Source: Melioribacter sp. (GTDB taxonomy: Bacteria; Bacteroidota; Ignavibacteria; Ignavibacteriales; Melioribacteraceae). From it: 64,000 nt of DNA. The position numbers and the translations under genes are program-made. Below, piece by piece: positions 1-64,000 of the stretch; the first letter of the stretch is position 1, and each line of letters starts with the position of its first letter. The stretch spans positions 186,001 through 250,000 of the forward strand of contig JAOACD010000009.1 in the NCBI GenBank assembly GCA_026417975.1, in the 5' to 3' direction. The notes under the pieces are model-generated. The model was not told where the DNA came from, made no database searches, and worked only from the letters and a program-made list of their open reading frames with translations.

Positions 1-78
1 GAAGCTGGGGTATGGAGACTAGAAGGAAAAGAATATATTGTAAAAGATGGTGATATTCTTACTATAAGACATAATTAA
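1..78 (+). CDS. ychF: YchF/OLA1-type ATPase, C-terminal end only
   Basis: Frame 1 is open from the first base to a TAA at 76-78 and gives the last 25 residues of a protein. They end in LEGKEYIVKDGDILTIRHN. The pattern of EGK-Y-IV-DGD followed by a short hydrophobic/basic tail is the end of the TGS domain that closes YchF, a P-loop ATPase of the Obg-HflX family that binds ribosomes and is linked to oxidative-stress control. The nucleotide-binding part lies outside the window, so the call rests on the tail alone. Other TGS-domain proteins are possible but fit less well. Confidence 0.65.
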   Translation, partial: EAGVWRLEGKEYIVKDGDILTIRHN

Positions 79-92
79 TTAAAAAATAATTT

Positions 93-1580
93 ATGTTGAC
101 AGAACAAAAATATGAAGTAATTGAAGGATTAATTCCTTATGATTTGTGGAAAAAATTTTATGAAATTTCTCAAATACCTAGACAATCGAAGCACGAAGAT
201 AGAATAAGACTTTACCTAAAAAATTTTGCTGGTCAAAATAATCTGAACTTTAAAGAAGATAGCGCAGGAAATATTCTGATTTATATCCCGCCACAACCTG
301 GATTTGAAAACACTCCTACTGTAATATTACAAAGTCACGTAGATATGGTTTGTGAAAAAAATAAAAATGTAGTTCATGATTTTAATAAAGACCCTATCAA
401 ACTAATAAGGTCTGGCGATTGGATTAAAGCGGATGGTACAACTTTAGGAGCTGACAATGGAATAGGCGTAGCTGCAGCTTTAGCTATTGCTACTGATGAG
501 TCATTTGATCATGGACCAATTGAGTTGTTATTTACAGTAGATGAAGAAACAGGTTTAACAGGTGTAAATAATCTTAGTAATGATTTTATTAGCGGTAAAT
601 ATTTGCTTAACTTAGATACCGAAGAGGAAGGAGTGTTTTATATCGGATGTGCAGGTGGGATGGATACAGTGGGTTCATTTAAAATTGAGTATGGTAAACT
701 AAAAAAAGATTATCAGCCATATTATTTATTCATCACAAATTTGAGAGGTGGGCACTCTGGGTTGAATATACACGAAGGAAGGGCAAATGCAATAAAATTT
801 TTAGCATTTATCTTGAAAAATTTACAAGAGCTAGATTATCAGATTAGTTATTTATCTGGTGGCTCAAAAAGAAATGCCATACCCCGCGAAGCAGAGGCAA
901 TATTATGGTTACATCCAGAAGATGAAATAAAAGCAATAGAAATAGTAAATGCCTTTGCTATTGAAGCAGCACTTGAATTTAAGAACAGGGAAAATGACAT
1001 TAAAATTATCTTTGAAAGGAAGGAAAATAATTCTATCACAAAAAAAGTTTTTGATGATAAATTTATTCGAAAAGTGATTAATGTTTTATTAGCAATCCCT
1101 CATGGGGTTATTTCTATGAGTTCTGAGATAGAAGGGTTGGTAGAAACATCAACAAATTTAGCTACTCTTGCTATTGAAGAAGATTATTTAAAAATTGGAA
1201 CAAGTCAAAGAAGTTCAATTGAGAGTGCAAAAAGAAATATAGGAAATTCAATTCGTGCTTTGTTTGAATTGGCAGAAGCCGAAGTAAAAGTTAGTGATGG
1301 CTATCCTGCTTGGCAACCAAATGTGAACTCTAATTTGCTTAAACTTTCTAAAAAAGTTTACAAGAATTTGTATGGTGAAGAACCCGAAATAAAAGCTGTT
1401 CATGCAGGATTAGAATGTGGTGTTCTGCTTGAAAAATTTCCATGGTTAGATATCATATCTCTTGGACCTACAATTGAAGGAGCCCACTCCCCCGAAGAAA
1501 GAGTAAAAATTTCTGACGTAAATAAATTTTATAATCTCTTAAAGGCAATCTTGACAGAAATCTCTAAGGAATATCTTTAG
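93..1580 (+). CDS. pepD: Aminoacyl-histidine dipeptidase (PepD), M20 family
   Basis: This is a cytosolic zinc dipeptidase of the M20/PepD (Xaa-His dipeptidase, carnosinase-like) group, which cleaves dipeptides such as beta-Ala-His and many unspecific dipeptides. At 495 residues it matches the usual PepD length of about 485. Metal-site motifs are visible: QSHVDMVCEKN near residue 80, LGADNGIGVAAALAI near 120 and DEETGLTGV near 150. There is a late GLECGVL and an AHSPEERV segment that carries the last metal ligand. It begins 14 bases after ychF with no clear Shine-Dalgarno sequence. No signal peptide is present, so it probably acts in peptide recycling. Confidence 0.93.
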   Translation: MLTEQKYEVIEGLIPYDLWKKFYEISQIPRQSKHEDRIRLYLKNFAGQNNLNFKEDSAGNILIYIPPQPGFENTPTVILQSHVDMVCEKNKNVVHDFNKDPIKLIRSGDWIKADGTTLGADNGIGVAAALAIATDESFDHGPIELLFTVDEETGLTGVNNLSNDFISGKYLLNLDTEEEGVFYIGCAGGMDTVGSFKIEYGKLKKDYQPYYLFITNLRGGHSGLNIHEGRANAIKFLAFILKNLQELDYQISYLSGGSKRNAIPREAEAILWLHPEDEIKAIEIVNAFAIEAALEFKNRENDIKIIFERKENNSITKKVFDDKFIRKVINVLLAIPHGVISMSSEIEGLVETSTNLATLAIEEDYLKIGTSQRSSIESAKRNIGNSIRALFELAEAEVKVSDGYPAWQPNVNSNLLKLSKKVYKNLYGEEPEIKAVHAGLECGVLLEKFPWLDIISLGPTIEGAHSPEERVKISDVNKFYNLLKAILTEISKEYL

Positions 1581-1600
1581 ACTAACTCTGAAATAAATAA

Positions 1601-3325
1601 ATGGGATTATACATGAAAAAAGAATTAAAACTCTTTGAGGTTCCATTTATTGAATCAATTCAAGATATGATACTCCAGTCTACGAGAAAGTTTCCTAACA
1701 AACTTGCTTTAGAAGATTTAAATGATACACCGATTAGTAGAGTCACTTACAGTGAATTACTTGATAATATATTGAGATTTGGCAGTGCGTTAAAAAAATT
1801 AGGAATTAATGAAAGAACTCATATTGCTGTGATAGGTGAAAATAGAGTTCAATGGGCAATAAGTTATTTGACAGCTATGTGCTTTAATTATGTAATAGTT
1901 CCTATTGACAGAAATCTTACTACTAATGAAATAATGAATATTATTCATGAATCGGATGCAGAAGCTATAATTTTTTCGGGTAATTTTGCAAGTTTAATGG
2001 CAGAAGGGAAAAGCTTCCTTAAAAAGTTAAAATATTATATATGTATGGATGAAACAAGTGAGGATAAAAGCTTTTTAAATATGAAGGAGCTAATTAATAC
2101 ATCAAAGCCCGCAGAAATAAATGAATTACCAAAAATAAATCCAGATGATTTAGCAGAAATAATTTTTACCTCAGGTTCACTTGGAAGAGCAAAAGGAGTA
2201 ATGCTTTCTCAAAAAAATCTTGCCTCTAATTTAATGGATATGGTTAGTATGATATTGATTGATGAACGAGATAGATTTTTGTCTGTTCTACCTATGCATC
2301 ATACATATGAGTGTACGTGTGGAATGCTGTGTCCTCTTTATGCTGGTGCTTCGGTTCATTATGCTCGTTCATTAAAAACTGTTGTGGATGATATTCAAAA
2401 AGTTCATGCAACTATTTTGCTTGGTGTTCCTTTACTTTATGATAAAATGTTTAGAAGAATTATTAAGGGTATAAAGGAAAATAAACTAAAATCTATTATT
2501 GTACCACCGCTTGTGAAATTAACTAATCTCTTTACATTAGCTGGATTTAAGAATATAAAGAAAAAAATATTTTCGGAACTTCATGAAAAATTTGGTGGAG
2601 CAATAAGAATATTTATAGCTGGTGGAGCTGCTCCCGATCCCCTTGTGGCAAAAGGACTTAGAGAGTTTGGTTTTACTTTTATTCAAGGATATGGATTAAC
2701 TGAAACATCACCTATTTTGACACTGAATAGATTAGACAATTTTAAAGATGATGCTGCTGGATTACCGTTACCACACGTTCAAATTAAGATTCATAACCCA
2801 GATGAAAATGGCACAGGAGAAATTTGGGCTAAAGGTCCAAATGTGATGCTTGGATATTATAAAAATGAAAAAGCAACTAACGAAGCTTTTTTTGATGGCT
2901 GGTTTAAAACTGGCGATATGGGATACATAGACGAAGATGGATTTCTTCATATTAATGGTAGAAAGAAAAATGTTATTATATCTAAAAATGGGAAAAATGT
3001 TTTCCCGGAAGAAATTGAAGATATATTAAATAGAAGCCCATTTATTCTTGAATCGTTAGTTTACGGTGAAAAAGACGCCAAGCAAGATGAAATTATTGCT
3101 GCTAAAATAGTTGTTGATGCAGAAGCTTTAATTGAATATTCTGAAAATAAAAAAGTTCAAATAACAGAGGAATTAATTCATAAAATAATTTCAGAAGAAG
3201 TTGAAAAAGTCAATAAACAATTAGCAAGTTATAAGCAAATAAAAAAGTTTTACATAAGAGATAAAGAATTTGAAAAAACGACTACACAAAAAATTAAAAG
3301 ATATCTTGTTAACAATGGTACATAA
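1601..3325 (+). CDS. AMP-forming acyl-CoA synthetase (long-chain fatty acid-CoA ligase type)
   Basis: This member of the ANL superfamily activates a carboxylate, probably a long-chain fatty acid, first to acyl-AMP and then to acyl-CoA. Visible landmarks are the phosphate loop TSGSLGRAKGVMLS (about residue 192), GYGLTETSP (about 368), GEIWAKGPNVMLGYY, and the GWFKTGDMGYIDEDGFL/GRKKNVIISKNGKNV hinge region. The family loop is usually TSGTTGxPKG, so GSLGRAKG is a variant, but the catalytic lysine is present. The length of 574 residues is normal. Translation may instead start at the ATG at 1613, which has a GGGA six bases upstream. No transmembrane segment is seen, and the true substrate cannot be read from the sequence. 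Confidence 0.85.
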   Translation: MGLYMKKELKLFEVPFIESIQDMILQSTRKFPNKLALEDLNDTPISRVTYSELLDNILRFGSALKKLGINERTHIAVIGENRVQWAISYLTAMCFNYVIVPIDRNLTTNEIMNIIHESDAEAIIFSGNFASLMAEGKSFLKKLKYYICMDETSEDKSFLNMKELINTSKPAEINELPKINPDDLAEIIFTSGSLGRAKGVMLSQKNLASNLMDMVSMILIDERDRFLSVLPMHHTYECTCGMLCPLYAGASVHYARSLKTVVDDIQKVHATILLGVPLLYDKMFRRIIKGIKENKLKSIIVPPLVKLTNLFTLAGFKNIKKKIFSELHEKFGGAIRIFIAGGAAPDPLVAKGLREFGFTFIQGYGLTETSPILTLNRLDNFKDDAAGLPLPHVQIKIHNPDENGTGEIWAKGPNVMLGYYKNEKATNEAFFDGWFKTGDMGYIDEDGFLHINGRKKNVIISKNGKNVFPEEIEDILNRSPFILESLVYGEKDAKQDEIIAAKIVVDAEALIEYSENKKVQITEELIHKIISEEVEKVNKQLASYKQIKKFYIRDKEFEKTTTQKIKRYLVNNGT

Positions 3326-3415
3326 AAATTTCTAAAGTATATTTTCATTATAATGAAATAATAGACCTACTTAATAAAAAAACTTATTATTTGTATTGTT
3401 AGTTTTTAATAATCT

Positions 3416-3880
3416 TTAAACTTTGCTAAGTAAGTCTACCATCTCGATTGCAGTTAAAGCTGCATCCCATCCTTTGTTACCGGCTTTTACTCCTGCTCTT
3501 TCTAAAGCTTGTTCCATTGTATCAGTTGTTATGACACCAAAAATTATAGGGGTCCCTGTTTCAAGTGCTACATTAGCAATTCCTTTTGAAACTTCTGCTG
3601 CAATGTATTCAAAGTGAGGAGTATCCCCTCTTATTACAGCACCAAGACAGATTACTGCGTCAAACCTTTTTGTTAGTGCAATCTTTTTTGCTATTAAAGG
3701 TATTTCGAAAGAGCCAGGTACCCAATAAATTTTTATGTCATTTTCATCTGCTTCGTGTCTTAATAAACAATCCTTAGCGCCTTCCAGTAATTTGCCAGAA
3801 ATTAATTCATTGAAGCGAGAGACAACAATGGCAAATTTTTTCCCTTTTGCATTTAGAAAACCCTGAACAGCCTCAATCAT
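3416..3880 (-). CDS. ribH: 6,7-dimethyl-8-ribityllumazine synthase
   Basis: RibH condenses 5-amino-6-ribitylamino-uracil with 3,4-dihydroxy-2-butanone phosphate, the penultimate step to riboflavin. The protein has 154 residues, the typical length. Signature segments are [17 protein letters not shown], the substrate-binding [30 protein letters not shown] (with the phosphate-binding GDT and catalytic His) and [17 protein letters not shown]. It is the last gene of a minus-strand operon and follows ribBA by 12 bases. A GGAGG-like sequence lies just upstream of the ATG. It faces the acyl-CoA ligase convergently across about 90 bases of very AT-rich DNA. Confidence 0.96.
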
Positions 3881-3892
3881 TTTTCCTCCGAT

Positions 3893-5140
3893 TTATTGTT
3901 CTGGTAAAAAGCTTTTTAATGTTTTTTCGTTTATTAAATGTCCAAGTTTTTCTTTTTTTGTTTTAAGATAATTTCTATTCTTTTCATTAGCTGGAATTTC
4001 AATTGGTATACGTTCAACAATTTCTAAATTATAACCTTTCAAACCAACAATTTTTTTAGGATTATTTGTAAGCAATCTGATTTTAGAAATACCAAGGTCT
4101 TTTAATATTTGAGCTCCAATGCCATAGTCTCTTAAGTCAGCTTTAAATCCAAGTGCTTCATTAGCTTCAACTGTATCTTTACCTTTTTCTTGTATTGAGT
4201 ATGCAATTAATTTGTTAACAAGTCCAATTCCTCTTCCTTCTTGACGCATATAAAGTAAAACTCCTTTTCCTTCCTTTTCAATCATTTGTAACGCAGTAGC
4301 TAGTTGATCTCCACAATCACACCTAAGTGAACCAAATACATCTCCTGTTAAACATTCAGAATGGACTCTAACAAGTACTGGTTCTTCATCATCTACTTTT
4401 CCTTTAACAAGAGCAAGAGCATTTTCACTTGTATCCAAAATATTTTCATATAGATGAAGCTTGAAATCTCCGTATTTAGATGGTAAGTTAACAGTAACAA
4501 CTTTACGAACAAGTTTTTCTTTTCTTCTTCTATACTCAATTAAATCTGCAATGGAAATTATACTTAAATTATGTTTAGCAGCAAATTTTTGAAGGTTTTC
4601 TCCACGACACATATTACCGTCAGTGTCCATAATTTCACATAGTACGCCTGCGGGGAATAATCCTGCTAATTTTGCTAAATCGACAGCAGCTTCTGTATGA
4701 CCAGCTCTTTTTAATACACCACCTTTCTTGGCTACCAGAGGGAAAATATGACCGGGCCTTGCAAAGTCACTGGGTTTTGCGTTTTTATCTGTAATTGCTT
4801 TAATAGTTTTAGCTCGGTCAAAAGCTGAGGTTCCTGTAGTTGTACCGTGAATATAGTCAATAGAAACAGTGAAAGGAGTTTGATGAAGTGAAGTATTTTC
4901 TTTTACCATCATATTTAGTTCTAATTCTTCCGCGCGTTCTGGAGTAATAGCAACACATAAAATTCCACGAGCTTCTTTTGTTATGAAATTTACAGCTTCT
5001 GGAGTAATAAATTCTGCTGCCATTATTAAGTCGCCTTCATTTTCTCGATCTTCATCATCAACTACAATTATCATTTCTCCATTTCGAAATTTTTTAATAG
5101 CGTTTTTAATTGTTTCAAAGTTATATTCTTCCATTTTCAA
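3893..5140 (-). CDS. ribBA: Bifunctional DHBP synthase / GTP cyclohydrolase II
   Basis: This fused enzyme supplies both substrates of the riboflavin pathway. The N-terminal half (about residues 5-205) is 3,4-dihydroxy-2-butanone-4-phosphate synthase, with [11 protein letters not shown] and [11 protein letters not shown]. The C-terminal half (about 208-405) is GTP cyclohydrolase II, with the zinc cysteines in [23 protein letters not shown] and the catalytic RQEGRGIGL. All key residues of both halves are present, so both activities are expected. The 415-residue length is usual for RibBA. Its start overlaps the end of ribE by four bases (ATGA type), suggesting translational coupling. Confidence 0.96.
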
Positions 5141-5778
5141 TAACCTAATTTCTTTAATTTATCTACTGTAAGTTTATTTTCTTGGATTAAATATCTTTTT
5201 ATGAAATTCTCAATATACTTCGCTATGTAATCAACTTCGATGTTAACAATATCGTTTTCTTTCTTGTACTTTAAGGTTGTGTTTTGCCAAGTATGTGGTA
5301 TTATAGAGATTCTTATTAAATTATTATAGATATCAGCAACTGTTAGACTTATTCCATCTATTGCAATTGAACCTTCCTTTATTATGTATTGCATTAAATT
5401 TTTTGGGACTTCTATTTCGAGCAAGTAATTTTCTCCAATTTTACGAAGCTGAGTAATTTTACCAGTGGAATTAACATGTCCCTGAATTAAATGTCCGCCA
5501 ATTCGTTCATTAAATTTTATTGCTCTTTCTAAGTTCACATAAGACCTACTTTTTACTGATTTAAAGGTTGTTTTATTAAGTGTTTCTCCAACTGCATCAA
5601 CAGTAAAGCAATTTTTATTCATTGAAGTAATTGTTAAGCATACACCGTTTACCGATATAGAATCTCCTATTTTTGCATCATCTAATATTTTGTTTGCAGA
5701 AATAGTTAATTTAATTCCTCCGTTAATGGAATCGATTTTTTCTATTTTACCTATTTCTTCGATGATGCCGCTAAACAT
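5137..5778 (-). CDS. ribE: Riboflavin synthase, alpha chain
   Basis: Riboflavin synthase dismutates two lumazine molecules to riboflavin and a pyrimidine that is recycled. The 213 residues form the usual two tandem lumazine-binding barrels. The first starts [12 protein letters not shown] and carries the conserved SVNGVCLTI and [10 protein letters not shown]. The second carries [12 protein letters not shown]. It follows ribD by one base and overlaps ribBA by four bases, so the four rib genes are one transcription unit on the minus strand. Confidence 0.95.
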
Positions 5779-5779
5779 G

Positions 5780-6220
5780 CTATTTTATAAATTGGCTAAA
5801 GTAAGTTTTATTAAGTTCTATAGCTTCCTCTTCGAGTAAACCAATATCTACTTTAATTCCAGCATCTTTTAATTGTTTTACGCCATTTCCATTTACCATA
5901 GGATTTGGATCAAGTGTACAAATTACAACTCTAGAAATTTTATTTTGAATTATTAATGGTACACAAGGAGGAGTTTTTTTATTTGTATGGCTGCATGGTT
6001 CTAAATTGCAATATAATGTACTTCCTTCCAAATTTTCATTTGAATTTTTAATAGCATTAACTTCTGCATGTGGACCGCCAAAAAACTCATGCCAGCCTTC
6101 AGAAATAATATTATTATCTTTTACAATAAGAGCTCCAACCATCGGATTAGGTTCTACCTTTCCTTTTCCTTTAATTGCTAATTCCAAACAGCGTTTTAAG
6201 TATTTAATATCTTCGTTCAC
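5780..6220 (-). CDS. ribD: Pyrimidine deaminase RibD, deaminase domain only
   Basis: This is the deaminase half of RibD, which converts 2,5-diamino-6-ribosylamino-pyrimidinone phosphate to the uracil form. The zinc cytidine-deaminase site is intact: HAE at residues 51-53 and PCSHTNKKTPPC at about 75-86. The protein stops at 146 residues, just after the deaminase domain, where standard RibD (about 360 residues) continues into the NADPH-dependent reductase. The stop lies one base from the ribE start, so this is a clean domain loss rather than an obvious frameshift. The start is GTG without a clear Shine-Dalgarno sequence. The reductase must be encoded elsewhere or replaced. Confidence 0.9.
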   Translation of the reverse strand: MNEDIKYLKRCLELAIKGKGKVEPNPMVGALIVKDNNIISEGWHEFFGGPHAEVNAIKNSNENLEGSTLYCNLEPCSHTNKKTPPCVPLIIQNKISRVVICTLDPNPMVNGNGVKQLKDAGIKVDIGLLEEEAIELNKTYFSQFIK

Positions 6221-6312
6221 TTTAATTGTAAAAATATTTGTTGTAAAAATAGTCTAATTTCTTTCATGAATAAATAGCAGAAATAATTTTTCTATACTTC
6301 GTTATTACTGTG

Positions 6313-7818
6313 TTACTTTGTCTTAGGATTTATTTTTAGTTTTTTCATTTTGCTTTGTAAAGTAGTAGGTTTTAATTTTAGTAGAGCTGCAGCACCATCT
6401 TTACCATAAATTTTCCCATTGCAAATCTCAAGAGCTCGTTTAATTATTTTTTTTGTTTCTTCTTCAAAAGAGCCTATTTGAACATTAATATCTGTATTGG
6501 ATGCTTTTGTATAGTTTTGCTTTTCAAATATTATATGAGATGGCCTTATAGTTCCATCCTTACTTAATATGGCAGCTCTTTCGAGTGTATTTTGTAGCTC
6601 GCGCACATTTCCATACCATGGATTTTCTGTTAAAAGTTTTAATGCTTCTTTTGTAAGAACTAATTTTTTGTTCTCGAATTTTTGAGAAAGTTTTTCAAGA
6701 AAGTAATTGGCCAATACAAAAATATCTTCTTTTCGTTCTCTTAATGGGGGTAGATAAATTGGGAACACATTTAATCTATAGTATAAATCCTCTCTAAATT
6801 TTCCTTCTTTTACTTTTTGTTCGAGGTCAACATTTGTTGCGCATATAATTCTTACGTTTGCTCGAATTGTTTTTTCTCCTCCAAGTCTTTCAAAAGTTCC
6901 TTCTTGAATTGCTCTTAAGAGTTTTGGCTGTATTTCTAAGGGAAGGTCTCCAATTTCATCAAGAAACAAAGTGCCCCCATCTGCTAATTCAAATCTTCCT
7001 TTTCTTGCTGTAATGGCTCCTGTAAAAGCTCCTTTTTCGTGGCCAAATAATTCACTTTCAGCAAGATTATAATTAATTGCAGAACAATTCAGTGTTATAA
7101 AAGGCTTTGAAGACCTTTTTGATAATGTGTGTATAGCTTTTGCAACTTGTTCTTTTCCTGTCCCTGTTTCCCCTAGAATCATTACGTGAGATTCTGTAGG
7201 AGCAACTAATTTTATTTTTTCAATTACTTGTAGCCATTGAAGAGATTTACCTACTAAACCTTCATAAACTAAATTTATGTCTCCAATAAGAGATGTTCTT
7301 TCGTAAAGCAGTGCTTCTTTTTCAGTCATCAAAGAATCGTTTACAATTGTTTGTGCAAGAGCTAATGCAATAAGTTTTGAAAGTGATTGAGCAATATTAA
7401 CTCTTTGTGGTGTGAACATGTCACACTGGCTATGGTCTAGAGTAAGAAGTCCAAGTACATCTCCGTTTATTTTCAATGGTGCTAACATGCATGAATGTCC
7501 AATTGGCAAATTTACTATATTGTAATAAGTATCTTTGTGTTCTGGATTTTTAGTTTCTTCAACTAACTTAACTTTGCCAATATTTAGTACTTCTGCTAAG
7601 TCTGGACGACTACTTAATGGTATTTCGTAATTTTTTAGAATATCATTTACTAATGGACCTCTTGCAAATCTTACTTTTAACTTGTCATCTGGTTCCTTAC
7701 TTAATATAACAGCCAGCTCATATGGAATTATATCACTTATAGTGTCTAAAACTATTTCCATAGTTTTTTGCGGCGATAGGTAAATTAGCTCCGACTGATA
7801 AATATTTTGTTTTTCCAT
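6313..7818 (-). CDS. Sigma-54 activator with N-terminal GAF domain
   Basis: This is an enhancer-binding protein of the NorR/FhlA-like class. An N-terminal GAF-like sensor (about residues 20-155) is followed by the AAA+ ATPase, with Walker A GETGTGKE at 216-223, the sigma-54-contacting GAFTGA at 263-268 and the Walker B segment [10 protein letters not shown] Fis-type helix-turn-helix ends the protein ([20 protein letters not shown]). There is no response-regulator receiver domain, so it probably senses a small ligand or redox state directly. It is divergent from dps. The 168-base gap between them holds a -24/-12 promoter facing dps and three CGATATTT sites, so dps is its probable target. One site sits nine bases from its own start codon, suggesting autoregulation. 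Confidence 0.92.
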
Positions 7819-7824
7819 TATTGC

Positions 7825-7878
7825 ACCGATATTTAGTTATAAACGATATTTAGTTATTCAATATTACGAAATATCGTT
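7825..7878 (+). promoter_or_regulatory. Repeated CGATATTT operator sites between activator and dps
   Basis: CGATATTT occurs at 7827-7834 and 7844-7851 as part of a 14-base direct repeat (CGATATTTAGTTAT) with a 17-base period. The inverse AAATATCG lies at 7869-7876. The second and third copies form a perfect inverted repeat with 10-base arms (7842-7851 and 7869-7878). They lie about 60-110 bases upstream of the -24 element of dps, the normal distance for sigma-54 enhancer sites. That they bind the adjacent activator is inferred from position and symmetry. Confidence 0.65.
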
Positions 7879-7938
7879 GTTTATTTAAAGAAAAAAATTT
7901 TCTCTATAGGAAGCGTCGATTTTTTGTAGGAAAAATCC

Positions 7939-7954
7939 TGGCATAATGATTGAC
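7939..7954 (+). promoter_or_regulatory. Sigma-54 (-24/-12) promoter for dps
   Basis: The sequence TGGCATAATGATTGAC matches the RpoN consensus TGGCAC-N5-TTGC. The GG at 7940-7941 is separated by exactly ten bases from the G of TTGA at 7952. Only the last consensus base (C to A in TTGC) and the sixth base deviate. Transcription would start near 7965, leaving a short leader with GGAGG at 7974-7978 before the dps ATG at 7987. The neighbouring gene encodes a sigma-54 activator. Confidence 0.7.
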
Positions 7955-7986
7955 ATTAAAAGTGTAAAAAAATGGAGGAATGAGAT

Positions 7987-8466
7987 ATGGAATTAATATT
8001 AACAAGTGTTTCGAAAACTAAAATTGCAGAAATGTTAAAACCAATTTTAGCAGATCAATTTGTTCTTTATATAAAATTGAGAAACTATCATTGGAACGTT
8101 ACGGGTAGTCATTTTTTAACTCTTCATAAAAAATTTGAAGAGCTTTATAATGAATTAGCAGAAGATATTGATAATGTTGCCGAAAGAATTAGAACATACG
8201 GATTGTATGCACCAGGGACAATGCAAGAGTTTTTACGATTAGCCAATTTGAAAGAGGAAGAAGAAGGAGAGTATCCAAATCAATTTGATATGGTTAAAAG
8301 AATAGTAAATGATTATAATAGCTTGGCTGATAGAATTAGGGAAATTGGTAATAAAATTCAAACAGAATATAGCGACGAAGTTACAGCCAGTGGTTTGTAT
8401 AATTTGACAGAAAAATATGAAAAACATGCTTGGCTATTGAAATCAATGATTGAGGAGGGCTTTTAA
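7987..8466 (+). CDS. dps: Dps-family ferritin-like protein
   Basis: Dps assembles into a 12-subunit shell that oxidises and stores iron using hydrogen peroxide and shields DNA. The 159 residues carry the Dps signature: YHWNVTG with H35, H47 in FLTLHKKF, and D62/E66 in EDIDNVAERI, the inter-subunit ferroxidase site. The start has a strong GGAGG at the correct spacing. It appears to be controlled by the sigma-54 promoter and the divergent GAF activator. A 1-Cys peroxiredoxin lies downstream, which supports an oxidative-stress module. Confidence 0.93.
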   Translation: MELILTSVSKTKIAEMLKPILADQFVLYIKLRNYHWNVTGSHFLTLHKKFEELYNELAEDIDNVAERIRTYGLYAPGTMQEFLRLANLKEEEEGEYPNQFDMVKRIVNDYNSLADRIREIGNKIQTEYSDEVTASGLYNLTEKYEKHAWLLKSMIEEGF

Positions 8467-8591
8467 TGATTTGCGATTGCAGTTATGGAAGAAAGTTGTT
8501 TTTAAATACAATATATAATTTTTTTAGTAGCGTATTAAAAAAAGCTATTTCTTTACTATATTATAAAAAAACAGTTAGCTCAAATTCCTAA
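8466..8591 (+). CDS. Possible 41-residue protein coupled to dps
   Basis: An open frame starts at an ATG that overlaps the dps stop codon (TAATG) and runs 41 codons to a TAA. The product starts MICDCSYGRK and has a hydrophobic/lysine-rich middle. The one-base overlap allows translational coupling to dps, and the frame fills most of the space before the peroxiredoxin. I recognise no family. It may be a chance frame in AT-rich DNA; conservation in relatives would decide. Confidence 0.25.
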   Translation: MICDCSYGRKLFLNTIYNFFSSVLKKAISLLYYKKTVSSNS

Positions 8592-8630
8592 TTACACTTC
8601 ATTAAAAAACAATTTATAGGAGATTGAAAA

Positions 8631-9281
8631 ATGGAAGAATTAAGAAAAGGAATTCCATTGATTGGTGAAAAAATTCCTAGTCTCTTTGTTCAAACAACTC
8701 ACGGAATGAAAAAAATACCGGAAGACTATCAAGGGAAATGGATTGTATTATTTAGTCATCCTGCAGATTTTACCCCTGTTTGTACAACAGAATTTATTGC
8801 ATTTGCAAAAAGAAATAATGAGTTTGAAAAATTAAATGCACAATTAATTGGTTTATCAATTGATCAGGTATTTTCTCATATTAAATGGGTTGAGTGGATT
8901 AAAGAAAATATTGGTATCGAAATTCCATTTCCAATTATTGCTGATGATATGGGTAAAGTAGCTACAGCATTTGGTATGGTTCACCCGGAAAAAGGGACAA
9001 ACACGGTTAGAGCTGTTTTTATTATTGATCCAAATGCTACTATAAGATTAATGATCTATTATCCTCAAGAGGTAGGTAGACAAATAGATGAGGTACTGAG
9101 AGCATTGAAAGCATTACAGGTAGCCGATCTTAATAAAGTTGCACTTCCAGAAAACTGGCCTAATAATGAGTTAATACAGGATAAAGTTATAATACCTCCA
9201 CCTAAAGATATACTAGAAGCCGAAAAGAGAAAGAAAGTTGCTGAAGGATATGACTGGTGGTTTACTTATAAATCGTTGTAA
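8631..9281 (+). CDS. 1-Cys peroxiredoxin (Prx6/AhpC-TSA family)
   Basis: This thiol peroxidase reduces hydrogen peroxide and alkyl hydroperoxides. The peroxidatic cysteine is C51 in [14 protein letters not shown], and it is the only cysteine in the 216-residue protein. The long C-terminal arm with LPENWPNN and IIPPPKD is typical of the Prx6 subgroup. Related archaeal enzymes have resolving cysteines near the end (WWFCY), but here the position reads WWFTY, so an external thiol must complete the cycle. A good AGGAGA ribosome-binding site precedes the ATG, and a strong hairpin follows the stop. Confidence 0.93.
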
Positions 9282-9290
9282 GAATTAAGG

Positions 9291-9318
9291 AAGATTCCAC
9301 CAAAATGGGTGGAATCTT
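9291..9318 (+). terminator. Hairpin terminator after the peroxiredoxin
   Basis: AAGATTCCACC and GGTGGAATCTT form a perfect 11-base-pair stem around a six-base loop, starting ten bases after the peroxiredoxin stop. The following run is only moderately T-rich. It lies upstream of the 3' end of the convergent EIIA gene. Confidence 0.75.
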
Positions 9319-9481
9319 CTAATATTTTAAATGGTTCAAAAATTATTAGTGATAAAATATTGCAGAAATAAAAGGTAAAAATTTTTTTATTATCGGAAAT
9401 TATATAAAGCCAATAAGTTGTATGTAAAAGATAAATCACTAAAAGTAAATATGAAAAAATAATTAATAATATATCTTGTTC

Positions 9482-10261
9482 TTATTTCAATTTTATTGCT
9501 ATACAATCATAAACAATCCTTCCACCTAAGTAATTAGTGTAACTTCTGTTCAAAATTCTCCAGTTAGATATTTGGAAAGAGCCATTATTAGAAAGTAATT
9601 CTGAAATATTTGACGTTTTATCTAATACATCTAAAAGTTCTTTGTTTTGTGTTAAAGCTAAATGATTTCCATTACTATCGATAATTATTTGTATTGGTTC
9701 TATTATTAAATCTTCCAAACCTTGAACAGGAAGTTTAGCAATACTTTCCCTAACTTCAAGCTGAATCATTCTAGCACGAGCTTCGGGTCCTACAAAGTCT
9801 TTTGCAGTACTAATCATATCAAGCAAATAATTGCGTACTGAATTTAAATCTGTTAATGATTTTAATTTATTTTCATCGTGTAATTCCATCAATGCTTTTG
9901 CAATATTGGAGATTTCTTTTAGATAATTATTTCTTTGATTACTTGGTACGAGATACATTATAACAATATGAACTGGGATATTATCTGTGGCACCGTAATC
10001 AATACCTATCGGACTCCAACCTACAGCACATAATAAATCTCCTTCAAAGGGAACTCTTGCATGTGGAACAGCAAAGCCTTTGCCTAACGAAGTATTGAAG
10101 CTCTCTTCTCTTTTTAATACTAATCCTGCAACATCAGTATTATTTGGTACAGAAGGTATAGCCTCTATAATATGGGATAGAAATTGTAATGCATGTTTTT
10201 TATCGTTATCAGGAAGTTCAATAAGTCGTCCTTCTTGTAATGCATCAAGTAGTGTATCCAT
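9482..10261 (-). CDS. PTS EIIA (fructose/nitrogen type) domain protein next to mgtA
   Basis: The N-terminal 150 residues are a type-2 PTS EIIA domain, with the phosphorylatable histidine H67 in KGFAVPHARV and the later DNIPVHIVIMYLVPS strand. The remaining 110 residues are an extension I do not recognise. No sugar permease genes are nearby. The gene sits two bases downstream of the Mg2+ ATPase, clearly in the same transcript. EIIA(Ntr)/PtsN proteins are known to modulate ion transporters and sensors, so a role in controlling the pump is a reasonable inference. It is not a demonstrated one. Confidence 0.8.
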   Translation of the reverse strand: MDTLLDALQEGRLIELPDNDKKHALQFLSHIIEAIPSVPNNTDVAGLVLKREESFNTSLGKGFAVPHARVPFEGDLLCAVGWSPIGIDYGATDNIPVHIVIMYLVPSNQRNNYLKEISNIAKALMELHDENKLKSLTDLNSVRNYLLDMISTAKDFVGPEARARMIQLEVRESIAKLPVQGLEDLIIEPIQIIIDSNGNHLALTQNKELLDVLDKTSNISELLSNNGSFQISNWRILNRSYTNYLGGRIVYDCIAIKLK

Positions 10262-10263
10262 AT

Positions 10264-12924
10264 TTAATTATCTCCAAATTTTTTAAAGAACCATGACTTT
10301 ACAAAATGAGTTAATGTTGCATATAAAATTAAAATTACAGCAACCCAAATCCAGTATACCATTGGAAGTGGTACAAAACCAAGAGTTTTTGAGAATGGAG
10401 AATAAGGAAGCCAAATGCCTATAGTCATAATTAATATAGTTGTTAATGTCATTGATAAGGATGCCATGCTTCCAAAGAAGGGGATTCTTTTTGTTCTTAT
10501 GATATGAACTATTAATGTTTGAGTTAATAGAGATTCAACAAACCAGCCTGTTTGAAAAAGACTTTCTAAATATTCTTTTTGCTGTGCTGAAGTTAGAGGA
10601 TTAAGGTAATCTTTTGTATTAAAGAAAAACCACATCAATCCAAAAGTAACATAATCGAATATCGAGCTGATTGGACCAATAAAAATCATAAATCTTTTTA
10701 TATTTTCAATATTCCATTTTAGTGGTTTTTCAATTAGTTCTTTATCTACGTTATCTGTTGGAATTCCAGTTTGAGAGAAGTCATATAGTAAATTATTAGT
10801 TAATATTTGTACGGGTTTCATTGGTAGGAATGGGAACAGATAACTTGCACCAAGAACACTAAACATGTTTCCAAAATTAGAACTTGCGCCCATTCTTATG
10901 TACTTTATAATATTTGCAAATACTTTTCTGCCCTCAATAATTCCTTCTTCAAGCACCATTAAGCTTTTTTCGAGTAGAACTATATCTGCAGATTCTTTAG
11001 CAACGTCGGCAGCAGTATCGACTGAAATACCAACATCTGCAGCTCGAAGTGATTGTGCGTCATTAATTCCATCTCCCATGTAACCAACTACATGTCCTGC
11101 TTCTCTTAATGCATAAATTACTCTTTCTTTTTGTGAAGGAGATAATTTTGCAAATACATTAGCCTCTTCTACTATTTTCCTAAATTCTTCGGGCGTCATT
11201 TTATCAAGTTCTTCTCCAGTTACTATTTTGGTAATTTTTAGACCAACTTCATTGCAAACTTTTTTAGTTACAAGAGCATTATCACCAGTAAGAACTTTTA
11301 CTTCAACACCATTATTATGTAGTGCAGTAATTGCTTCTGCAGCAGACTCTTTTGGAGGATCAAAGAATGCTATGTATCCTAGTAAAATTAAATCTTTTTC
11401 GTCAGCAGTAGTGAAGGTTTTCTTTTCCTTAGGAAATTCTTTGTAGGCTATTGCTAATACTCTATAGCCATCATTATTTAAATCTTCTACTTCTTCATAA
11501 AGGTCATTTTGTAACATTGGAATGAGGGGATAGATTTCGTCATCAACTTGATACCTATTGCATACAGCAAAGATTTCTTCAACAGCACCCTTGCAAATTA
11601 ATACATGATCTCCTTCGTATTCAACTACAACAGACATTCTTCTTCTTTGAAAATCAAATGGAAGTTCATCTACAAGTTGGCATTTCGCTTCTACATTTAA
11701 ATCAATATGAGAAATAATTGCACGGTCAATTAAATTTCTTAAACCAGTTTGGTAAAAACTATTTAAGTATGCATAAAGTAAAACGTCATGACTTTCTTTA
11801 CCTGTAATATCAACATGTTTTTCAAGAACAACTTTATCTTGTGTAAGCGTACCTGTCTTATCAGTGCATAAGATATCAATTGCACCAAAGTTTTGAATTG
11901 AGCTAAGGTGTTTAACAATAACTTTCTTTTTAGACATTGTTAATGCACCTTTAGCTAAATTAACCGTAACAATCATTGGTAACATTTCAGGAGTTAAACC
12001 AACAGCAATAGACAGTCCAAAAAGTAGAGCTTCGATCCAGTTACCTTTAGTAATGCCAACAATCATAAAAACAATGAAAACCATAATTATCATAAATCGA
12101 ATCATTAGAAAAGTAAATGACTTTACACCTTTATCGAAGCTTGTTTGAGGGCGTGTTTCAGTTAATCTTTCAGATATTGACCCAAAGTATGTATTAGTTC
12201 CAGTATTAACAACAACACCCCGCGCACTTCCACTTATTACGTTGCTGCCTTGAAAACATGCATTTGAAAAATCAAAAATGTAATTCTCATCGGCTTTAAT
12301 TAATTCTGCTTTTTTCTCAACAGGCATTGATTCACCTGTTAAGATAGATTGGCTTACAAAAAAATCTTTGGTATAGATTAATCTAATATCTGCCGGTATT
12401 ATTGAACCTGCATGAAGTAGCACAATATCACCTGGAACAATTTCAGAAATTGGAATCTCAACTTCTTTTCCATCTCTTAGTGCAACTACGTGAGTTTGAA
12501 CTTTTTTACCTAACGCTTCTACTGCTTTGTTTGATCTTCTATCTAAAACATAGGATAATCCAACACTCAAAAGAACCATACAACTTACAATAAAAGTAGA
12601 TTTTATTTCTCCAATAATACCTGATACAATTGCTATTATTAAAAGTTGGATTACTAAGGGGCTTTTCATTCTATTAAAAATATCTCCCCAAAAACCAATT
12701 GTTTTTGTATGGGCTAATTCGTTTTTACCATATTTTTCTAATCTACGTTCTGCTTCTTCTTTACTTAATCCTTTTGCTGAAGTTTTTAATTTTTTAATAG
12801 CATCTTGAACAGTCGAACGGCAGATATCTATTAATAGTTTTTCTTGCTCGGTTAAGATATGAGGAGCTTTTGCTTCTTTTGTAAATGTCGAAGGAGAAAT
12901 TTTTGTGAAGATTGATTTTGTCAT
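10264..12924 (-). CDS. mgtA: Magnesium-translocating P-type ATPase (MgtA type)
   Basis: This inner-membrane P3B ATPase imports Mg2+ using ATP. The 886 residues show the full set of P-type motifs: the actuator TGES (196-199), the phosphorylation site CTDKTGTLTQD with D355, the FFDPPKESA nucleotide-domain segment, and VGYMGDGINDAQSL. The membrane motif is GLTPEMLPMIVTVNLAKGA and the C-terminal membrane part is complete. The intergenic leader upstream holds a probable attenuator, and the EIIA gene follows in the same operon. Ca2+ or other P2 ATPases are less likely given the MgtA-type NNLLYDFSQTGIPTDNVD segment. Confidence 0.92.
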   Translation of the reverse strand: MTKSIFTKISPSTFTKEAKAPHILTEQEKLLIDICRSTVQDAIKKLKTSAKGLSKEEAERRLEKYGKNELAHTKTIGFWGDIFNRMKSPLVIQLLIIAIVSGIIGEIKSTFIVSCMVLLSVGLSYVLDRRSNKAVEALGKKVQTHVVALRDGKEVEIPISEIVPGDIVLLHAGSIIPADIRLIYTKDFFVSQSILTGESMPVEKKAELIKADENYIFDFSNACFQGSNVISGSARGVVVNTGTNTYFGSISERLTETRPQTSFDKGVKSFTFLMIRFMIIMVFIVFMIVGITKGNWIEALLFGLSIAVGLTPEMLPMIVTVNLAKGALTMSKKKVIVKHLSSIQNFGAIDILCTDKTGTLTQDKVVLEKHVDITGKESHDVLLYAYLNSFYQTGLRNLIDRAIISHIDLNVEAKCQLVDELPFDFQRRRMSVVVEYEGDHVLICKGAVEEIFAVCNRYQVDDEIYPLIPMLQNDLYEEVEDLNNDGYRVLAIAYKEFPKEKKTFTTADEKDLILLGYIAFFDPPKESAAEAITALHNNGVEVKVLTGDNALVTKKVCNEVGLKITKIVTGEELDKMTPEEFRKIVEEANVFAKLSPSQKERVIYALREAGHVVGYMGDGINDAQSLRAADVGISVDTAADVAKESADIVLLEKSLMVLEEGIIEGRKVFANIIKYIRMGASSNFGNMFSVLGASYLFPFLPMKPVQILTNNLLYDFSQTGIPTDNVDKELIEKPLKWNIENIKRFMIFIGPISSIFDYVTFGLMWFFFNTKDYLNPLTSAQQKEYLESLFQTGWFVESLLTQTLIVHIIRTKRIPFFGSMASLSMTLTTILIMTIGIWLPYSPFSKTLGFVPLPMVYWIWVAVILILYATLTHFVKSWFFKKFGDN

Positions 12925-12980
12925 TATTTCCCCTGCAGTTTTTTGAAGATAGTGTTCACACTGATTTTTCTAATTTTATG

Positions 12981-13009
12981 AAAAAATCCAGCACGAAAAT
13001 TTACTGGAT
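12981..13009 (-). terminator. Intrinsic terminator inside the mgtA leader
   Basis: Read on the minus strand, AUCCAG and CUGGAU (12986-12991 and 13004-13009 on the plus strand) form a six-base-pair stem. Two inner pairs (U.G, A-U) can extend it to eight. It is directly followed by six U residues. It ends 57 bases before the mgtA start codon, so it would stop transcription before the gene: an attenuator position. Confidence 0.65.
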
Positions 13010-13095
13010 GGATAAGAATTAAAGATAAAGTATTTTTCATTGGCATTTCCATTAGTTAAACTTTTTTGGAAATGAACCAATGAAAAACTTGAGGC

Positions 13096-13170
13096 TCATT
13101 TCCAAAGAAAGTAGTAAATTAATATATGATTATCTTTCTTCTTAGGCGAAAGTTCATCTGTATCAAGCAT
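13096..13170 (-). CDS. Candidate 24-residue leader peptide of mgtA
   Basis: A small frame on the minus strand runs from ATG at 13170 to TGA at 13096. It begins MLDTDELSPKKKD and ends YYFLWK. Acidic residues and a proline followed by a basic run recall the layout of the enterobacterial Mg2+-sensing leader MgtL (acidic/proline-rich start, then arginines). The stop codon lies inside pairing segment A of the leader switch. The ribosome-binding site is weak (ACGGA directly adjacent). An overlapping 12-codon frame starting at 13157 (MNFRLRRKIIIY) is an alternative. Expression is unproven. Confidence 0.35.
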   Translation of the reverse strand: MLDTDELSPKKKDNHILIYYFLWK

Positions 13171-13349
13171 TCCGTATCTTAGATTATTTTACAATATTAA
13201 AAAAATATGCAATTTTTAACAGTTACTTATTTGTACATGTAATTTATCAATGAAGTAGTAAAAGAATTTTTATATTTTGTTTATTAGCCTTCTACATTCA
13301 GTTTCAAAAAATAGAGTGTGAATATTGAATCATCCTTAATATTAGGTTA

Positions 13350-14519
13350 TTAAAAAGCAGATACTATTCCTAATGCAATTTGACTATATTTCTTCTCAAA
13401 ATTGTGTGTAAATTCTGTAATTAATCTTATATTTCTTTTAAGTAAGTAGCCAATACTCAAGGTTCCGCTAATATAATCTAAAGTGTCAATATCGGAATCA
13501 ACCCAATTATAAAGAAAAACTGAATACCACTTACTTTCATCTCCTTTTGGAGTAAGGATTAATTCCCAGAATAATCCTTTTGTTTTTAGATTTTCAACAC
13601 GAAACAGAGGTTGTTCATCATTCCTTTGAGCATATTGAAAGTTTAATTCAAGTTTATCTTTTAACTTAATTGAAAAATCTGGTCCCCACATAGAAAAAGT
13701 ATTAGTAAATTTTCTCTCGAGATTATCTGAAAGTTTTTCTTTCCCATAATAACCAAAGAACCCTAATCTTATATCCTTAGTAATATCTTGTGAAATTCTA
13801 CCAAGAAAATTTTTATAATTATCATCATCAAATATTTTAAAATTATTTGCAGAACCAATACCTGTTCCATTAAGAACTTCAATAGTAATATCGGTTTTGG
13901 TAGGCAAACCATAAGTTAACATCATACCTCTTTCGTATGTTAAATTTGCTTTAGTTAAACCAGGTTTTACTGTGTAGATTTGATAATCTTCGAAAGTTAA
14001 GCGTAATTCTCTTTTGAATAATGGATCCGAAACTTGAAATTGTCCAATATATAAGTCGAGGTCCTGATTAAATAAATTGTTAAACATTATAAAGGCATCT
14101 TCAAGACCTGCTACTTCTCCACGTTCACTTAGGAAAAAGTAGAAGTAGTAAGAAATATTAGAAGCAATTGCACCACCTGAAAGCAATTTGATAATATAAG
14201 GAGAACTAAAATCGAAACGCTCTGATTTTTGATTATTATAAGTTAAATAGCCTTCAAGTCTTAATGCGAGAGGTATTTCTCTAAGTAAAGATAGTTCTTC
14301 GTCACCTGTGTCAATGAAGTACCTTGGTGCATCTTTATCAGCAATAACAAAGCCATTTCCAGCAAATTCATCACCGTAAGGTTTTAGTTTAGGAAAAGGT
14401 GAATGACATGTTTGACAACTCATATTGTATTTTCGTCCAAAAGCGGGAATGGCAAAATTATTCTCATATTGAAAAACGAAGGTAATTATTATGAAAGGTA
14501 ACAAAAATATTTTTTTCAT
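13350..14519 (-). CDS. Outer-membrane barrel protein with one N-terminal c-heme site
   Basis: A signal peptide is followed by a single CXXCH motif (CQTCH, about residue 35) in SCQTCHSPFPKLKPYGDEFAGNGF. The rest, of about 330 residues, consists of alternating amphipathic strands ending in phenylalanine (ALGIVSAF), the usual end of an outer-membrane barrel. It lies 11 bases downstream of a pentaheme cytochrome gene, so the two probably form a unit that moves electrons across or at the outer membrane. The arrangement resembles porin-cytochrome conduits in principle, but I see no detailed similarity to MtrB. The electron acceptor is unknown. Confidence 0.7.
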   Translation of the reverse strand: MKKIFLLPFIIITFVFQYENNFAIPAFGRKYNMSCQTCHSPFPKLKPYGDEFAGNGFVIADKDAPRYFIDTGDEELSLLREIPLALRLEGYLTYNNQKSERFDFSSPYIIKLLSGGAIASNISYYFYFFLSERGEVAGLEDAFIMFNNLFNQDLDLYIGQFQVSDPLFKRELRLTFEDYQIYTVKPGLTKANLTYERGMMLTYGLPTKTDITIEVLNGTGIGSANNFKIFDDDNYKNFLGRISQDITKDIRLGFFGYYGKEKLSDNLERKFTNTFSMWGPDFSIKLKDKLELNFQYAQRNDEQPLFRVENLKTKGLFWELILTPKGDESKWYSVFLYNWVDSDIDTLDYISGTLSIGYLLKRNIRLITEFTHNFEKKYSQIALGIVSAF

Positions 14520-14530
14520 AACTACCTCAA

Positions 14531-15865
14531 TTATTGTAGAATAGTAATTTCTGTTGAATGTTCATTTACTTTAACAATTTGTGATTCACTTTCTGGTACG
14601 CCAAGGAAATCTGCAACTGGTTTTACTAATAGTTGATAGTTCAGTGTTGCAGTTACTTTTAATTTACCAGGCGGCACATTAGCAGGAACTTTAAAAGTGA
14701 AAGTTTCTATTTTAGTTTCTCTTGGTCCAATCCTATAGTCTACACCTAAGGATGCCGTATTCCATTGTTGAATAGTCATTCTGCCTTGCGGGTCAAAATA
14801 TGGCATTCTGAAAATTCTATCTCCAATAGGAATCCCATCTCTTTTAACACCTTTAAAATCGGGAATATTAAGTGCAATGCCTAAATCTTGGTAAGCTAGA
14901 ACATCACTTGCAATAGTAAATTCTTCACCTTCGAAACCTTTTTTATCTACTGGAATATGGTATACGTTACCTTTTGAATCAATAGCTTCTACATGAAGCC
15001 ATACAATTCTATCCTCTACAGAGCCTGTTGGAAATTTATGCCCAGTTTTTTGATTGAACAGAGCTACTGTAAATTTAACTATATTACCTGGTTCAACTTC
15101 GTTTATATCTGGATTAATTCTTAACTCTATTGCACCTCTTATTTTTCCAGGGTCATGAGCTCCGTGAAAAAGATGTAATCTTGCATCTGAATATTTAGCT
15201 CCCATTGATGCAGTTTTCATCTCTGCCTTTGGCATATGGCAATCCTGACACTGAACACCTTCTTTTGAATATGGCCCTTCTTTCCATTCAAGATGTGTTG
15301 TTTTAACCCAAGCTCCATATGGTGATTTTTCATTATGGCATATACCGCAAAAGTCTCCCGATTTTAGTAGTGAATTTACTTCTATTTCGTGAGCAGGAGA
15401 TTCTACTGAAGGTTTTCTTGATGAAAATTTAACTTTGCCAGGTTTCATTATGTAATTGTAGTTATAAGGAATATCACCAGCAAATCCAGAAATGCTATGA
15501 CATACATCACATGATACTGATTCGTTTGCTCTTGAATTTTTACTTGGTGGTGGAGGAGGAACGTCTCCAGCTAAGTATGCAATTGGTGAATGACATCCAT
15601 TGCAACCTGCTTTTACTTCGGCTACCTTTTCATCTTTATCAGCATGTGGAACTGCCAGTTTGAAATATTCAATCTCATCCCATTCATGAGTATATGCCTG
15701 AGACATCATTGCTTGTTTCCATTGTTGGTAAAAGTCAGTGTGACATGCAGAGCCACAATATTTGGGTGTCTTAAAGTCTTCATAGCTAAAACTTCCTAAG
15801 CCTGATTGTGCAGAGATTACAAGAGGGCACAAAATTATAAGATAAAATGCTTTATTTAGCTTCAT
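14531..15865 (-). CDS. Periplasmic multiheme (pentaheme) cytochrome c
   Basis: A signal peptide (MKLNKAFYLIILCPLVISAQ) precedes five c-heme attachment motifs in the first 210 residues: CGSACH at 37-42, CNGCH at 88-92, CDVCH at 119-123, CGICH at 173-177 and CQDCH at 206-210. The first is the rare CX3CH form. The heme half resembles the cytochrome c554 group. The second half, with GHKFPTGSVEDRIVWLHVEA, is a beta domain often seen behind such clusters. I chose the ATG at 15865 because GGAGGGG lies four bases upstream of it; an in-frame ATG at 15877 overlaps that site. It is co-transcribed with the monoheme barrel gene. Confidence 0.85.
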   Translation of the reverse strand: MKLNKAFYLIILCPLVISAQSGLGSFSYEDFKTPKYCGSACHTDFYQQWKQAMMSQAYTHEWDEIEYFKLAVPHADKDEKVAEVKAGCNGCHSPIAYLAGDVPPPPPSKNSRANESVSCDVCHSISGFAGDIPYNYNYIMKPGKVKFSSRKPSVESPAHEIEVNSLLKSGDFCGICHNEKSPYGAWVKTTHLEWKEGPYSKEGVQCQDCHMPKAEMKTASMGAKYSDARLHLFHGAHDPGKIRGAIELRINPDINEVEPGNIVKFTVALFNQKTGHKFPTGSVEDRIVWLHVEAIDSKGNVYHIPVDKKGFEGEEFTIASDVLAYQDLGIALNIPDFKGVKRDGIPIGDRIFRMPYFDPQGRMTIQQWNTASLGVDYRIGPRETKIETFTFKVPANVPPGKLKVTATLNYQLLVKPVADFLGVPESESQIVKVNEHSTEITILQ

Positions 15866-16304
15866 TTGCCCCTCCATAATTTTGATAAATACTTTTTTAA
15901 CTTACTAACTTTATTTGTTATTATAAAGTGATTAATTAATTAAAAAATTTTTATGTTTAATTTTTGATGAGTAAGTTTTTTTATAATAATCTGAGATGAT
16001 TATTGTACCCATTTTCAAACTTCTCTTGTTAGAATTATAGGATTTTATTATTGCGTTAAAAGCATGAGGTTTATTTGTCCCAAATTGTTCAATTGATAGA
16101 ATAATTTATATTTGAAAAGCTAATGAGAAAAATAATTTTTAACTTACAGTATCAAATTTATAGTTTACAACTTGAATCAATATTGTATTTTTCTATTTGA
16201 GAATCAAACTCAGTGATTAATTTGATATTTTTTATGTAATAGAATAAAGGAACTTTTAATAAGCAAACTCAAAAGTTTTTTTAAGAACTTATTTATTAAT
16301 TCGA
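15866..16304. other. AT-rich divergent intergenic region
   Basis: This gap separates the minus-strand cytochrome operon from plus-strand arsC. It must contain both promoters, but I can assign neither with confidence. No tRNA, long repeat or convincing small gene was seen. Confidence 0.5.
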
Positions 16305-16739
16305 ATGAAGAAAAAAATTTTAATACTCTGCACAGGGAACTCTTGTCGCAGTCAAATGGCAGAAGGATTTTTAAAATCAATTGATCCAAGTCTGGAAGTT
16401 TATTCAGCTGGGGTAAGTCCAGCAAATCAAGTAAATCCGAAAGCAATTCAAGTAATGAAAGAAATTGGAATTGATATTAGTAAAAATGTTCCTAAGAATG
16501 TAGAAAGCTTTATCAATGAATCTTTTGATTATGTTATTACAGTATGTGATAATGCTAAAGAGACTTGTCCTGTTTTCACGGGCAATGTTGGAAAACAATT
16601 ACACCTTGGATTTGAAGATCCAGCAGAAGCAACAGGTACAGAAGAAGAAATTTTGAATGTATTTAGAAGAGTGAGAGACCAAATTAAAATAGCTTTTGAA
16701 AATTTTTATAATAATTTTATTAAGGATAGTACAAATTAA
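16305..16739 (+). CDS. arsC: Arsenate reductase, thioredoxin-coupled (low-molecular-weight phosphatase fold)
   Basis: ArsC reduces arsenate to arsenite in the cytosol. The 144 residues show the phosphate-binding loop CTGNSCRSQMAEG (C10 nucleophile) near the start and the thiol-relay cysteines in VCDNAKETCPVF, as in the Staphylococcus/Bacillus enzyme. The later FEDPAEATG carries the DP motif. A plain low-molecular-weight tyrosine phosphatase would lack the relay cysteines. It is likely functionally linked with the ArsR and ArsP-like genes 1.6-4 kb downstream. Confidence 0.92.
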   Translation: MKKKILILCTGNSCRSQMAEGFLKSIDPSLEVYSAGVSPANQVNPKAIQVMKEIGIDISKNVPKNVESFINESFDYVITVCDNAKETCPVFTGNVGKQLHLGFEDPAEATGTEEEILNVFRRVRDQIKIAFENFYNNFIKDSTN

Positions 16740-17228
16740 ATTCTTTTTAAAGTTTAGTTTTTTCTAAAATTATTTTTTGAATATAGGATTGTTTAATAGG
16801 GACTTAAATTGTAAGCATATTATTTTTCTGACTATTCGGGAAAATTTTGTAGTAAGATGAAGTAAATTTTTATTGAGATTATACAACAGATTATTTCGAT
16901 CGATTTTTTCTAATTAAATATGAAATTAAAATACTTTCCTATTTTATGGCTTTTTAAATTGTATTGAAACTTTAATGTTCTTTTAATTAACTCCTCCGAT
17001 TTATTTTTTTAAGAAAGATTAACTCAGTGCTGAGTAGTGGGCCATCTAATAAAAGCAGCGAGAGTTATAATTCACAACTGTTAGACCTGCCAATTTAAAT
17101 TTTATTAATGGAATATTTTGCAAAGAAAAGTTTAATTTTGTTTAAAATTATGATTTATGCATGCAAAACTTTTTTATTTCTTCTAATGATTATAAAATTA
17201 GATTTAATAAATGAATTAAGGAGGAATT
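16740..17228 (+). other. Intergenic region with a G+C-rich, possibly structured island
   Basis: Most of this region is AT-rich and featureless. The stretch 17022-17094 stands out by base composition. It begins with a perfect palindrome (ACTCAGTGCTGAGT core, arms ACTCAG/CTGAGT). It also contains TCTAAT, which can pair with GTTAGA and enclose a small AGTT/AACT hairpin. It may be a structured leader or small RNA for the following gene, or a relic. I recognise no known RNA family. Confidence 0.35.
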
Positions 17229-17549
17229 ATGTCACAAGTTCCAAAAAGATATCAAAAATTTGCAGAAGATTATCCAGATATTTTTAAAGCTTATGAATCT
17301 TTAGGTAGTGTTGTTCACGCTGCAGGTCCACTAGATGAAAAGACACGTGCCTTAATAAAACTTGCTATATCTACGGGTGCGCGTCTGGAAGGGGCAGTTC
17401 ATTCTCATACACGCAAAGCTCTAGAAGTAGGATGTACACCAGAAGAATTACGTCATGTTGTATTGCTTTCATTACCAACAATTGGATTTCCATCTATGAT
17501 GGCAGCTTTAAGCTGGATAGATGATATTATTGAAAATGGCAAGATTTAA
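17229..17549 (+). CDS. Carboxymuconolactone decarboxylase-family (AhpD-like) protein
   Basis: This 106-residue protein has the helical CMD fold, with LDEKTRALIKLAISTGARLEGAVHSHTRKALEVGCTPEEL and a C-terminal LPTIGFPSMMAALSWIDD. Classical AhpD has a redox CxxC in the central helix; here the site reads LEGAVHSH, so no disulfide chemistry is expected at that position. A strong GGAGG precedes the ATG. Function is not known; members of this subgroup often sit beside redox and stress genes, as here. Confidence 0.8.
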   Translation: MSQVPKRYQKFAEDYPDIFKAYESLGSVVHAAGPLDEKTRALIKLAISTGARLEGAVHSHTRKALEVGCTPEELRHVVLLSLPTIGFPSMMAALSWIDDIIENGKI

Positions 17550-17717
17550 GCACTTATTAAGAACTTCTTAGAACAGCAGAGATGAGTTTATTTAATGAAG
17601 AATGGGAAGACAATTTAAAATTTTTTTCAATCTTCGGGTAACTTGGTTATATGAGTTAAGTTAATAGTTAATTGTTCTGATTGAAGAACTGTGAACTTTC
17701 ACAGAAAGGAGAATAGA

Positions 17718-18329
17718 GTGTATAAAGATATAACAGGGGTAATTTTGGCTGGTGGTAAAAGTTTAAGAATGGGTATGAATAAATCATTTCTTAAATTTAA
17801 TGGCGTTACTATTATTGAACGTATTGTAAACTTAATGAAATACATATTTGAAGAAGTTATAATTATTTCTAATACACCACATGAATATTTATTCCTTGGC
17901 GTCCCTGTTTATGAAGATATTTTTAAAGATAAAGGACCTCTTGCAGGAATACATTCCGGACTTTTTTATGCAAGGAATGAAAAGATTTTTGTTATCAGTT
18001 GTGATGTCCCATTGATGACTGAACAAATGATTAATTATATTGTAAATTTTCAAACTGATAAGCCAATTAAGATTTGCCGTGCATCAGGTTATCTTCAACC
18101 ATTAGTAGGTATTTATTCAAAATCTTTAATTAATAGTATAGAGAAAGTCTTAACTCAAAATTTATTACACGATAAATCTTTGCATAGTTTTCTTGATAAT
18201 ATAGAGGCTGAAATCATTAATCCAGAAAATCTCGATTTTTATAAAGACGAATTTTTTTTTAATATTAATAGTCCAGAAGATTATCAGTATCTTATTAGTA
18301 TCGAGAATAAAAAAGTTTTAGACAATTAA
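17718..18329 (+). CDS. mobA: Molybdenum cofactor guanylyltransferase (MobA type)
   Basis: MobA transfers GMP from GTP to molybdopterin to form MGD, needed by DMSO-reductase-family enzymes. The nucleotide-binding start ILAGGKSLRMGMNKSFLKF and the later ISCDVPLMTEQMI fit this family. I chose the GTG at 17718 because GGAG lies six bases upstream; an earlier GTG at 17691 would add nine residues but overlaps that site. The product is then 203 residues. Related nucleotidyltransferases (MocA, CofC) are possible. The nearest molybdoenzyme is not in the window. Confidence 0.82.
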   Translation: MYKDITGVILAGGKSLRMGMNKSFLKFNGVTIIERIVNLMKYIFEEVIIISNTPHEYLFLGVPVYEDIFKDKGPLAGIHSGLFYARNEKIFVISCDVPLMTEQMINYIVNFQTDKPIKICRASGYLQPLVGIYSKSLINSIEKVLTQNLLHDKSLHSFLDNIEAEIINPENLDFYKDEFFFNINSPEDYQYLISIENKKVLDN

Positions 18330-18388
18330 TTATTATTTTTTGAAAAGAAATAGTTTTCATAAATTTAAATTACGAAGTAATATAAGCT

Positions 18389-18691
18389 ATGAAAAAAGAT
18401 TTTTACATAGAGAAAATATTAACAGCGATTTCTCATCCTAATAGAATAAAAATTCTAAAGTTATTGAGAAGAGAAAAAGTAATGTGTGGATGCGAAATAC
18501 TCTCTACAATTAAAATAGAACAATCAAACTTATCGAGACACTTAAATACTCTTGTTCAAGCTGGTATTTTAATTGCATGGAAAGAAGGAGTAAAAATGAA
18601 TTATAAAGTCGCTAATGAAAAGGTTTTTAAAATTTTAGATATAGCAGAACAGTTATCAGAAGAACATATTGCTCAAATTGTAAGTCAATAA
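18389..18691 (+). CDS. arsR: ArsR/SmtB-family metal-sensing repressor
   Basis: This is a 100-residue winged-helix repressor. The recognition-helix region reads CGCEILSTIKIEQSNLSRHLNTL, with two cysteines (C33, C35) at the position used by ArsR (ELCVCDL) to bind As(III)/Sb(III). It lies just upstream of the ArsP-like permease and thioredoxin-like genes, and probably represses them and itself until metal binds. No operator palindrome could be assigned with confidence. Confidence 0.9.
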   Translation: MKKDFYIEKILTAISHPNRIKILKLLRREKVMCGCEILSTIKIEQSNLSRHLNTLVQAGILIAWKEGVKMNYKVANEKVFKILDIAEQLSEEHIAQIVSQ

Positions 18692-18828
18692 TTTTTTTAG
18701 AATTATTATGATTTAATGCTCATATAATCAAGAAGTATAAAATATTTTCTCAAAAGAAGTAGAATTAATTTTTTGTGAATTTATTTAACAGAGCTATACT
18801 TTTAGTGAATAAATTAGGGATAATTTAA

Positions 18829-20133
18829 ATGAGTTGGAAAGAACAGTATAAGTCTCTTTTGTTATTTCTTTGTTTTTTTCTTTTTATTTATTTCATGCCT
18901 ATTGAATCAAAAGATTTTAAAGGAGCAATCATTGATGGCTTTAAGCTTATTCATTGTTATGCTAGAGAACATGTTATACTTTGTCTTATACCTGCTTTTT
19001 TTATTGCTGGAGTAATTGCAGTTTTTATTAGTCAGACATCTATAATTAAATATTTTGGCACTAAGGCAAAAAAATGGAAAGCATATCTAATTGCTTCTGT
19101 GTCAGGAACTATATTGGCAGTATGTTCTTGTACTGTTCTACCTTTGTTTTCTAGCATTTATAAAAGAGGTGCAGGATTAGGGCCTGCAATTGCTTTTTTG
19201 TATTCTGGTCCTGCTATAAATATTCTTGCAATAATTTTAACTGCAAGAGTTCTTGGATTTGAGCTTGGGGTAGCAAGAATAGTCGGTGCTATTACATTTA
19301 GTCTTGTTATAGGACTAATAATGGGGTTTATTTACCATGATGATGAAGAAAAGCAAATATCTGAGTCAAAATTAGCATTAGAAGAAGGTGAGGGGATAAG
19401 ACCTTTTTGGCAAACATCAATTCATTTCTTTATTCTTATTGGAATATTAGTTTTTGTGAATTGGAATAAGCCTGCTAATGAAAGTACAGGATTTTGGTAT
19501 TTTATATATAAGAATAAGTGGTTTATTACATCAATATTTGGGATTGGCTTTGCCATTTCTATGATTTATATTATAAAGGTAAAGAAGATTTTTGTGATAT
19601 TAGGAACATTTGTAGTTATCATTTCAGCAACATTATTTAGCGATCCAACTATTCCGTTTATTATTGGTATAACTGCAACTTCAATTACACTTGCTTTTTC
19701 TAATGAAGAATCAAAGCTATGGCTTCTCGAAACATGGGAATTTGCAAAGCAAATTATGCCACTTTTGGGTATAGGTATTTTGTTATCTGGTTTTTTACTT
19801 GGCTCATCAGGAAATGGAGAAGGGATTATTCCTAAAGAGTGGATTTTTTCTCTAGTAGGTCAGAATTCATTATTATCAAATTTCTTTGCATCTATAGTTG
19901 GTGCTTTTATGTACTTTGCTACTTTGACTGAAATCCCAATTGTTCAGGGACTGATAAAGAATGGAATGGGGAAAGGACCTGCACTTGCATTGTTGCTGGC
20001 TGGTCCAGCCTTGTCTTTGCCTAGTATGATTGTCATTAAAAGTGTTATAGGTTTTAAAAAAACTACTACATATGTGTTTCTTGTAATAATAATGGCAACA
20101 CTTACAGGTTTTGCTTATGGTTTATTATTTTGA
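18829..20133 (+). CDS. ArsP/YraQ-type permease (DUF318)
   Basis: This 434-residue inner-membrane protein has many hydrophobic helices in two halves. Each half has a signature loop: VCSCTVLPLFSSIYKRGAGLGPAIAFLYSGPAINI (about residues 103-135) and the matching late TLTEIPIVQGLIKNGMGKGPALALLLAGPALSLPSM. This is the DUF318/UPF0718 family, which includes the methylarsenite exporter ArsP. Context (ArsR before, thioredoxin-like protein after, ArsC nearby) supports arsenic or thiophilic-metal export; the exact substrate is open. Confidence 0.85.
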   Translation: MSWKEQYKSLLLFLCFFLFIYFMPIESKDFKGAIIDGFKLIHCYAREHVILCLIPAFFIAGVIAVFISQTSIIKYFGTKAKKWKAYLIASVSGTILAVCSCTVLPLFSSIYKRGAGLGPAIAFLYSGPAINILAIILTARVLGFELGVARIVGAITFSLVIGLIMGFIYHDDEEKQISESKLALEEGEGIRPFWQTSIHFFILIGILVFVNWNKPANESTGFWYFIYKNKWFITSIFGIGFAISMIYIIKVKKIFVILGTFVVIISATLFSDPTIPFIIGITATSITLAFSNEESKLWLLETWEFAKQIMPLLGIGILLSGFLLGSSGNGEGIIPKEWIFSLVGQNSLLSNFFASIVGAFMYFATLTEIPIVQGLIKNGMGKGPALALLLAGPALSLPSMIVIKSVIGFKKTTTYVFLVIIMATLTGFAYGLLF

Positions 20134-20163
20134 GAATATAGAATTATTTTATAGGTATAAAAA

Positions 20164-20412
20164 ATGATTAATGTAAAAATCCTTGGCCCTGGATGTAAAA
20201 AGTGCCAAACTCTTGAATCGAAGGTTAAAGAAATTATTATAAAAGAAAATATAGACGCTATAGTTGAGAAAGTTACTGAGATTAGTGAGATCATGAACTA
20301 TGGTGTGATGATAACACCAGCTTTGGTTGTAAATGAAAAGGTAAAAAGTTATGGCACAATTCCTAGTTATGAGCAAATTACTAAATGGTTGAAAGAAGAG
20401 TTAAATGAATGA
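20164..20412 (+). CDS. Small thioredoxin-like redox protein
   Basis: This 82-residue minimal thioredoxin-fold protein carries GPGCKKCQTLESKV (CxxC at residues 11-14) and the cis-proline segment MITPALVVNEKV. It belongs to the redox-active disulfide protein 2 (MTH895-like) group, which very often follows a DUF318 permease, as it does here by 30 bases. It may reduce the permease or the metal-binding cysteines. Cytosolic; no signal peptide. Confidence 0.87.
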   Translation: MINVKILGPGCKKCQTLESKVKEIIIKENIDAIVEKVTEISEIMNYGVMITPALVVNEKVKSYGTIPSYEQITKWLKEELNE

Positions 20413-20593
20413 AATTATTTCTTTAGTAAGTGTTTAGATAATTTTTTTATTAAGACAGATGAATTTTATAGCGTAATAAAGTACTTAATAATAGGATTTA
20501 TTCTGTTTATAATAATTCCAAATTATTATTAAAATAATATAAACGAAAAATTTGTTAGTTAATAATTAATTTTAATTTTTACTTATCTTTTTA

Positions 20594-20601
20594 TATATTT
20601 G
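20594..20601 (+). promoter_or_regulatory. Bacteroidota-type -7 element (TATATTTG) before the fluoride riboswitch
   Basis: TATATTTG fits the TAnnTTTG -7 consensus of Bacteroidota. It lies just upstream of the riboswitch, so transcription would begin almost exactly at the aptamer. The -33 TTG is not well conserved here (TTT). Confidence 0.45.
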
Positions 20602-20605
20602 CATA

Positions 20606-20669
20606 GGCTATGGAGTTAGCCTTTTGTAAACCGTCCAGATAAACACATCGGACTGATAACTCCTACCTC
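20606..20669 (+). ncRNA. Fluoride riboswitch (crcB RNA motif)
   Basis: The conserved parts of the crcB motif can be read in order: GGCTATGGAGTTAGCC (20606-20621), AAACCG (20628-20633), a GTCC/GGAC stem (20633-20636 and 20649-20652) and the 3' TGATAACTCCTAC (20654-20666). GGAGTT and AACTCC supply the closing pairing. It sits about 30 bases before a gene for the fluoride channel CrcB, the classic target. No terminator is visible between aptamer and start codon, so control may be translational. Confidence 0.92.
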
Positions 20670-20697
20670 TTAAACAAAAACAAATACAGGTGATAAA

Positions 20698-21081
20698 TTG
20701 CAAAATTATATTCTTGTATTTATTGGTGCTGGTTTAGGAGGGGTATTAAGATACTGGCTTTCTGGATATGTCTATAAATTTGTTTCCCCTACCTTCCCAT
20801 ATGGTACTTTAGCAGTGAATGTTTTGGGCAGTTTTATTATTGGCTTTGTAATGTTTTATCTTGATGCTAATGAATTAATTGGCCGTGAACTTCGCCTTTT
20901 TCTTACAATGGGATTTTGCGGCGGGTTAACAACTTTTTCAGCCTTTTCATATGAAACTATTAACTTTCTAAAAGAAAAAGAATATTTATATGCAAGTATG
21001 AATATTCTATTAAATATTTTCCTTACTCTCTTTGTATTGTTTCTTTCTTATAAACTATCAAAAATAATTTCTGGAGAGTAA
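20698..21081 (+). CDS. crcB: Fluoride channel CrcB/Fluc
   Basis: This small membrane protein exports fluoride as a dual-topology dimer. The 127 residues have four hydrophobic helices with GAGLGGVLRYWLSGY, the polar-track segment YGTLAVNVLGSFIIGF and GFCGGLTTFSAFSYET (the conserved TTFSxF). The start codon is TTG, with AGGTGAT upstream. The fluoride riboswitch directly precedes it, and a DUF190 gene follows one base after its stop. Confidence 0.95.
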   Translation: MQNYILVFIGAGLGGVLRYWLSGYVYKFVSPTFPYGTLAVNVLGSFIIGFVMFYLDANELIGRELRLFLTMGFCGGLTTFSAFSYETINFLKEKEYLYASMNILLNIFLTLFVLFLSYKLSKIISGE

Positions 21082-21082
21082 T

Positions 21083-21436
21083 ATGGAAATTAAAGGCGAA
21101 GCTAAGTTAGTTCGAATTTTTCTAGGCGAAGATGATTTACTTCATCATAAGCCAGTTTATGAAACTATTGTACTTGAAGCACGAAAGGCAGGACTTGCTG
21201 GTGCTACAGTCTTTAAGGGAATAATGGGTTTTGGAAAAGCTAGCAGAATTCATACTTCTAAAATTTTGAGACTTTCTGAAGATCTACCTATAGTAATTGA
21301 AATTGTTGACGAATTTGAAAAAGTTGAAAAATTTCTTCCAGTACTTCATAATATATTTGAAGAAGCTAAATGTGGTGGTTTAATTACAATTGAAAAAGCA
21401 GAAATTATAAAATATGTCACAGGAAACTTAAAATAG
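21083..21436 (+). CDS. DUF190 (PII-like) protein
   Basis: This 117-residue soluble protein of the DUF190 family shows MEIKGEAKLVRIFLGEDD, the GLAGATVFKGIMGFG segment and a C-terminal CGGLITIEKAEIIKY. Members have a ferredoxin/PII-like fold and are frequently encoded beside or fused to crcB. The start is one base from the crcB stop, so it is under the same riboswitch. Its biochemical role in fluoride resistance is not known to me. Confidence 0.9.
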   Translation: MEIKGEAKLVRIFLGEDDLLHHKPVYETIVLEARKAGLAGATVFKGIMGFGKASRIHTSKILRLSEDLPIVIEIVDEFEKVEKFLPVLHNIFEEAKCGGLITIEKAEIIKYVTGNLK

Positions 21437-21748
21437 AATTTTCTTCATTATATGATATATACGATTTTATAGTTCTTATTTAAGGGCAACGGTTAAGTAT
21501 TCTAAGATAACAGATTAAATTTTTTTTATTTTATAGTTAATGTCAGAAGACGAAGATGAATATGCTGGTAATTGTGTACTTTTCTTTCGAACAAAGACAA
21601 TTTGAATTTCGATAAGTTTGTTTCGCGAATGAATTATTGAACTTATATTAAGTTTTTTATTTTATAAGGTGTAAGTACGTCACTTATTTTTTTAATAGAA
21701 TTTAATGATTTTTTGAACCTCTTGTTAAAAGATAATGTTTATAAGGTA
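21437..21748 (+). other. AT-rich gap before the SUF operon
   Basis: No gene was recognised. A 21-codon frame at 21540 lacks a ribosome-binding site and is not supported. The SUF promoter and operator begin just after this stretch. Confidence 0.4.
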
Positions 21749-21783
21749 AATCTTGACAAAATAATCAAGATTCAATACGTTTG
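21749..21783 (+). promoter_or_regulatory. SUF operon promoter overlapped by a palindromic operator
   Basis: AATCTTGA (21749-21756) and TCAAGATT (21765-21772) form a perfect inverted repeat with 8-base arms and an 8-base spacer. It contains the -33 TTG (21753-21755). Exactly 20 bases later comes TACGTTTG (21776-21783), a match to the Bacteroidota TAnnTTTG -7 element. The operator would block polymerase binding. The Rrf2-type regulator encoded at the end of the operon is the natural candidate ligand-sensing repressor. Confidence 0.65.
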
Positions 21784-21807
21784 TATAATAAATAAATAGG
21801 AAATAGT

Positions 21808-23292
21808 ATGAATGAATTAAAAGAAAACAAAAGGCCATTAGAGGAAATAGCAGAGGATATGAAAGTATTAGAAGATTTAACAAAAGCTGAATATAAATGG
21901 GGATTTGTTACAGAGATTGAATCTGAAGTAGCCCCTAAGGGATTAAATGAAGATATAATAAGATTAATTTCTTCAAAAAAGGGGGAACCTGAATGGATGA
22001 CCGAGTGGCGTCTTAAAGCCTATAGACATTGGCTTACTATGGAAGAACCAAAGTGGCCTAATGTTAGTTATCCACCCATTGATTTTCAAGATATTAGTTA
22101 TTATTCAGCACCCAAGAAAAGATCTCAAAAGAAAAGTCTTGATGAGGTAGATCCTGAACTATTAAAAACGTTTGAAAAATTAGGAATTCCACTTGAAGAA
22201 CAAAAAGCATTGGCGGGGGTTGCAGTTGATGCCGTTTTCGATTCTGTTTCAGTAGCTACTACATTTCAGAAAACATTGAAAGAAAAAGGTATTATTTTTT
22301 GCTCGATTTCAGAGGCTATACGTGAATATCCTGATTTAGTAAAAAAATACCTTGGTTCGGTTGTACCATATACAGATAATTTCTATGCTGCATTAAATTC
22401 TGCTGTATTTAGTGATGGCTCTTTTGTCTATGTTCCAAAAGGTGTTAGATGTCCAATGGAATTATCAACCTATTTTAGAATAAATGCAAAAGAGACAGGT
22501 CAATTTGAGAGAACACTTATTATTGCGGACGAAGGTTCTTATGTAAGTTATCTTGAAGGATGTACAGCCCCAATTCGTGATAATAATCAACTCCATGCGG
22601 CTGTTGTAGAGTTAATTGCTCTAGATTATGCCGAAATTAAATATTCTACAGTGCAAAATTGGTACCCTGGTGATAAAGAAGGTAAAGGAGGAATTTATAA
22701 TTTTGTGACTAAGCGAGGCGCATGCAGAGGTAAACATTCTAAAATTTCTTGGACTCAAGTAGAAACAGGTTCAGCAATTACATGGAAATATCCAAGCTGC
22801 ATTTTACAAGGGGATTATTCTGTTGGAGAGTTTTATTCTGTTGCAGTTACCAATAATTACCAACAAGCAGATACTGGAACTAAAATGATTCATCTAGGAA
22901 AATACACTAAGAGTACAGTAGTTTCAAAAGGAATTTCTGCAGGGAAAAGTAAAAATTCTTATAGAGGATTGGTAAAGATAGGTAAAAATGCAACTGGTGC
23001 TCGCAATTTTACTCAATGTGATTCAATGTTAATGGGAGATAAATGTAGTGCAAATACATTTCCTTATATAGAAGTTGAAAACGATACTGCAAAAGTTGAA
23101 CATGAAGCTACAACATCAAAGGTGGGTGAAGATCAGATCTTCTATCTTAATCAACGAGGAATTTCAACAGAAGATGCTATTAATATGATTGTAAATGGAT
23201 TCTGCAAAGAAGTATTTAAAGAGCTTCCTATGGAGTTTGCTGTAGAAGCACAAAAGCTTTTGGCTGTTAGTCTTGAAGGAAGCGTAGGATAA
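21808..23292 (+). CDS. sufB: Fe-S cluster assembly scaffold SufB
   Basis: SufB is the core scaffold subunit of the SufBCD complex, where iron-sulfur clusters are built in the cytosol. The 494 residues include the long N-terminal region and [61 protein letters not shown] and [21 protein letters not shown], all typical SufB segments. It opens the operon sufB-C-D-S-T, 27 bases before sufC, downstream of a well-formed promoter and operator. Confidence 0.97.
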
Positions 23293-23319
23293 TTTTCAAA
23301 ATAAATAGAAGGGAATAAA

Positions 23320-24084
23320 ATGTTAATAATAAAAAACTTACATGCTGTAGTAGAAGGAAAAGAAATATTACGAGGAATTAACCTCGAAGTTAAACCTGGT
23401 GAGATTCATGCTATAATGGGACCAAATGGTTCTGGTAAAAGTACTTTAGCAAATGTTTTGGCTGGAAATAAAGGTTATGAAGTTACAGAAGGAGAAATTT
23501 GGTTTGAAGGAAAAAACTTACTTGATATGGAACCTGATGAAAGAGCTAAAGAAGGAGTATTTTTAGCATTTCAGTACCCTGTTGAAATACCAGGAGTTTC
23601 GAATGCAACTTTTTTGAAAACTGCTATTAATGAAAAAAGAAAATATTTGAATTTACCTGAATTATCCCCAAAAGAATTTTTGGATATGATGAAAGAAAAG
23701 GCTAAAATACTTGGAATGGATGAATCGTTGATTAGTAGGTCTGTAAATGTTGGCTTTTCTGGTGGAGAAAAAAAACGTAATGAAATTTTTCAGTTGTTAA
23801 TGCTAGAGCCAAAACTTGCAATACTTGATGAAACAGATTCGGGTCTTGATATAGATGCATTAAAAATAGTTGCAAACGGAGTAAATGTTTTTCATAAAGA
23901 TGATAATGCAGTTATAGTTGTTACTCATTATCAAAGATTACTTAACTATATTGTTCCAGATTTTGTTCACGTTCTTTATAAAGGCAAGATTGTTAAGTCG
24001 GGTGGAAAAGAATTAGCACTTGAGCTTGAAGAAAAAGGTTATGATTGGGTTACATCTAATGAATTAGAAACTCAAAGTATTTAA
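23320..24084 (+). CDS. sufC: Fe-S assembly ATPase SufC
   Basis: SufC is the ABC-type ATPase that drives the SufBCD scaffold. The 254 residues have Walker [10 protein letters not shown], the atypical signature [15 protein letters not shown] and Walker [17 protein letters not shown], which marks SufC rather than a transporter ATPase. The switch histidine is in VVTHYQR. It is cytosolic, 12 bases before sufD. Confidence 0.97.
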
Positions 24085-24096
24085 GGTGGAGTATTT

Positions 24097-25440
24097 ATGA
24101 GTCAATCTGTATTATATTCAAAAGTTAAGAATTGGTATTTGTCTAATTTTGAAATTTTCTCTAAAAGACTAAATGGCTCTAAAAATTTTTTTAACGAGAT
24201 AAGAGAGAAAGCTGTAGCTAAATTTACCGAGCTTGATTTCCCTACAAGAAAAAATGAAGAGTGGAAATACACAGATATAACACCAATTCTTAAATATAAT
24301 TTTGTGCCTTCTGCATTGGTAAGTATTCCTAAGTTGACTTTAGATGAAATAAATAAACTATTATTTAAAGATTTTGATTTTTACCTTGCTACTATTGTAA
24401 ATGGTGTTTTTGTAGAAGAGTTGAGCAATCTAGAGAATCTTCCTAAAGGAGTAATAATTGGAAGCTTAAATAAAATACTTAAAGATAGACCAGAACTTTT
24501 TGACAATTACGCAAACGACTTTCTAAGTATTGATAATATCTTTAATGCATTGAATAATGTTTATGCATATGATGGCTTAGTAATGATTGTTGAGAAAAAT
24601 GTAATAATAGACAAACCTATACAAGTTTTATTTATCAATGGAAACAATGAAAGCGAGGTTCTTTCATCTCCAAAAAATTTAATAATTGCTAAAGAGAACT
24701 CTCAATTAAGTGTCATTTTTAATTACAGAGGATTTGGAGATAAGAAGTATTTTACAAATTCTACAGTTAATGTGTCAATTGATGAAGGAGCAATTTTAGA
24801 CTATTATAAAATTCAAGAAGAAAATGAAGATTCTTATCACATAGAAAAGATTGATGTTATTCAAAGTACTAAAAGCGTATTCAACCAGTTTAATATAAAT
24901 TTTGGTGGCGAACTTGTTCGTAATGATATTAATACAAAGCTAAATGGTGAATACATTGAAACTCATTTTTATGGATTATATCTTGTTCAGGGTAAACAAC
25001 ATGTAGACAATCATACTCTTATTGATCATGCTAAACCAAATTGTTTAAGTAATGAATTATATAAAGGAATACTTGATGATAATTCCCACGGTGTATTTAA
25101 CGGGAAAATTTTTGTAAGACCTGGTGCCCAAAAAACAAATGCATATCAACAAAATAAAGCCGTATTACTTTCAAGTGGGGCAAAATTAGATACTAAACCA
25201 CAACTTGAAATTTTTGCCGACGATGTTAAATGTACACATGGTGCTGCTGTTGGACATTTAGACGAGAGTGCTGAATTTTATATTCGTTCTCGAGGGGTGC
25301 CAGAAGAACTTGCTAAATCAATTTTAATTAGAGCTTTTGCAAATGATGTAGTTGAAATGATGAAAATAGGGGAACTGAAAGAACAAATTAATCACAAAAT
25401 ATTTGAACATCTACATAGGATTGAATTTAAGAATAATTGA
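24097..25440 (+). CDS. sufD: Fe-S assembly protein SufD
   Basis: SufD is the SufB paralogue completing the SufBC2D complex. The 447 residues show RKNEEWKYTDITP in the N-terminal part and, in the beta-helix core, the characteristic HVDNHTLIDHAKPNCLSNELYKGILDDNSHGVFNGKIFV and CTHGAAVGHLDESAEFYIRSRGV. A GGTGG ribosome-binding site precedes the ATG. It is placed between sufC and sufS. Confidence 0.96.
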   Translation: MSQSVLYSKVKNWYLSNFEIFSKRLNGSKNFFNEIREKAVAKFTELDFPTRKNEEWKYTDITPILKYNFVPSALVSIPKLTLDEINKLLFKDFDFYLATIVNGVFVEELSNLENLPKGVIIGSLNKILKDRPELFDNYANDFLSIDNIFNALNNVYAYDGLVMIVEKNVIIDKPIQVLFINGNNESEVLSSPKNLIIAKENSQLSVIFNYRGFGDKKYFTNSTVNVSIDEGAILDYYKIQEENEDSYHIEKIDVIQSTKSVFNQFNINFGGELVRNDINTKLNGEYIETHFYGLYLVQGKQHVDNHTLIDHAKPNCLSNELYKGILDDNSHGVFNGKIFVRPGAQKTNAYQQNKAVLLSSGAKLDTKPQLEIFADDVKCTHGAAVGHLDESAEFYIRSRGVPEELAKSILIRAFANDVVEMMKIGELKEQINHKIFEHLHRIEFKNN

Positions 25441-25468
25441 ATTTCAGTATTCAAAAAAATGGTGAATT

Positions 25469-26719
25469 GTGATAAACACTACTACCGAAATAAAAAGAAA
25501 ATTTAATGTAGAAGAAGTTCGTAATGACTTCCCAATACTTAAGAGATTAGTAAATGGGAAGCCTCTTGTCTATTTAGATAATGCTGCTACTACGCAAAAA
25601 CCTCAGGTAGTAATTGATGCAATTACTCATTATTATACTTACGATAATGCAAATATTCATCGTGGATTATATTTCTTAAGTGAATTAGCAACAGAACAAT
25701 ATGAAAATGCAAGATTAAAAGTAAAAGAATTTATAAATGCAATTAGTGCTTCAGAAATTATCTTTGTAAGAGGAACTACCGAAGCAATAAATTTAGTTGC
25801 ATCTACACTTTGTCATACTAAATATTTTAATGAAGGTGATGAGATAATTATTTCTAACATGGAACACCATTCGAATATAGTTCCATGGCAATTAGTTCGA
25901 GATAAAAAAAATATTAATCTAAAGGTAATTCCAATTAATGATAAAGGAGAACTTCTTTTAGATGAGTTTGAAAAATTAATTACAAACAAAACTAAATTAG
26001 TTTCGGTAGTCCATATTTCTAATACACTTGGAACAATTAATCCTGTAAAAGAAATTGTTCGTATAGCACATTCACACAACATTCCTGTTCTGATTGATGG
26101 AGCTCAAGCTATGTCGCACTTAAAAATAGATGTTCAAGAACTTGATGCTGATTTTTATGCTTTTTCTGGTCATAAAGTTTTTGGTCCTACAGGAATAGGT
26201 GTATTATATGGTAAAACAGAATATCTTGAAATGATGCCACCTTATCAAGGCGGTGGAGATATGATTAGAACCGTTACGTTTGAAAAAACAACTTTTGAAG
26301 ATATTCCTCGTAAGTTTGAAGCAGGTACTCCAAATATTGCTGGTGGAATTGGACTTGGTGCTGCTATTGATTATTTAAATCAGTTTGAAAGAAATGAGTT
26401 GATAGCTTATGAAAATTCTTTACTTGAATATGCTACACAACGATTATCAGAAATCGAAGGATTGAAAATTATTGGCACAGCTAAAGAAAAAGCATCTGTT
26501 GTATCTTTTGTTATAGATGGAATTCATCCTTACGATATAGGAACCATTATCGATACAGATGGAATTGCAATTAGAACAGGACATCATTGTACACAACCAA
26601 TAATGAAAAGATTTAATATACCTGCAACAGCACGTGCTTCTTTTTCATTCTATAATACAAAAGAAGAAATTGATAAACTTGTTGAAAGCTTAATAAAAGT
26701 AAAAAAAATGTTTGCTTGA
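25469..26719 (+). CDS. sufS: Cysteine desulfurase SufS
   Basis: This PLP-dependent enzyme releases sulfur from cysteine as a persulfide. The 416 residues show VYLDNAATTQKPQVVI, the NMEHHSNIVPWQ segment, the lysine that binds PLP in FSGHKVFGPTGIGVLYG, and the persulfide cysteine in RTGHHCTQPIM, all typical of the group II SufS class. The start codon at 25469 is GTG. The end overlaps the following DUF59 gene by eight bases. Confidence 0.96.
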   Translation: MINTTTEIKRKFNVEEVRNDFPILKRLVNGKPLVYLDNAATTQKPQVVIDAITHYYTYDNANIHRGLYFLSELATEQYENARLKVKEFINAISASEIIFVRGTTEAINLVASTLCHTKYFNEGDEIIISNMEHHSNIVPWQLVRDKKNINLKVIPINDKGELLLDEFEKLITNKTKLVSVVHISNTLGTINPVKEIVRIAHSHNIPVLIDGAQAMSHLKIDVQELDADFYAFSGHKVFGPTGIGVLYGKTEYLEMMPPYQGGGDMIRTVTFEKTTFEDIPRKFEAGTPNIAGGIGLGAAIDYLNQFERNELIAYENSLLEYATQRLSEIEGLKIIGTAKEKASVVSFVIDGIHPYDIGTIIDTDGIAIRTGHHCTQPIMKRFNIPATARASFSFYNTKEEIDKLVESLIKVKKMFA

Positions 26720-27035
26720 TATGATAGATAAAGGAAAATTAGAACAAGATATAATTGCTGTATTAAAAACTTGCTTTGATCCAGAAATTCCCGTTGATAT
26801 TTGGGAATTAGGATTAATTTATGAATTGAAAATTGATGACGAAGGAAACACTTATATAAAAATGACTCTGACATCACCTCATTGCCCAGTTGCAGAAAGC
26901 TTACCATCAGAGGTCAAGCACAAAGTTAAAAATGTCAAGGGAGTTAAAGATGTTTATATTGATTTAGTTTGGGATCCACCATGGACAATGGATAAAATGA
27001 GTGAAGCAGCAAAGTTTGAATTAGGTTTTTTATAA
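26712..27035 (+). CDS. sufT: SufT/MIP18-family (DUF59) Fe-S maturation protein
   Basis: This 107-residue DUF59 protein has the family hallmarks DPEIPVDIWELGLIY and LTSPHCPVAESLPSEV, the latter with the reactive cysteine. Homologues (SufT, PaaD-like, MIP18) help deliver Fe-S clusters to target proteins. Its start overlaps sufS, so it is translationally coupled. The precise client proteins cannot be inferred. Confidence 0.88.
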   Translation: MLDMIDKGKLEQDIIAVLKTCFDPEIPVDIWELGLIYELKIDDEGNTYIKMTLTSPHCPVAESLPSEVKHKVKNVKGVKDVYIDLVWDPPWTMDKMSEAAKFELGFL

Positions 27036-27054
27036 ATAATGAAAGGGAATCACT

Positions 27055-27594
27055 ATGTTTAATATAAATATAAATCCTAAACCCCCTCTTTATGACCCCG
27101 AAGCAGTTCAACCTATGAGAGATGAATTAATCTTTGTAGGCTTTAAAGAAGCTGTTACTCCTCAATTGGTTGATGATTACCTTGCTCAAAAAAATGACAA
27201 AACAGTTTTTGTAGTAATTAACTCTGTTTGTGGATGTGCAGCCGGTAGTGCACGTCCAGCAGCAGCTCTGGCATTACAGCATCATACAATTCCTGATGAA
27301 TTAATTACAGTCTTTGCAGGACAAGATAGAGATGCGGTGGACTATTTGCGTGCAAAATATTTGAGTCAGTATCCACCATCATCACCATCAATGGCATTAT
27401 TTAACAATGGTGAGTTGGTTTATTTTCTACCTCGTCATCGTATTGAAGGAAGATATGCAGAAGATATAGCAGAAGAATTAAAATCTGTATTCGATAAATA
27501 TTGTAAAAGAAAAGGTCCTTCAATTTCTCCAGAAAAGTATGCACAACTTGTTCATGCAATTTCCTGTGGCTCTAAAATTCCATTAAATTCTTAA
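27055..27594 (+). CDS. Bacilliredoxin (BrxA/BrxB, YphP family)
   Basis: This 179-residue protein is of the DUF1094/bacilliredoxin family, with the CGC active site in VVINSVCGCAAGSARPA and the conserved DRDAVDYLRA and PPSSPSMALF segments. In Bacillus these proteins remove bacillithiol from mixed disulfides. It carries a C-terminal extension of about 35 residues (KYCKRKGPSISPEKY) beyond the usual 145. Placement in a SUF operon suggests a role in thiol homeostasis or sulfur handling during cluster assembly, which is an inference. Confidence 0.88.
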   Translation: MFNININPKPPLYDPEAVQPMRDELIFVGFKEAVTPQLVDDYLAQKNDKTVFVVINSVCGCAAGSARPAAALALQHHTIPDELITVFAGQDRDAVDYLRAKYLSQYPPSSPSMALFNNGELVYFLPRHRIEGRYAEDIAEELKSVFDKYCKRKGPSISPEKYAQLVHAISCGSKIPLNS

Positions 27595-27615
27595 AATATT
27601 TATGGAGCATAAAAA

Positions 27616-28083
27616 TTGAAATTTAGTACACAGGAAGAATATGGTTTAAGGTTATTATTGAGAATAGGTAAATTTTATCACGTTGGTAAATCTTTAACTA
27701 TACCGGAAATTGCAAAAGCAGAAAATATTACTCAACACAATGCTGGTAAAATATTACGTATTTTAAGATTAGGAGGATTCTTAATTGCTGAAAGAGGTCA
27801 AACAGGAGGTTATACTCTATCCAGACCTCCTGAAAAAATTTTTATAAAGGATGTACTTTATGTTTTAGGCGGAAGATTATATGACGATTCATTCTGCCAA
27901 ACACATGCTGGAATTACCAATTTTTGCACAAATTCTATTGATTGCTCTTTACGCTCTTTATGGAAAATTATTCAAGACGCAATTGATTCTGTTATTGAGA
28001 ATGTGACTCTTAAGGATCTTCTAAATTCGGAAAGGTATTTCTTTGAATTTATTCACGAAACAAAAAGAATAGGTTTAGGATAA
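27616..28083 (+). CDS. Rrf2-family transcriptional regulator (IscR/NsrR-like)
   Basis: This is a winged-helix regulator of 155 residues, starting MKFSTQEEYGLRLLLRIG, with the LRIL-RLGGFLIAERGQTGGYTLSR wing. Three cysteines (C94, C104, C110) lie where IscR, NsrR and RirA hold a [2Fe-2S] or [4Fe-4S] cluster. The start codon is TTG, supported by GGAG eight bases upstream. As the last gene of the SUF operon it is probably a feedback regulator acting at the palindrome upstream of sufB. Confidence 0.9.
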   Translation: MKFSTQEEYGLRLLLRIGKFYHVGKSLTIPEIAKAENITQHNAGKILRILRLGGFLIAERGQTGGYTLSRPPEKIFIKDVLYVLGGRLYDDSFCQTHAGITNFCTNSIDCSLRSLWKIIQDAIDSVIENVTLKDLLNSERYFFEFIHETKRIGLG

Positions 28084-28132
28084 TTTATTTTTTTGTTAGA
28101 TCTAAAAACTATATTTTTGCTGTGTATTTTTG

Positions 28133-28158
28133 AACCGAGCTTAAAAATTAAGCCGGTT
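28133..28158 (+). promoter_or_regulatory. Strong hairpin with bulged A upstream of panB
   Basis: AACCG-A-GCTTAA pairs with TTAAGC-CGGTT: 11 base pairs with a single bulged A (28138) and a three-base loop. No T run follows, so it is not a standard terminator. A second weaker hairpin (TTATTCT at 28212-28218 with AGAATAA at 28225-28231) lies downstream. Position before panB suggests either the end of the SUF transcript or a regulatory leader. Confidence 0.4.
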
Positions 28159-28311
28159 ACATAAAGTATTAATTCATAATAAAGTAGGACTTGATCTATG
28201 AGACAGGTACCTTATTCTCAGCTCAGAATAACCTCCCTTTTTACTCCAGCTTTAGAACTGATTTCACTTGGATTTTAAGTGTAATTGAAACTTAATTTTT
28301 TTGGATGAAGA

Positions 28312-29100
28312 ATGAGGAGTATAATAGAATTCAAAAAAGCAAAATTGGAAAACAAAAAAATTTCGATGACTACATGTTATGACTATTGGTCTGCAAAAAT
28401 TATTGATGAAAGTGATATTGATGCAGTGTTGGTAGGTGATAGTGCTGCAATGGTTATGCATGGATTTGAAACTACAATAAATGCAGAAATTGAAATGATG
28501 TACTATCATATTTCGGCAGTCAAAAGAGGATTAAAAAATAAATTATTAATTGCAGATCTACCTTTTCTTGCTCATAAAAAGGGGGTGCAATTTTTAATAG
28601 AAACTTTAGATAAATTTATGAAAGCAGGCGCTCAAGCAGTTAAAATTGAAGGGGCAGATGATAATTTAGAATTAATAGAATACATTGTAAAGTCTGGTAT
28701 TCCTGTTATGGGTCATCTTGGATTAACTCCACAGTCAATCTATCAATTAGGTGGTTATAAATTACAAGGAAAAGATTTTGCTACTGCAACAAAAATTTTG
28801 GATGATTCTAAAAAATTAGAGGATGCTGGATGTTTTTCGATCGTGCTCGAATTGATTCCAGCAGAAATATCAAAAAAAATTACAGAAGAAATTTCTATTC
28901 CTACAATTGGAATTGGAGCAGGGCCATTTACTGACGGACAAATCATAGTCTTTCATGATTTGCTTGGACTTACAAAGGACTTTGAACCTAAATTCTTGAG
29001 GAAATATTTAAATGGATTTGAATTGTTTCTTGAATCGTTAAACAAGTTTAATGAAGATGTTAAAAACAAAAAATATCCAACTGAAAAAGAGAGTTATTGA
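28312..29100 (+). CDS. panB: Ketopantoate hydroxymethyltransferase
   Basis: PanB converts alpha-ketoisovalerate to ketopantoate using methylene-tetrahydrofolate. The 262 residues are typical, with MTTCYDYWSAKIIDESDIDAVLVGDSAAMVMHG, the Mg2+ ligands in those strands, AVKIEGADD, PVMGHLGLTPQS and PTIGIGAGPFTDGQIIVFHD. It is the first gene of panB-panC-coaBC-coaX-panD; its TGA overlaps the panC ATG by one base. Confidence 0.96.
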   Translation: MRSIIEFKKAKLENKKISMTTCYDYWSAKIIDESDIDAVLVGDSAAMVMHGFETTINAEIEMMYYHISAVKRGLKNKLLIADLPFLAHKKGVQFLIETLDKFMKAGAQAVKIEGADDNLELIEYIVKSGIPVMGHLGLTPQSIYQLGGYKLQGKDFATATKILDDSKKLEDAGCFSIVLELIPAEISKKITEEISIPTIGIGAGPFTDGQIIVFHDLLGLTKDFEPKFLRKYLNGFELFLESLNKFNEDVKNKKYPTEKESY

Positions 29101-29864
29101 TGACTAAGGTAATTAAAAAGATTTCGGAATGGAAAAAAATTAGAAACTCGGATGAATTTAACAATAAAAAAGTGGGTTTTGTCCCCACTATGGGAGCTCT
29201 GCATAAAGGACATGCTTCTTTAATAGAAAGATGTGTAAAAGAAAACGATATTAATGTTGTTAGTATTTTTGTGAATCCAACACAGTTTAACGATCCTAAC
29301 GACTTAAAGAACTATCCTAGGACTTTTGACGACGATTTAAAATTACTAGAGAGCCATAATGTAGATTACTTGTTTTATCCAGAATATGAAGAAGTTTATT
29401 TTGATAATTACAGATATAAAATTGTCGAAAATCAGTATAGTAAAATTTTATGTGGAGCTTTTCGTCCTGGACATTTTGAAGGTGTTCTTACTGTTGTTAT
29501 GAAGCTTTTTAATATTATTAAGCCACATAGAGCTTATTTCGGAGAGAAAGATTATCAACAATTAAAATTAATTGAAGGAATGTGCAAAGCTTTTTTTATG
29601 GATATTGAAATTATTCCATGTCCAACTATTCGTGATTATGATGGACTTGCACTGAGTTCGAGAAATTTATTGTTAACACAAGAAGAGAGAAAACTAGCAG
29701 CAAAGTTTGCTGAACTTTTGAAGTCAAATAAAAAGCCTGAAGATATAAAAGATGAACTTGAAAAGCTTGGTTTTAAAGTAGATTATGTTGAAGAATTTGA
29801 AGGAAGAAGATTTGGGGCAGTACACATAGGAAAAGTGAGGTTGATAGATAATGTCGAATTATAA
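29100..29864 (+). CDS. panC: Pantothenate synthetase, compact form
   Basis: PanC joins pantoate and beta-alanine with ATP. Motifs are FVPTMGALHKGHASLIERC, FVNPTQFNDPNDLKNYPR, PGHFEGVLTVVMKLFNI and FGEKDYQQL, plus LALSSRNLLLT. The protein has 254 residues, about 30 fewer than most PanC. The shortening is in the small C-terminal domain, yet the final RLIDNVEL is kept. I prefer the ATG at 29100 over the TTG at 29097 because it gives the common TGATG overlap with panB. Its stop overlaps coaBC by 14 bases. Confidence 0.94.
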   Translation: MTKVIKKISEWKKIRNSDEFNNKKVGFVPTMGALHKGHASLIERCVKENDINVVSIFVNPTQFNDPNDLKNYPRTFDDDLKLLESHNVDYLFYPEYEEVYFDNYRYKIVENQYSKILCGAFRPGHFEGVLTVVMKLFNIIKPHRAYFGEKDYQQLKLIEGMCKAFFMDIEIIPCPTIRDYDGLALSSRNLLLTQEERKLAAKFAELLKSNKKPEDIKDELEKLGFKVDYVEEFEGRRFGAVHIGKVRLIDNVEL

Positions 29865-31089
29865 AATATTATTTGGAATAACTGGTTCAATTGCAGCTTA
29901 CAAAAGTGCATACTTAATTTCAAAGCTTCTGCAGAATGGCTTTGAAGTTAAAGTTGTTGCTACTAATAATGCATTAAAATTTTTAGGAGATGCAACTTTA
30001 GAGGGCTTGACTGGTGGTCCAGTTTATGTTGATTCTTTTCAATCCGGTGAAATGATGAATCACATTAATTTAATAAAATGGGCAGATTTGTTTATTGTTT
30101 GTCCTGCATCTGCAAATACAATAAATAAATTGGCAAATGGCATTGCGGATAATCTTTTGACATCTCTATTTCTTGCATATGATTTTAAAAAGCCGCTTAT
30201 AATTGCTCCGGCAATGAACTTAAATATGTATGAACATCCAATTACGAAAAACTCTTTAAAAAAATTGGCTGAGTTAGGAATTAAAATTTTGCCAACAGAC
30301 GAAGGGTATTTAGCTTGTGGCGATTATGGAAAAGGGAAACTTTTGAACCCAGATGAAATTTATGAGCATATTCTAATTTCGTTAACTAGAATTAATAAGC
30401 AAAAATTAAAATTACTAATAACTGCAGGTGGAACTAAAGAAAACATTGATGGGGTTAGATATATTACAAATTTAAGCACTGGTAAAACAGCTTCAGCAAT
30501 TGCTAACTACTTTTTGAAAAAGAATTATGATGTAACGTTTTTACATGCATTTGATTCAAAAATTCCATCATATCCTTGTACAAGAATATCTTTTAGTGAT
30601 TTTAATGACTTAAATGAAAAAGTTAGAAATTTGTTAGAACAAAATGATTTTGATGTTGTAATTCATAATGCAGCTGTTAGTGATTATTCAATTAAATCGA
30701 TAAAAATAGGTAATGAAGTATACAAAGTCCCTTTACAATCAAAAATTGATTCTGAAAATGAAGAAGTTATAATTCATTTAAAAAAGAATTTTAAAATACT
30801 CGAGAGAATTAAAAATTATTCTAAAAATAAAAATATTATTGTGATAGCATTTAAGTTTACAAATACAAATAATAAAGAACAAAGGATTGAAGAGGTAAAG
30901 CAATGTTTCGATAAATCTTCATGTGATATAGTTGTAAATAATGATTTAACAGAAAGAGATATCAATAACGTGCAAAATAATTTTTATATATACGATAAAT
31001 TTTTAAATGAAATATTTGTAAAAACTAGTGACACACTTGCTATAAAATTGGAAGAAATAATTGCTAATAACAAAGGAGATAAAAATTGA
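29851..31089 (+). CDS. coaBC: Bifunctional phosphopantothenoylcysteine decarboxylase/synthase
   Basis: This enzyme carries out two steps of CoA synthesis. The N-terminal flavin half CoaC starts KILFGITGSIAAYKSAYLISKL, has APAMNLNMYEHP and the active cysteine in EGYLACGDYGKGKL. The C-terminal half CoaB begins at about residue 185 with LLITAGGTKENIDGVRYITNLSTGKTA and has DVVIHNAAVSDYS. The length of 412 residues is standard. It overlaps panC upstream and coaX downstream, so the genes are tightly coupled. Confidence 0.96.
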   Translation: MSNYKILFGITGSIAAYKSAYLISKLLQNGFEVKVVATNNALKFLGDATLEGLTGGPVYVDSFQSGEMMNHINLIKWADLFIVCPASANTINKLANGIADNLLTSLFLAYDFKKPLIIAPAMNLNMYEHPITKNSLKKLAELGIKILPTDEGYLACGDYGKGKLLNPDEIYEHILISLTRINKQKLKLLITAGGTKENIDGVRYITNLSTGKTASAIANYFLKKNYDVTFLHAFDSKIPSYPCTRISFSDFNDLNEKVRNLLEQNDFDVVIHNAAVSDYSIKSIKIGNEVYKVPLQSKIDSENEEVIIHLKKNFKILERIKNYSKNKNIIVIAFKFTNTNNKEQRIEEVKQCFDKSSCDIVVNNDLTERDINNVQNNFYIYDKFLNEIFVKTSDTLAIKLEEIIANNKGDKN

Positions 31090-31871
31090 TACTTTGTATT
31101 GATGTAGGAAATACAAATATATATGGTGGAATATTCAAAGATGAAGAACTAATCTTTCAATTTAGAAAAACTTCTAGGCAGGAATTTTCTTCTGACGAGA
31201 TTGGAATTTTTTTGAAAAGCGTTTTGAGAGAAAATAACATTAATCCTGATGAAATTAATGGAATATCTATATGTAGTGTTGTACCAGATTTGAATCATTC
31301 GCTTAGAGCAGGATGTGTGAAGTATTTTAATACAGAACCATTTTTCTTAAAACCTGGCGTAAAAACAGGATTAAAAATTAAATATAGAAATCCAGTTGAA
31401 GTTGGTTCAGATAGGATTGCAAATGCTATAGCTGCTGTTAATGCTTTCCCAAATAAAAATTTAATTGTAATAGATTTTGGGACGGCAACAACGTTTTGTG
31501 TTATTAGTAAAGATAAAGAATATCTAGGAGGAGTAATTTTACCCGGAATAAAAATTTCGATGGAAGCACTTGAGCATAACACAGCTCAGCTCCCTGTAGT
31601 AGAAATAAAGGAAGTTAGTAATGTGATTGGTCGATCTACTGTAGAAAGTATTCAATCGGGTTTGTATTACGGACAAATAGGAATGGTAAAAGAGATTAAA
31701 GCAAAAATTATAGAAGAAGCTTTTAATAATCAGAAGCCGGTTGTTATTGCTACTGGTGGCTTTTCAAGGTTATTTGAAAGTTCAAAACTTTTTGATATAA
31801 TTATTCCTACCCTAGTTCTAGATGGACTATTTATTGCTTACAAAATGAATAATGAAGAGGTAAAAATATGA
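31086..31871 (+). CDS. coaX: Type III pantothenate kinase
   Basis: CoaX phosphorylates pantothenate and, unlike CoaA, resists feedback by CoA. The 261 residues carry the ASKHA-fold motifs [27 protein letters not shown] and [13 protein letters not shown] plus [15 protein letters not shown]. The start is TTG at 31086, preceded by AAGGAGAT, and overlaps the coaBC stop (TTGA). The gene ends four bases into panD. Confidence 0.95.
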
Positions 31872-32233
31872 CGAGACAATTACTTAAATCTAAAATTCAT
31901 CGTGCAGTTGTAACGGGAGCAGATTTAAATTATGAAGGTTCAATTACAATAGATAAAAGTCTGTGCCTTCAAGCTGACATTAAAGAATACGAAAAAGTGG
32001 ATGTTTATGATATCAATAATGGAGCGAGATTTTCAACTTATGTTATTTATGGTAAAGATGGTGATATTATACTAAACGGTGCAGCAGCAAGATTAGTGCA
32101 TGTTGGAGACTTGATAATAATAGCAAGTTACGCAAATTATTCTGAGGATGAATTAAAAAATTACTCCCCCAAGATAATACAAGTCGATAGCCAAAATAGA
32201 ATAATTGAGTTAAGGCAAAAAATTACAGTTTAA
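31868..32233 (+). CDS. panD: Aspartate 1-decarboxylase
   Basis: PanD makes beta-alanine from aspartate using a pyruvoyl group formed by self-cleavage. The 121-residue proenzyme has the cleavage site G24-S25 in [21 protein letters not shown] upstream of it and the conserved [20 protein letters not shown]. It completes the operon, giving every enzyme from ketoisovalerate and aspartate to 4'-phosphopantetheine except ketopantoate reductase (panE or equivalent). Confidence 0.96.
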
Positions 32234-32273
32234 ATTTGCGGTATCAGCTCTCTTTTCCTATTTTTGTAACCCA

Positions 32274-32972
32274 ATGTTAAAGAAAATAATTATAGCAATA
32301 GACGGGCCTGCAGGTTCAGGCAAATCCACAGCTGCTAAAAATTTAGCAAGAGAACTTGGATTTATTTATTTAGATACTGGTGCTATGTATAGAGCCATTA
32401 CATTAATGGCTATTAAAAAGGGAATTGTTGATAATATTCCTGCAATTATCGAACTTGCTAAAAAAATAAAATTATCCTTAAAATTTGAAAATGGTGTAAC
32501 AAGAGTCTTTGTAGATAATACCGAAGTAACAGACGAGATAAGAAGTGCCGAGGTAAATTCAAAAGTAAGTGAAATAAGTGCTATACCAGAAGTAAGAGAA
32601 GAGATGGTTAAAATTCAAAAATCTATTGGGGAAAAAGGAAATATTATAGTTGAAGGTAGAGATGTTACAACAGTTGTTTTTCCAGAAGCAGACGTGAAAA
32701 TTTTTTTGACAGCATCTTTAGATACAAGAGCAAAGCGCCGTTTTAAAGAATATCAACAGAAAAATATACCAATTACATTCGAAGAAGTAAAAGCTAATCT
32801 CGAAAAAAGAGATAAAATCGATAGCGAGCGAAATGTTTCTCCACTTAAAAAAGCAGAAGATGCTATAGAATTCGATAATACTGATTTTACTCCAGAAGAG
32901 GACTTGGAGTACTTACTGAAAAAGATTAATGAAGTTTTGACAAGTAAAGGAATAGAAATATTAAAAGATTAA
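32274..32972 (+). CDS. cmk: Cytidylate kinase
   Basis: Cmk phosphorylates CMP and dCMP. The 232-residue protein has the P-loop IAIDGPAGSGKSTAAKNLA, YLDTGAMYRAIT, the IIVEGRDVTTVVFPEADVKIFLTAS segment and RDKIDSERNVSPLKKAEDAI, all diagnostic. It is about 40 bases after panD and 100 bases before rpsA; the cmk-rpsA order is widely conserved in bacteria. Confidence 0.96.
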   Translation: MLKKIIIAIDGPAGSGKSTAAKNLARELGFIYLDTGAMYRAITLMAIKKGIVDNIPAIIELAKKIKLSLKFENGVTRVFVDNTEVTDEIRSAEVNSKVSEISAIPEVREEMVKIQKSIGEKGNIIVEGRDVTTVVFPEADVKIFLTASLDTRAKRRFKEYQQKNIPITFEEVKANLEKRDKIDSERNVSPLKKAEDAIEFDNTDFTPEEDLEYLLKKINEVLTSKGIEILKD

Positions 32973-33074
32973 GTTTTTAGCCATCAGTAATTAACTAATG
33001 TATAACTAAATTAACTGCTACAACTTTCTTAGATGGCGGAAAGATGTTAGCAGTCAAAAAAAATAGGAGGACTA

Positions 33075-34910
33075 ATGTCCGATTTACAAAAAGATACAAT
33101 GAACAAAGCAACCGAGCAGATTAAATTTGTTAATGCAGAGGAGTATTCTCCAGAAGAACTAGAGCAATTATCTAAAATTTACTCTGAATCTTTTCGTGAT
33201 ATCAAAGAAGGAGAAATAATTCAGGGAACAATAGTTGGAATAGACGGCGATAATGTAGTTGTCGATTTAGGCTTTAAGTCAGATGGGACAATACCAAAGT
33301 CTGAATTTAGTGCTACAGAGGAAATAAAGATTGGTTCTAAAATTGACATTGTAATCGAAAGTGTTGAAGATGAAGAAGGAAATTTAGTTCTTAGTAAAAA
33401 GAGAGCAGATTTTCTGAAGAATTGGGCAAAAGTATTAGAGGCTTACAAAAATGACCAAGTGCTTCAAGGCAAAATCCTTAAAAGAATTAAAGGTGGAATG
33501 GTTGTAGATTTAATGGGAATCGAAGCATTTCTACCGGGCTCTCAAATTGACATCCGACCTGTTAGAGATTTTGATGCGTACGTTGGCAAAACTATGGACT
33601 TTAAAATTGTTAAGGTGAATATTCCAACGGAAAACATTGTAGTTTCTCACAAAGTATTAATTGAAGAAACAATTGCAGACCAGAGAAGAGAAATTCTTGA
33701 AAAGCTTGAAAAGGGTCAGATACTTGAAGGCACAGTAAAGGCAATTACTGATTTTGGAGTGTTTGTTGATCTTAATGGTGTTGATGGTTTAATTCATATT
33801 ACTGATTTAAGTTGGGGTAGAATTAATCATCCTAGTGAGGTAGTTAAACTTGATGAGAAAATTAAAGTTGTAGTAACAGATTACGATAAGGAAAAGAAGA
33901 GAATTTCTCTTAGCTTAAAACAACTTCAGCCACATCCGTGGGAAAATATTGATCAGAAATATAAAGTTGGTGATAAAGTTTCTGGACGGGTTGTATCTCT
34001 TACAGATTATGGCGCTTTCATTGAAATTGAAAAAGGTATTGAAGGATTAATTCATATTTCAGAAATGAGTTGGACTCAACATATAACCCATCCTTCACAA
34101 TTTGTTTCGATGGGACAGGTAGTTGAAGCTGTTATTTTAAGTCTCGATAAGGAAGAAAAGAAAATTTCACTTGGAATGAAGCAACTTACGCCAGATCCAT
34201 GGCAAGATATTGTTAAAAAATATCCTGTTGGTTCACGCCATACCGGAATTGCTAGAAACTTAACAAACTTTGGAGTATTTGTTGAACTTGAACCTGGAAT
34301 TGATGGCTTGATTCATATTTCTGATTTATCATGGACAAAGAAAATTAGACATCCTGGCGAAGTTGTAAAAAAAGGTGAAAAAATTGATGTTATTGTATTG
34401 AATGTAGATACTGAACAAAGAAAAATTTCACTCGGTCATAAACAGATTAATCCAAATCCATGGGATAGCTTTGAATCTGTATATGCTGTTGGTACTAAAA
34501 CAGAAGGCAAAGTTGTTCGTATAATCGAAAAAGGATTAATAGCAGAATTGCCTCTCGGAGTGGATGGATTTATTCCTGCAACACAATTATCTACTTCAAA
34601 AATTAAAAATTTGTCTTATTGTTTTCCAATAGGTACAAAACTAGAATTAAAAGTAGTAGAATTTGATAAAGAAAATAAAAAAATTGTACTAAGTGCTCTT
34701 GCTGTTTTGAAAGAAAAATCTGACGACGAAATTATTGAGTATATTACAAAACATAAACTTGAAAAAGTTACGGTTGAGGATATTAGACAAGCAGATGCAG
34801 GTAAATTTGATTCTTCTGACTTTAATTTGTATGAAGATAAAGTTCCTCCAACTCCTCCTCAACAATCACAAACAGATGTTCAAAAACAAGAAGATAATAA
34901 AGCAGAATAA
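33075..34910 (+). CDS. rpsA: Ribosomal protein S1
   Basis: This 611-residue protein has six S1 RNA-binding repeats, starting near residue 35 (GEIIQGTIVGIDGDNVVVDLGFKSDGTIP). Internal repeats share G-V-DFGVFVDL-GVDGLIHITDLSW. The C-terminal 20 residues are disordered (PPTPPQQ). S1 recruits mRNA to the 30S subunit, which matters here because many genes have weak Shine-Dalgarno sequences. A GGAGG precedes its ATG, and a strong terminator follows. Confidence 0.96.
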   Translation: MSDLQKDTMNKATEQIKFVNAEEYSPEELEQLSKIYSESFRDIKEGEIIQGTIVGIDGDNVVVDLGFKSDGTIPKSEFSATEEIKIGSKIDIVIESVEDEEGNLVLSKKRADFLKNWAKVLEAYKNDQVLQGKILKRIKGGMVVDLMGIEAFLPGSQIDIRPVRDFDAYVGKTMDFKIVKVNIPTENIVVSHKVLIEETIADQRREILEKLEKGQILEGTVKAITDFGVFVDLNGVDGLIHITDLSWGRINHPSEVVKLDEKIKVVVTDYDKEKKRISLSLKQLQPHPWENIDQKYKVGDKVSGRVVSLTDYGAFIEIEKGIEGLIHISEMSWTQHITHPSQFVSMGQVVEAVILSLDKEEKKISLGMKQLTPDPWQDIVKKYPVGSRHTGIARNLTNFGVFVELEPGIDGLIHISDLSWTKKIRHPGEVVKKGEKIDVIVLNVDTEQRKISLGHKQINPNPWDSFESVYAVGTKTEGKVVRIIEKGLIAELPLGVDGFIPATQLSTSKIKNLSYCFPIGTKLELKVVEFDKENKKIVLSALAVLKEKSDDEIIEYITKHKLEKVTVEDIRQADAGKFDSSDFNLYEDKVPPTPPQQSQTDVQKQEDNKAE

Positions 34911-34924
34911 TACTTTTAATTGTT

Positions 34925-34978
34925 AAAAAGGCTGAGTTTTAATCCATAATGAAAGGTTGAAAAATCTCAGCCTTTTTT
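34925..34978 (+). terminator. Terminator after rpsA
   Basis: AAAAGGCTGAG (34926-34936) pairs perfectly with CTCAGCCTTTT (34966-34976) across a 29-base loop and runs into six T residues. Confidence 0.85.
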
Positions 34979-35085
34979 ATTTTTTTATTATAAATTAATT
35001 AGATTTGTTTTTATTCAATGTTTAATTCTTTTCTTAATTTTTTTTAATTATTACTTAAGAATTTTTTTAAGAAATTGATAAGATT

Positions 35086-36399
35086 ATGAACAAAAAAGTT
35101 GCTTTTTACACACTTGGATGTAAGTTGAATTTTTCTGAAACCAGTACAATAGGTGAGCAATTTTTGAAAAAGGGTTTTAGCATAGTAAACTACAATGATA
35201 AGGCAGATATTTATGTAATAAATACATGTAGTGTAACCGAAAATGCTGAGAAAGAATGCCGCCAAATTGTTAGAAGAGCTCTTAGAAATAATCCCAATGC
35301 TTTTGTAATTGTAACTGGATGTTATGCTCAACTTAGGCCAGAAGAAATTGCTAAAATAGAAGGTGTTAGCGTTGTATTGGGCAGCAACGAAAAATTTAAT
35401 CTATTTAATTACGTGGATAGTTTTGAAAAGAAAAGTTTATCTAGCATTTATGTTTCTCCAACAGAACAACTAAATTCATTTTATCCATCTTATTCAACAG
35501 AAACAAACGATAGAACAAGGGCATTCTTTAAAGTTCAGGATGGATGTGATTATAAATGCTCTTTTTGTACTATACCTCTTGCAAGAGGTAAAAGTAGGAG
35601 TGCTATGCCAGAAGAAGTTGTTACTGAATTTAAATCCCTCATTAACTCTAATTACAAAGAAATTGTTTTAACTGGTGTAAATGTAGGCGATTATGGAAAG
35701 GCATTTGGATACAATTTGTATCTATTACTAAAAGACTTGATTAAAATTGAAGGTGAGTACAGAATTAGAATTAGCTCAGTAGAACCAAATCTATTAAACG
35801 ATGATTTGATAGATTTAATCGCAAATTCAGATAAGATTTGTAATCACTTGCATATTCCATTGCAAAGTGGAAGTAATAAGATTTTAAAACTGATGCAAAG
35901 AAGGTATAAAGTAGAAGATTATCAAAAATTAATTCATAAAGCAATTAGTAGAATTAAAGATTTAGCAATAGGAGTTGATGTTATAGTAGGTTTTCCTGGC
36001 GAGACTTATGATGATTTTCTCGAAACATATAATTTTTTGAAGGATTTACCTATAGCTTACCTTCATGTATTTACTTATTCTGAAAGGCCTAATACAAAAG
36101 CTATAAATTTGCCTGGACAAGTTGATATAAATGAACGGAAAAAAAGAAATAATATGTTAAGAATATTGAGTGAAAAAAAGAGAAATGAATTTTACCGCTC
36201 TATGATTAATAAAGAATTAATAGTATTGTTTGAGGCAGAAAACCATAATGACTTTATGAAAGGATTTACTTCAAATTATGTAAGAGTAAAGATTCCATTC
36301 GAAGAAAGCTTAGTTAATCAATTTTTAAAAGTAAAAATAACAGGGGTTGATGAAAACATTGCTACTGCAATACCATTATTAAATCAGGTCGAAATATGA
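35086..36399 (+). CDS. mtaB: tRNA t6A37 methylthiotransferase MtaB
   Basis: This radical-SAM enzyme converts t6A to ms2t6A at position 37 of ANN-decoding tRNAs. The N-terminal MTTase domain has cysteines C12, C48 and C80 for one [4Fe-4S] cluster. The radical-SAM motif CDYKCSFC (C154, C158, C161) holds the other. A C-terminal TRAM-like domain follows. The 437 residues and LGCKLNFSE start match MtaB rather than MiaB or RimO. It overlaps the next gene by four bases. Confidence 0.93.
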   Translation: MNKKVAFYTLGCKLNFSETSTIGEQFLKKGFSIVNYNDKADIYVINTCSVTENAEKECRQIVRRALRNNPNAFVIVTGCYAQLRPEEIAKIEGVSVVLGSNEKFNLFNYVDSFEKKSLSSIYVSPTEQLNSFYPSYSTETNDRTRAFFKVQDGCDYKCSFCTIPLARGKSRSAMPEEVVTEFKSLINSNYKEIVLTGVNVGDYGKAFGYNLYLLLKDLIKIEGEYRIRISSVEPNLLNDDLIDLIANSDKICNHLHIPLQSGSNKILKLMQRRYKVEDYQKLIHKAISRIKDLAIGVDVIVGFPGETYDDFLETYNFLKDLPIAYLHVFTYSERPNTKAINLPGQVDINERKKRNNMLRILSEKKRNEFYRSMINKELIVLFEAENHNDFMKGFTSNYVRVKIPFEESLVNQFLKVKITGVDENIATAIPLLNQVEI

Positions 36400-37154
36400 A
36401 AAAAATATTTCTTTCCTTATTAATATCATCAACTATTTTTTCTCAGCAAAAAGAAAATTTATATACGCTTAAATATGACTTTTTAATGAGCTTACATGAT
36501 GAAAAAGCCAAATATGAGTATGTTCAATGTTTACCTCACGCATTTAATCCAGCTATTAGTGAAATCTTACCTAAAAAGAAAAGTCCTGGTCTTGCAATAT
36601 TGTATTCTATGTTAATTCCTGGTATGGGAGAACTATATGCAAATAATTATGCTAGTGGGAAATACTTTACAATTGCTGATGGAATACTCTGGGGTTTTTT
36701 TGCTGGCTTTAATATTTATGGAAAATGGAAAGAAGATAATTATAAAACATTTGCTATGACAAGAGGAGGAGTAAATCTGGAAGGTAAAGACTCAGATTAT
36801 TTTGCAACAATAGGAATTTTCATTAGTATTGAAGAATATAATCGACTAAAAGAATTAAATAGAGACTTTTATAATGTTTATGATCCAAAAACTTTTTATT
36901 GGAAATGGGAAAGTGAAAATCAAAGAAAAGAATATCGTCAAATGTGGCTTTCAAGTGAGCAAGCTTATAATAATTTAAGGTTCGTAGTGGGTGCACTTAT
37001 TTTAAACCGCATTATTAGCGCAATAAATGCTGTTAGGCTAGTTAATGCATACAATAGGAGCATTTCTTCAGCTGAGTGGAATATTAATATTAGTACTTCG
37101 AATAATTACAATTTACCACCTACAGTATTATTAAATTTTACAAAGAGTTTTTAA
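36396..37154 (+). CDS. DUF5683-type envelope protein
   Basis: This 252-residue protein has a signal peptide (MKKIFLSLLISSTIFSQ) and the small hydrophobic repeat SPGLAILYSMLIPGMGELYANNYASGKYFTIADG, characteristic of DUF5683-like proteins of the Bacteroidota. Two further hydrophobic stretches suggest membrane association. Its start overlaps mtaB (ATGA). The function is unknown and the mtaB link may be only transcriptional. Confidence 0.6.
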   Translation: MKKIFLSLLISSTIFSQQKENLYTLKYDFLMSLHDEKAKYEYVQCLPHAFNPAISEILPKKKSPGLAILYSMLIPGMGELYANNYASGKYFTIADGILWGFFAGFNIYGKWKEDNYKTFAMTRGGVNLEGKDSDYFATIGIFISIEEYNRLKELNRDFYNVYDPKTFYWKWESENQRKEYRQMWLSSEQAYNNLRFVVGALILNRIISAINAVRLVNAYNRSISSAEWNINISTSNNYNLPPTVLLNFTKSF

Positions 37155-37289
37155 TGCAAAAATAAATTTTTTTCTTTTTTGTTAATTCTCTTAAGAAAAG
37201 GATTCATATAATTAAGTGCGCAGATATATTAAATTAAATTTTTAATTCCCACGAAAAAGTGTAATTTTAATCAAATTTTTTAGTGAAAA

Positions 37290-38024
37290 ATGATCAACTA
37301 CCTTTTGCATGTTCAGTATGATGGGACTAATTATGCTGGATGGCAGATTCAAAAAAATGCACCTACAATTCAACAAAAAATCACAGATGCTATTGAGGTA
37401 ATATTAAAAGAAAAAGTTAATCTTATCGGTTCAGGTAGAACTGATTCTGGAGTACATGCTCTTGGTCAAATGGCAAACTTTAAGACCGAAAAAAATTTTG
37501 ATTTAAACAAGTTTTTATATTCATTAAATTCATTGTTACCAGTAGATATTTCAATTAAGAATATAAAAAAAGTAAGCGAAGATTTTCATGCTAGGTATAG
37601 TGCTATTAGTAGAAGTTATATTTACTTCTTTTCGCATTACAAATCTCCTTTCTTTGAGAAATATTCATACCATTATCATAACGTTTTAAAACTCGATATC
37701 AGTAAATTAAACGAGCTGAGTAAAGTATTTTTAGGGGAGCATGACTTTACTTCTTTTTCAAAAGTAAATGATGATTTTAATAACAAGTCTTGTATAATAC
37801 ATGAAATTCACTGGAAAAGAGTAAAAGATTTTACAATTTTTTATATAAAAGCTAATAGATTTCTTCACGGTATGGTTAGAACATTAATAGGAACTTTGCT
37901 TTATACTGCTGAAAAAAATTTTCAGCAAGATTATTTAATGGACATTTTAGAAAAGAAAGATAGAACTAAAGCAAGAGAAGCGGTACCAGCTAAAGGCTTA
38001 TTTTTGTATAAAGTGAGGTATTAA
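37290..38024 (+). CDS. truA: tRNA pseudouridine(38-40) synthase
   Basis: TruA isomerises uridines 38-40 of the anticodon arm. The 244 residues begin LLHVQYDGTNYAGWQIQ. The catalytic aspartate is D52 in SGRTDSGVHALGQ, and the C-terminal NRFLHGMVRTLIGTL is typical. The following SDR gene begins at the very next base after the stop codon. Confidence 0.96.
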   Translation: MINYLLHVQYDGTNYAGWQIQKNAPTIQQKITDAIEVILKEKVNLIGSGRTDSGVHALGQMANFKTEKNFDLNKFLYSLNSLLPVDISIKNIKKVSEDFHARYSAISRSYIYFFSHYKSPFFEKYSYHYHNVLKLDISKLNELSKVFLGEHDFTSFSKVNDDFNNKSCIIHEIHWKRVKDFTIFYIKANRFLHGMVRTLIGTLLYTAEKNFQQDYLMDILEKKDRTKAREAVPAKGLFLYKVRY

Positions 38025-38774
38025 ATGATAAATCTGAATAATAAAGTTACAATAATTACTGGTGGTACTCGCGGCATTGGCGAGGCTTGTGTTAGGTATT
38101 TTGTGCAAGCAAATTCTAAGGTTGCATTTACTTACAAAAATTCCAAAACAAAAGCTGAAATGCTAGAAAAAATTTTTTCTGAAAGGGTAAAGGCATACAA
38201 GGTTGATATGAAATCGGAAAAGGAAATCTTTGAAATGGTCAATAGTGTAGTTAGAGATTTTGGTAAAATTGATATTCTTGTACATAATGCCGGAATTTGG
38301 AACGATGGTACTCTCGAAAATTTATCTTTGGAGAGATGGGATGAAATGATAAAAATTAATTTGACATCAGCTTATCTTTTAGCAAAAGCATGTTTGCCAT
38401 TTATGAAAAAAAATAATTTTGGTAGAATGATTTTTGTATCTTCAACTGCAGGACAAAGAGGAGAAGCTTTTCATTCTCATTATGCAGCTTCTAAAGGAGG
38501 TATTATTTCTTTCACAAAATCTCTGGCTGTTGAACTTGCTCCTTATAATATTACTGTAAATTCAGTAGCCCCTGGTTGGGTCGATACAGATATGTGTAGT
38601 GAAGTTTTTCAAGATAAAGAGTTTAAAGAAAAAGTGCGTAGAGAAATTCCAGTTGGAAGAATTGCTACTGCAGAAGATGTTGCTGGTCCAATTCTTTTTT
38701 TAGCTTCGGATTTAGCTCGACATATTAACGGGGAAATATTAAATATAAATGGAGGAAGTGTACTTTGTGGATGA
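38025..38774 (+). CDS. SDR-family oxidoreductase (FabG-like)
   Basis: This is a classical short-chain dehydrogenase/reductase of 249 residues. The cofactor loop is TGGTRGIGEA, followed by HNAGIWNDG, the catalytic Ser in VSSTAGQRG, YxxxK in YAASKGG, and the PGWVDTDM tail. Sequence resembles 3-oxoacyl-ACP reductase, but the acyl-carrier cluster is absent here, so the substrate is uncertain. It directly abuts truA. Confidence 0.88.
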   Translation: MINLNNKVTIITGGTRGIGEACVRYFVQANSKVAFTYKNSKTKAEMLEKIFSERVKAYKVDMKSEKEIFEMVNSVVRDFGKIDILVHNAGIWNDGTLENLSLERWDEMIKINLTSAYLLAKACLPFMKKNNFGRMIFVSSTAGQRGEAFHSHYAASKGGIISFTKSLAVELAPYNITVNSVAPGWVDTDMCSEVFQDKEFKEKVRREIPVGRIATAEDVAGPILFLASDLARHINGEILNINGGSVLCG

Positions 38775-38869
38775 TAAATAAATTGTTATTTATAAGTTTC
38801 TAAAACGTATTACTCGACATTGTTTTACTAACTCTAAATTAGTTTTTAGCATAAAAACAAAAGAAAATT

Positions 38870-39328
38870 ATGGAATTCCTTTCAGAGTTTCATAATAAAG
38901 TAGTTCATTTTCCACTTGCAATTTTTGTTTTGTACTTTTTATTTGAATTTGCGGGTGTAATATTAAGTAAAAACTATTTACATCAGTCAGCATTAATTTT
39001 GTTAATACTTGGGGTTTTAAGTTCTATATTTTCAGTTATTACAGGAAATCAAGCTAAACAATTGGCAAATAATCTTATATCAGGAAAATACTTATTAATA
39101 CAATTGCTCGAAAAACATGAAAGCTATGCAACAGTTACTATTTGGTATTTTACAACTTTACTTTTTTTTAGGATTTATTTAATTACCAAGAAAAAATTTA
39201 ATTATAAATATCAAATTTTATTTGTTTTACTTAGTTTTATCGGTGCAGTATTAATTCTAATTACTGGTTATACTGGTGGAATACTTGTTTATGATTATGG
39301 ATTAGGCACAAAACTTTTTGGGAAATAA
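38870..39328 (+). CDS. DUF2231-like four-helix membrane protein
   Basis: This 152-residue inner-membrane protein has four hydrophobic helices. It starts with FHNKVVHFPLAIFVLYFLFEF, the His-containing VHFPxA motif of DUF2231, and has a further His in LLEKHESYATVTIW. The conserved histidines could bind heme, as in related DUF2231 proteins; this is an inference. It precedes a small outer-membrane protein gene by eight bases. Confidence 0.7.
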   Translation: MEFLSEFHNKVVHFPLAIFVLYFLFEFAGVILSKNYLHQSALILLILGVLSSIFSVITGNQAKQLANNLISGKYLLIQLLEKHESYATVTIWYFTTLLFFRIYLITKKKFNYKYQILFVLLSFIGAVLILITGYTGGILVYDYGLGTKLFGK

Positions 39329-39336
39329 AACAATTT

Positions 39337-39924
39337 ATGAAAAAAACTCTGATTCTATTCATAATTCTACATTCTATTACTTTAGGACAAATAGTAAAAT
39401 TTGGAGAGGCAAGAGGGTTATTTATGGCGGTAGGGGTTGGACCTAAATTCCCTATTGGAGAACTTAATAATAATAGTAATATAGGTGTAGGTTTTGATGT
39501 AACTTTGTCTTATACTGATAATATTTTTATCCCATTTTTTTTGTATACAACTGTAGGATATGGTCATTTTCCAGGAAGGCAGGATTTATACAAAAAGTCA
39601 GATTATTCATCTTTTTCAAGTAATGTTCTTTTAATTTCATCCGGAATTCGTTACTACTTTCCTCCTCTTCTTGAAAGCGTAGTTTTATTAATGCCAATAG
39701 TTGATGCTGGTATAGAGTACGCTTACTTTGAAAATTTACATCAGTTTAAAATAGATAAGAATAAACAAAATTTTTTAGAAAATTTTGGAAGATTTGGCTT
39801 TCAAGCTGGGATGGGTTTTTCTATGTTTATTTTGGATGTGATTACTTATTATAACTATTTACCAAGTAATCAACACATATCTTTTGTAATAAAAGCAAAT
39901 ATTCCAATATTTGTTAAGTTTTAG
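39337..39924 (+). CDS. Predicted small outer-membrane beta-barrel protein
   Basis: This 195-residue protein has a signal peptide (MKKTLILFIILHSITLG) and amphipathic strands with aromatic ends, closing with IPIFVKF, a phenylalanine end typical of outer-membrane proteins. I recognise no family. Start spacing suggests co-transcription with the DUF2231-like gene. Confidence 0.55.
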   Translation: MKKTLILFIILHSITLGQIVKFGEARGLFMAVGVGPKFPIGELNNNSNIGVGFDVTLSYTDNIFIPFFLYTTVGYGHFPGRQDLYKKSDYSSFSSNVLLISSGIRYYFPPLLESVVLLMPIVDAGIEYAYFENLHQFKIDKNKQNFLENFGRFGFQAGMGFSMFILDVITYYNYLPSNQHISFVIKANIPIFVKF

Positions 39925-39992
39925 TCTATCTATATTTATCCCATCCTTAATAAAATTAAATATATTTTCTTGACAAAAATTTTTTCGTAATT

Positions 39993-41027
39993 ATGATTAC
40001 AAAACAAAAACTTACAAAATATCTTTTTGCTTTAACGGTTTTACTGTTAATTGTGGATGTATCGATAGATTTTATTTATAAGCCTAAGAAAAATAAAAGT
40101 TCCGAATCAGAATTTTCATGTGCACAGCTTGATTCTATCTTTTATAATGTCTTAGATGAATTTGGTATTGAAAGTCAATGGATTTCTTATATAAAAATTA
40201 AAATTGCTGATGAAGATTCAATCCAAAAAAAGATAATAGTTAAAATTCCTGAAGATTTGCCAATTCCTGTTATTATTAAAGATTTTCAAGAAAAAGTTGA
40301 AAATGATATTACAAGTTTTGTATCTGAAGAAAAAAAAATTTATGGTACAACGGAAATACGTATTTATTCAAATGAATATTTGAAATTGGTTGTAGAGTTA
40401 ATTCCAGATAATAAAATTGTGAGAAATAGAAATGAATTGTCTTTTATTATTTCTAATGTTTTTGAACTGAACGAAAAAGATTTTAATGAATTTCTATCAA
40501 TTCCATACAAATTTTCTGCTACTGTAATTCCTTCTGATGATATGATTCTATTAGCACAAAATCTTAAAAATTATTCTAAAGAATATATTGTTCTAATAAA
40601 TGATGATATTAAAGATTCTCAGTTTGAACTTAATTTTAAATCGCATAAAGAGGTTTTAAGAAATTCTATAAAAAATATAATATCAGCATTTAGTGAAGCA
40701 CAACTTTTTTGTATTGATGAAACATCAAAATTATTTAATTCAACTGTTTATAATTTTATTAGAGATGAATTTCAAAAAAGAAAAAGGCCATTAGTTCCTT
40801 TGTCAGAATTCATTCATCTTAATTCTGATGATGAAGTTGAGCTAATATCGAAATTTAAATTCTATGTAGAAGATACAACAATGAGTAAGCAAAAAATTTT
40901 TTATCTACCTTATGAAAATTTTACAAAAATAAGAAGTGAATTTGATAGAATGAGAAAAAAGGGAAATAAAGTAATATCGCTTTCATCAACCCAGCTTTTT
41001 AAAGGCCTAATTAAAAATGATAAATAA
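39993..41027 (+). CDS. Single-pass envelope protein, possible degenerate polysaccharide-deacetylase-like (YibQ) fold
   Basis: This 344-residue protein has an N-terminal membrane anchor (YLFALTVLLLIVDVSI) and a long soluble domain. From residue 145, ELSFIISNVFEL, PYKFSATVIPS, KEYIVLIND, and the later SKLFNSTVYNFI-KRKRPLVP and GNKVISLSS line up in order with strands of the divergent polysaccharide deacetylase family (YibQ-like). The catalytic aspartates (IIDD) are missing and replaced by IISN. I offer this as a weak fold guess; it is otherwise a hypothetical protein. Confidence 0.35.
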   Translation: MITKQKLTKYLFALTVLLLIVDVSIDFIYKPKKNKSSESEFSCAQLDSIFYNVLDEFGIESQWISYIKIKIADEDSIQKKIIVKIPEDLPIPVIIKDFQEKVENDITSFVSEEKKIYGTTEIRIYSNEYLKLVVELIPDNKIVRNRNELSFIISNVFELNEKDFNEFLSIPYKFSATVIPSDDMILLAQNLKNYSKEYIVLINDDIKDSQFELNFKSHKEVLRNSIKNIISAFSEAQLFCIDETSKLFNSTVYNFIRDEFQKRKRPLVPLSEFIHLNSDDEVELISKFKFYVEDTTMSKQKIFYLPYENFTKIRSEFDRMRKKGNKVISLSSTQLFKGLIKNDK

Positions 41028-41044
41028 AAAATTTATCAAAGATT

Positions 41045-42406
41045 TTATAGAATGTTTATTTGATGGCCCTCTAAGTCTAATTCAATAATTTTTTCGGTTA
41101 TAGTTTTAATTTGTGGTAGAATTTTATTTTTATCACCTACAATGACAACCGTAAGTTTATCTGTATGTATGTTGTTTTTTGCGGCAATATAAATGTCTTC
41201 TTTACTTACTTCTTCAATGTTTTTAATGTAATCTTCAAAATAATTAAGTGGTAGTTCGTGTATAATCAGTAGAGCAATATTATGAATAAGCTGATTATAT
41301 GATTCAAAGTAAGCAGGGAAATGGTTAATAGAATATGATTTGGCTAGTTGAATTTCTTCGTCAGTAATGTTTTGTTTAATGTTGTTTAACTCTTTAAAAA
41401 CTTCGGTAATAGCTTCTGCTGTATTTTCTATATTTACTGCAGTACTTACTTCGAAATATCCAGCGTTTTGATAGTATAAAAATGACGAATGAGCTCCGTA
41501 TGTTATACCTCTTCTTTCTCTAAGATTTAAATTTATTCTACTAAAAAATTCTCCGCCTAAGATTGAATTAACAATTTTTGTATGGAAGTAATCAGGTGAA
41601 TTTCTTTTTTTAGCTATATGACCAATTCTTATTTCACTTTGCGGTGAATTTTCCTTGTGAACAAGATAAAATTTTGTGTTAGACTTTTCTGGTAATATTA
41701 ATTCTGGGGATAAAGTTGTTTGATTATTATTACTGAAGTATTTATCGACTAAATTTGAAATTTCTTCTTCCGAAGTGTTGCCTACAACCAAAAATTTTTT
41801 TCTATTATTTTTTAAGTATTTTTGGTAGTAGTCCTTAATATCTTCGAGTGTAATATTTTTAACTGTTTGTTCGTATCCTACTGTGGGATGTGAATAATAA
41901 GAGTCAAGAAAAATTTGTTTATCAAAAGCAGCACTTGCAATGTATGAAGGTTCATCTTTTAATTGTAGAATTTTGTCTAGTAGCTTTTTCTTTTCACGTA
42001 AAAAATCTTCTTCTTTTAATTTTGGCTCGTTTAGGATTATAGAAACTAATTCAAGTGAACGCTCAAAATTTTCTTTCAAAGATAAAATAGAAAAAGAAAA
42101 TGTATCGTGATTTACAGATATACTAAAAATTGTTCCAAGCTTTTCAAATTCGTTACTAATTTGAAATGCATCATAATTAGCAGCCCCTTCATCGATTAGG
42201 AAAGAAGTAAGTAATGCTAAGCCTTTTTTATCTGTGGGGTCATTTTTACTTCCAGTAAATAATAACACAGCTAAATTTATTATTGGTAATTTGTCTTTTC
42301 TAATAAAGTAAATTTCATTTTCCTTTTGTGTTCTAAAATTTTTTATTTCTGGAATTTCAAACGAAGTATTTTTAGACGGCTTTGGAATTTTAGTTCTATC
42401 TATCAT
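41045..42406 (-). CDS. M16 peptidase subunit lacking the zinc site
   Basis: This 453-residue M16-type protein has no HxxEH motif; the corresponding helix reads LTSFLIDEGAANYDAF. It retains the substrate-binding R/Y region (NLRERRGITYGAHSSF, about residue 295). It follows the gene for an HxxEH-bearing M16 subunit by one base. Such pairs form a heterodimeric peptidase like mitochondrial processing peptidase alpha/beta. No signal peptide is evident. Confidence 0.88.
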   Translation of the reverse strand: MIDRTKIPKPSKNTSFEIPEIKNFRTQKENEIYFIRKDKLPIINLAVLLFTGSKNDPTDKKGLALLTSFLIDEGAANYDAFQISNEFEKLGTIFSISVNHDTFSFSILSLKENFERSLELVSIILNEPKLKEEDFLREKKKLLDKILQLKDEPSYIASAAFDKQIFLDSYYSHPTVGYEQTVKNITLEDIKDYYQKYLKNNRKKFLVVGNTSEEEISNLVDKYFSNNNQTTLSPELILPEKSNTKFYLVHKENSPQSEIRIGHIAKKRNSPDYFHTKIVNSILGGEFFSRINLNLRERRGITYGAHSSFLYYQNAGYFEVSTAVNIENTAEAITEVFKELNNIKQNITDEEIQLAKSYSINHFPAYFESYNQLIHNIALLIIHELPLNYFEDYIKNIEEVSKEDIYIAAKNNIHTDKLTVVIVGDKNKILPQIKTITEKIIELDLEGHQINIL

Positions 42407-42407
42407 A

Positions 42408-43706
42408 TTATTTTTTCTTTCTTGGTATTATTTGTAGTTCAACAAATGGATTTTCTAAATATTTTTTTGCAACGTAAATAATGTCTTCTTTTGTAACTCT
42501 TTCGTATCTGTTCAAATCATATTCGAAAGAATCTGGTTCACCTAAATAGAAATTGTAATGATTTATGTGGTCTACAACATTATCTAATTTTTGTAATGAA
42601 TAAACGTAGTGTGATTTAATAGTGTTTTTGGCTTTTTGTAATTCTTCATCATCAATCCCATTTTGTATAAGTAAGTTAATTTGATAGAAAATTTCGTTTT
42701 TAATTTCGTCTAAAGTTGTTTCTGGTTTTGCAGTTGAAGTTATAAAAAACATACCACCGTATTTTCCAGAAATTTGAGACGAGGAAACATCTTGTGAAAT
42801 TTGTTTTTCATATACTAATGATTTTGTTAATCTTGAATTTTTAGACGAACTAAGTATGTCGGAAAGTATATCTAAAGATGGGTCGTCTTTACTGTATATT
42901 TTATCTGTATGCCATGCTAAATAAATTCGAGGAAGTTGAACTTCATCTTCATATACAATTTTTTTATTTTTCAATAGCTTTTGTTCAGGCGCTATTACTT
43001 GTGGAATTGCGTTATTTTGTGGAATTTCTTCGAAATATTTTCTAACAAGGGAAATTGTTTCATCAAGTTCAATATTGCCGCCAATAGTAAGTGTAGCATT
43101 ATTAGGACTGTAATAGGTTTTAAAGAAATTTTTTGCGTCTTCGAGGTTAAAGCTTTTAATATCTTCCATCCAGCCTATTGTGGGCCAAGAGTAAGGATGG
43201 TCTGGTGAGTATAAATTTGAAAGAAGTATTTCCCAAGCTCGTCCATAGGGTTGATTTTCGTATCTTTGTTTTCTTTCATTGATAACAACATCTTTTTGAT
43301 TATTAAGTTTTTCTTCATCTAAGGCTTCAATTAGAAACCCCATTCTATCAGATTCAAGCCAAAGAGCTAATTCGAGATAGTTGGAAGGCAAAGTTTCGTA
43401 ATAATTTGTTCTGTCGAATGAGGTAGAGCCATTAAGAGTTCCACCTGCTTGTTGAATTAATCTAAAATGTTCACCTTTTGGAATATGTTTTGAACCCTGA
43501 AACATCATGTGCTCAAAAAGATGTGCAAAACCTGTTTTACCTTTTGATTCATTAGCAGAACCAACTCGATACCAAATGTTAACAGCAACAATTGGAAGAT
43601 TTTTATCTTGATATAAAATTACCTCTAATCCATTTGCTAATTTATGTTTTTGATAATTTATTTTGAGAATATTGTTGTTCATAAGACTATTTATTTTATT
43701 TTTCAT
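42408..43706 (-). CDS. M16 zinc peptidase, catalytic subunit
   Basis: This 432-residue pitrilysin-family peptidase carries the inverted zinc motif HLFEH in KTGFAHLFEHMMFQGSKH (about residue 62) and the third ligand glutamate region NERKQRYENQPYG. It pairs with the downstream inactive subunit. The start overlaps the preceding phosphodiesterase by 11 bases; an in-frame ATG at 43682 would avoid this. A role in degrading short peptides is likely from family knowledge. Confidence 0.92.
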   Translation of the reverse strand: MKNKINSLMNNNILKINYQKHKLANGLEVILYQDKNLPIVAVNIWYRVGSANESKGKTGFAHLFEHMMFQGSKHIPKGEHFRLIQQAGGTLNGSTSFDRTNYYETLPSNYLELALWLESDRMGFLIEALDEEKLNNQKDVVINERKQRYENQPYGRAWEILLSNLYSPDHPYSWPTIGWMEDIKSFNLEDAKNFFKTYYSPNNATLTIGGNIELDETISLVRKYFEEIPQNNAIPQVIAPEQKLLKNKKIVYEDEVQLPRIYLAWHTDKIYSKDDPSLDILSDILSSSKNSRLTKSLVYEKQISQDVSSSQISGKYGGMFFITSTAKPETTLDEIKNEIFYQINLLIQNGIDDEELQKAKNTIKSHYVYSLQKLDNVVDHINHYNFYLGEPDSFEYDLNRYERVTKEDIIYVAKKYLENPFVELQIIPRKKK

Positions 43707-44904
43707 TTAGGATAAATTCAATTCTTTCTAGCTTACCGTCTATATTTGAACGCGGAGAAATATTAAAAATTTTACATAATAGTGGATATAGATCAATATT
43801 CCACAATGTTCCTGTTTTATAATTTTTTTTAAATAAGGGACCTTTTGCTATAAAGATTCCATGCATATCCAGTTGATTATTATCATAGCCGTGATCACCT
43901 TTTGCAGTAAAATTTTTCTTAGAGCCAGTTACAAATGACCATCCCAGATCTGCAATTGCGATAATTGAAGAAATGAAGGGATGAGCTTTGAAGTGATAAT
44001 AATCAGGAATTTCTTCTTTTAGATAAACTTTAAAATGATTTTCATTCTTTTTAAGTATATCAAATACCTCTTTTCTGTTTTGAGGAGCTGGCTCTATTTG
44101 AGCTATTGGCCCATCATAAACAATACGACAGTTGTAGTTTTTAATGAAGTTCTCAATGTCAATAGCCTTTTCATTTGATGTTGTAGTCATTCCGTGATCA
44201 GATACAATAATCACATTAACGCTATCTTTCATATTAATTTTAGCCAATTCGTTAAAAATGTTGCCAGTTATGCTATCTAGATATTGAATTGCTTTATTAA
44301 CTTCTGGAGAATTGGGACCAAAATCGTGTCCATAAGTATCAACTTCGTGAAAATATAATGTAATAAAATGTGGCCTATTGTAAGGGGGCAATTTAAGCCA
44401 ACTTATTATAGTTTCTACTTTTTCTTTGTATGACGTATTATGGTTATAATATTTAAAGTATGATGGACGACGGTAAGGAATCTTGATTTCTGAACCAGGC
44501 CAAAAATAGCTTGCGGTTTTAATTCCATTTCTTTCTGCCGTTTCCCAAAAAGCTTCTCCTAAATACCATCTTCCATCTCTAACTGAGATGGTATCGCTTA
44601 GTTTATATATTAAACTGTGATATGGATCTGCAAAATGATTCCCAATTATACCGTGGTTTTCAGTATATAGGCCTGTAATTAAGGATATGTGATTAGGAAA
44701 AGTTCTGGAAGGGAAAGTAGGTTTTAGTGATAAGGCATGAACTCCCTCTTCACATATTTTATTCAAGTTTGGTGTAATTCCGCGATTTAAATAATCCCAC
44801 CTAAAACCATCGAAAGATATTAGTAATACATATGGTTTTTGTGAATATGTAAGATAGGGGATTATGCATAAAATTAGTACTATTATATTAAAATTTTTTT
44901 TCAT
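43696..44904 (-). CDS. Alkaline-phosphatase superfamily NPP-type phosphodiesterase
   Basis: This secreted enzyme (signal peptide MKKNFNIIVLILCIIPYLTYSQ) is of the ectonucleotide pyrophosphatase/phosphodiesterase class. Metal and catalytic motifs are in order: LISFDGFRWDYL, the Thr nucleophile in FPSRTFPNHISL, TENHGIIGNHF, HEVDTYGHDFG, VIVSDHGM and GDHGYDN. It probably hydrolyses nucleotide or phosphodiester bonds in the periplasm. The M16 peptidase genes follow in the same direction. Confidence 0.9.
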   Translation of the reverse strand: MKKNFNIIVLILCIIPYLTYSQKPYVLLISFDGFRWDYLNRGITPNLNKICEEGVHALSLKPTFPSRTFPNHISLITGLYTENHGIIGNHFADPYHSLIYKLSDTISVRDGRWYLGEAFWETAERNGIKTASYFWPGSEIKIPYRRPSYFKYYNHNTSYKEKVETIISWLKLPPYNRPHFITLYFHEVDTYGHDFGPNSPEVNKAIQYLDSITGNIFNELAKINMKDSVNVIIVSDHGMTTTSNEKAIDIENFIKNYNCRIVYDGPIAQIEPAPQNRKEVFDILKKNENHFKVYLKEEIPDYYHFKAHPFISSIIAIADLGWSFVTGSKKNFTAKGDHGYDNNQLDMHGIFIAKGPLFKKNYKTGTLWNIDLYPLLCKIFNISPRSNIDGKLERIEFILNEK

Positions 44905-45208
44905 AATACTTCCAAAATTTTAATACCAAATATAGCTCAAAAATAAATTAAATTATTTGTAAAGTACGTGTCAAATAAATTATATGTAAAAGTTTTTTTA
45001 TAAGTACATAGCTGAAAAAAAATCTTTTGGCTATTAAAAGTAATTTCTTATTTTCAATTATGTAAAAATCTGTTTACTAAGAGGATTGTTAAAAAATTAT
45101 TAACAAAGAAATCTATACTTGTTTATGAAAATAAATCCTCTGATATTACGCTACAAAAAAACATTATTTGTTCCAATCAAAAACCAATCAAATAATAAGG
45201 GAGTGTAT
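44905..45208 (+). promoter_or_regulatory. Divergent gap before the Oar-like gene, with a 21-base inverted repeat
   Basis: TTGTTAA (45086-45092) and TTAACAA (45100-45106) are perfect 7-base arms separated by seven bases, about 100 bases upstream of the Oar-like start. It could be an operator. The rest is AT-rich, and no further gene was seen. Confidence 0.35.
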
Positions 45209-48200
45209 ATGCAAAAAATTCAACAATTTACTTTTTACTTTATGTTGTTTTTATTTATGCTGAGTACGTCTTTATGGGCGCAAGGCGTTACCTCAGCAGC
45301 AATTAATGGTAAAATAGTTGACCAAAATGGAAATCCTTTGCCTGGTGCAAATATTATAGCTGTACACCAGCCCTCTGGAACGCAGTATGGAACAACTTCA
45401 AGAGAAGACGGAAGATATAACTTGTTGGGTTTAAGAGTTGGTGGTCCATATAAAGTTACAGTTTCTTATGTGGGTTACACAACGCAAGTTGAAGAAGGTT
45501 TTTCTCTAGAGTTAGGTCAGAATCTAAGAATTGATTTCAAGTTACCAGAGCAAGCTGTTGAATTAAGTGGTGTAACGGTTACAGCAGAAAAAGGAGCTAT
45601 TTTAAGCCAAGCAAGGACAGGTGCTGCACAGATTGTTTCACCTAGAGCTATTGAATCTATACCAACAGTGAGTAGAAGCTTCCAAAGTTTTGCTAAGTTA
45701 TCCCCACTATTTTCAGGGACTGATTTAGGAGCTGCAGGAAGAACAAGTCGTTATAATAACATTCAAATTGATGGTACACAGTATAATGATTTATTTGGAT
45801 TAGGTAGTACAGGAACACCAGGAGGACAAGCTAACACAAATCCAATTAGTCTAGATGCAATCAGTGAATTCCAAGTTGTAATTGCCCCCTATGATGTTCG
45901 TCAAAGTGGATTTACTGGAGGTGGTATTAATGCAATTACTAGAAGTGGAACCAATAATCTTTCTGCCTCAGCATATTTTTATGGAAGAAATCAGAACTTT
46001 GTTGGCAAGTATAAAGATAATGGTGTGACTTCAAAAGGAGTAGATAAGTTTAAAGAATATCAAACAGGTTTTAGAGTAGGTGGACCGATATTGCATGATA
46101 AGCTATTCTTCTTTGTAAATGGTGAAATAACAGCTAATGACAATCCTGCTCCAAATGTATCGTTAATGAATGGTTTTGGTGGTAAGACTCCCACAGAATT
46201 AAAAGCATTAGCAGATCAAGTAAAAGCTGCAATGCTTGCTAAAGGTTTTAATCCTGGTTCTTATGAAGATGTAACACTTGAACAACCAAGCACAAAGTTA
46301 TTTTTAAGATTTGATTACAACCTAGCAACTAATCATAAATTAACACTAAGACATAATTTCGTAGATGCATATGCAGATAAGTTTTACAATTTCCGCCAAG
46401 TGAATACATTATTGTTTAATACTCAACCTTATAGAATGAGTAACACTACAAACTCTACAGTCTTAATATTGAACAGTACATTTGGCAATAAAATGTCGAA
46501 TGAATTAATTGCTGGTTTTACAATGATTCGTGATAAAAGAAAGGGTATTAGTGCAGATGCACCGGAGGTATTGATTAGAGAATTAAATGGAACATTTAAT
46601 ATTTATGCTGGTCCTGATAGATTTTCATCTGCCAATAGACTAGACCAAGATATTTTTGAGTTGACAGATAATTTCAACATTTTTGCAGGCGACCATACGT
46701 TTACAATAGGAACTCACAACGAATTTTTTAGATTCTCTAACCTTTTTGCTCGTTCAGCATTTGGTTACTATGAATATAATAGTTTGAATGATTTTATTAA
46801 TGAAAAAATTGCTTTTTATCAAAGAGTTTATTCAAGAAAGGGAGATCCTAAGGATCCTAAAGCAATACCTGCAGCTGAATTTTCTGTATTGCAGCTAGGT
46901 TTCTATGTTCAAGATGAATGGACTGTATCTTCAAGATTGAAATTAAATTATGGACTACGTATTGATGTTCCAATATTCCCAGATAAACCAGATGCAAATC
47001 CATTAGTACCACAATATTTCCCAGATTATAGAACAGATAGAGTCCCAAGCGGGAATATACTCTGGTCTCCAAGAATAGGCTTTAACTATGATGCATCTGG
47101 AGATAGAACAACACAAATTCGAGGTGGTTTAGGCGTATTTACTGGACGCATTCCTTACGTATGGATGTCAAATAATTTTGGGAATACCGGTACTCTATTA
47201 GCAGAAGTAAGAAATTCTGGAACTGGCTTATTGTTCAGACCAGATCCATATAATCAGTATGTAGCTGGAGATCCTGGAACTGGCGCTGCAAGATTACAAT
47301 CTGAAATAAATATGGTAGACCCTGATTTAAAACTTCCACAGCTTTTAAGATTTAATGTGGGTATTGATCAACAGTTGCCATTAGGATTTATTGGAACCTT
47401 CGAGGTTCTTTATTCAAAAAATATGAATGAAATGTTGTATAGAAAAGTTAACTTAAATCCTCCAATAGCAAAAATTTCTACAATTGGAACAGGACAAGAT
47501 GGACGTCCTATTTATGGAGGAACAAATACAGCTAATAATAATTTCTTTGATGTACTTGAATTATACAACACAAGCTCGGGTTATCAGTATAATTTAGTTT
47601 TCCAGATTCAGAGAAATGTAATGCGTGGTCTTTCAGTTAATGCTGGTTATACATATGGACAAGCAAAGGACAAAAACAGCTTGAATTCTTCTCAAGCACA
47701 ATCCCAGATGAGGTATAATCCAATTGATATTGATCCAAATAATCCAAAACTTACTACTTCTCAGTGGGAAATTGAACATCGTGTGTTTGCATCCATTTCT
47801 TATACCGAAGAATTCTTTAAAAATGCTCCAACTACAATTTCATTATTTTACAATGGTCAGAGTGGCTCACCATATTCCTATATTGTCTTTGGTGATTTGA
47901 ATAATGATGGATTCGACCAAAATGATCTTTTCTATATTCCAAGAAATAAATCTGAGATTCTATTAGGTACTATCGTCAATAAGCAATATGTACCAGCAAG
48001 TACAAAGATGTATGACGATTTAGAAGCATTTATAAAGAACGATAAATATTTGAATGCTAATCGTGGTAAAATTGCAGAGCGTAATGCAGCTAAAGACCCA
48101 TGGCAACAGTACTTAGATTTAAGAATAACCCAGGATATTCCAGATTTGTGGGGACTTGGTAGATTCCAACTTTCTGTAGATATTCTAAATGTGCTTAATT

Positions 48201-48424
48201 TGATTAACCCTGAATGGGGTAAAGTAGAAACAGTAGGAAGCTCAACGTATCGTATAGTTACACTACAGGGAAGAGTTGATGAAAATGGCAATGTAAATTC
48301 AAATGCTGCATTGAATACTAGACCAGTTTACACATTTTCTAAACCAAACAATAATAAGGCTGCTCAAATAAACGACTTGGCTTCTCGTTGGAGGATGCAA
48401 GTTGGTTTAAGATATAGTTTCTAA
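45209..48424 (+). CDS. Oar-like TonB-family outer-membrane protein with carboxypeptidase-regulatory-like domain
   Basis: This is a large outer-membrane protein of 1071 residues. A signal peptide (MQKIQQFTFYFMLFLFMLS) leads into a carboxypeptidase-regulatory-like beta domain (AAINGKIVDQNGNPLPGANI), then a TonB-plug-like region (residues about 110-220). A long beta barrel ends in WRMQVGLRYSF with terminal Phe. This is the Oar/OmpA-related TonB-dependent layout common in Bacteroidota and Myxococcota. The ATG at 45209 is chosen because GGGAG precedes it and the signal peptide starts there. Substrate unknown. A terminator follows. Confidence 0.88.
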   Translation: MQKIQQFTFYFMLFLFMLSTSLWAQGVTSAAINGKIVDQNGNPLPGANIIAVHQPSGTQYGTTSREDGRYNLLGLRVGGPYKVTVSYVGYTTQVEEGFSLELGQNLRIDFKLPEQAVELSGVTVTAEKGAILSQARTGAAQIVSPRAIESIPTVSRSFQSFAKLSPLFSGTDLGAAGRTSRYNNIQIDGTQYNDLFGLGSTGTPGGQANTNPISLDAISEFQVVIAPYDVRQSGFTGGGINAITRSGTNNLSASAYFYGRNQNFVGKYKDNGVTSKGVDKFKEYQTGFRVGGPILHDKLFFFVNGEITANDNPAPNVSLMNGFGGKTPTELKALADQVKAAMLAKGFNPGSYEDVTLEQPSTKLFLRFDYNLATNHKLTLRHNFVDAYADKFYNFRQVNTLLFNTQPYRMSNTTNSTVLILNSTFGNKMSNELIAGFTMIRDKRKGISADAPEVLIRELNGTFNIYAGPDRFSSANRLDQDIFELTDNFNIFAGDHTFTIGTHNEFFRFSNLFARSAFGYYEYNSLNDFINEKIAFYQRVYSRKGDPKDPKAIPAAEFSVLQLGFYVQDEWTVSSRLKLNYGLRIDVPIFPDKPDANPLVPQYFPDYRTDRVPSGNILWSPRIGFNYDASGDRTTQIRGGLGVFTGRIPYVWMSNNFGNTGTLLAEVRNSGTGLLFRPDPYNQYVAGDPGTGAARLQSEINMVDPDLKLPQLLRFNVGIDQQLPLGFIGTFEVLYSKNMNEMLYRKVNLNPPIAKISTIGTGQDGRPIYGGTNTANNNFFDVLELYNTSSGYQYNLVFQIQRNVMRGLSVNAGYTYGQAKDKNSLNSSQAQSQMRYNPIDIDPNNPKLTTSQWEIEHRVFASISYTEEFFKNAPTTISLFYNGQSGSPYSYIVFGDLNNDGFDQNDLFYIPRNKSEILLGTIVNKQYVPASTKMYDDLEAFIKNDKYLNANRGKIAERNAAKDPWQQYLDLRITQDIPDLWGLGRFQLSVDILNVLNLINPEWGKVETVGSSTYRIVTLQGRVDENGNVNSNAALNTRPVYTFSKPNNNKAAQINDLASRWRMQVGLRYSF

Positions 48425-48443
48425 GAAAAAATAGTAATTTTGT

Positions 48444-48474
48444 AAAGAGCCTTCAGTATTTCTGAAGGCTCTTT
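48444..48474 (+). terminator. Terminator after the Oar-like gene
   Basis: AAAGAGCCTTCAG and CTGAAGGCTCTTT form a perfect 13-base-pair stem around a five-base loop, followed by a T-rich stretch. Confidence 0.85.
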
Positions 48475-48890
48475 AATTAAATTTTTTTATTAACTAAAAT
48501 TTGTAGTCCTAGGTAACAAAGATTTACTATTGACTTTTAGTTGTTCATTAATAGTTAACCTTTCCTCTGAGGCGATAATTATTTTCTTATCTTAACTATG
48601 TTAGTTGACTTGTTATTTGAGTCCCTTGTTTATATTTAAGATATTTAATTATCATAAAAAGTTTTGAATGATTTTTACTTGGTGTAATGTTTTGAAAATA
48701 AGTTAGAGCTGCAAGTAATTAAATATATTAAAAATATTGTATTTAAAACTATGGGGTGCTTTGCGTCAAGTTTAATAAAAAAGTTTATATAAATATTTGA
48801 AATTAATAATAAATAACTTATATTCACTTCCAAATTGAAGAGGGTATAAGGAAATTTTTGTCCCCCTTAGCAAAATATTTTTTGTAAGTT
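48475..48890 (+). other. Intergenic region without a recognised gene
   Basis: AT-rich DNA between the Oar-like terminator and the YjbH-like gene. The minus strand contains GACGCAAAGC near 48760, but no other part of a c-di-GMP riboswitch. It must contain the promoter of the next operon, which I could not assign. Confidence 0.4.
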
Positions 48891-50135
48891 ATGTTTTTGA
48901 TAGAATGCATAGAACAAAAGTTACATAGGGCAGCTATATTTTTAATTTTTCTGATATTACCCTACAGTTTAGATGCTTCCAGTCTAGATATTCAGATAAT
49001 TAATGCACTTAAAGAGAAGGGTTTTGAAAATATTTTTGTTAGAGTCTATTCTACAAAGATTACTGTAATTTTTGAAAATAGAATTTATAGGTACAATGTA
49101 GATGCATTGATTTGTGTTATGCAGATTATATCCAATTACAAGGATATAAGTATGGTACAGATATTTATTACAGAAAATAAACTTCCATATATTTTGTTAA
49201 AATACAACAATCATGATTATAATGATTATTTGAATAAAAAAATTAGTTTGTTGACATTTAAAGATAGACTAGAAGTTTCTTACTGCAATGTTAATGAAGA
49301 GCTTGAAAAAAATGGGGAATTTAATTATACGAATAATTCAACAGGGAAAATTGATATTGTATTGCTTCCTATCTTTAGGGGACAATTTGGGGATTTCGAC
49401 AATCCAGTAAGAGCACAATTAAATATAATCCCTGAAATAAGTACAAGTCTATGGAGGGGAGCACAAATTATTATTCAAACTATATTCCCTATTTATAATG
49501 AATTTCCCGGTGAAGGAAATTATGTAAGGCCTGGAATAATATCATTGAGTCAAAATATTATATTTGATAGAAACTGTTTTATTTCCCTTTCAGCAGGGTA
49601 CTTTAGTGATAATAGATATGGAGTAGATATGACGTTAAGAAAAATTTTTTTTAATGGGAAGTTGATGTTCGGCATGAATACAGGGTATACAGGATATTTA
49701 TCCTCTTATGATAAAAAAATACTTTATTCGGAATTATATCTTTGGACGGGGAACATAAGTTTTGATTACCGAATTAACAGCTACGATTTAAATTTAGGAT
49801 TAACACTTGGAAAATTTTTATATGGAGATAAAAGCATCAGAGTTGACATAAACAGACAGTTTGGCGAAGTGGAAATTGGTTTCTTTTATGCTCAATCTAC
49901 TTCTGGGGCAAAAAATGGTGGCTTTAATTTTAGTGTACCTATTCCTCCTTCTAACTATAGTAAATCTTCTATCATTAGAGTTCGCCCTGTGGAATATTTT
50001 AGATGGGAATACAAAGTAAGAGGAGAAATATCATCGATGATAGGAGTTTCTTATAATACTGGGAATTCATTTTTATGGAAATTAAAAAAGTACAACCCAA
50101 ATTTTTTGTATAAAACAATTTTCATAAACCAATAA
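48891..50135 (+). CDS. YjbH-like outer-membrane protein
   Basis: This 414-residue secreted protein has a hydrophobic N-terminus (AAIFLIFLILPYSLDASS). A central segment STSLWRGAQIIIQTIFPIYNEF, the YNTG and AGYFSDNRYGVDMTLRK strands and GGFNFSVPIPPSNY correspond in order to the YjbH family, which is linked to export of exopolysaccharide. The N-terminal 130 residues are a separate domain. A lipoprotein gene follows by 13 bases. The family call is from segment resemblance only, and no polysaccharide genes are in the window. Confidence 0.5.
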   Translation: MFLIECIEQKLHRAAIFLIFLILPYSLDASSLDIQIINALKEKGFENIFVRVYSTKITVIFENRIYRYNVDALICVMQIISNYKDISMVQIFITENKLPYILLKYNNHDYNDYLNKKISLLTFKDRLEVSYCNVNEELEKNGEFNYTNNSTGKIDIVLLPIFRGQFGDFDNPVRAQLNIIPEISTSLWRGAQIIIQTIFPIYNEFPGEGNYVRPGIISLSQNIIFDRNCFISLSAGYFSDNRYGVDMTLRKIFFNGKLMFGMNTGYTGYLSSYDKKILYSELYLWTGNISFDYRINSYDLNLGLTLGKFLYGDKSIRVDINRQFGEVEIGFFYAQSTSGAKNGGFNFSVPIPPSNYSKSSIIRVRPVEYFRWEYKVRGEISSMIGVSYNTGNSFLWKLKKYNPNFLYKTIFINQ

Positions 50136-50148
50136 AAAGGAGTATAGT

Positions 50149-51477
50149 ATGTTAACAAAAACAAATCGTTTTATAAGCCTTATAGCTTTATTCGAAATAA
50201 TTTTCTTAGCAACTATTTTTAATAGTTGCGAAAGTACAAAAACTGGTCCAATAGTACCGGCTCCACCTACCGAAGTTTCACCACCTGCACCTTTAGTTTT
50301 AAAAGGCTATGTTAAGGATGCGGTAAGTTTGGCTTCAATACAAGGAGCAACTGTTATTTTAGCAAATGAATCAGGTACAATATTAACAACACTAGCAACA
50401 GATCAATCGGGGAAGTACGAATATGATTTAACAAATGTCCCAGGAACAAAGTTAAATATTAGTGCATCAGCAGCATCTTATACTTCTAAAAAAATAATAG
50501 CACTTATAGACAAAACAAATTATACAGCAACAGTTCCTACAGCGTACTTAACTAAAATTACTGGAACTGCACAAAATATTGTTGCTTTAACAGGAGGGCA
50601 AGTAACAAGCAGCTCTATCGAATCTGTTTCAGGGCAGCCTTTAACTTTGCAAATACCAGCTAATGCTTTATCTCAAAATACTACGATTACTGTAGCGGCA
50701 CTTACTACAAGTAGTATTGTGCCTTTACCGCAAGCTGTTAACAAATTGGTTGCATCTTCTGCAAATTTTCAACCAACAGGCATTAATTTCTTACAACCAG
50801 TTAGTGTAAAATTTCCTTTACCTTATACTGCAACACCTGGTAAACTGTTAGATTTGTATAGGTTAAATCCAATAACGTTAACATGGGAAAATAGAGGAAA
50901 TGCAACGGTTAGTTCAGATGGTAAAACAGCAACAGCACAATTAACAGGATTTTCAACGTGGGCAGTTGCAGACAACGGTGCATTTACACAAACGAGTTTT
51001 AGTGATGCTCAACCAGATGCACCCGAGCAGGAAGTAGCTAGTGGACAAACAGTTCAACACTCATATACACCAGTAATTAGTATTTCACAAAAAAATGGTG
51101 ATTTAACTGATACGTGGATAAGAAATATCATAGGTTATGCAGATGCTTTTACAGCATATGATTTAAGATTTGATTCTCAAGGAATAGTTCAACCCATAAC
51201 AATTTCTTATACTGCATCACCTCAGCCTGATTTGCCTAATGAATATAAAAGAGATGTAGATGGCAATGGAACATTGGACCATTATAATCCAGCTGCTCCT
51301 AATGAAAGGGGTACTTGGAATTGGTCGGCTGTTGTTAGAAGATTCATTGTAAACATTTCAGGGACAGTTACTTTAGGGAATAATTCTGCTCAAGTGTCAG
51401 CTACTTTTAAAGTTTATAAAAAAATTCGTGATGTTTGGAAATGGGTCAAGAAGCATGATCAAGGAATAGGTGGGTGA
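50149..51477 (+). CDS. Secreted lipoprotein with carboxypeptidase-regulatory-like domain
   Basis: This 442-residue protein has a probable lipoprotein signal with C27 in IFNSCESTKTG, a Pro-rich linker, then a carboxypeptidase-regulatory-like domain (KGYVKDAVSLASIQGATVIL). A ZU5-like middle region (LQIPANALSQNTTITV) and a C-terminal part that I do not recognise follow. The lipobox is loose, as often in Bacteroidota. AAGGAG precedes the ATG. Probably surface exposed and linked to the YjbH-like gene. Confidence 0.65.
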   Translation: MLTKTNRFISLIALFEIIFLATIFNSCESTKTGPIVPAPPTEVSPPAPLVLKGYVKDAVSLASIQGATVILANESGTILTTLATDQSGKYEYDLTNVPGTKLNISASAASYTSKKIIALIDKTNYTATVPTAYLTKITGTAQNIVALTGGQVTSSSIESVSGQPLTLQIPANALSQNTTITVAALTTSSIVPLPQAVNKLVASSANFQPTGINFLQPVSVKFPLPYTATPGKLLDLYRLNPITLTWENRGNATVSSDGKTATAQLTGFSTWAVADNGAFTQTSFSDAQPDAPEQEVASGQTVQHSYTPVISISQKNGDLTDTWIRNIIGYADAFTAYDLRFDSQGIVQPITISYTASPQPDLPNEYKRDVDGNGTLDHYNPAAPNERGTWNWSAVVRRFIVNISGTVTLGNNSAQVSATFKVYKKIRDVWKWVKKHDQGIGG

Positions 51478-51622
51478 TTCAATGGGAGTATAATTAGCTT
51501 TTTGTGATTCATACAGTTTTGTAGTTGAGTTATATACTAAAAAAGACAGGATTGTTTTTTAGTTTCAAATTATAAAGTAATTAGTTTTTTGACTTAATTG
51601 AAGACTTTATAAAGATTATTGT

Positions 51623-51697
51623 CGGGGTGGAGAGATTTGAACTCTCGACCTCTTCGTCCCGAACGAAGCGCGCTAACCGGGCTGCGCTACACCCCGA
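51623..51697 (-). tRNA. tRNA-Pro (anticodon CGG)
   Basis: Read on the minus strand, the 75-base element folds as a full cloverleaf: acceptor TCGGGGT/ACCCCGA, D arm with GCGCAGCCCGGTTAGCGC, anticodon stem CTTCG/CGAAG around TTCGGGA (anticodon CGG), and T arm GAGAGTTCAAATCTCTC. CCA is not encoded. It lies opposite to both neighbours. Confidence 0.96.
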
Positions 51698-51777
51698 TTT
51701 TGTATTACAAAAATATTGTTTTCAAAATAGATATGAAAATTAATTAATGATTTTTAAAGCTAAAGAAGGGGGTAATT

Positions 51778-52869
51778 ATGAAAAAAGTATTTTTGACAAT
51801 TATAATGTCTAGCTTACTATCATTTTCAATACTCGCTCAACTTGCTGAGAATAGTTGGGTTGTTTCTGCAGGTGGAATTTATCCTCGCTTTGTAAATGTA
51901 AATATAACTGCCACTAATACTAATTATGGTGGTTTCTTGTCAATTCAAAGAAACTTTACAGAACATGTAGGATTGCGCTTGACAGGGTCATATCTTCATC
52001 TCGAAGGAGAATGGGGTACACCTGTTATAACTTCTGAAACAAATGCCTTATTAGGAAGCCTAGACGTACTTTATTATTTAGTCCCATGTGAAAGCGTTTC
52101 TCCATATTTATATGTAGGAGGAGGAATAAACTATAGAATGTTAACTAATAAGGCTACGGCTACTTTAGATGACAATGCTGCAAGCGCGCAAATGAATGCA
52201 GGACTTGGACTTGAATGGGGATTAACATCTGAATTAAAATTATTAACCGAGGCAGCTTATCATCTAAATTCGAATTCTGAATTTGATGGGGCTATTGGGA
52301 TAGGTGAAATTAATGGTAAAGATTCTTATATGACTGTTAAAGTTGGTATCTTATATTATTTTAGTAAAGGTGAACCTTCTAAGTACTGCCAACTTTATTC
52401 TGGATTAGCAGCCGAAAGAAAAGTTCAAATAGATTATGAAAGAATTGAAGAAATTGTAAAGAGATACATTCCACGCGAAGTTGTAAAAGAAGTAGTTGTT
52501 GAAAAACCTGCAGAAACAGAAAAAACTAAAGCAGAAAAATGGATACTTGTGGGCGTTAATTTTGAATTTAATAGTGCTAAAATTACTCCCGAATCATATC
52601 CAATATTATATGACGCAGCAAAAACTTTGCTTCAAAATCCTAACTTGAATGTAGAAATACAGGGTTATACAGATAATATCGGCTCTGAAGCATACAATAA
52701 AAAACTTTCTCAAAAAAGAGCTGAAGCAGTAAAAAATTATCTTATATCAAAAGGAGTTAGTGCAAATAGATTAAAAGCAGTAGGATATGGAGAAGCAAAT
52801 CCGATAGGAGATAATAATACCGCCGAAGGAAGAGCAATGAATCGAAGAATCGAATTTAAGATACAATAG
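51778..52869 (+). CDS. OmpA-family outer-membrane protein
   Basis: This 363-residue protein has a signal peptide (MKKVFLTIIMSSLLSFSILAQ), an N-terminal eight-strand-like barrel (about residues 22-205), a linker with PREVVKEVVVEKPAE and a C-terminal OmpA domain. That domain shows VNFEFNSAKITPESYPIL, GYTDNIGSEAYNKKLSQKRAEAV and GEANPIGDN, the peptidoglycan-binding signature. It anchors the outer membrane to the cell wall. A good GGGGG ribosome-binding site precedes the ATG. Confidence 0.93.
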   Translation: MKKVFLTIIMSSLLSFSILAQLAENSWVVSAGGIYPRFVNVNITATNTNYGGFLSIQRNFTEHVGLRLTGSYLHLEGEWGTPVITSETNALLGSLDVLYYLVPCESVSPYLYVGGGINYRMLTNKATATLDDNAASAQMNAGLGLEWGLTSELKLLTEAAYHLNSNSEFDGAIGIGEINGKDSYMTVKVGILYYFSKGEPSKYCQLYSGLAAERKVQIDYERIEEIVKRYIPREVVKEVVVEKPAETEKTKAEKWILVGVNFEFNSAKITPESYPILYDAAKTLLQNPNLNVEIQGYTDNIGSEAYNKKLSQKRAEAVKNYLISKGVSANRLKAVGYGEANPIGDNNTAEGRAMNRRIEFKIQ

Positions 52870-52870
52870 T

Positions 52871-52905
52871 AAGAATGCCTCTTTACTTTAAAGAGGCATT
52901 CTTTT
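52871..52905 (+). terminator. Terminator after the OmpA gene
   Basis: AAGAATGCCTCTTT pairs perfectly with AAAGAGGCATTCTT (14 base pairs, five-base loop), followed by T residues. It separates ompA from the pyr leader. Confidence 0.88.
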
Positions 52906-52923
52906 AAGTTTGCTCTTGATTTA

Positions 52924-52954
52924 TCCTTTAATTTATCCTGTGAGATAAAAAGGA
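52924..52954 (+). promoter_or_regulatory. PyrR-binding loop in the pyr leader
   Basis: An outer stem TCCTT/AAGGA and an inner stem TTTATC/GATAAA, separated by a left-hand bulge (TAA), present the hexaloop CTGTGA. The core UCCNGNGAG of the known PyrR recognition sequence is matched exactly (TCCTGTGAG at 52936-52944). Downstream are an intrinsic terminator and the pyrR gene, so this is the anti-antiterminator expected for PyrR-UMP control. Confidence 0.7.
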
Positions 52955-52985
52955 ATGCTAATATTAAATTTTACTTTTCTAAAAA

Positions 52986-53019
52986 CCTCGGAGACTATAG
53001 GTCAACGAGGATTTTTTTT
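52986..53019 (+). terminator. Attenuator terminator in the pyr leader
   Basis: CCTCG (52986-52990) pairs with CGAGG (53006-53010), an inner GAC/GTC stem adds three pairs, and eight T residues follow at 53012-53019. It ends about 20 bases before the pyrR start, the position of a transcription attenuator. Confidence 0.75.
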
Positions 53020-53040
53020 ATATAAAAAGAGGCATTGGTT

Positions 53041-53589
53041 ATGAATATAAAAGCAAAAATTATTGATGAAGAAGGATTGAATAGAACTATAACTCGTCTA
53101 GCTCATGAAATTCTTGAAAGAAATAAAGGTTCTAAAAATATAGTTTTAATTGGTATGAGAACAAGAGGTGAGTATATTGCTCAAAGGATAAAATCAAAAA
53201 TAAAAGAAATCGAAAACTGTGAGCCTAATTTTGGTGTCCTTGATGTAACACTGTACAGAGATGATTTTAGAACGCGATTAAAACAACCTCAGGTTTCAGT
53301 AACAAACATTACTTTTGATATTAATGAAAAAGATGTTATTCTTATTGATGATGTACTATACACGGGAAGAACAGTACGGGCTGCCTTAGATGCATTGATG
53401 GATTTAGGTAGACCTAGTACAATTCAACTATGTGTTCTTGTAGATAGAGGTCATAGAGAGCTCCCAATTAAGGCAGACTTTGTTGGGAAAAATATACCAA
53501 CTTCAATTGACGAAGAAGTAAAAGTTAAACTAAAAGAAATAGATGGTGAAGATGCAGTCTATTTAATTCATGCACCAATAAAAAATTAA
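53041..53589 (+). CDS. pyrR: PyrR: pyr operon RNA-binding attenuator and uracil phosphoribosyltransferase
   Basis: PyrR binds pyr leader RNA when UMP is high and stops transcription; it also has weak uracil phosphoribosyltransferase activity. The protein has the PRPP loop [21 protein letters not shown], the early [16 protein letters not shown] and the basic [22 protein letters not shown] chose the ATG at 53041 because GAGG lies eight bases upstream; a TTG six bases earlier is too close to it. The length is 182 residues. The leader shows its RNA target. Confidence 0.94.
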
Positions 53590-53598
53590 GGTGATAAA

Positions 53599-54522
53599 AT
53601 GTCTTTATCAAGTAGACATCTTTTAGGATTGTATGGGGTACCCAAAGATGATATTCAACTAATTCTTGATACTGCAACAACTTTTCGTGAAGTTCTTGAA
53701 AGGCCTATAAAAAAAGTTCCAACATTACAAGGGAAAACCATTGTTAATCTTTTTTATGAAAATTCTACAAGAACAAGAATTTCTTTCGAATTAGCCCAAA
53801 AAAGATTATCTGCTGATACTATTAATTTTACTACTTCTACAAGCAGTACAAAAAAGGGAGAAACATTTAAAGATACGGTACGCAATATAGAAGCAATGAA
53901 AGTAGATATGATAGTTGTGCGCCATCAATCAGCTGGTGTCCCTCAGTTTTTAACGAGGATTACTAAGGCAAACATTATTAATGCTGGAGATGGCTTACAT
54001 GAACATCCTACTCAAGCTTTACTTGATATGTATTCAATTAGAGAAAAATTTGGAGAGCTTAAAGGTTTGAATGTGTGTATTGTAGGAGATATAGCTCACA
54101 GTAGGGTTGCAATGTCGAATATTTTTGGTTTGAAAACAATGGGTGCAAATGTTTCTGTTTGTGGCCCCTCTACAATGATTCCTATGGGAATAGAATCTTT
54201 AGGTGTTAAAGTTATAAATAACATTGATAAGGCTATTGCAGAAAATGATGTTTTGAATGTTCTAAGAATTCAACTTGAAAGAGATGCCGGTAGAAGAATC
54301 CCCTCAACAAGAGAGTATCATAATTATTTTGGTATAACATCTGAAAGAATCGAAAAGAATAATAAAAATATTGTTATACTTCATCCAGGTCCAATTAATC
54401 GTGGAGTAGAACTTTCTTCTGAGGTAGCAGATGGTCCTTATCAAATAATTTTAGATCAAGTTACAAACGGAGTAGCAATACGCATGGCAGTACTTTATTT
54501 ACTTGGTACAATGGTAAATTAA
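53599..54522 (+). CDS. pyrB: Aspartate carbamoyltransferase, catalytic chain
   Basis: PyrB condenses carbamoyl phosphate with aspartate, the committed step of pyrimidine synthesis. The 307 residues have the carbamoyl-phosphate site FYENSTRTRISFELAQKRL, the GDGLHEHPTQALLD motif and the HPGPINRGVEL region. No pyrI regulatory chain is nearby, so control is likely at transcription through PyrR. It follows pyrR by nine bases. Confidence 0.97.
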   Translation: MSLSSRHLLGLYGVPKDDIQLILDTATTFREVLERPIKKVPTLQGKTIVNLFYENSTRTRISFELAQKRLSADTINFTTSTSSTKKGETFKDTVRNIEAMKVDMIVVRHQSAGVPQFLTRITKANIINAGDGLHEHPTQALLDMYSIREKFGELKGLNVCIVGDIAHSRVAMSNIFGLKTMGANVSVCGPSTMIPMGIESLGVKVINNIDKAIAENDVLNVLRIQLERDAGRRIPSTREYHNYFGITSERIEKNNKNIVILHPGPINRGVELSSEVADGPYQIILDQVTNGVAIRMAVLYLLGTMVN

Positions 54523-54533
54523 AAGGGTGAATA

Positions 54534-55826
54534 ATGAAGATAATATTAAAACAAGTTATATTATTTAATCCATATCAAAACTTAAATGAGAAGAATGATT
54601 TACTTATAGAAAATGGAATAATTAAAAAGATTGGAAATATCAGCACAGACGAATTTAACTCTGCAAAAGTTTTTGACTTTGAAAATAAATATTGTGTACC
54701 AGGTTTGTTTGATATGCACGTTCATTTAAGAGAACCTGGAAGAGAAGATGAAGAAACTGTTGAGACAGGATCTAATGCTGCAGCAGCCGGGGGATTTACA
54801 GGTGTTGCTTGTATGCCCAATACGAATCCTGCAATTGATTCAGCTGAAATTGTAAGGTATATAAAAGAAAAGTCTAGTAACCACCTAGTTGATGTTTACC
54901 CAATAGGAGCTGCAACTTTGGATAGAAAAGGCGAAGCCTTATCTCCAATGTATGAGTTATTTGAAGCAGGAGCAGTTGCATTTTCTGATGACGGTAATGC
55001 AATTAAAACAGCAGCAATTTTACGACATGTAATGGAATACTCAAAAATGTTTGATGCTCCTATTATCGAGCATTGCGAAGACGAGTCTTTGGCTAATGGA
55101 GCAATGAATGAAGGTCTTACTTCTACTATTCTTGGTCTACCTGCTATTCCAAAAATTGCAGAAGATTTAATTGTTATGAGAGATATTATGATGGCTGAGT
55201 TTACAGGAGCGAGAGTTCATATTGCACATATAAGTTCAAAAAATTCTGTTGAACTAGTGCGCCAAGCTAAAAAGAAAAATATCAAAGTTACGGCAGAAGT
55301 TACTCCTCACCATTTTACACTAACAGAAGAAGCCCTTAAAAATTATGATACTAATTTCAAAATGAGTCCACCACTTAGAACCCGTGAAGATGTTGATGCT
55401 ATTATAGAGGGACTAAAAGATGGTACGATCGATTGCATAGCAAGTGACCATGCTCCACACTCAATCGAAGAAAAAGAAATGGAATTTATTTTCGCACCAA
55501 ATGGAATTATTGGCCTAGAAACCCAATTGGGTTTAGCTTTAACCGAGTTAGTTCATAAGAAACACTTAAATTTTTCGCAATTAATCGAAAAATTATCAAT
55601 TAACCCAAGAAAAATTTTGAATCTTCCAATTCCTTTAATAAAAGAAAATGAAAAAGCTAATTTGACAATTATTGACCCTGATTTAATCTGGACAGTTGAT
55701 GTTTCTAAATTTAAATCCAAGTCAAAAAATTCACCCTTCGACAAAAGGATTTTAAAAGGAAAATCCTTAGCTGTAATTAATAAAGGAAAAATGTTTTTTG
55801 AGGATAAATTTTTTGATATAATGTAA
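54534..55826 (+). CDS. pyrC: Dihydroorotase
   Basis: PyrC closes carbamoyl-aspartate to dihydroorotate. The 430-residue protein is of the type I (multifunctional-complex-type) group, with the zinc motif FDMHVHLREPGREDEETVETG, the APIIEHCED region, VHIAHISSKNSVELV and CIASDHAPHS, all metal or substrate positions. It is the last visible gene of pyrR-pyrB-pyrC. Confidence 0.96.
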   Translation: MKIILKQVILFNPYQNLNEKNDLLIENGIIKKIGNISTDEFNSAKVFDFENKYCVPGLFDMHVHLREPGREDEETVETGSNAAAAGGFTGVACMPNTNPAIDSAEIVRYIKEKSSNHLVDVYPIGAATLDRKGEALSPMYELFEAGAVAFSDDGNAIKTAAILRHVMEYSKMFDAPIIEHCEDESLANGAMNEGLTSTILGLPAIPKIAEDLIVMRDIMMAEFTGARVHIAHISSKNSVELVRQAKKKNIKVTAEVTPHHFTLTEEALKNYDTNFKMSPPLRTREDVDAIIEGLKDGTIDCIASDHAPHSIEEKEMEFIFAPNGIIGLETQLGLALTELVHKKHLNFSQLIEKLSINPRKILNLPIPLIKENEKANLTIIDPDLIWTVDVSKFKSKSKNSPFDKRILKGKSLAVINKGKMFFEDKFFDIM

Positions 55827-55966
55827 ATTTTCTTCTTTTCTAATCAGTGCTTGTATATGATTTGATACAAGTTTTTTCCTAAAATTTTTTTCCCATTTTA
55901 TTTTACTTACAAATTAGATGGCACCTTATTTGACGGATGTACTTTTAAATGATTTGAAGTTCTAAA

Positions 55967-56791
55967 ATGAGAAAATTAATCAGGATTCTTTTTATATGCT
56001 TTAGTGTTTTATTAATTAATTCTTGTATTAATAGCCTGGACTATGATGATATACCACCATCGCCACCAACAAATATTAGAACAATTACAGGAGATCAGTG
56101 TGTTTATATTTATTGGCATCCTAGCCCCGAACAAGATGTTGCTGGATATAATATTTATTGTAGTTATTCATATAATGGCAAGTATACACTGATAGGAAGT
56201 ACAAAAAATCCTTATTTTGTTGATAATGAATGTAAAAATGGTATTACTTATTATTATGCAGTAACTGCATATGACTTTAATAATAATGAAAGTGAATTAA
56301 GTAAAGATATTGTTTACGATACTCCACGACCCGAAGGATTTAACCAAGCAGTTTTTGATTGCAATATTTCTCCTAATAACTCTGGATACGATTTTAGTAA
56401 TTATCAAGTAGTGCCATACAACAGTAATAATACAGACTTCTTTTTTGAAAGCTACAATGGTAAATTTTATGTAACAGTTTGGGAAGATACCGATATACAG
56501 GATATGGGACATACAATTGATATTTACGATGTAGATTATGCACCGTTAACAGGATGGATTCAAATTAGGAGTGGAGAAAATGTTAAATATGTGGAAGCTA
56601 TTATTGGTCATACCTATGTTATATGGACTTGGGATAATCATTATGCAAAATTTAGAATTAAGAATATAACAAAAGAAAGAATGGTTTTCGATTGGGCTTA
56701 TCAATTAGTAGAGGGTAATAGGGAACTTAAAAGAAATCCTAAAAAATTCGATAGAATAAAACTACCCGAAAAAGTAACTCGTATCTACTAA
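55967..56791 (+). CDS. Lipoprotein with a fibronectin type III domain
   Basis: This 274-residue secreted lipoprotein has lipobox LLINSC with C20. A fibronectin type III domain (about residues 32-115: PPSPPTNIRTITGDQCVYIYWHPSPEQDVAGYNIY) is followed by a C-terminal beta domain that I do not recognise. It is probably attached to the outer membrane. No enzymatic motif is seen. Confidence 0.75.
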   Translation: MRKLIRILFICFSVLLINSCINSLDYDDIPPSPPTNIRTITGDQCVYIYWHPSPEQDVAGYNIYCSYSYNGKYTLIGSTKNPYFVDNECKNGITYYYAVTAYDFNNNESELSKDIVYDTPRPEGFNQAVFDCNISPNNSGYDFSNYQVVPYNSNNTDFFFESYNGKFYVTVWEDTDIQDMGHTIDIYDVDYAPLTGWIQIRSGENVKYVEAIIGHTYVIWTWDNHYAKFRIKNITKERMVFDWAYQLVEGNRELKRNPKKFDRIKLPEKVTRIY

Positions 56792-56877
56792 AGTAAGTCA
56801 TTTTTTTTTGTTTGAGAAAATGCATCTTTTCTTTGTGATATGGTATTAGTTTTATATTTTATTAGAAAAAAATTTTT

Positions 56878-57315
56878 GTGAATGAATTGAAAAAATATAT
56901 TCCATGTTCGTTTTTGGGTTTATATATATTATTTTCTACAACAAGTGTAAATTATTCTCAAGAAGCAAAGTTAAGTGAGATAGTTAAACTATTTATTTAT
57001 TTTGAAGATGGATTAAATAATAATTCGATTGATAGGTTTGCATCTTATTTCTCTGAAAAAAGTTTTCTTAGTTTATTAAATGGCATTACAGGTTATTACA
57101 GTGCAAATCAGTGTTATTACATATTAAAAGATTTTTTAAGTATTTATAAACCTCTATCATTTAAATTAACCAACATTGTAACAGATTCCTCTAATCCATT
57201 TGCTTCGGGCGTATTAAAGTACAATAGTAAGGGAATAAAAGGTTCTGCCATTGTTTTTATATCATTACATTTTGTTAATAATAAATGGCGAATATCGCAA
57301 GTTACAATAAATTAA
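56878..57315 (+). CDS. DUF4783-like secreted protein
   Basis: This 145-residue protein has a hydrophobic leader (CSFLGLYILFSTTSVNYSQ) and an NTF2-like pattern (FEDGLNNNSIDRFASYFSEKSFLSL and VNNKWRISQVTIN at the end) as in DUF4783 proteins of Bacteroidota. The start codon is GTG. It ends eight bases before the histidine kinase gene, so the two may be co-expressed. Function unknown. Confidence 0.6.
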   Translation: MNELKKYIPCSFLGLYILFSTTSVNYSQEAKLSEIVKLFIYFEDGLNNNSIDRFASYFSEKSFLSLLNGITGYYSANQCYYILKDFLSIYKPLSFKLTNIVTDSSNPFASGVLKYNSKGIKGSAIVFISLHFVNNKWRISQVTIN

Positions 57316-57323
57316 AAAGCTGA

Positions 57324-60300
57324 ATGAAAATAAAGGAAAGTAAATTTAAAATATCCGTTCTGGTATTTTTTATTCTTTTGTTACTTACCTCAGGATTTAT
57401 TTCGTCTATTATTAAAAGATATTCGGGAAGCTGGGAGTCAATAATAAAAAATAAAGTAAATAAAAACATAAAATTCATTAAAGAATCTTTTGCTCAAAAA
57501 GAAAAATCGGTAATAAAATTTGCTGAAGAAACTAAAAAAAATTTGCGTGTATTATTATTGAAAAAAGATTTTAGTTCTTTCTTAGAGATTTATGAAAATA
57601 GTAACTATATCATAAACATTTATGATTCAAGCAGAAATTTATTTTTATGGAATACAAATAATTTTTTGGATCAAAAAAACTTATTAGAACAAGGGAAACT
57701 CAAGGAAAGCTTCTTTTTTAACAAAGATTTTACTGTTTATCTTACATTTATTGATACTTTTAATGTTAGAAAAAATTTTTACTATTTATCAGTTAATTTA
57801 CCACTAGAGAAAAAATTTGGGTTAGACAATTTTGAAAATCTAAGTTGGTCAGAATTTCTTTCTCAAAAATTAAATATTAATGTACAAATTATATATAATA
57901 ATGTTTCTTTAATTGAAGATGGAAAGTTTTATAAATTTAGTTTGTTTAATGCTAATAATAAAAAAATTGCCTCTATATGTTTTGAAAAACCTACTTTGGA
58001 TAATTTAAATAATGAATTAGAAAGTACAATTAAGACAATTCAATTAGTTCTTTTAGTCATTATTTTTTTAGTCGTAATATGGTTACTTATTCCTAAGATT
58101 AAAGAACAAAAAAACGAGTTATTAAAATTTGTTTTTTATGTAGTAATTGCATTAGCATTCAGAATATTATTATTTGTAACAAATATTCCATCTGTAATAT
58201 TTAAAAATTCGGTTACAGAAGCTTCATATTTTTCTTCAAAATTTGCTTTTGGAATTGTAAGATCTCCACTTGAATTTGCTATAACAATAGTTACTGTTAC
58301 AGTATTAGTAATTGTAGCTTATAAAAATTTTGTAAACTACATAAATAAAAAGAAAACTAATAATAGGTGGGGTAAGTTTATTTTTTTAATTCCTTTAATA
58401 TTTTTTTTGGTATTACTTGTATGGAGAGGTCTTGGTGCTTCTTTAAGAAGTGTAATATTTGATTCTGCAATCAGATATTTTAAGGAACTGAATTTAATCC
58501 CGGATGCCCCGACTTTTCTTATGGATTTTAATATTCTTTTGCTTGGTTTATCTGCTATTATCTTTTCTTTGATCTTATTGCAATTTCTCTATTCATTTAA
58601 TCCATTAAAAAATAATAAAAAAAGTTCACTGCGTTTATTTGTTCTTTTATTTTTATGCTTACAAATTAGTGGATATATATTTGATGTGTTGCAAAAACAA
58701 CCTCAAGGAACTCCATTAATAAGAGTAATTTATATAACAATAATATTTTTTTTGCTTTATTTAATTGTGTTTGAAAACGTCAAAGATATTATAAGATATG
58801 TTTATATAGCTTTTGGAGCTTCTATTGCAACTGTTAATCTCCTTACATATTACAATTCAAAATTGGAAAAAGAGTCATTAAAAATAATAGCTCAAGATTT
58901 AATTAGAGCAGACAAAAGTATTTATCAATTCATGGTCTACGAAACATTAAATAATATTGTAAATAGTGAAGAGATTATTAATAGTTACAATCAAAAACAA
59001 AATATGAATTTAAAAGCTTTTGAATTTTGGACTAAAAGTTTATTGTATAATGAATCAGTCCCTGCATTTATAAATTTTTATGATAAAGAAAAAAAACTAA
59101 TTGGCTCTTTTATAGCCTCAAAAATTCGCCTTAATAAGGACCAATTATTGACTGATGAAAAAAATACTGAAATGATTAACGTAGAAATGATTCCTAATAC
59201 TTACGGAACTGGTATAATAATTAGAGGTTTAGCGCCAGTAAAAACTGCAAATAAAGTTTTAGGTTATGTTGCGGTAGGTGTATTGTATGATGATATAAAT
59301 TTTAGATATGTAAATATCCCCTCGTATTTGTTAAAAGAACAACAAGATTGGACATCTGTATTGAATTTTGAGAGGGTTAAAATATTCTACTTTAATGAAG
59401 GTAGATTAGTAAAGTTTTATGGTTCGAATTTGTTATCAAAGAAAGATATAACACAGATCCTTAGTGCGAATTTTTCTGAGATGAATGATGCGTGGATGAA
59501 TATTATACTTGATAATGAAATATACCTTTTTTATTTGTTAAGAATCAATCCCAATAAAATCCTTGCTGTTGGTAAAGAAGAAAAAAATATGACTTGGAAT
59601 ATTTCAGATTTTTTTAAAGTTTTTTTCGTTCATTCATTCTTAATTTTAATTTTCGTTTTAGTTACAGCATTAACTAATATTAGAAAGCTTAGACAATTTT
59701 TAGAGGGATATCAAACAAAAATAGTAGCTGGATTTATATTAGTATCAATAGTTCCATTGTTGATTATAACTATATATTACAAAAAACTTTTTGATGCTAA
59801 TAACGAAGAAATATTGGTTAAAAATATTACTAATGAAAGCAAACGAGTAATAAATTATTTAGATAAATACAAATTAACCAATATTCGTAATCCAGAACTT
59901 ATCTTCGAAAAGGCATCTCAAGAACTAGGATTGCAGTATTCTTTGTTTAAGGACAAAAATATTGCTTTTTCATCTGTAAAAAATCTATATGAAGCAAATT
60001 TAGTTAGTAACTTAATTCCTCCAAAAGCTTACTTTGATATTTATTATGATGGAAAAATTAAATCGATATTAAAAAATAAATTAGGGGGAAATTATTACTC
60101 TATATATTCTAAATTAAATTTTGGTAGTGAAGAGTATATTTTGGAAATTAATACTTTATTTAATGAATATAATATTAATTTCTCTGTGAAAGAATTAAAT
60201 GTATTTATGTTTGGAATTATTTCATTGGCAGCTATCATGATTATTATATTGAGCTCTTTTCTTGCTAATCAAATTTCAAAACCAGTTAAAAAATTAACAC

Positions 60301-61097
60301 AAGCAGCAAGAGCTGTAGGTAGTGGAGATTTTGATGTTAATATATCCGGGAAATACAATGGTGAGATGTATGAATTAATAACAGGATTTAATAATATGGT
60401 TTATCAATTAAAAAAGAGTCAAATAGAACTAGCAAAACTTGAAAGAGAAACAGCATGGAAAGAGATGGCAAAACAAGTAGCCCATGAAATTAAGAATCCA
60501 TTAACACCTATGAAGTTGTCTATTCAACAATTAGTTGCTGCTTACAAAGATAAGTCTAATAAATTTGATGAAATATTTAATAAAGTAACTAATACAATAA
60601 TTAATCAAATAGAAGTTTTGAAGAATATTGCTAATGAATTTTCAGAATTTGCTCGGATGCCTATTTTGAATGTCAAAGAAATTAGCTTGAAAAAGGTAAT
60701 TGAAAACTCTGTAAACTTATTTTCTAATGAAAAAGTAAGTATAAAATATTCAATTGATAATGATGATATCATTATTTATGCCGATGATGAGAATTTATGT
60801 AGAACATTTATAAATATGATAAGGAATTCTCTACAAGCGGATGCTAAAAATATTTTTATTATTGCAACCAAAGAGAAAGATTTTTGCGAAATCCGAGTAG
60901 TTGACGACGGAATAGGAATAACTACAGAAGAAATAAATCTGATCTTTAATGAGAATTTTACTACTAAGAAACATGGAATGGGATTAGGATTGAGTATAGC
61001 TAAAAAATTTCTTAATAGTATTGGCGGAGATATTGAAGTAGAAAAAACATCCAAAGAAGGAACCACGTTTTTAATTAAAATACCACTTGTTAAATGA
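57324..61097 (+). CDS. Giant NtrY-like membrane histidine kinase
   Basis: This 1257-residue sensor kinase has an N-terminal TM and outside domain (about 30-235), then a bundle of about eight hydrophobic helices (about 238-500). A second soluble part (about 500-760), more helices near 765-815, an outside loop and a last TM near 970 follow. Next come HAMP (SKPVKKLTQAARAVGSGDFDV), the phospho-acceptor H1054 in VAHEIKNPLTPMKLS (NtrY type) and an HATPase domain (VDDGIGI, KHGMGLGLSIAKK). No response regulator is adjacent. Ligand unknown. Confidence 0.88.
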   Translation: MKIKESKFKISVLVFFILLLLTSGFISSIIKRYSGSWESIIKNKVNKNIKFIKESFAQKEKSVIKFAEETKKNLRVLLLKKDFSSFLEIYENSNYIINIYDSSRNLFLWNTNNFLDQKNLLEQGKLKESFFFNKDFTVYLTFIDTFNVRKNFYYLSVNLPLEKKFGLDNFENLSWSEFLSQKLNINVQIIYNNVSLIEDGKFYKFSLFNANNKKIASICFEKPTLDNLNNELESTIKTIQLVLLVIIFLVVIWLLIPKIKEQKNELLKFVFYVVIALAFRILLFVTNIPSVIFKNSVTEASYFSSKFAFGIVRSPLEFAITIVTVTVLVIVAYKNFVNYINKKKTNNRWGKFIFLIPLIFFLVLLVWRGLGASLRSVIFDSAIRYFKELNLIPDAPTFLMDFNILLLGLSAIIFSLILLQFLYSFNPLKNNKKSSLRLFVLLFLCLQISGYIFDVLQKQPQGTPLIRVIYITIIFFLLYLIVFENVKDIIRYVYIAFGASIATVNLLTYYNSKLEKESLKIIAQDLIRADKSIYQFMVYETLNNIVNSEEIINSYNQKQNMNLKAFEFWTKSLLYNESVPAFINFYDKEKKLIGSFIASKIRLNKDQLLTDEKNTEMINVEMIPNTYGTGIIIRGLAPVKTANKVLGYVAVGVLYDDINFRYVNIPSYLLKEQQDWTSVLNFERVKIFYFNEGRLVKFYGSNLLSKKDITQILSANFSEMNDAWMNIILDNEIYLFYLLRINPNKILAVGKEEKNMTWNISDFFKVFFVHSFLILIFVLVTALTNIRKLRQFLEGYQTKIVAGFILVSIVPLLIITIYYKKLFDANNEEILVKNITNESKRVINYLDKYKLTNIRNPELIFEKASQELGLQYSLFKDKNIAFSSVKNLYEANLVSNLIPPKAYFDIYYDGKIKSILKNKLGGNYYSIYSKLNFGSEEYILEINTLFNEYNINFSVKELNVFMFGIISLAAIMIIILSSFLANQISKPVKKLTQAARAVGSGDFDVNISGKYNGEMYELITGFNNMVYQLKKSQIELAKLERETAWKEMAKQVAHEIKNPLTPMKLSIQQLVAAYKDKSNKFDEIFNKVTNTIINQIEVLKNIANEFSEFARMPILNVKEISLKKVIENSVNLFSNEKVSIKYSIDNDDIIIYADDENLCRTFINMIRNSLQADAKNIFIIATKEKDFCEIRVVDDGIGITTEEINLIFNENFTTKKHGMGLGLSIAKKFLNSIGGDIEVEKTSKEGTTFLIKIPLVK

Positions 61098-64000
61098 TGT
61101 TAACTCGATATCAAAAAGATGCTCTTAACTATAATTCAAATATCTTTTTATCAGCTAATGCTGGCTCTGGAAAAACATTTGTTCTCTCAAAAAGATTTGT
61201 TAATATTTTAGTAGAGAATGACATAGGTCTAGAGAATATAGTTGCTATTACTTTTACAGATAAAGCTGCAGGAGAATTGAATAAAAAAATAGCAATAGAG
61301 ATTGATGAACGAATAGAGAATGAAACTGATGAAAAAATAAAATCTAAACTTGAAAATATTAGACGACAACTTGTATCTGCAAATATTTCCACAATTCATT
61401 CTTTTTGTGTATCAATACTAAGAGAGTTTGCCCCAGAAGCAGGAATAGACGCTAATTTTATTCCTATTGATCAAATTACAGCAGATGAAATATTAGAACT
61501 TGCAGTAGATGAATCAATTAATAATTTAATTAATGATAAGAAATACAATGAAAAATTAAAATATCTAATTAGGTTTTTTGGTTCTAAAAGAGTTGTAGAG
61601 AATCACATTAAAGATGCAATATCCTCTCGTAAGATTATTAATCAGCATCTAATAACTTTGTATGATCAATCTGAAGATAATCTTGCTAATTACTTTTCCA
61701 AAGAATTTGAAAGAGTTTTTGTTTTATTATTAGGTGAAAATCTAGAAAAAGCAATTGAATCGATAAATAAAATAAATTCGTGGGTTTTAAAGCATGAAAA
61801 TGAAAATCAAATAGCACTAGAAGTTTTACATTGGTTGACTAATTTCTCAAAATGCAATTCACTAAGAGAAAAAATTATATGCCTTAAAAACATTTATAGT
61901 TTAATAATAACATCTGCAAAGAAAATTAAAAGCAGAGATTATTTAACTAGTGATAGAGTGTTATTTGAAAATGAAATATCTTTTTTAGAAAAATTTTACT
62001 CAGATATAGTTAATTTTTTTGATATTGAATATGAAAGTGAACTACATTTTGAATTAGCAAAATTTGGGAAAAATTTCATTGATATCTATAAATATGTTCA
62101 TAATAGCTATACGGATAAAAAAAATCAGAGAGGTTATTTAGACTTTGAAGATATACTATTGTATACTCAAAAAATTATCCATAATGATGATGTTTTGTTC
62201 TATTTAAGAAATAAGTATAAGTATATAATGATTGATGAATATCAGGATACAAACGAACTCCAGTATCAAATTTTTATGCCTATACTTGATGATTTAAAAC
62301 GGGGGAATCTTTTTGTTGTAGGAGATGATAAACAAAGTATCTATATGTTTCGAGATGCCGAGCTCGAAATTTTTAATAGAACTAAAGAAGAAGTTGAAAA
62401 AAGTTATCCACAAGGGGAATTACTATCTCTTCCTCATAGTTTTAGATTAGCTCCGAATATTGTTCTTTTTACAAATAAAGTATTTTCAAAATTATTTTCT
62501 GAGCCAAATGATATTTTTAATGAAGTAGAATATAGTGAACTAATTTGTGCAAGACCTGAACAAGAAAATGGAGAAGTAGAATTACTATTGGCAGATTTGG
62601 ATAAAAGTATTACGGAAGCAGAATTAGTTGCAGATAAAATAATCGAGATTACCTCAGACGAAAACAAAAAAGTCGAATTAAAAGATATAGCTATTTTATG
62701 TAGAAAAAGAAGTAACTTTCTAGAGCTTGAAAAAGAATTTATTAAAAAGAAGATTCCATATACAATAGTAGGAGGAAAAGGTTTTTATCAACGACAAATA
62801 GTTTATGATGTTTATAATTATCTTTCATTTTTAATTAATACGAGCGACGACGCTGCTCTAATTGGTATTTTGCGGGCTCCTTTTTTTGTGGTCTCAGATG
62901 ATGAATTGTTTGATATTTCACTCGAGAAAGGACAAACTTTTTATGAAAAATTGATTATTAAATCCAAAGAAGATGAAAAGTATAAAAAAATTGTTAGCCT
63001 ACTAGAAGAACATAGAAAAATTTCTGCAAGTTCTGATGCTTATTATTTAATTAGAAAAATTTTACTAGATACAAATTATTGGGCTGTAATATCTTCTAAA
63101 AGAAATGCTGAACAAGAATTAGCAAATCTTAATAAATTAATTTCGCTCTCAAGAAGCTTTACAAAAAAGAGCTTTAAAAATCTATATGATTTTGTATTTA
63201 CTTTGAAAAACTCTATACAAACAATTGAAGAAGAAGGTCAGGCACAAATAGTTAAAGATAAAGATGCAGTAAATTTACTTACAATACATCAAGCAAAAGG
63301 TCTGGAGTTTAAAGCAGTATTTTTATATGGGTGTAACTCATATACGAAAGAAGAAATTGTAAAAACCAAAAATATAAGCTTCGATAAAAGTTTTGGTATA
63401 CTTGTCAAAGTTCCGCTGAATGAAGATTATTTTAAGCCTCTTAAAACGCCTCCGATTGCTGCGCTTTACAATTTAATATATCGTAAAAAGAATATTGCGG
63501 AGATTAAAAGATTGTTATATGTGGCTATAACTCGTGCTATGAATTATCTTTACATCAGTTTAACACATAAAGAATATAAACCAAATACAAATTCTTTCTT
63601 TCATTTTATTACTCAAGCACTAAATCCAAATTATCTTGAGGATGAAATTTTATTAAAAGATAAAATAAAATTTATGAAACAAAGTGAGAATGATTATGAA
63701 TTTTATGAAAAAGAAATCGAATTAAAAATACCATTAGTTAAAGAACTTAAAAAGCTAGAGAGTCATTATAATTTTGAAAATAAAGACAAAGATTTAAAAA
63801 AAGAATTTTTGATACACCAAATAAAAGATAAACCTAAAAAGGAAATATTTTCAGCAACCAAAATATCTATGTTTAACCAGTGTCCTATAAAGTATGAGCT
63901 AACTTACGAGTTAGGTTATACTACTATTTTTGACGTTTTTAAAAAATATCAATCTCAATATGAATTTAATATAAAGGAAGATGAAGAAATAAAATTATTT
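61094..64000 (+). CDS. AddA/UvrD-type helicase-nuclease, 3' end outside window
   Basis: The frame is open from the ATG overlapping the kinase stop (ATGATG at 61094-61099) to the window end: 969 codons, incomplete. Superfamily 1A motifs are in order: Walker A NAGSGKT (about residue 20), the GDDKQSIYMFRDAE motif, MIDEYQDTNELQ with the DE at 381-382, VNLLTIHQAKGLEFKAVF (about 730) and LLYVAITRAM (about 810). Near 927 FNQCPIKYEL starts a PD-(D/E)xK-type nuclease region, as in AddA. It probably acts in double-strand break repair with an AddB-like partner. Confidence 0.9.
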   Translation, partial: MMLTRYQKDALNYNSNIFLSANAGSGKTFVLSKRFVNILVENDIGLENIVAITFTDKAAGELNKKIAIEIDERIENETDEKIKSKLENIRRQLVSANISTIHSFCVSILREFAPEAGIDANFIPIDQITADEILELAVDESINNLINDKKYNEKLKYLIRFFGSKRVVENHIKDAISSRKIINQHLITLYDQSEDNLANYFSKEFERVFVLLLGENLEKAIESINKINSWVLKHENENQIALEVLHWLTNFSKCNSLREKIICLKNIYSLIITSAKKIKSRDYLTSDRVLFENEISFLEKFYSDIVNFFDIEYESELHFELAKFGKNFIDIYKYVHNSYTDKKNQRGYLDFEDILLYTQKIIHNDDVLFYLRNKYKYIMIDEYQDTNELQYQIFMPILDDLKRGNLFVVGDDKQSIYMFRDAELEIFNRTKEEVEKSYPQGELLSLPHSFRLAPNIVLFTNKVFSKLFSEPNDIFNEVEYSELICARPEQENGEVELLLADLDKSITEAELVADKIIEITSDENKKVELKDIAILCRKRSNFLELEKEFIKKKIPYTIVGGKGFYQRQIVYDVYNYLSFLINTSDDAALIGILRAPFFVVSDDELFDISLEKGQTFYEKLIIKSKEDEKYKKIVSLLEEHRKISASSDAYYLIRKILLDTNYWAVISSKRNAEQELANLNKLISLSRSFTKKSFKNLYDFVFTLKNSIQTIEEEGQAQIVKDKDAVNLLTIHQAKGLEFKAVFLYGCNSYTKEEIVKTKNISFDKSFGILVKVPLNEDYFKPLKTPPIAALYNLIYRKKNIAEIKRLLYVAITRAMNYLYISLTHKEYKPNTNSFFHFITQALNPNYLEDEILLKDKIKFMKQSENDYEFYEKEIELKIPLVKELKKLESHYNFENKDKDLKKEFLIHQIKDKPKKEIFSATKISMFNQCPIKYELTYELGYTTIFDVFKKYQSQYEFNIKEDEEIKLF

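Follow-up and report, generated by a model that had tools for sequence, protein, structure and literature searches.

The leader of mgtA in the window (the 64,000-nucleotide stretch of Melioribacter sp. DNA analysed as a whole) raises the question of what its mutually exclusive hairpins decide, and in response to which signal. An earlier note had read it as a candidate Mg2+-responsive attenuator with an intrinsic terminator, upstream of a P-type Mg2+ ATPase gene. The identity of the gene is borne out by the score of its product against TIGR01524 (1113 bits, cut-off 611). Missed by that note were two upstream open reading frames (uORF1 and uORF2), as well as the Shine-Dalgarno sequence and AUG of uORF2 inside segment C. 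The leader is here considered to be, probably, a leader-peptide-controlled translational attenuator of Mg2+ transporters. The locus is laid out as follows.

10264-12924, minus strand: mgtA, the controlled gene, a Mg2+-transporting P-type ATPase (TIGR01524 equivalog, with Pfam P-type ATPase domains).
12924-13040, minus strand: uORF2, MKNTLSLILIHPVNFRAGFFHKIRKISVNTIFKKLQGK followed by its stop codon, which overlaps the mgtA start by one base (TAATG); longer than chance.
12981-13009, minus strand: terminator-like hairpin and U-tract inside uORF2, accessory at best; present in the window and in four of 21 mgtA leaders.
13033-13050, minus strand: segment C, with the Shine-Dalgarno-like GGAAA and the uORF2 AUG (13040-13038); GGAGGTGnCAATG in most relatives.
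13068-13087, minus strand: segment B, partner of A or of C (folding and coevolution); the half facing A is 13078-13068, GGUUCAUUUCC.
13093-13103, minus strand: segment A, GGAAAUGAGCC, forming the predicted "on" hairpin with B (coevolution); overlaps the uORF1 stop codon.
13096-13170, minus strand: uORF1, leader peptide MLDTDELSPKKKDNHILIYYFLWK followed by a stop codon inside segment A; family core MxDSDEPGA.
13153-13164, minus strand: acidic core of uORF1, codons 3-6, Asp-Thr-Asp-Glu; Asp-Ser-Asp-Glu in 22 of 23 leaders.
13192-13199, minus strand: possible promoter -7 element TAATATTG, a weak match (5/6) to the Bacteroidota-type TANNTTTG.

Directly after mgtA, with no gap, lies a PTS EIIA-like gene (PF00359, PtsN/FruA-like; 9482-10261, minus strand). 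The same neighbour is found behind mgtA in several other loci, Chlorobi-like genomes included, and the mgtA-EIIA pair looks conserved.

Both pairings proposed earlier are recovered in the window, where A pairs with B over 11 bases (13103-13093 with 13078-13068) and B with C over about 17 bases with a two-base bulge within; the folded leader is more stable than all of 200 dinucleotide shuffles (z -2.8). The pairing segments persist in relatives: both competing hairpins can be folded in 23 of 23 leaders and their arms coevolve. Of the B:C cells in the plain alignment, 86% are paired, and the covariation score was reached by 2 of 500 shuffles and by no slid version. For A:B, both sides have changed in 11 of 15 pairs, a count blurred by one-base indels in B, with a slide of -1 nearly equalling the true register. 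A partner-permutation test was therefore used, in which the mean cognate duplex beat all 20000 partner permutations for A:B (-17.0 versus -12.4 kcal/mol permuted) as well as for B:C (-18.0 versus -14.7 kcal/mol), in statistics that ignore the relatedness of the sequences. On this comparative evidence, A:B and B:C are conserved, coevolving and mutually exclusive hairpins. A further candidate pairing, between C (GGUGCCA) and the invariant CCUGGCGC, was discarded because no more than one sequence class accommodates it. When folding was constrained, the equilibrium alone did not distinguish the on state from the off state, B:C usually winning with or without a ribosome on the acidic codons. Since B:C is favoured at equilibrium, the on state would have to be fixed co-transcriptionally, ahead of the synthesis of C.

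What could set it is suggested by the 5' part of the leader. A short ORF is common to the upstream regions of close mgtA orthologs, mostly starting MPDSDEPGA or MRDSDEPGA (usual core M-x-D-S-D-E-P-G-A), and its reading frame is kept among the Ignavibacteria leaders. Asp3, Asp5 and Glu6 are present in all 23 leaders and other variation at codons 3-6 is synonymous; across 21 leaders, these codons differ at third positions only (GAY TCN GAY GAR). Most of the 23 came from a pattern requiring acidic residues, so that this conservation is partly a product of selection, yet the window, L066 and other leaders first seen via the mgtA gene were not chosen by pattern and keep the same three residues. Furthermore, codons 7-8 are CCU GGC in 21/21 related leaders, even though CCU accounts for 31% of Pro codons and GGC for 30% of Gly codons in the mgtA genes, which implies an extra constraint at the codon or RNA level. 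The window reads CTTTCG at this place (13152-13147); its peptide begins MLDTDELSP, without Pro7-Gly8, its Shine-Dalgarno sequences are weak, and it may be a weakened copy, among the most diverged of the family. The position of uORF1 is tied to the hairpins, its stop codon lying at A throughout: in 24 of 24 leaders tested, the 5' end of segment A is found no further than 17 nt upstream or 6 nt downstream of the uORF1 stop codon, so that a terminating ribosome would cover the whole of A or its 5' half.

At the other end of the leader, segment C coincides with a translation start. It lies at the uORF2 start site in the mgtA leaders other than L068 and L114, which have no AUG in C, and it is the ribosome-binding site of mgtE itself in the five members that precede that gene (L065, L092, L109, L111 and L116). 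With the exception of L068 and L114, B:C would hide the Shine-Dalgarno sequence and AUG of uORF2 or mgtE, the arrangement of a translational attenuator. As C is the mgtE ribosome-binding site and nothing stands between C and mgtE, what the family conserves as output is the accessibility of a translation start. In the 21 mgtA leaders, uORF2 has 30 codons versus 14.5 by chance (0 of 1000 shuffles as long); it overlaps the mgtA start in 10 leaders and ends 11-86 bases before mgtA in 11. Considering these gaps together with L068 and L114, coupling of uORF2 to mgtA is not universal. Upstream, a 5-of-6 match to TANNTTTG occurs 25-55 bases before uORF1 in 24/24 leaders (shuffled mean 10.5, maximum 18), most commonly at -41. 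Transcripts should thus include uORF1, the element standing about 40 bases before it in many leaders. The match in the window is weaker and closer and does not speak for a function; a second 5-of-6 match begins 8 bases upstream of the 13199-13192 element.

The distribution of the family was established by pattern and by model, giving 28 distinct Ignavibacteria leaders in total, the window counted. A search for the exact MxDSDEPGA pattern in 84,980 species (one genome each) returned 25 stretches, 20 of which are of Ignavibacteria type with the leader (18 before mgtA, two before mgtE). The matches outside Ignavibacteria (L072, L074, L075, L078 and L082) were rejected, with no mgtA homolog in the downstream DNA examined (254-319 bases for L072 and L075); four of them run on as longer ORFs, while L082 is a 26-codon ORF from a genome with no covariance-model match. 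A slightly looser pattern gave 12 matches in 391 genomes of the class, one per genome (11 before mgtA, one before mgtE), and a reversed-pattern control gave no match among the genomes listed. A covariance model built from 21 leaders, with the window left out, recovers the window with a score of 70.6 bits (E=3.4e-14). In the 391 genomes it has 18 hits at E<=1.8e-4, every one of them upstream of mgtA or mgtE. New members have peptides beginning MSDSDEPDA and MPDSKEPGA (mgtE downstream) or MTGSDEPGA and MNDSDDPGA (mgtA downstream, in another family). Weak model hits with neither uORF1 nor an mgt gene (L117-L121, E 3e-4 to 0.009) were dropped.

Both L065 and L092 precede genes for complete 459-aa MgtE proteins, with the Pfam domains MgtE, MgtE_N and CBS in L092. 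L116 (G635), another mgtE leader, retains segments A, B and C, but its uORF is MKESSSYINLENKYSIKKTTLRK, without the DSDEP core; the switch may here carry a different sensor or one that has decayed. In 395 sampled genomes of the phylum, no leader turned up beyond the class. The acidic uORF is absent from the mgtA orthologs L011 and L034 (74% identical) and was not seen by eye at Chlorobi-like mgtA genes (63-66%), and the mgtE gene of the same genome as the window (L097) lacks the leader.

Taken together, these features suggest the following course of events. When Mg2+ is plentiful, ribosomes would reach the uORF1 stop codon and cover A; B would then pair with C, the start site would be hidden and mgtA would be off. 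When Mg2+ is low, ribosomes would dissociate or pause at the Asp-Ser-Asp-Glu-Pro stretch before A, leaving A free to form A:B co-transcriptionally, so that C stays open and ribosomes that translate uORF2 can pass on to mgtA (on). We infer Mg2+ sensing by the leader from its two target genes and the type of peptide. The earlier note had taken Mg2+ from the target gene alone, and this signal is now better founded, since this leader stands before mgtE as well and its acidic peptide is of the DSDEP type, resembling those that destabilise ribosomes at low Mg2+. A bare ligand-binding RNA, by comparison, does not follow from the conservation, given that the best conserved part is coding sequence. Nevertheless, the same peptide switch might answer to something other than Mg2+, with translation stress, EttA, EF-P, L31 or the supply of charged tRNA setting the pause at DSDEPG. 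In E. coli and Salmonella, peptides of this type show a response to EttA and L31 (PMC11282234, PMC8092293), and the invariant CCU-GGC hints at a codon-specific effect; however, the only targets are two unrelated Mg2+ transporters, which argues for Mg2+ as the physiological signal and makes this alternative unlikely.

Another alternative is the transcription attenuator of the original proposal, in which formation of the 13009-12981 terminator depends on which of A:B and B:C is chosen. In the window the terminator-like site is genuine (stem 13009-12986, eight pairs, then TTTTT; 0.1 expected in shuffles), and such sites occur above chance over the leaders (four of 21 mgtA leaders versus 0.55 expected). 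Nevertheless, it is absent from the remaining 17, the mgtE leaders leave no room for a terminator between C and the gene, and the hairpin overlaps neither B nor C, so that the A:B/B:C choice cannot decide it directly. A trp-like arrangement, with a conserved terminator competing with an antiterminator, was thus not found, and termination as the core step is improbable: the terminator is rare, its copy in the window lies inside uORF2, and in the mgtE members C is the ribosome-binding site. Of the mgtA attenuator proposed earlier, the pairings stand, being kept and coevolving, while its transcriptional core is not supported. In the window, the terminator, which lies inside uORF2, could be no more than a second, transcriptional layer, acting when uORF2 is untranslated.

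Lastly, a riboswitch that binds Mg2+, be it an M-box or a new aptamer, with incidental uORFs, as the location upstream of Mg2+ transporters and the alternative hairpins might suggest, is very improbable, with no Rfam match in the window leader or five sister leaders, a conserved 5' part that codes and carries synonymous changes, and a stretch from the uORF1 core to A that holds no further conserved core. Rfam cmscan gave no family at gathering score at the leader, sub-threshold hits being chance eukaryotic miRNA and snoRNA matches; the failure to fit an M-box, reported earlier, held both when the whole window was scanned at gathering score and when the leader was scanned with E values up to 10 allowed, and the M-box is likewise absent from the five sister leaders. 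Elsewhere in the window, an ordinary fluoride riboswitch (RF01734, 49.4 bits; 20597-20672, plus strand) precedes a CrcB/FluC-like gene starting at 20698.

The translational attenuator proposed here, governed by the uORF1 peptide, can be set against known systems. In the open literature (subscription papers lying outside the search), no description of this leader type was found, in line with the earlier expectation. Its nearest counterparts in logic are enterobacterial. In E. coli mgtL, low Mg2+ causes ribosome drop-off at EPDP and turns mgtA on (PMC11282234); early acidic residues (DxE/DEP motifs, in one case the designed NKDEPD) make translation EttA-dependent (PMC11282234); and in mgtQ of Salmonella, the mgtB ribosome-binding site is released through Asp2 and Glu5, which promotes mgtB translation (PMC8092293). 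The Ignavibacteria leader likewise places a short acidic uORF upstream of mgtA or mgtE. With mgtQ (PMC8092293) it shares the short uORF, early Asp/Glu, a presumed ribosome destabilisation, alternative hairpins and the predicted freeing of a hidden ribosome-binding site of a Mg2+ transporter gene. However, mgtQ has 8 codons and lies inside an operon between mgtC and mgtB, and a ribosome on its region 1 favours hairpin 2:3 and frees the ribosome-binding site (PMC8092293), whereas the present leader lies on the 5' side of its gene and combines three segments with a relay ORF to mgtA, and completion of its uORF would hide the start site. With mgtL (PMC11282234, PMC6460261) it has in common an acidic, proline-containing peptide upstream of mgtA, for which early drop-off at low Mg2+ would again mean on. 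The core is EPDP in mgtL and DSDEPGA in Ignavibacteria, and no sequence relation of the leaders was seen. The output of mgtL is Rho-dependent transcription termination (PMC11282234, PMC6460261), while translation initiation is predicted here; as far as sequence can tell, the start site conserved in C speaks for translation rather than to a Rho-dependent output of the mgtL kind. No relay ORF is described in the mgtL accounts consulted (PMC11282234, PMC6460261).

The selection of hairpins that hide or free a downstream Shine-Dalgarno sequence and AUG, by ribosome position on a uORF, is common to ermC-type attenuation (briefly treated in PMC10219788). In ermC, the on state comes from a drug-induced stall covering segment 1, whereas in Ignavibacteria early failure would free A and completion would cover it. 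The M-box (ykoK) also controls Mg2+ transporter genes from a 5' leader, but as a ligand-binding RNA, to which the Ignavibacteria leader has no match at any threshold. We lean towards an independent origin, in Ignavibacteria, of nascent-peptide Mg2+ sensing by ribosome destabilisation, in which one reusable switch (a DSDEPGA peptide and a three-segment RNA) serves the two unrelated transporters MgtA and MgtE via translation initiation, with a relay ORF for MgtA. The near-invariant DSDEPGA core with its CCU-GGC codons provides a short motif for probing the causes of ribosome drop-off. Peptide-based reading of Mg2+ via ribosome stability has so far been shown in enterobacteria; if the proposal is true, a like logic with another sequence and geometry, in a distant phylum and upstream of both mgtA and mgtE, would suggest a general way of sensing Mg2+ that has evolved more than once.
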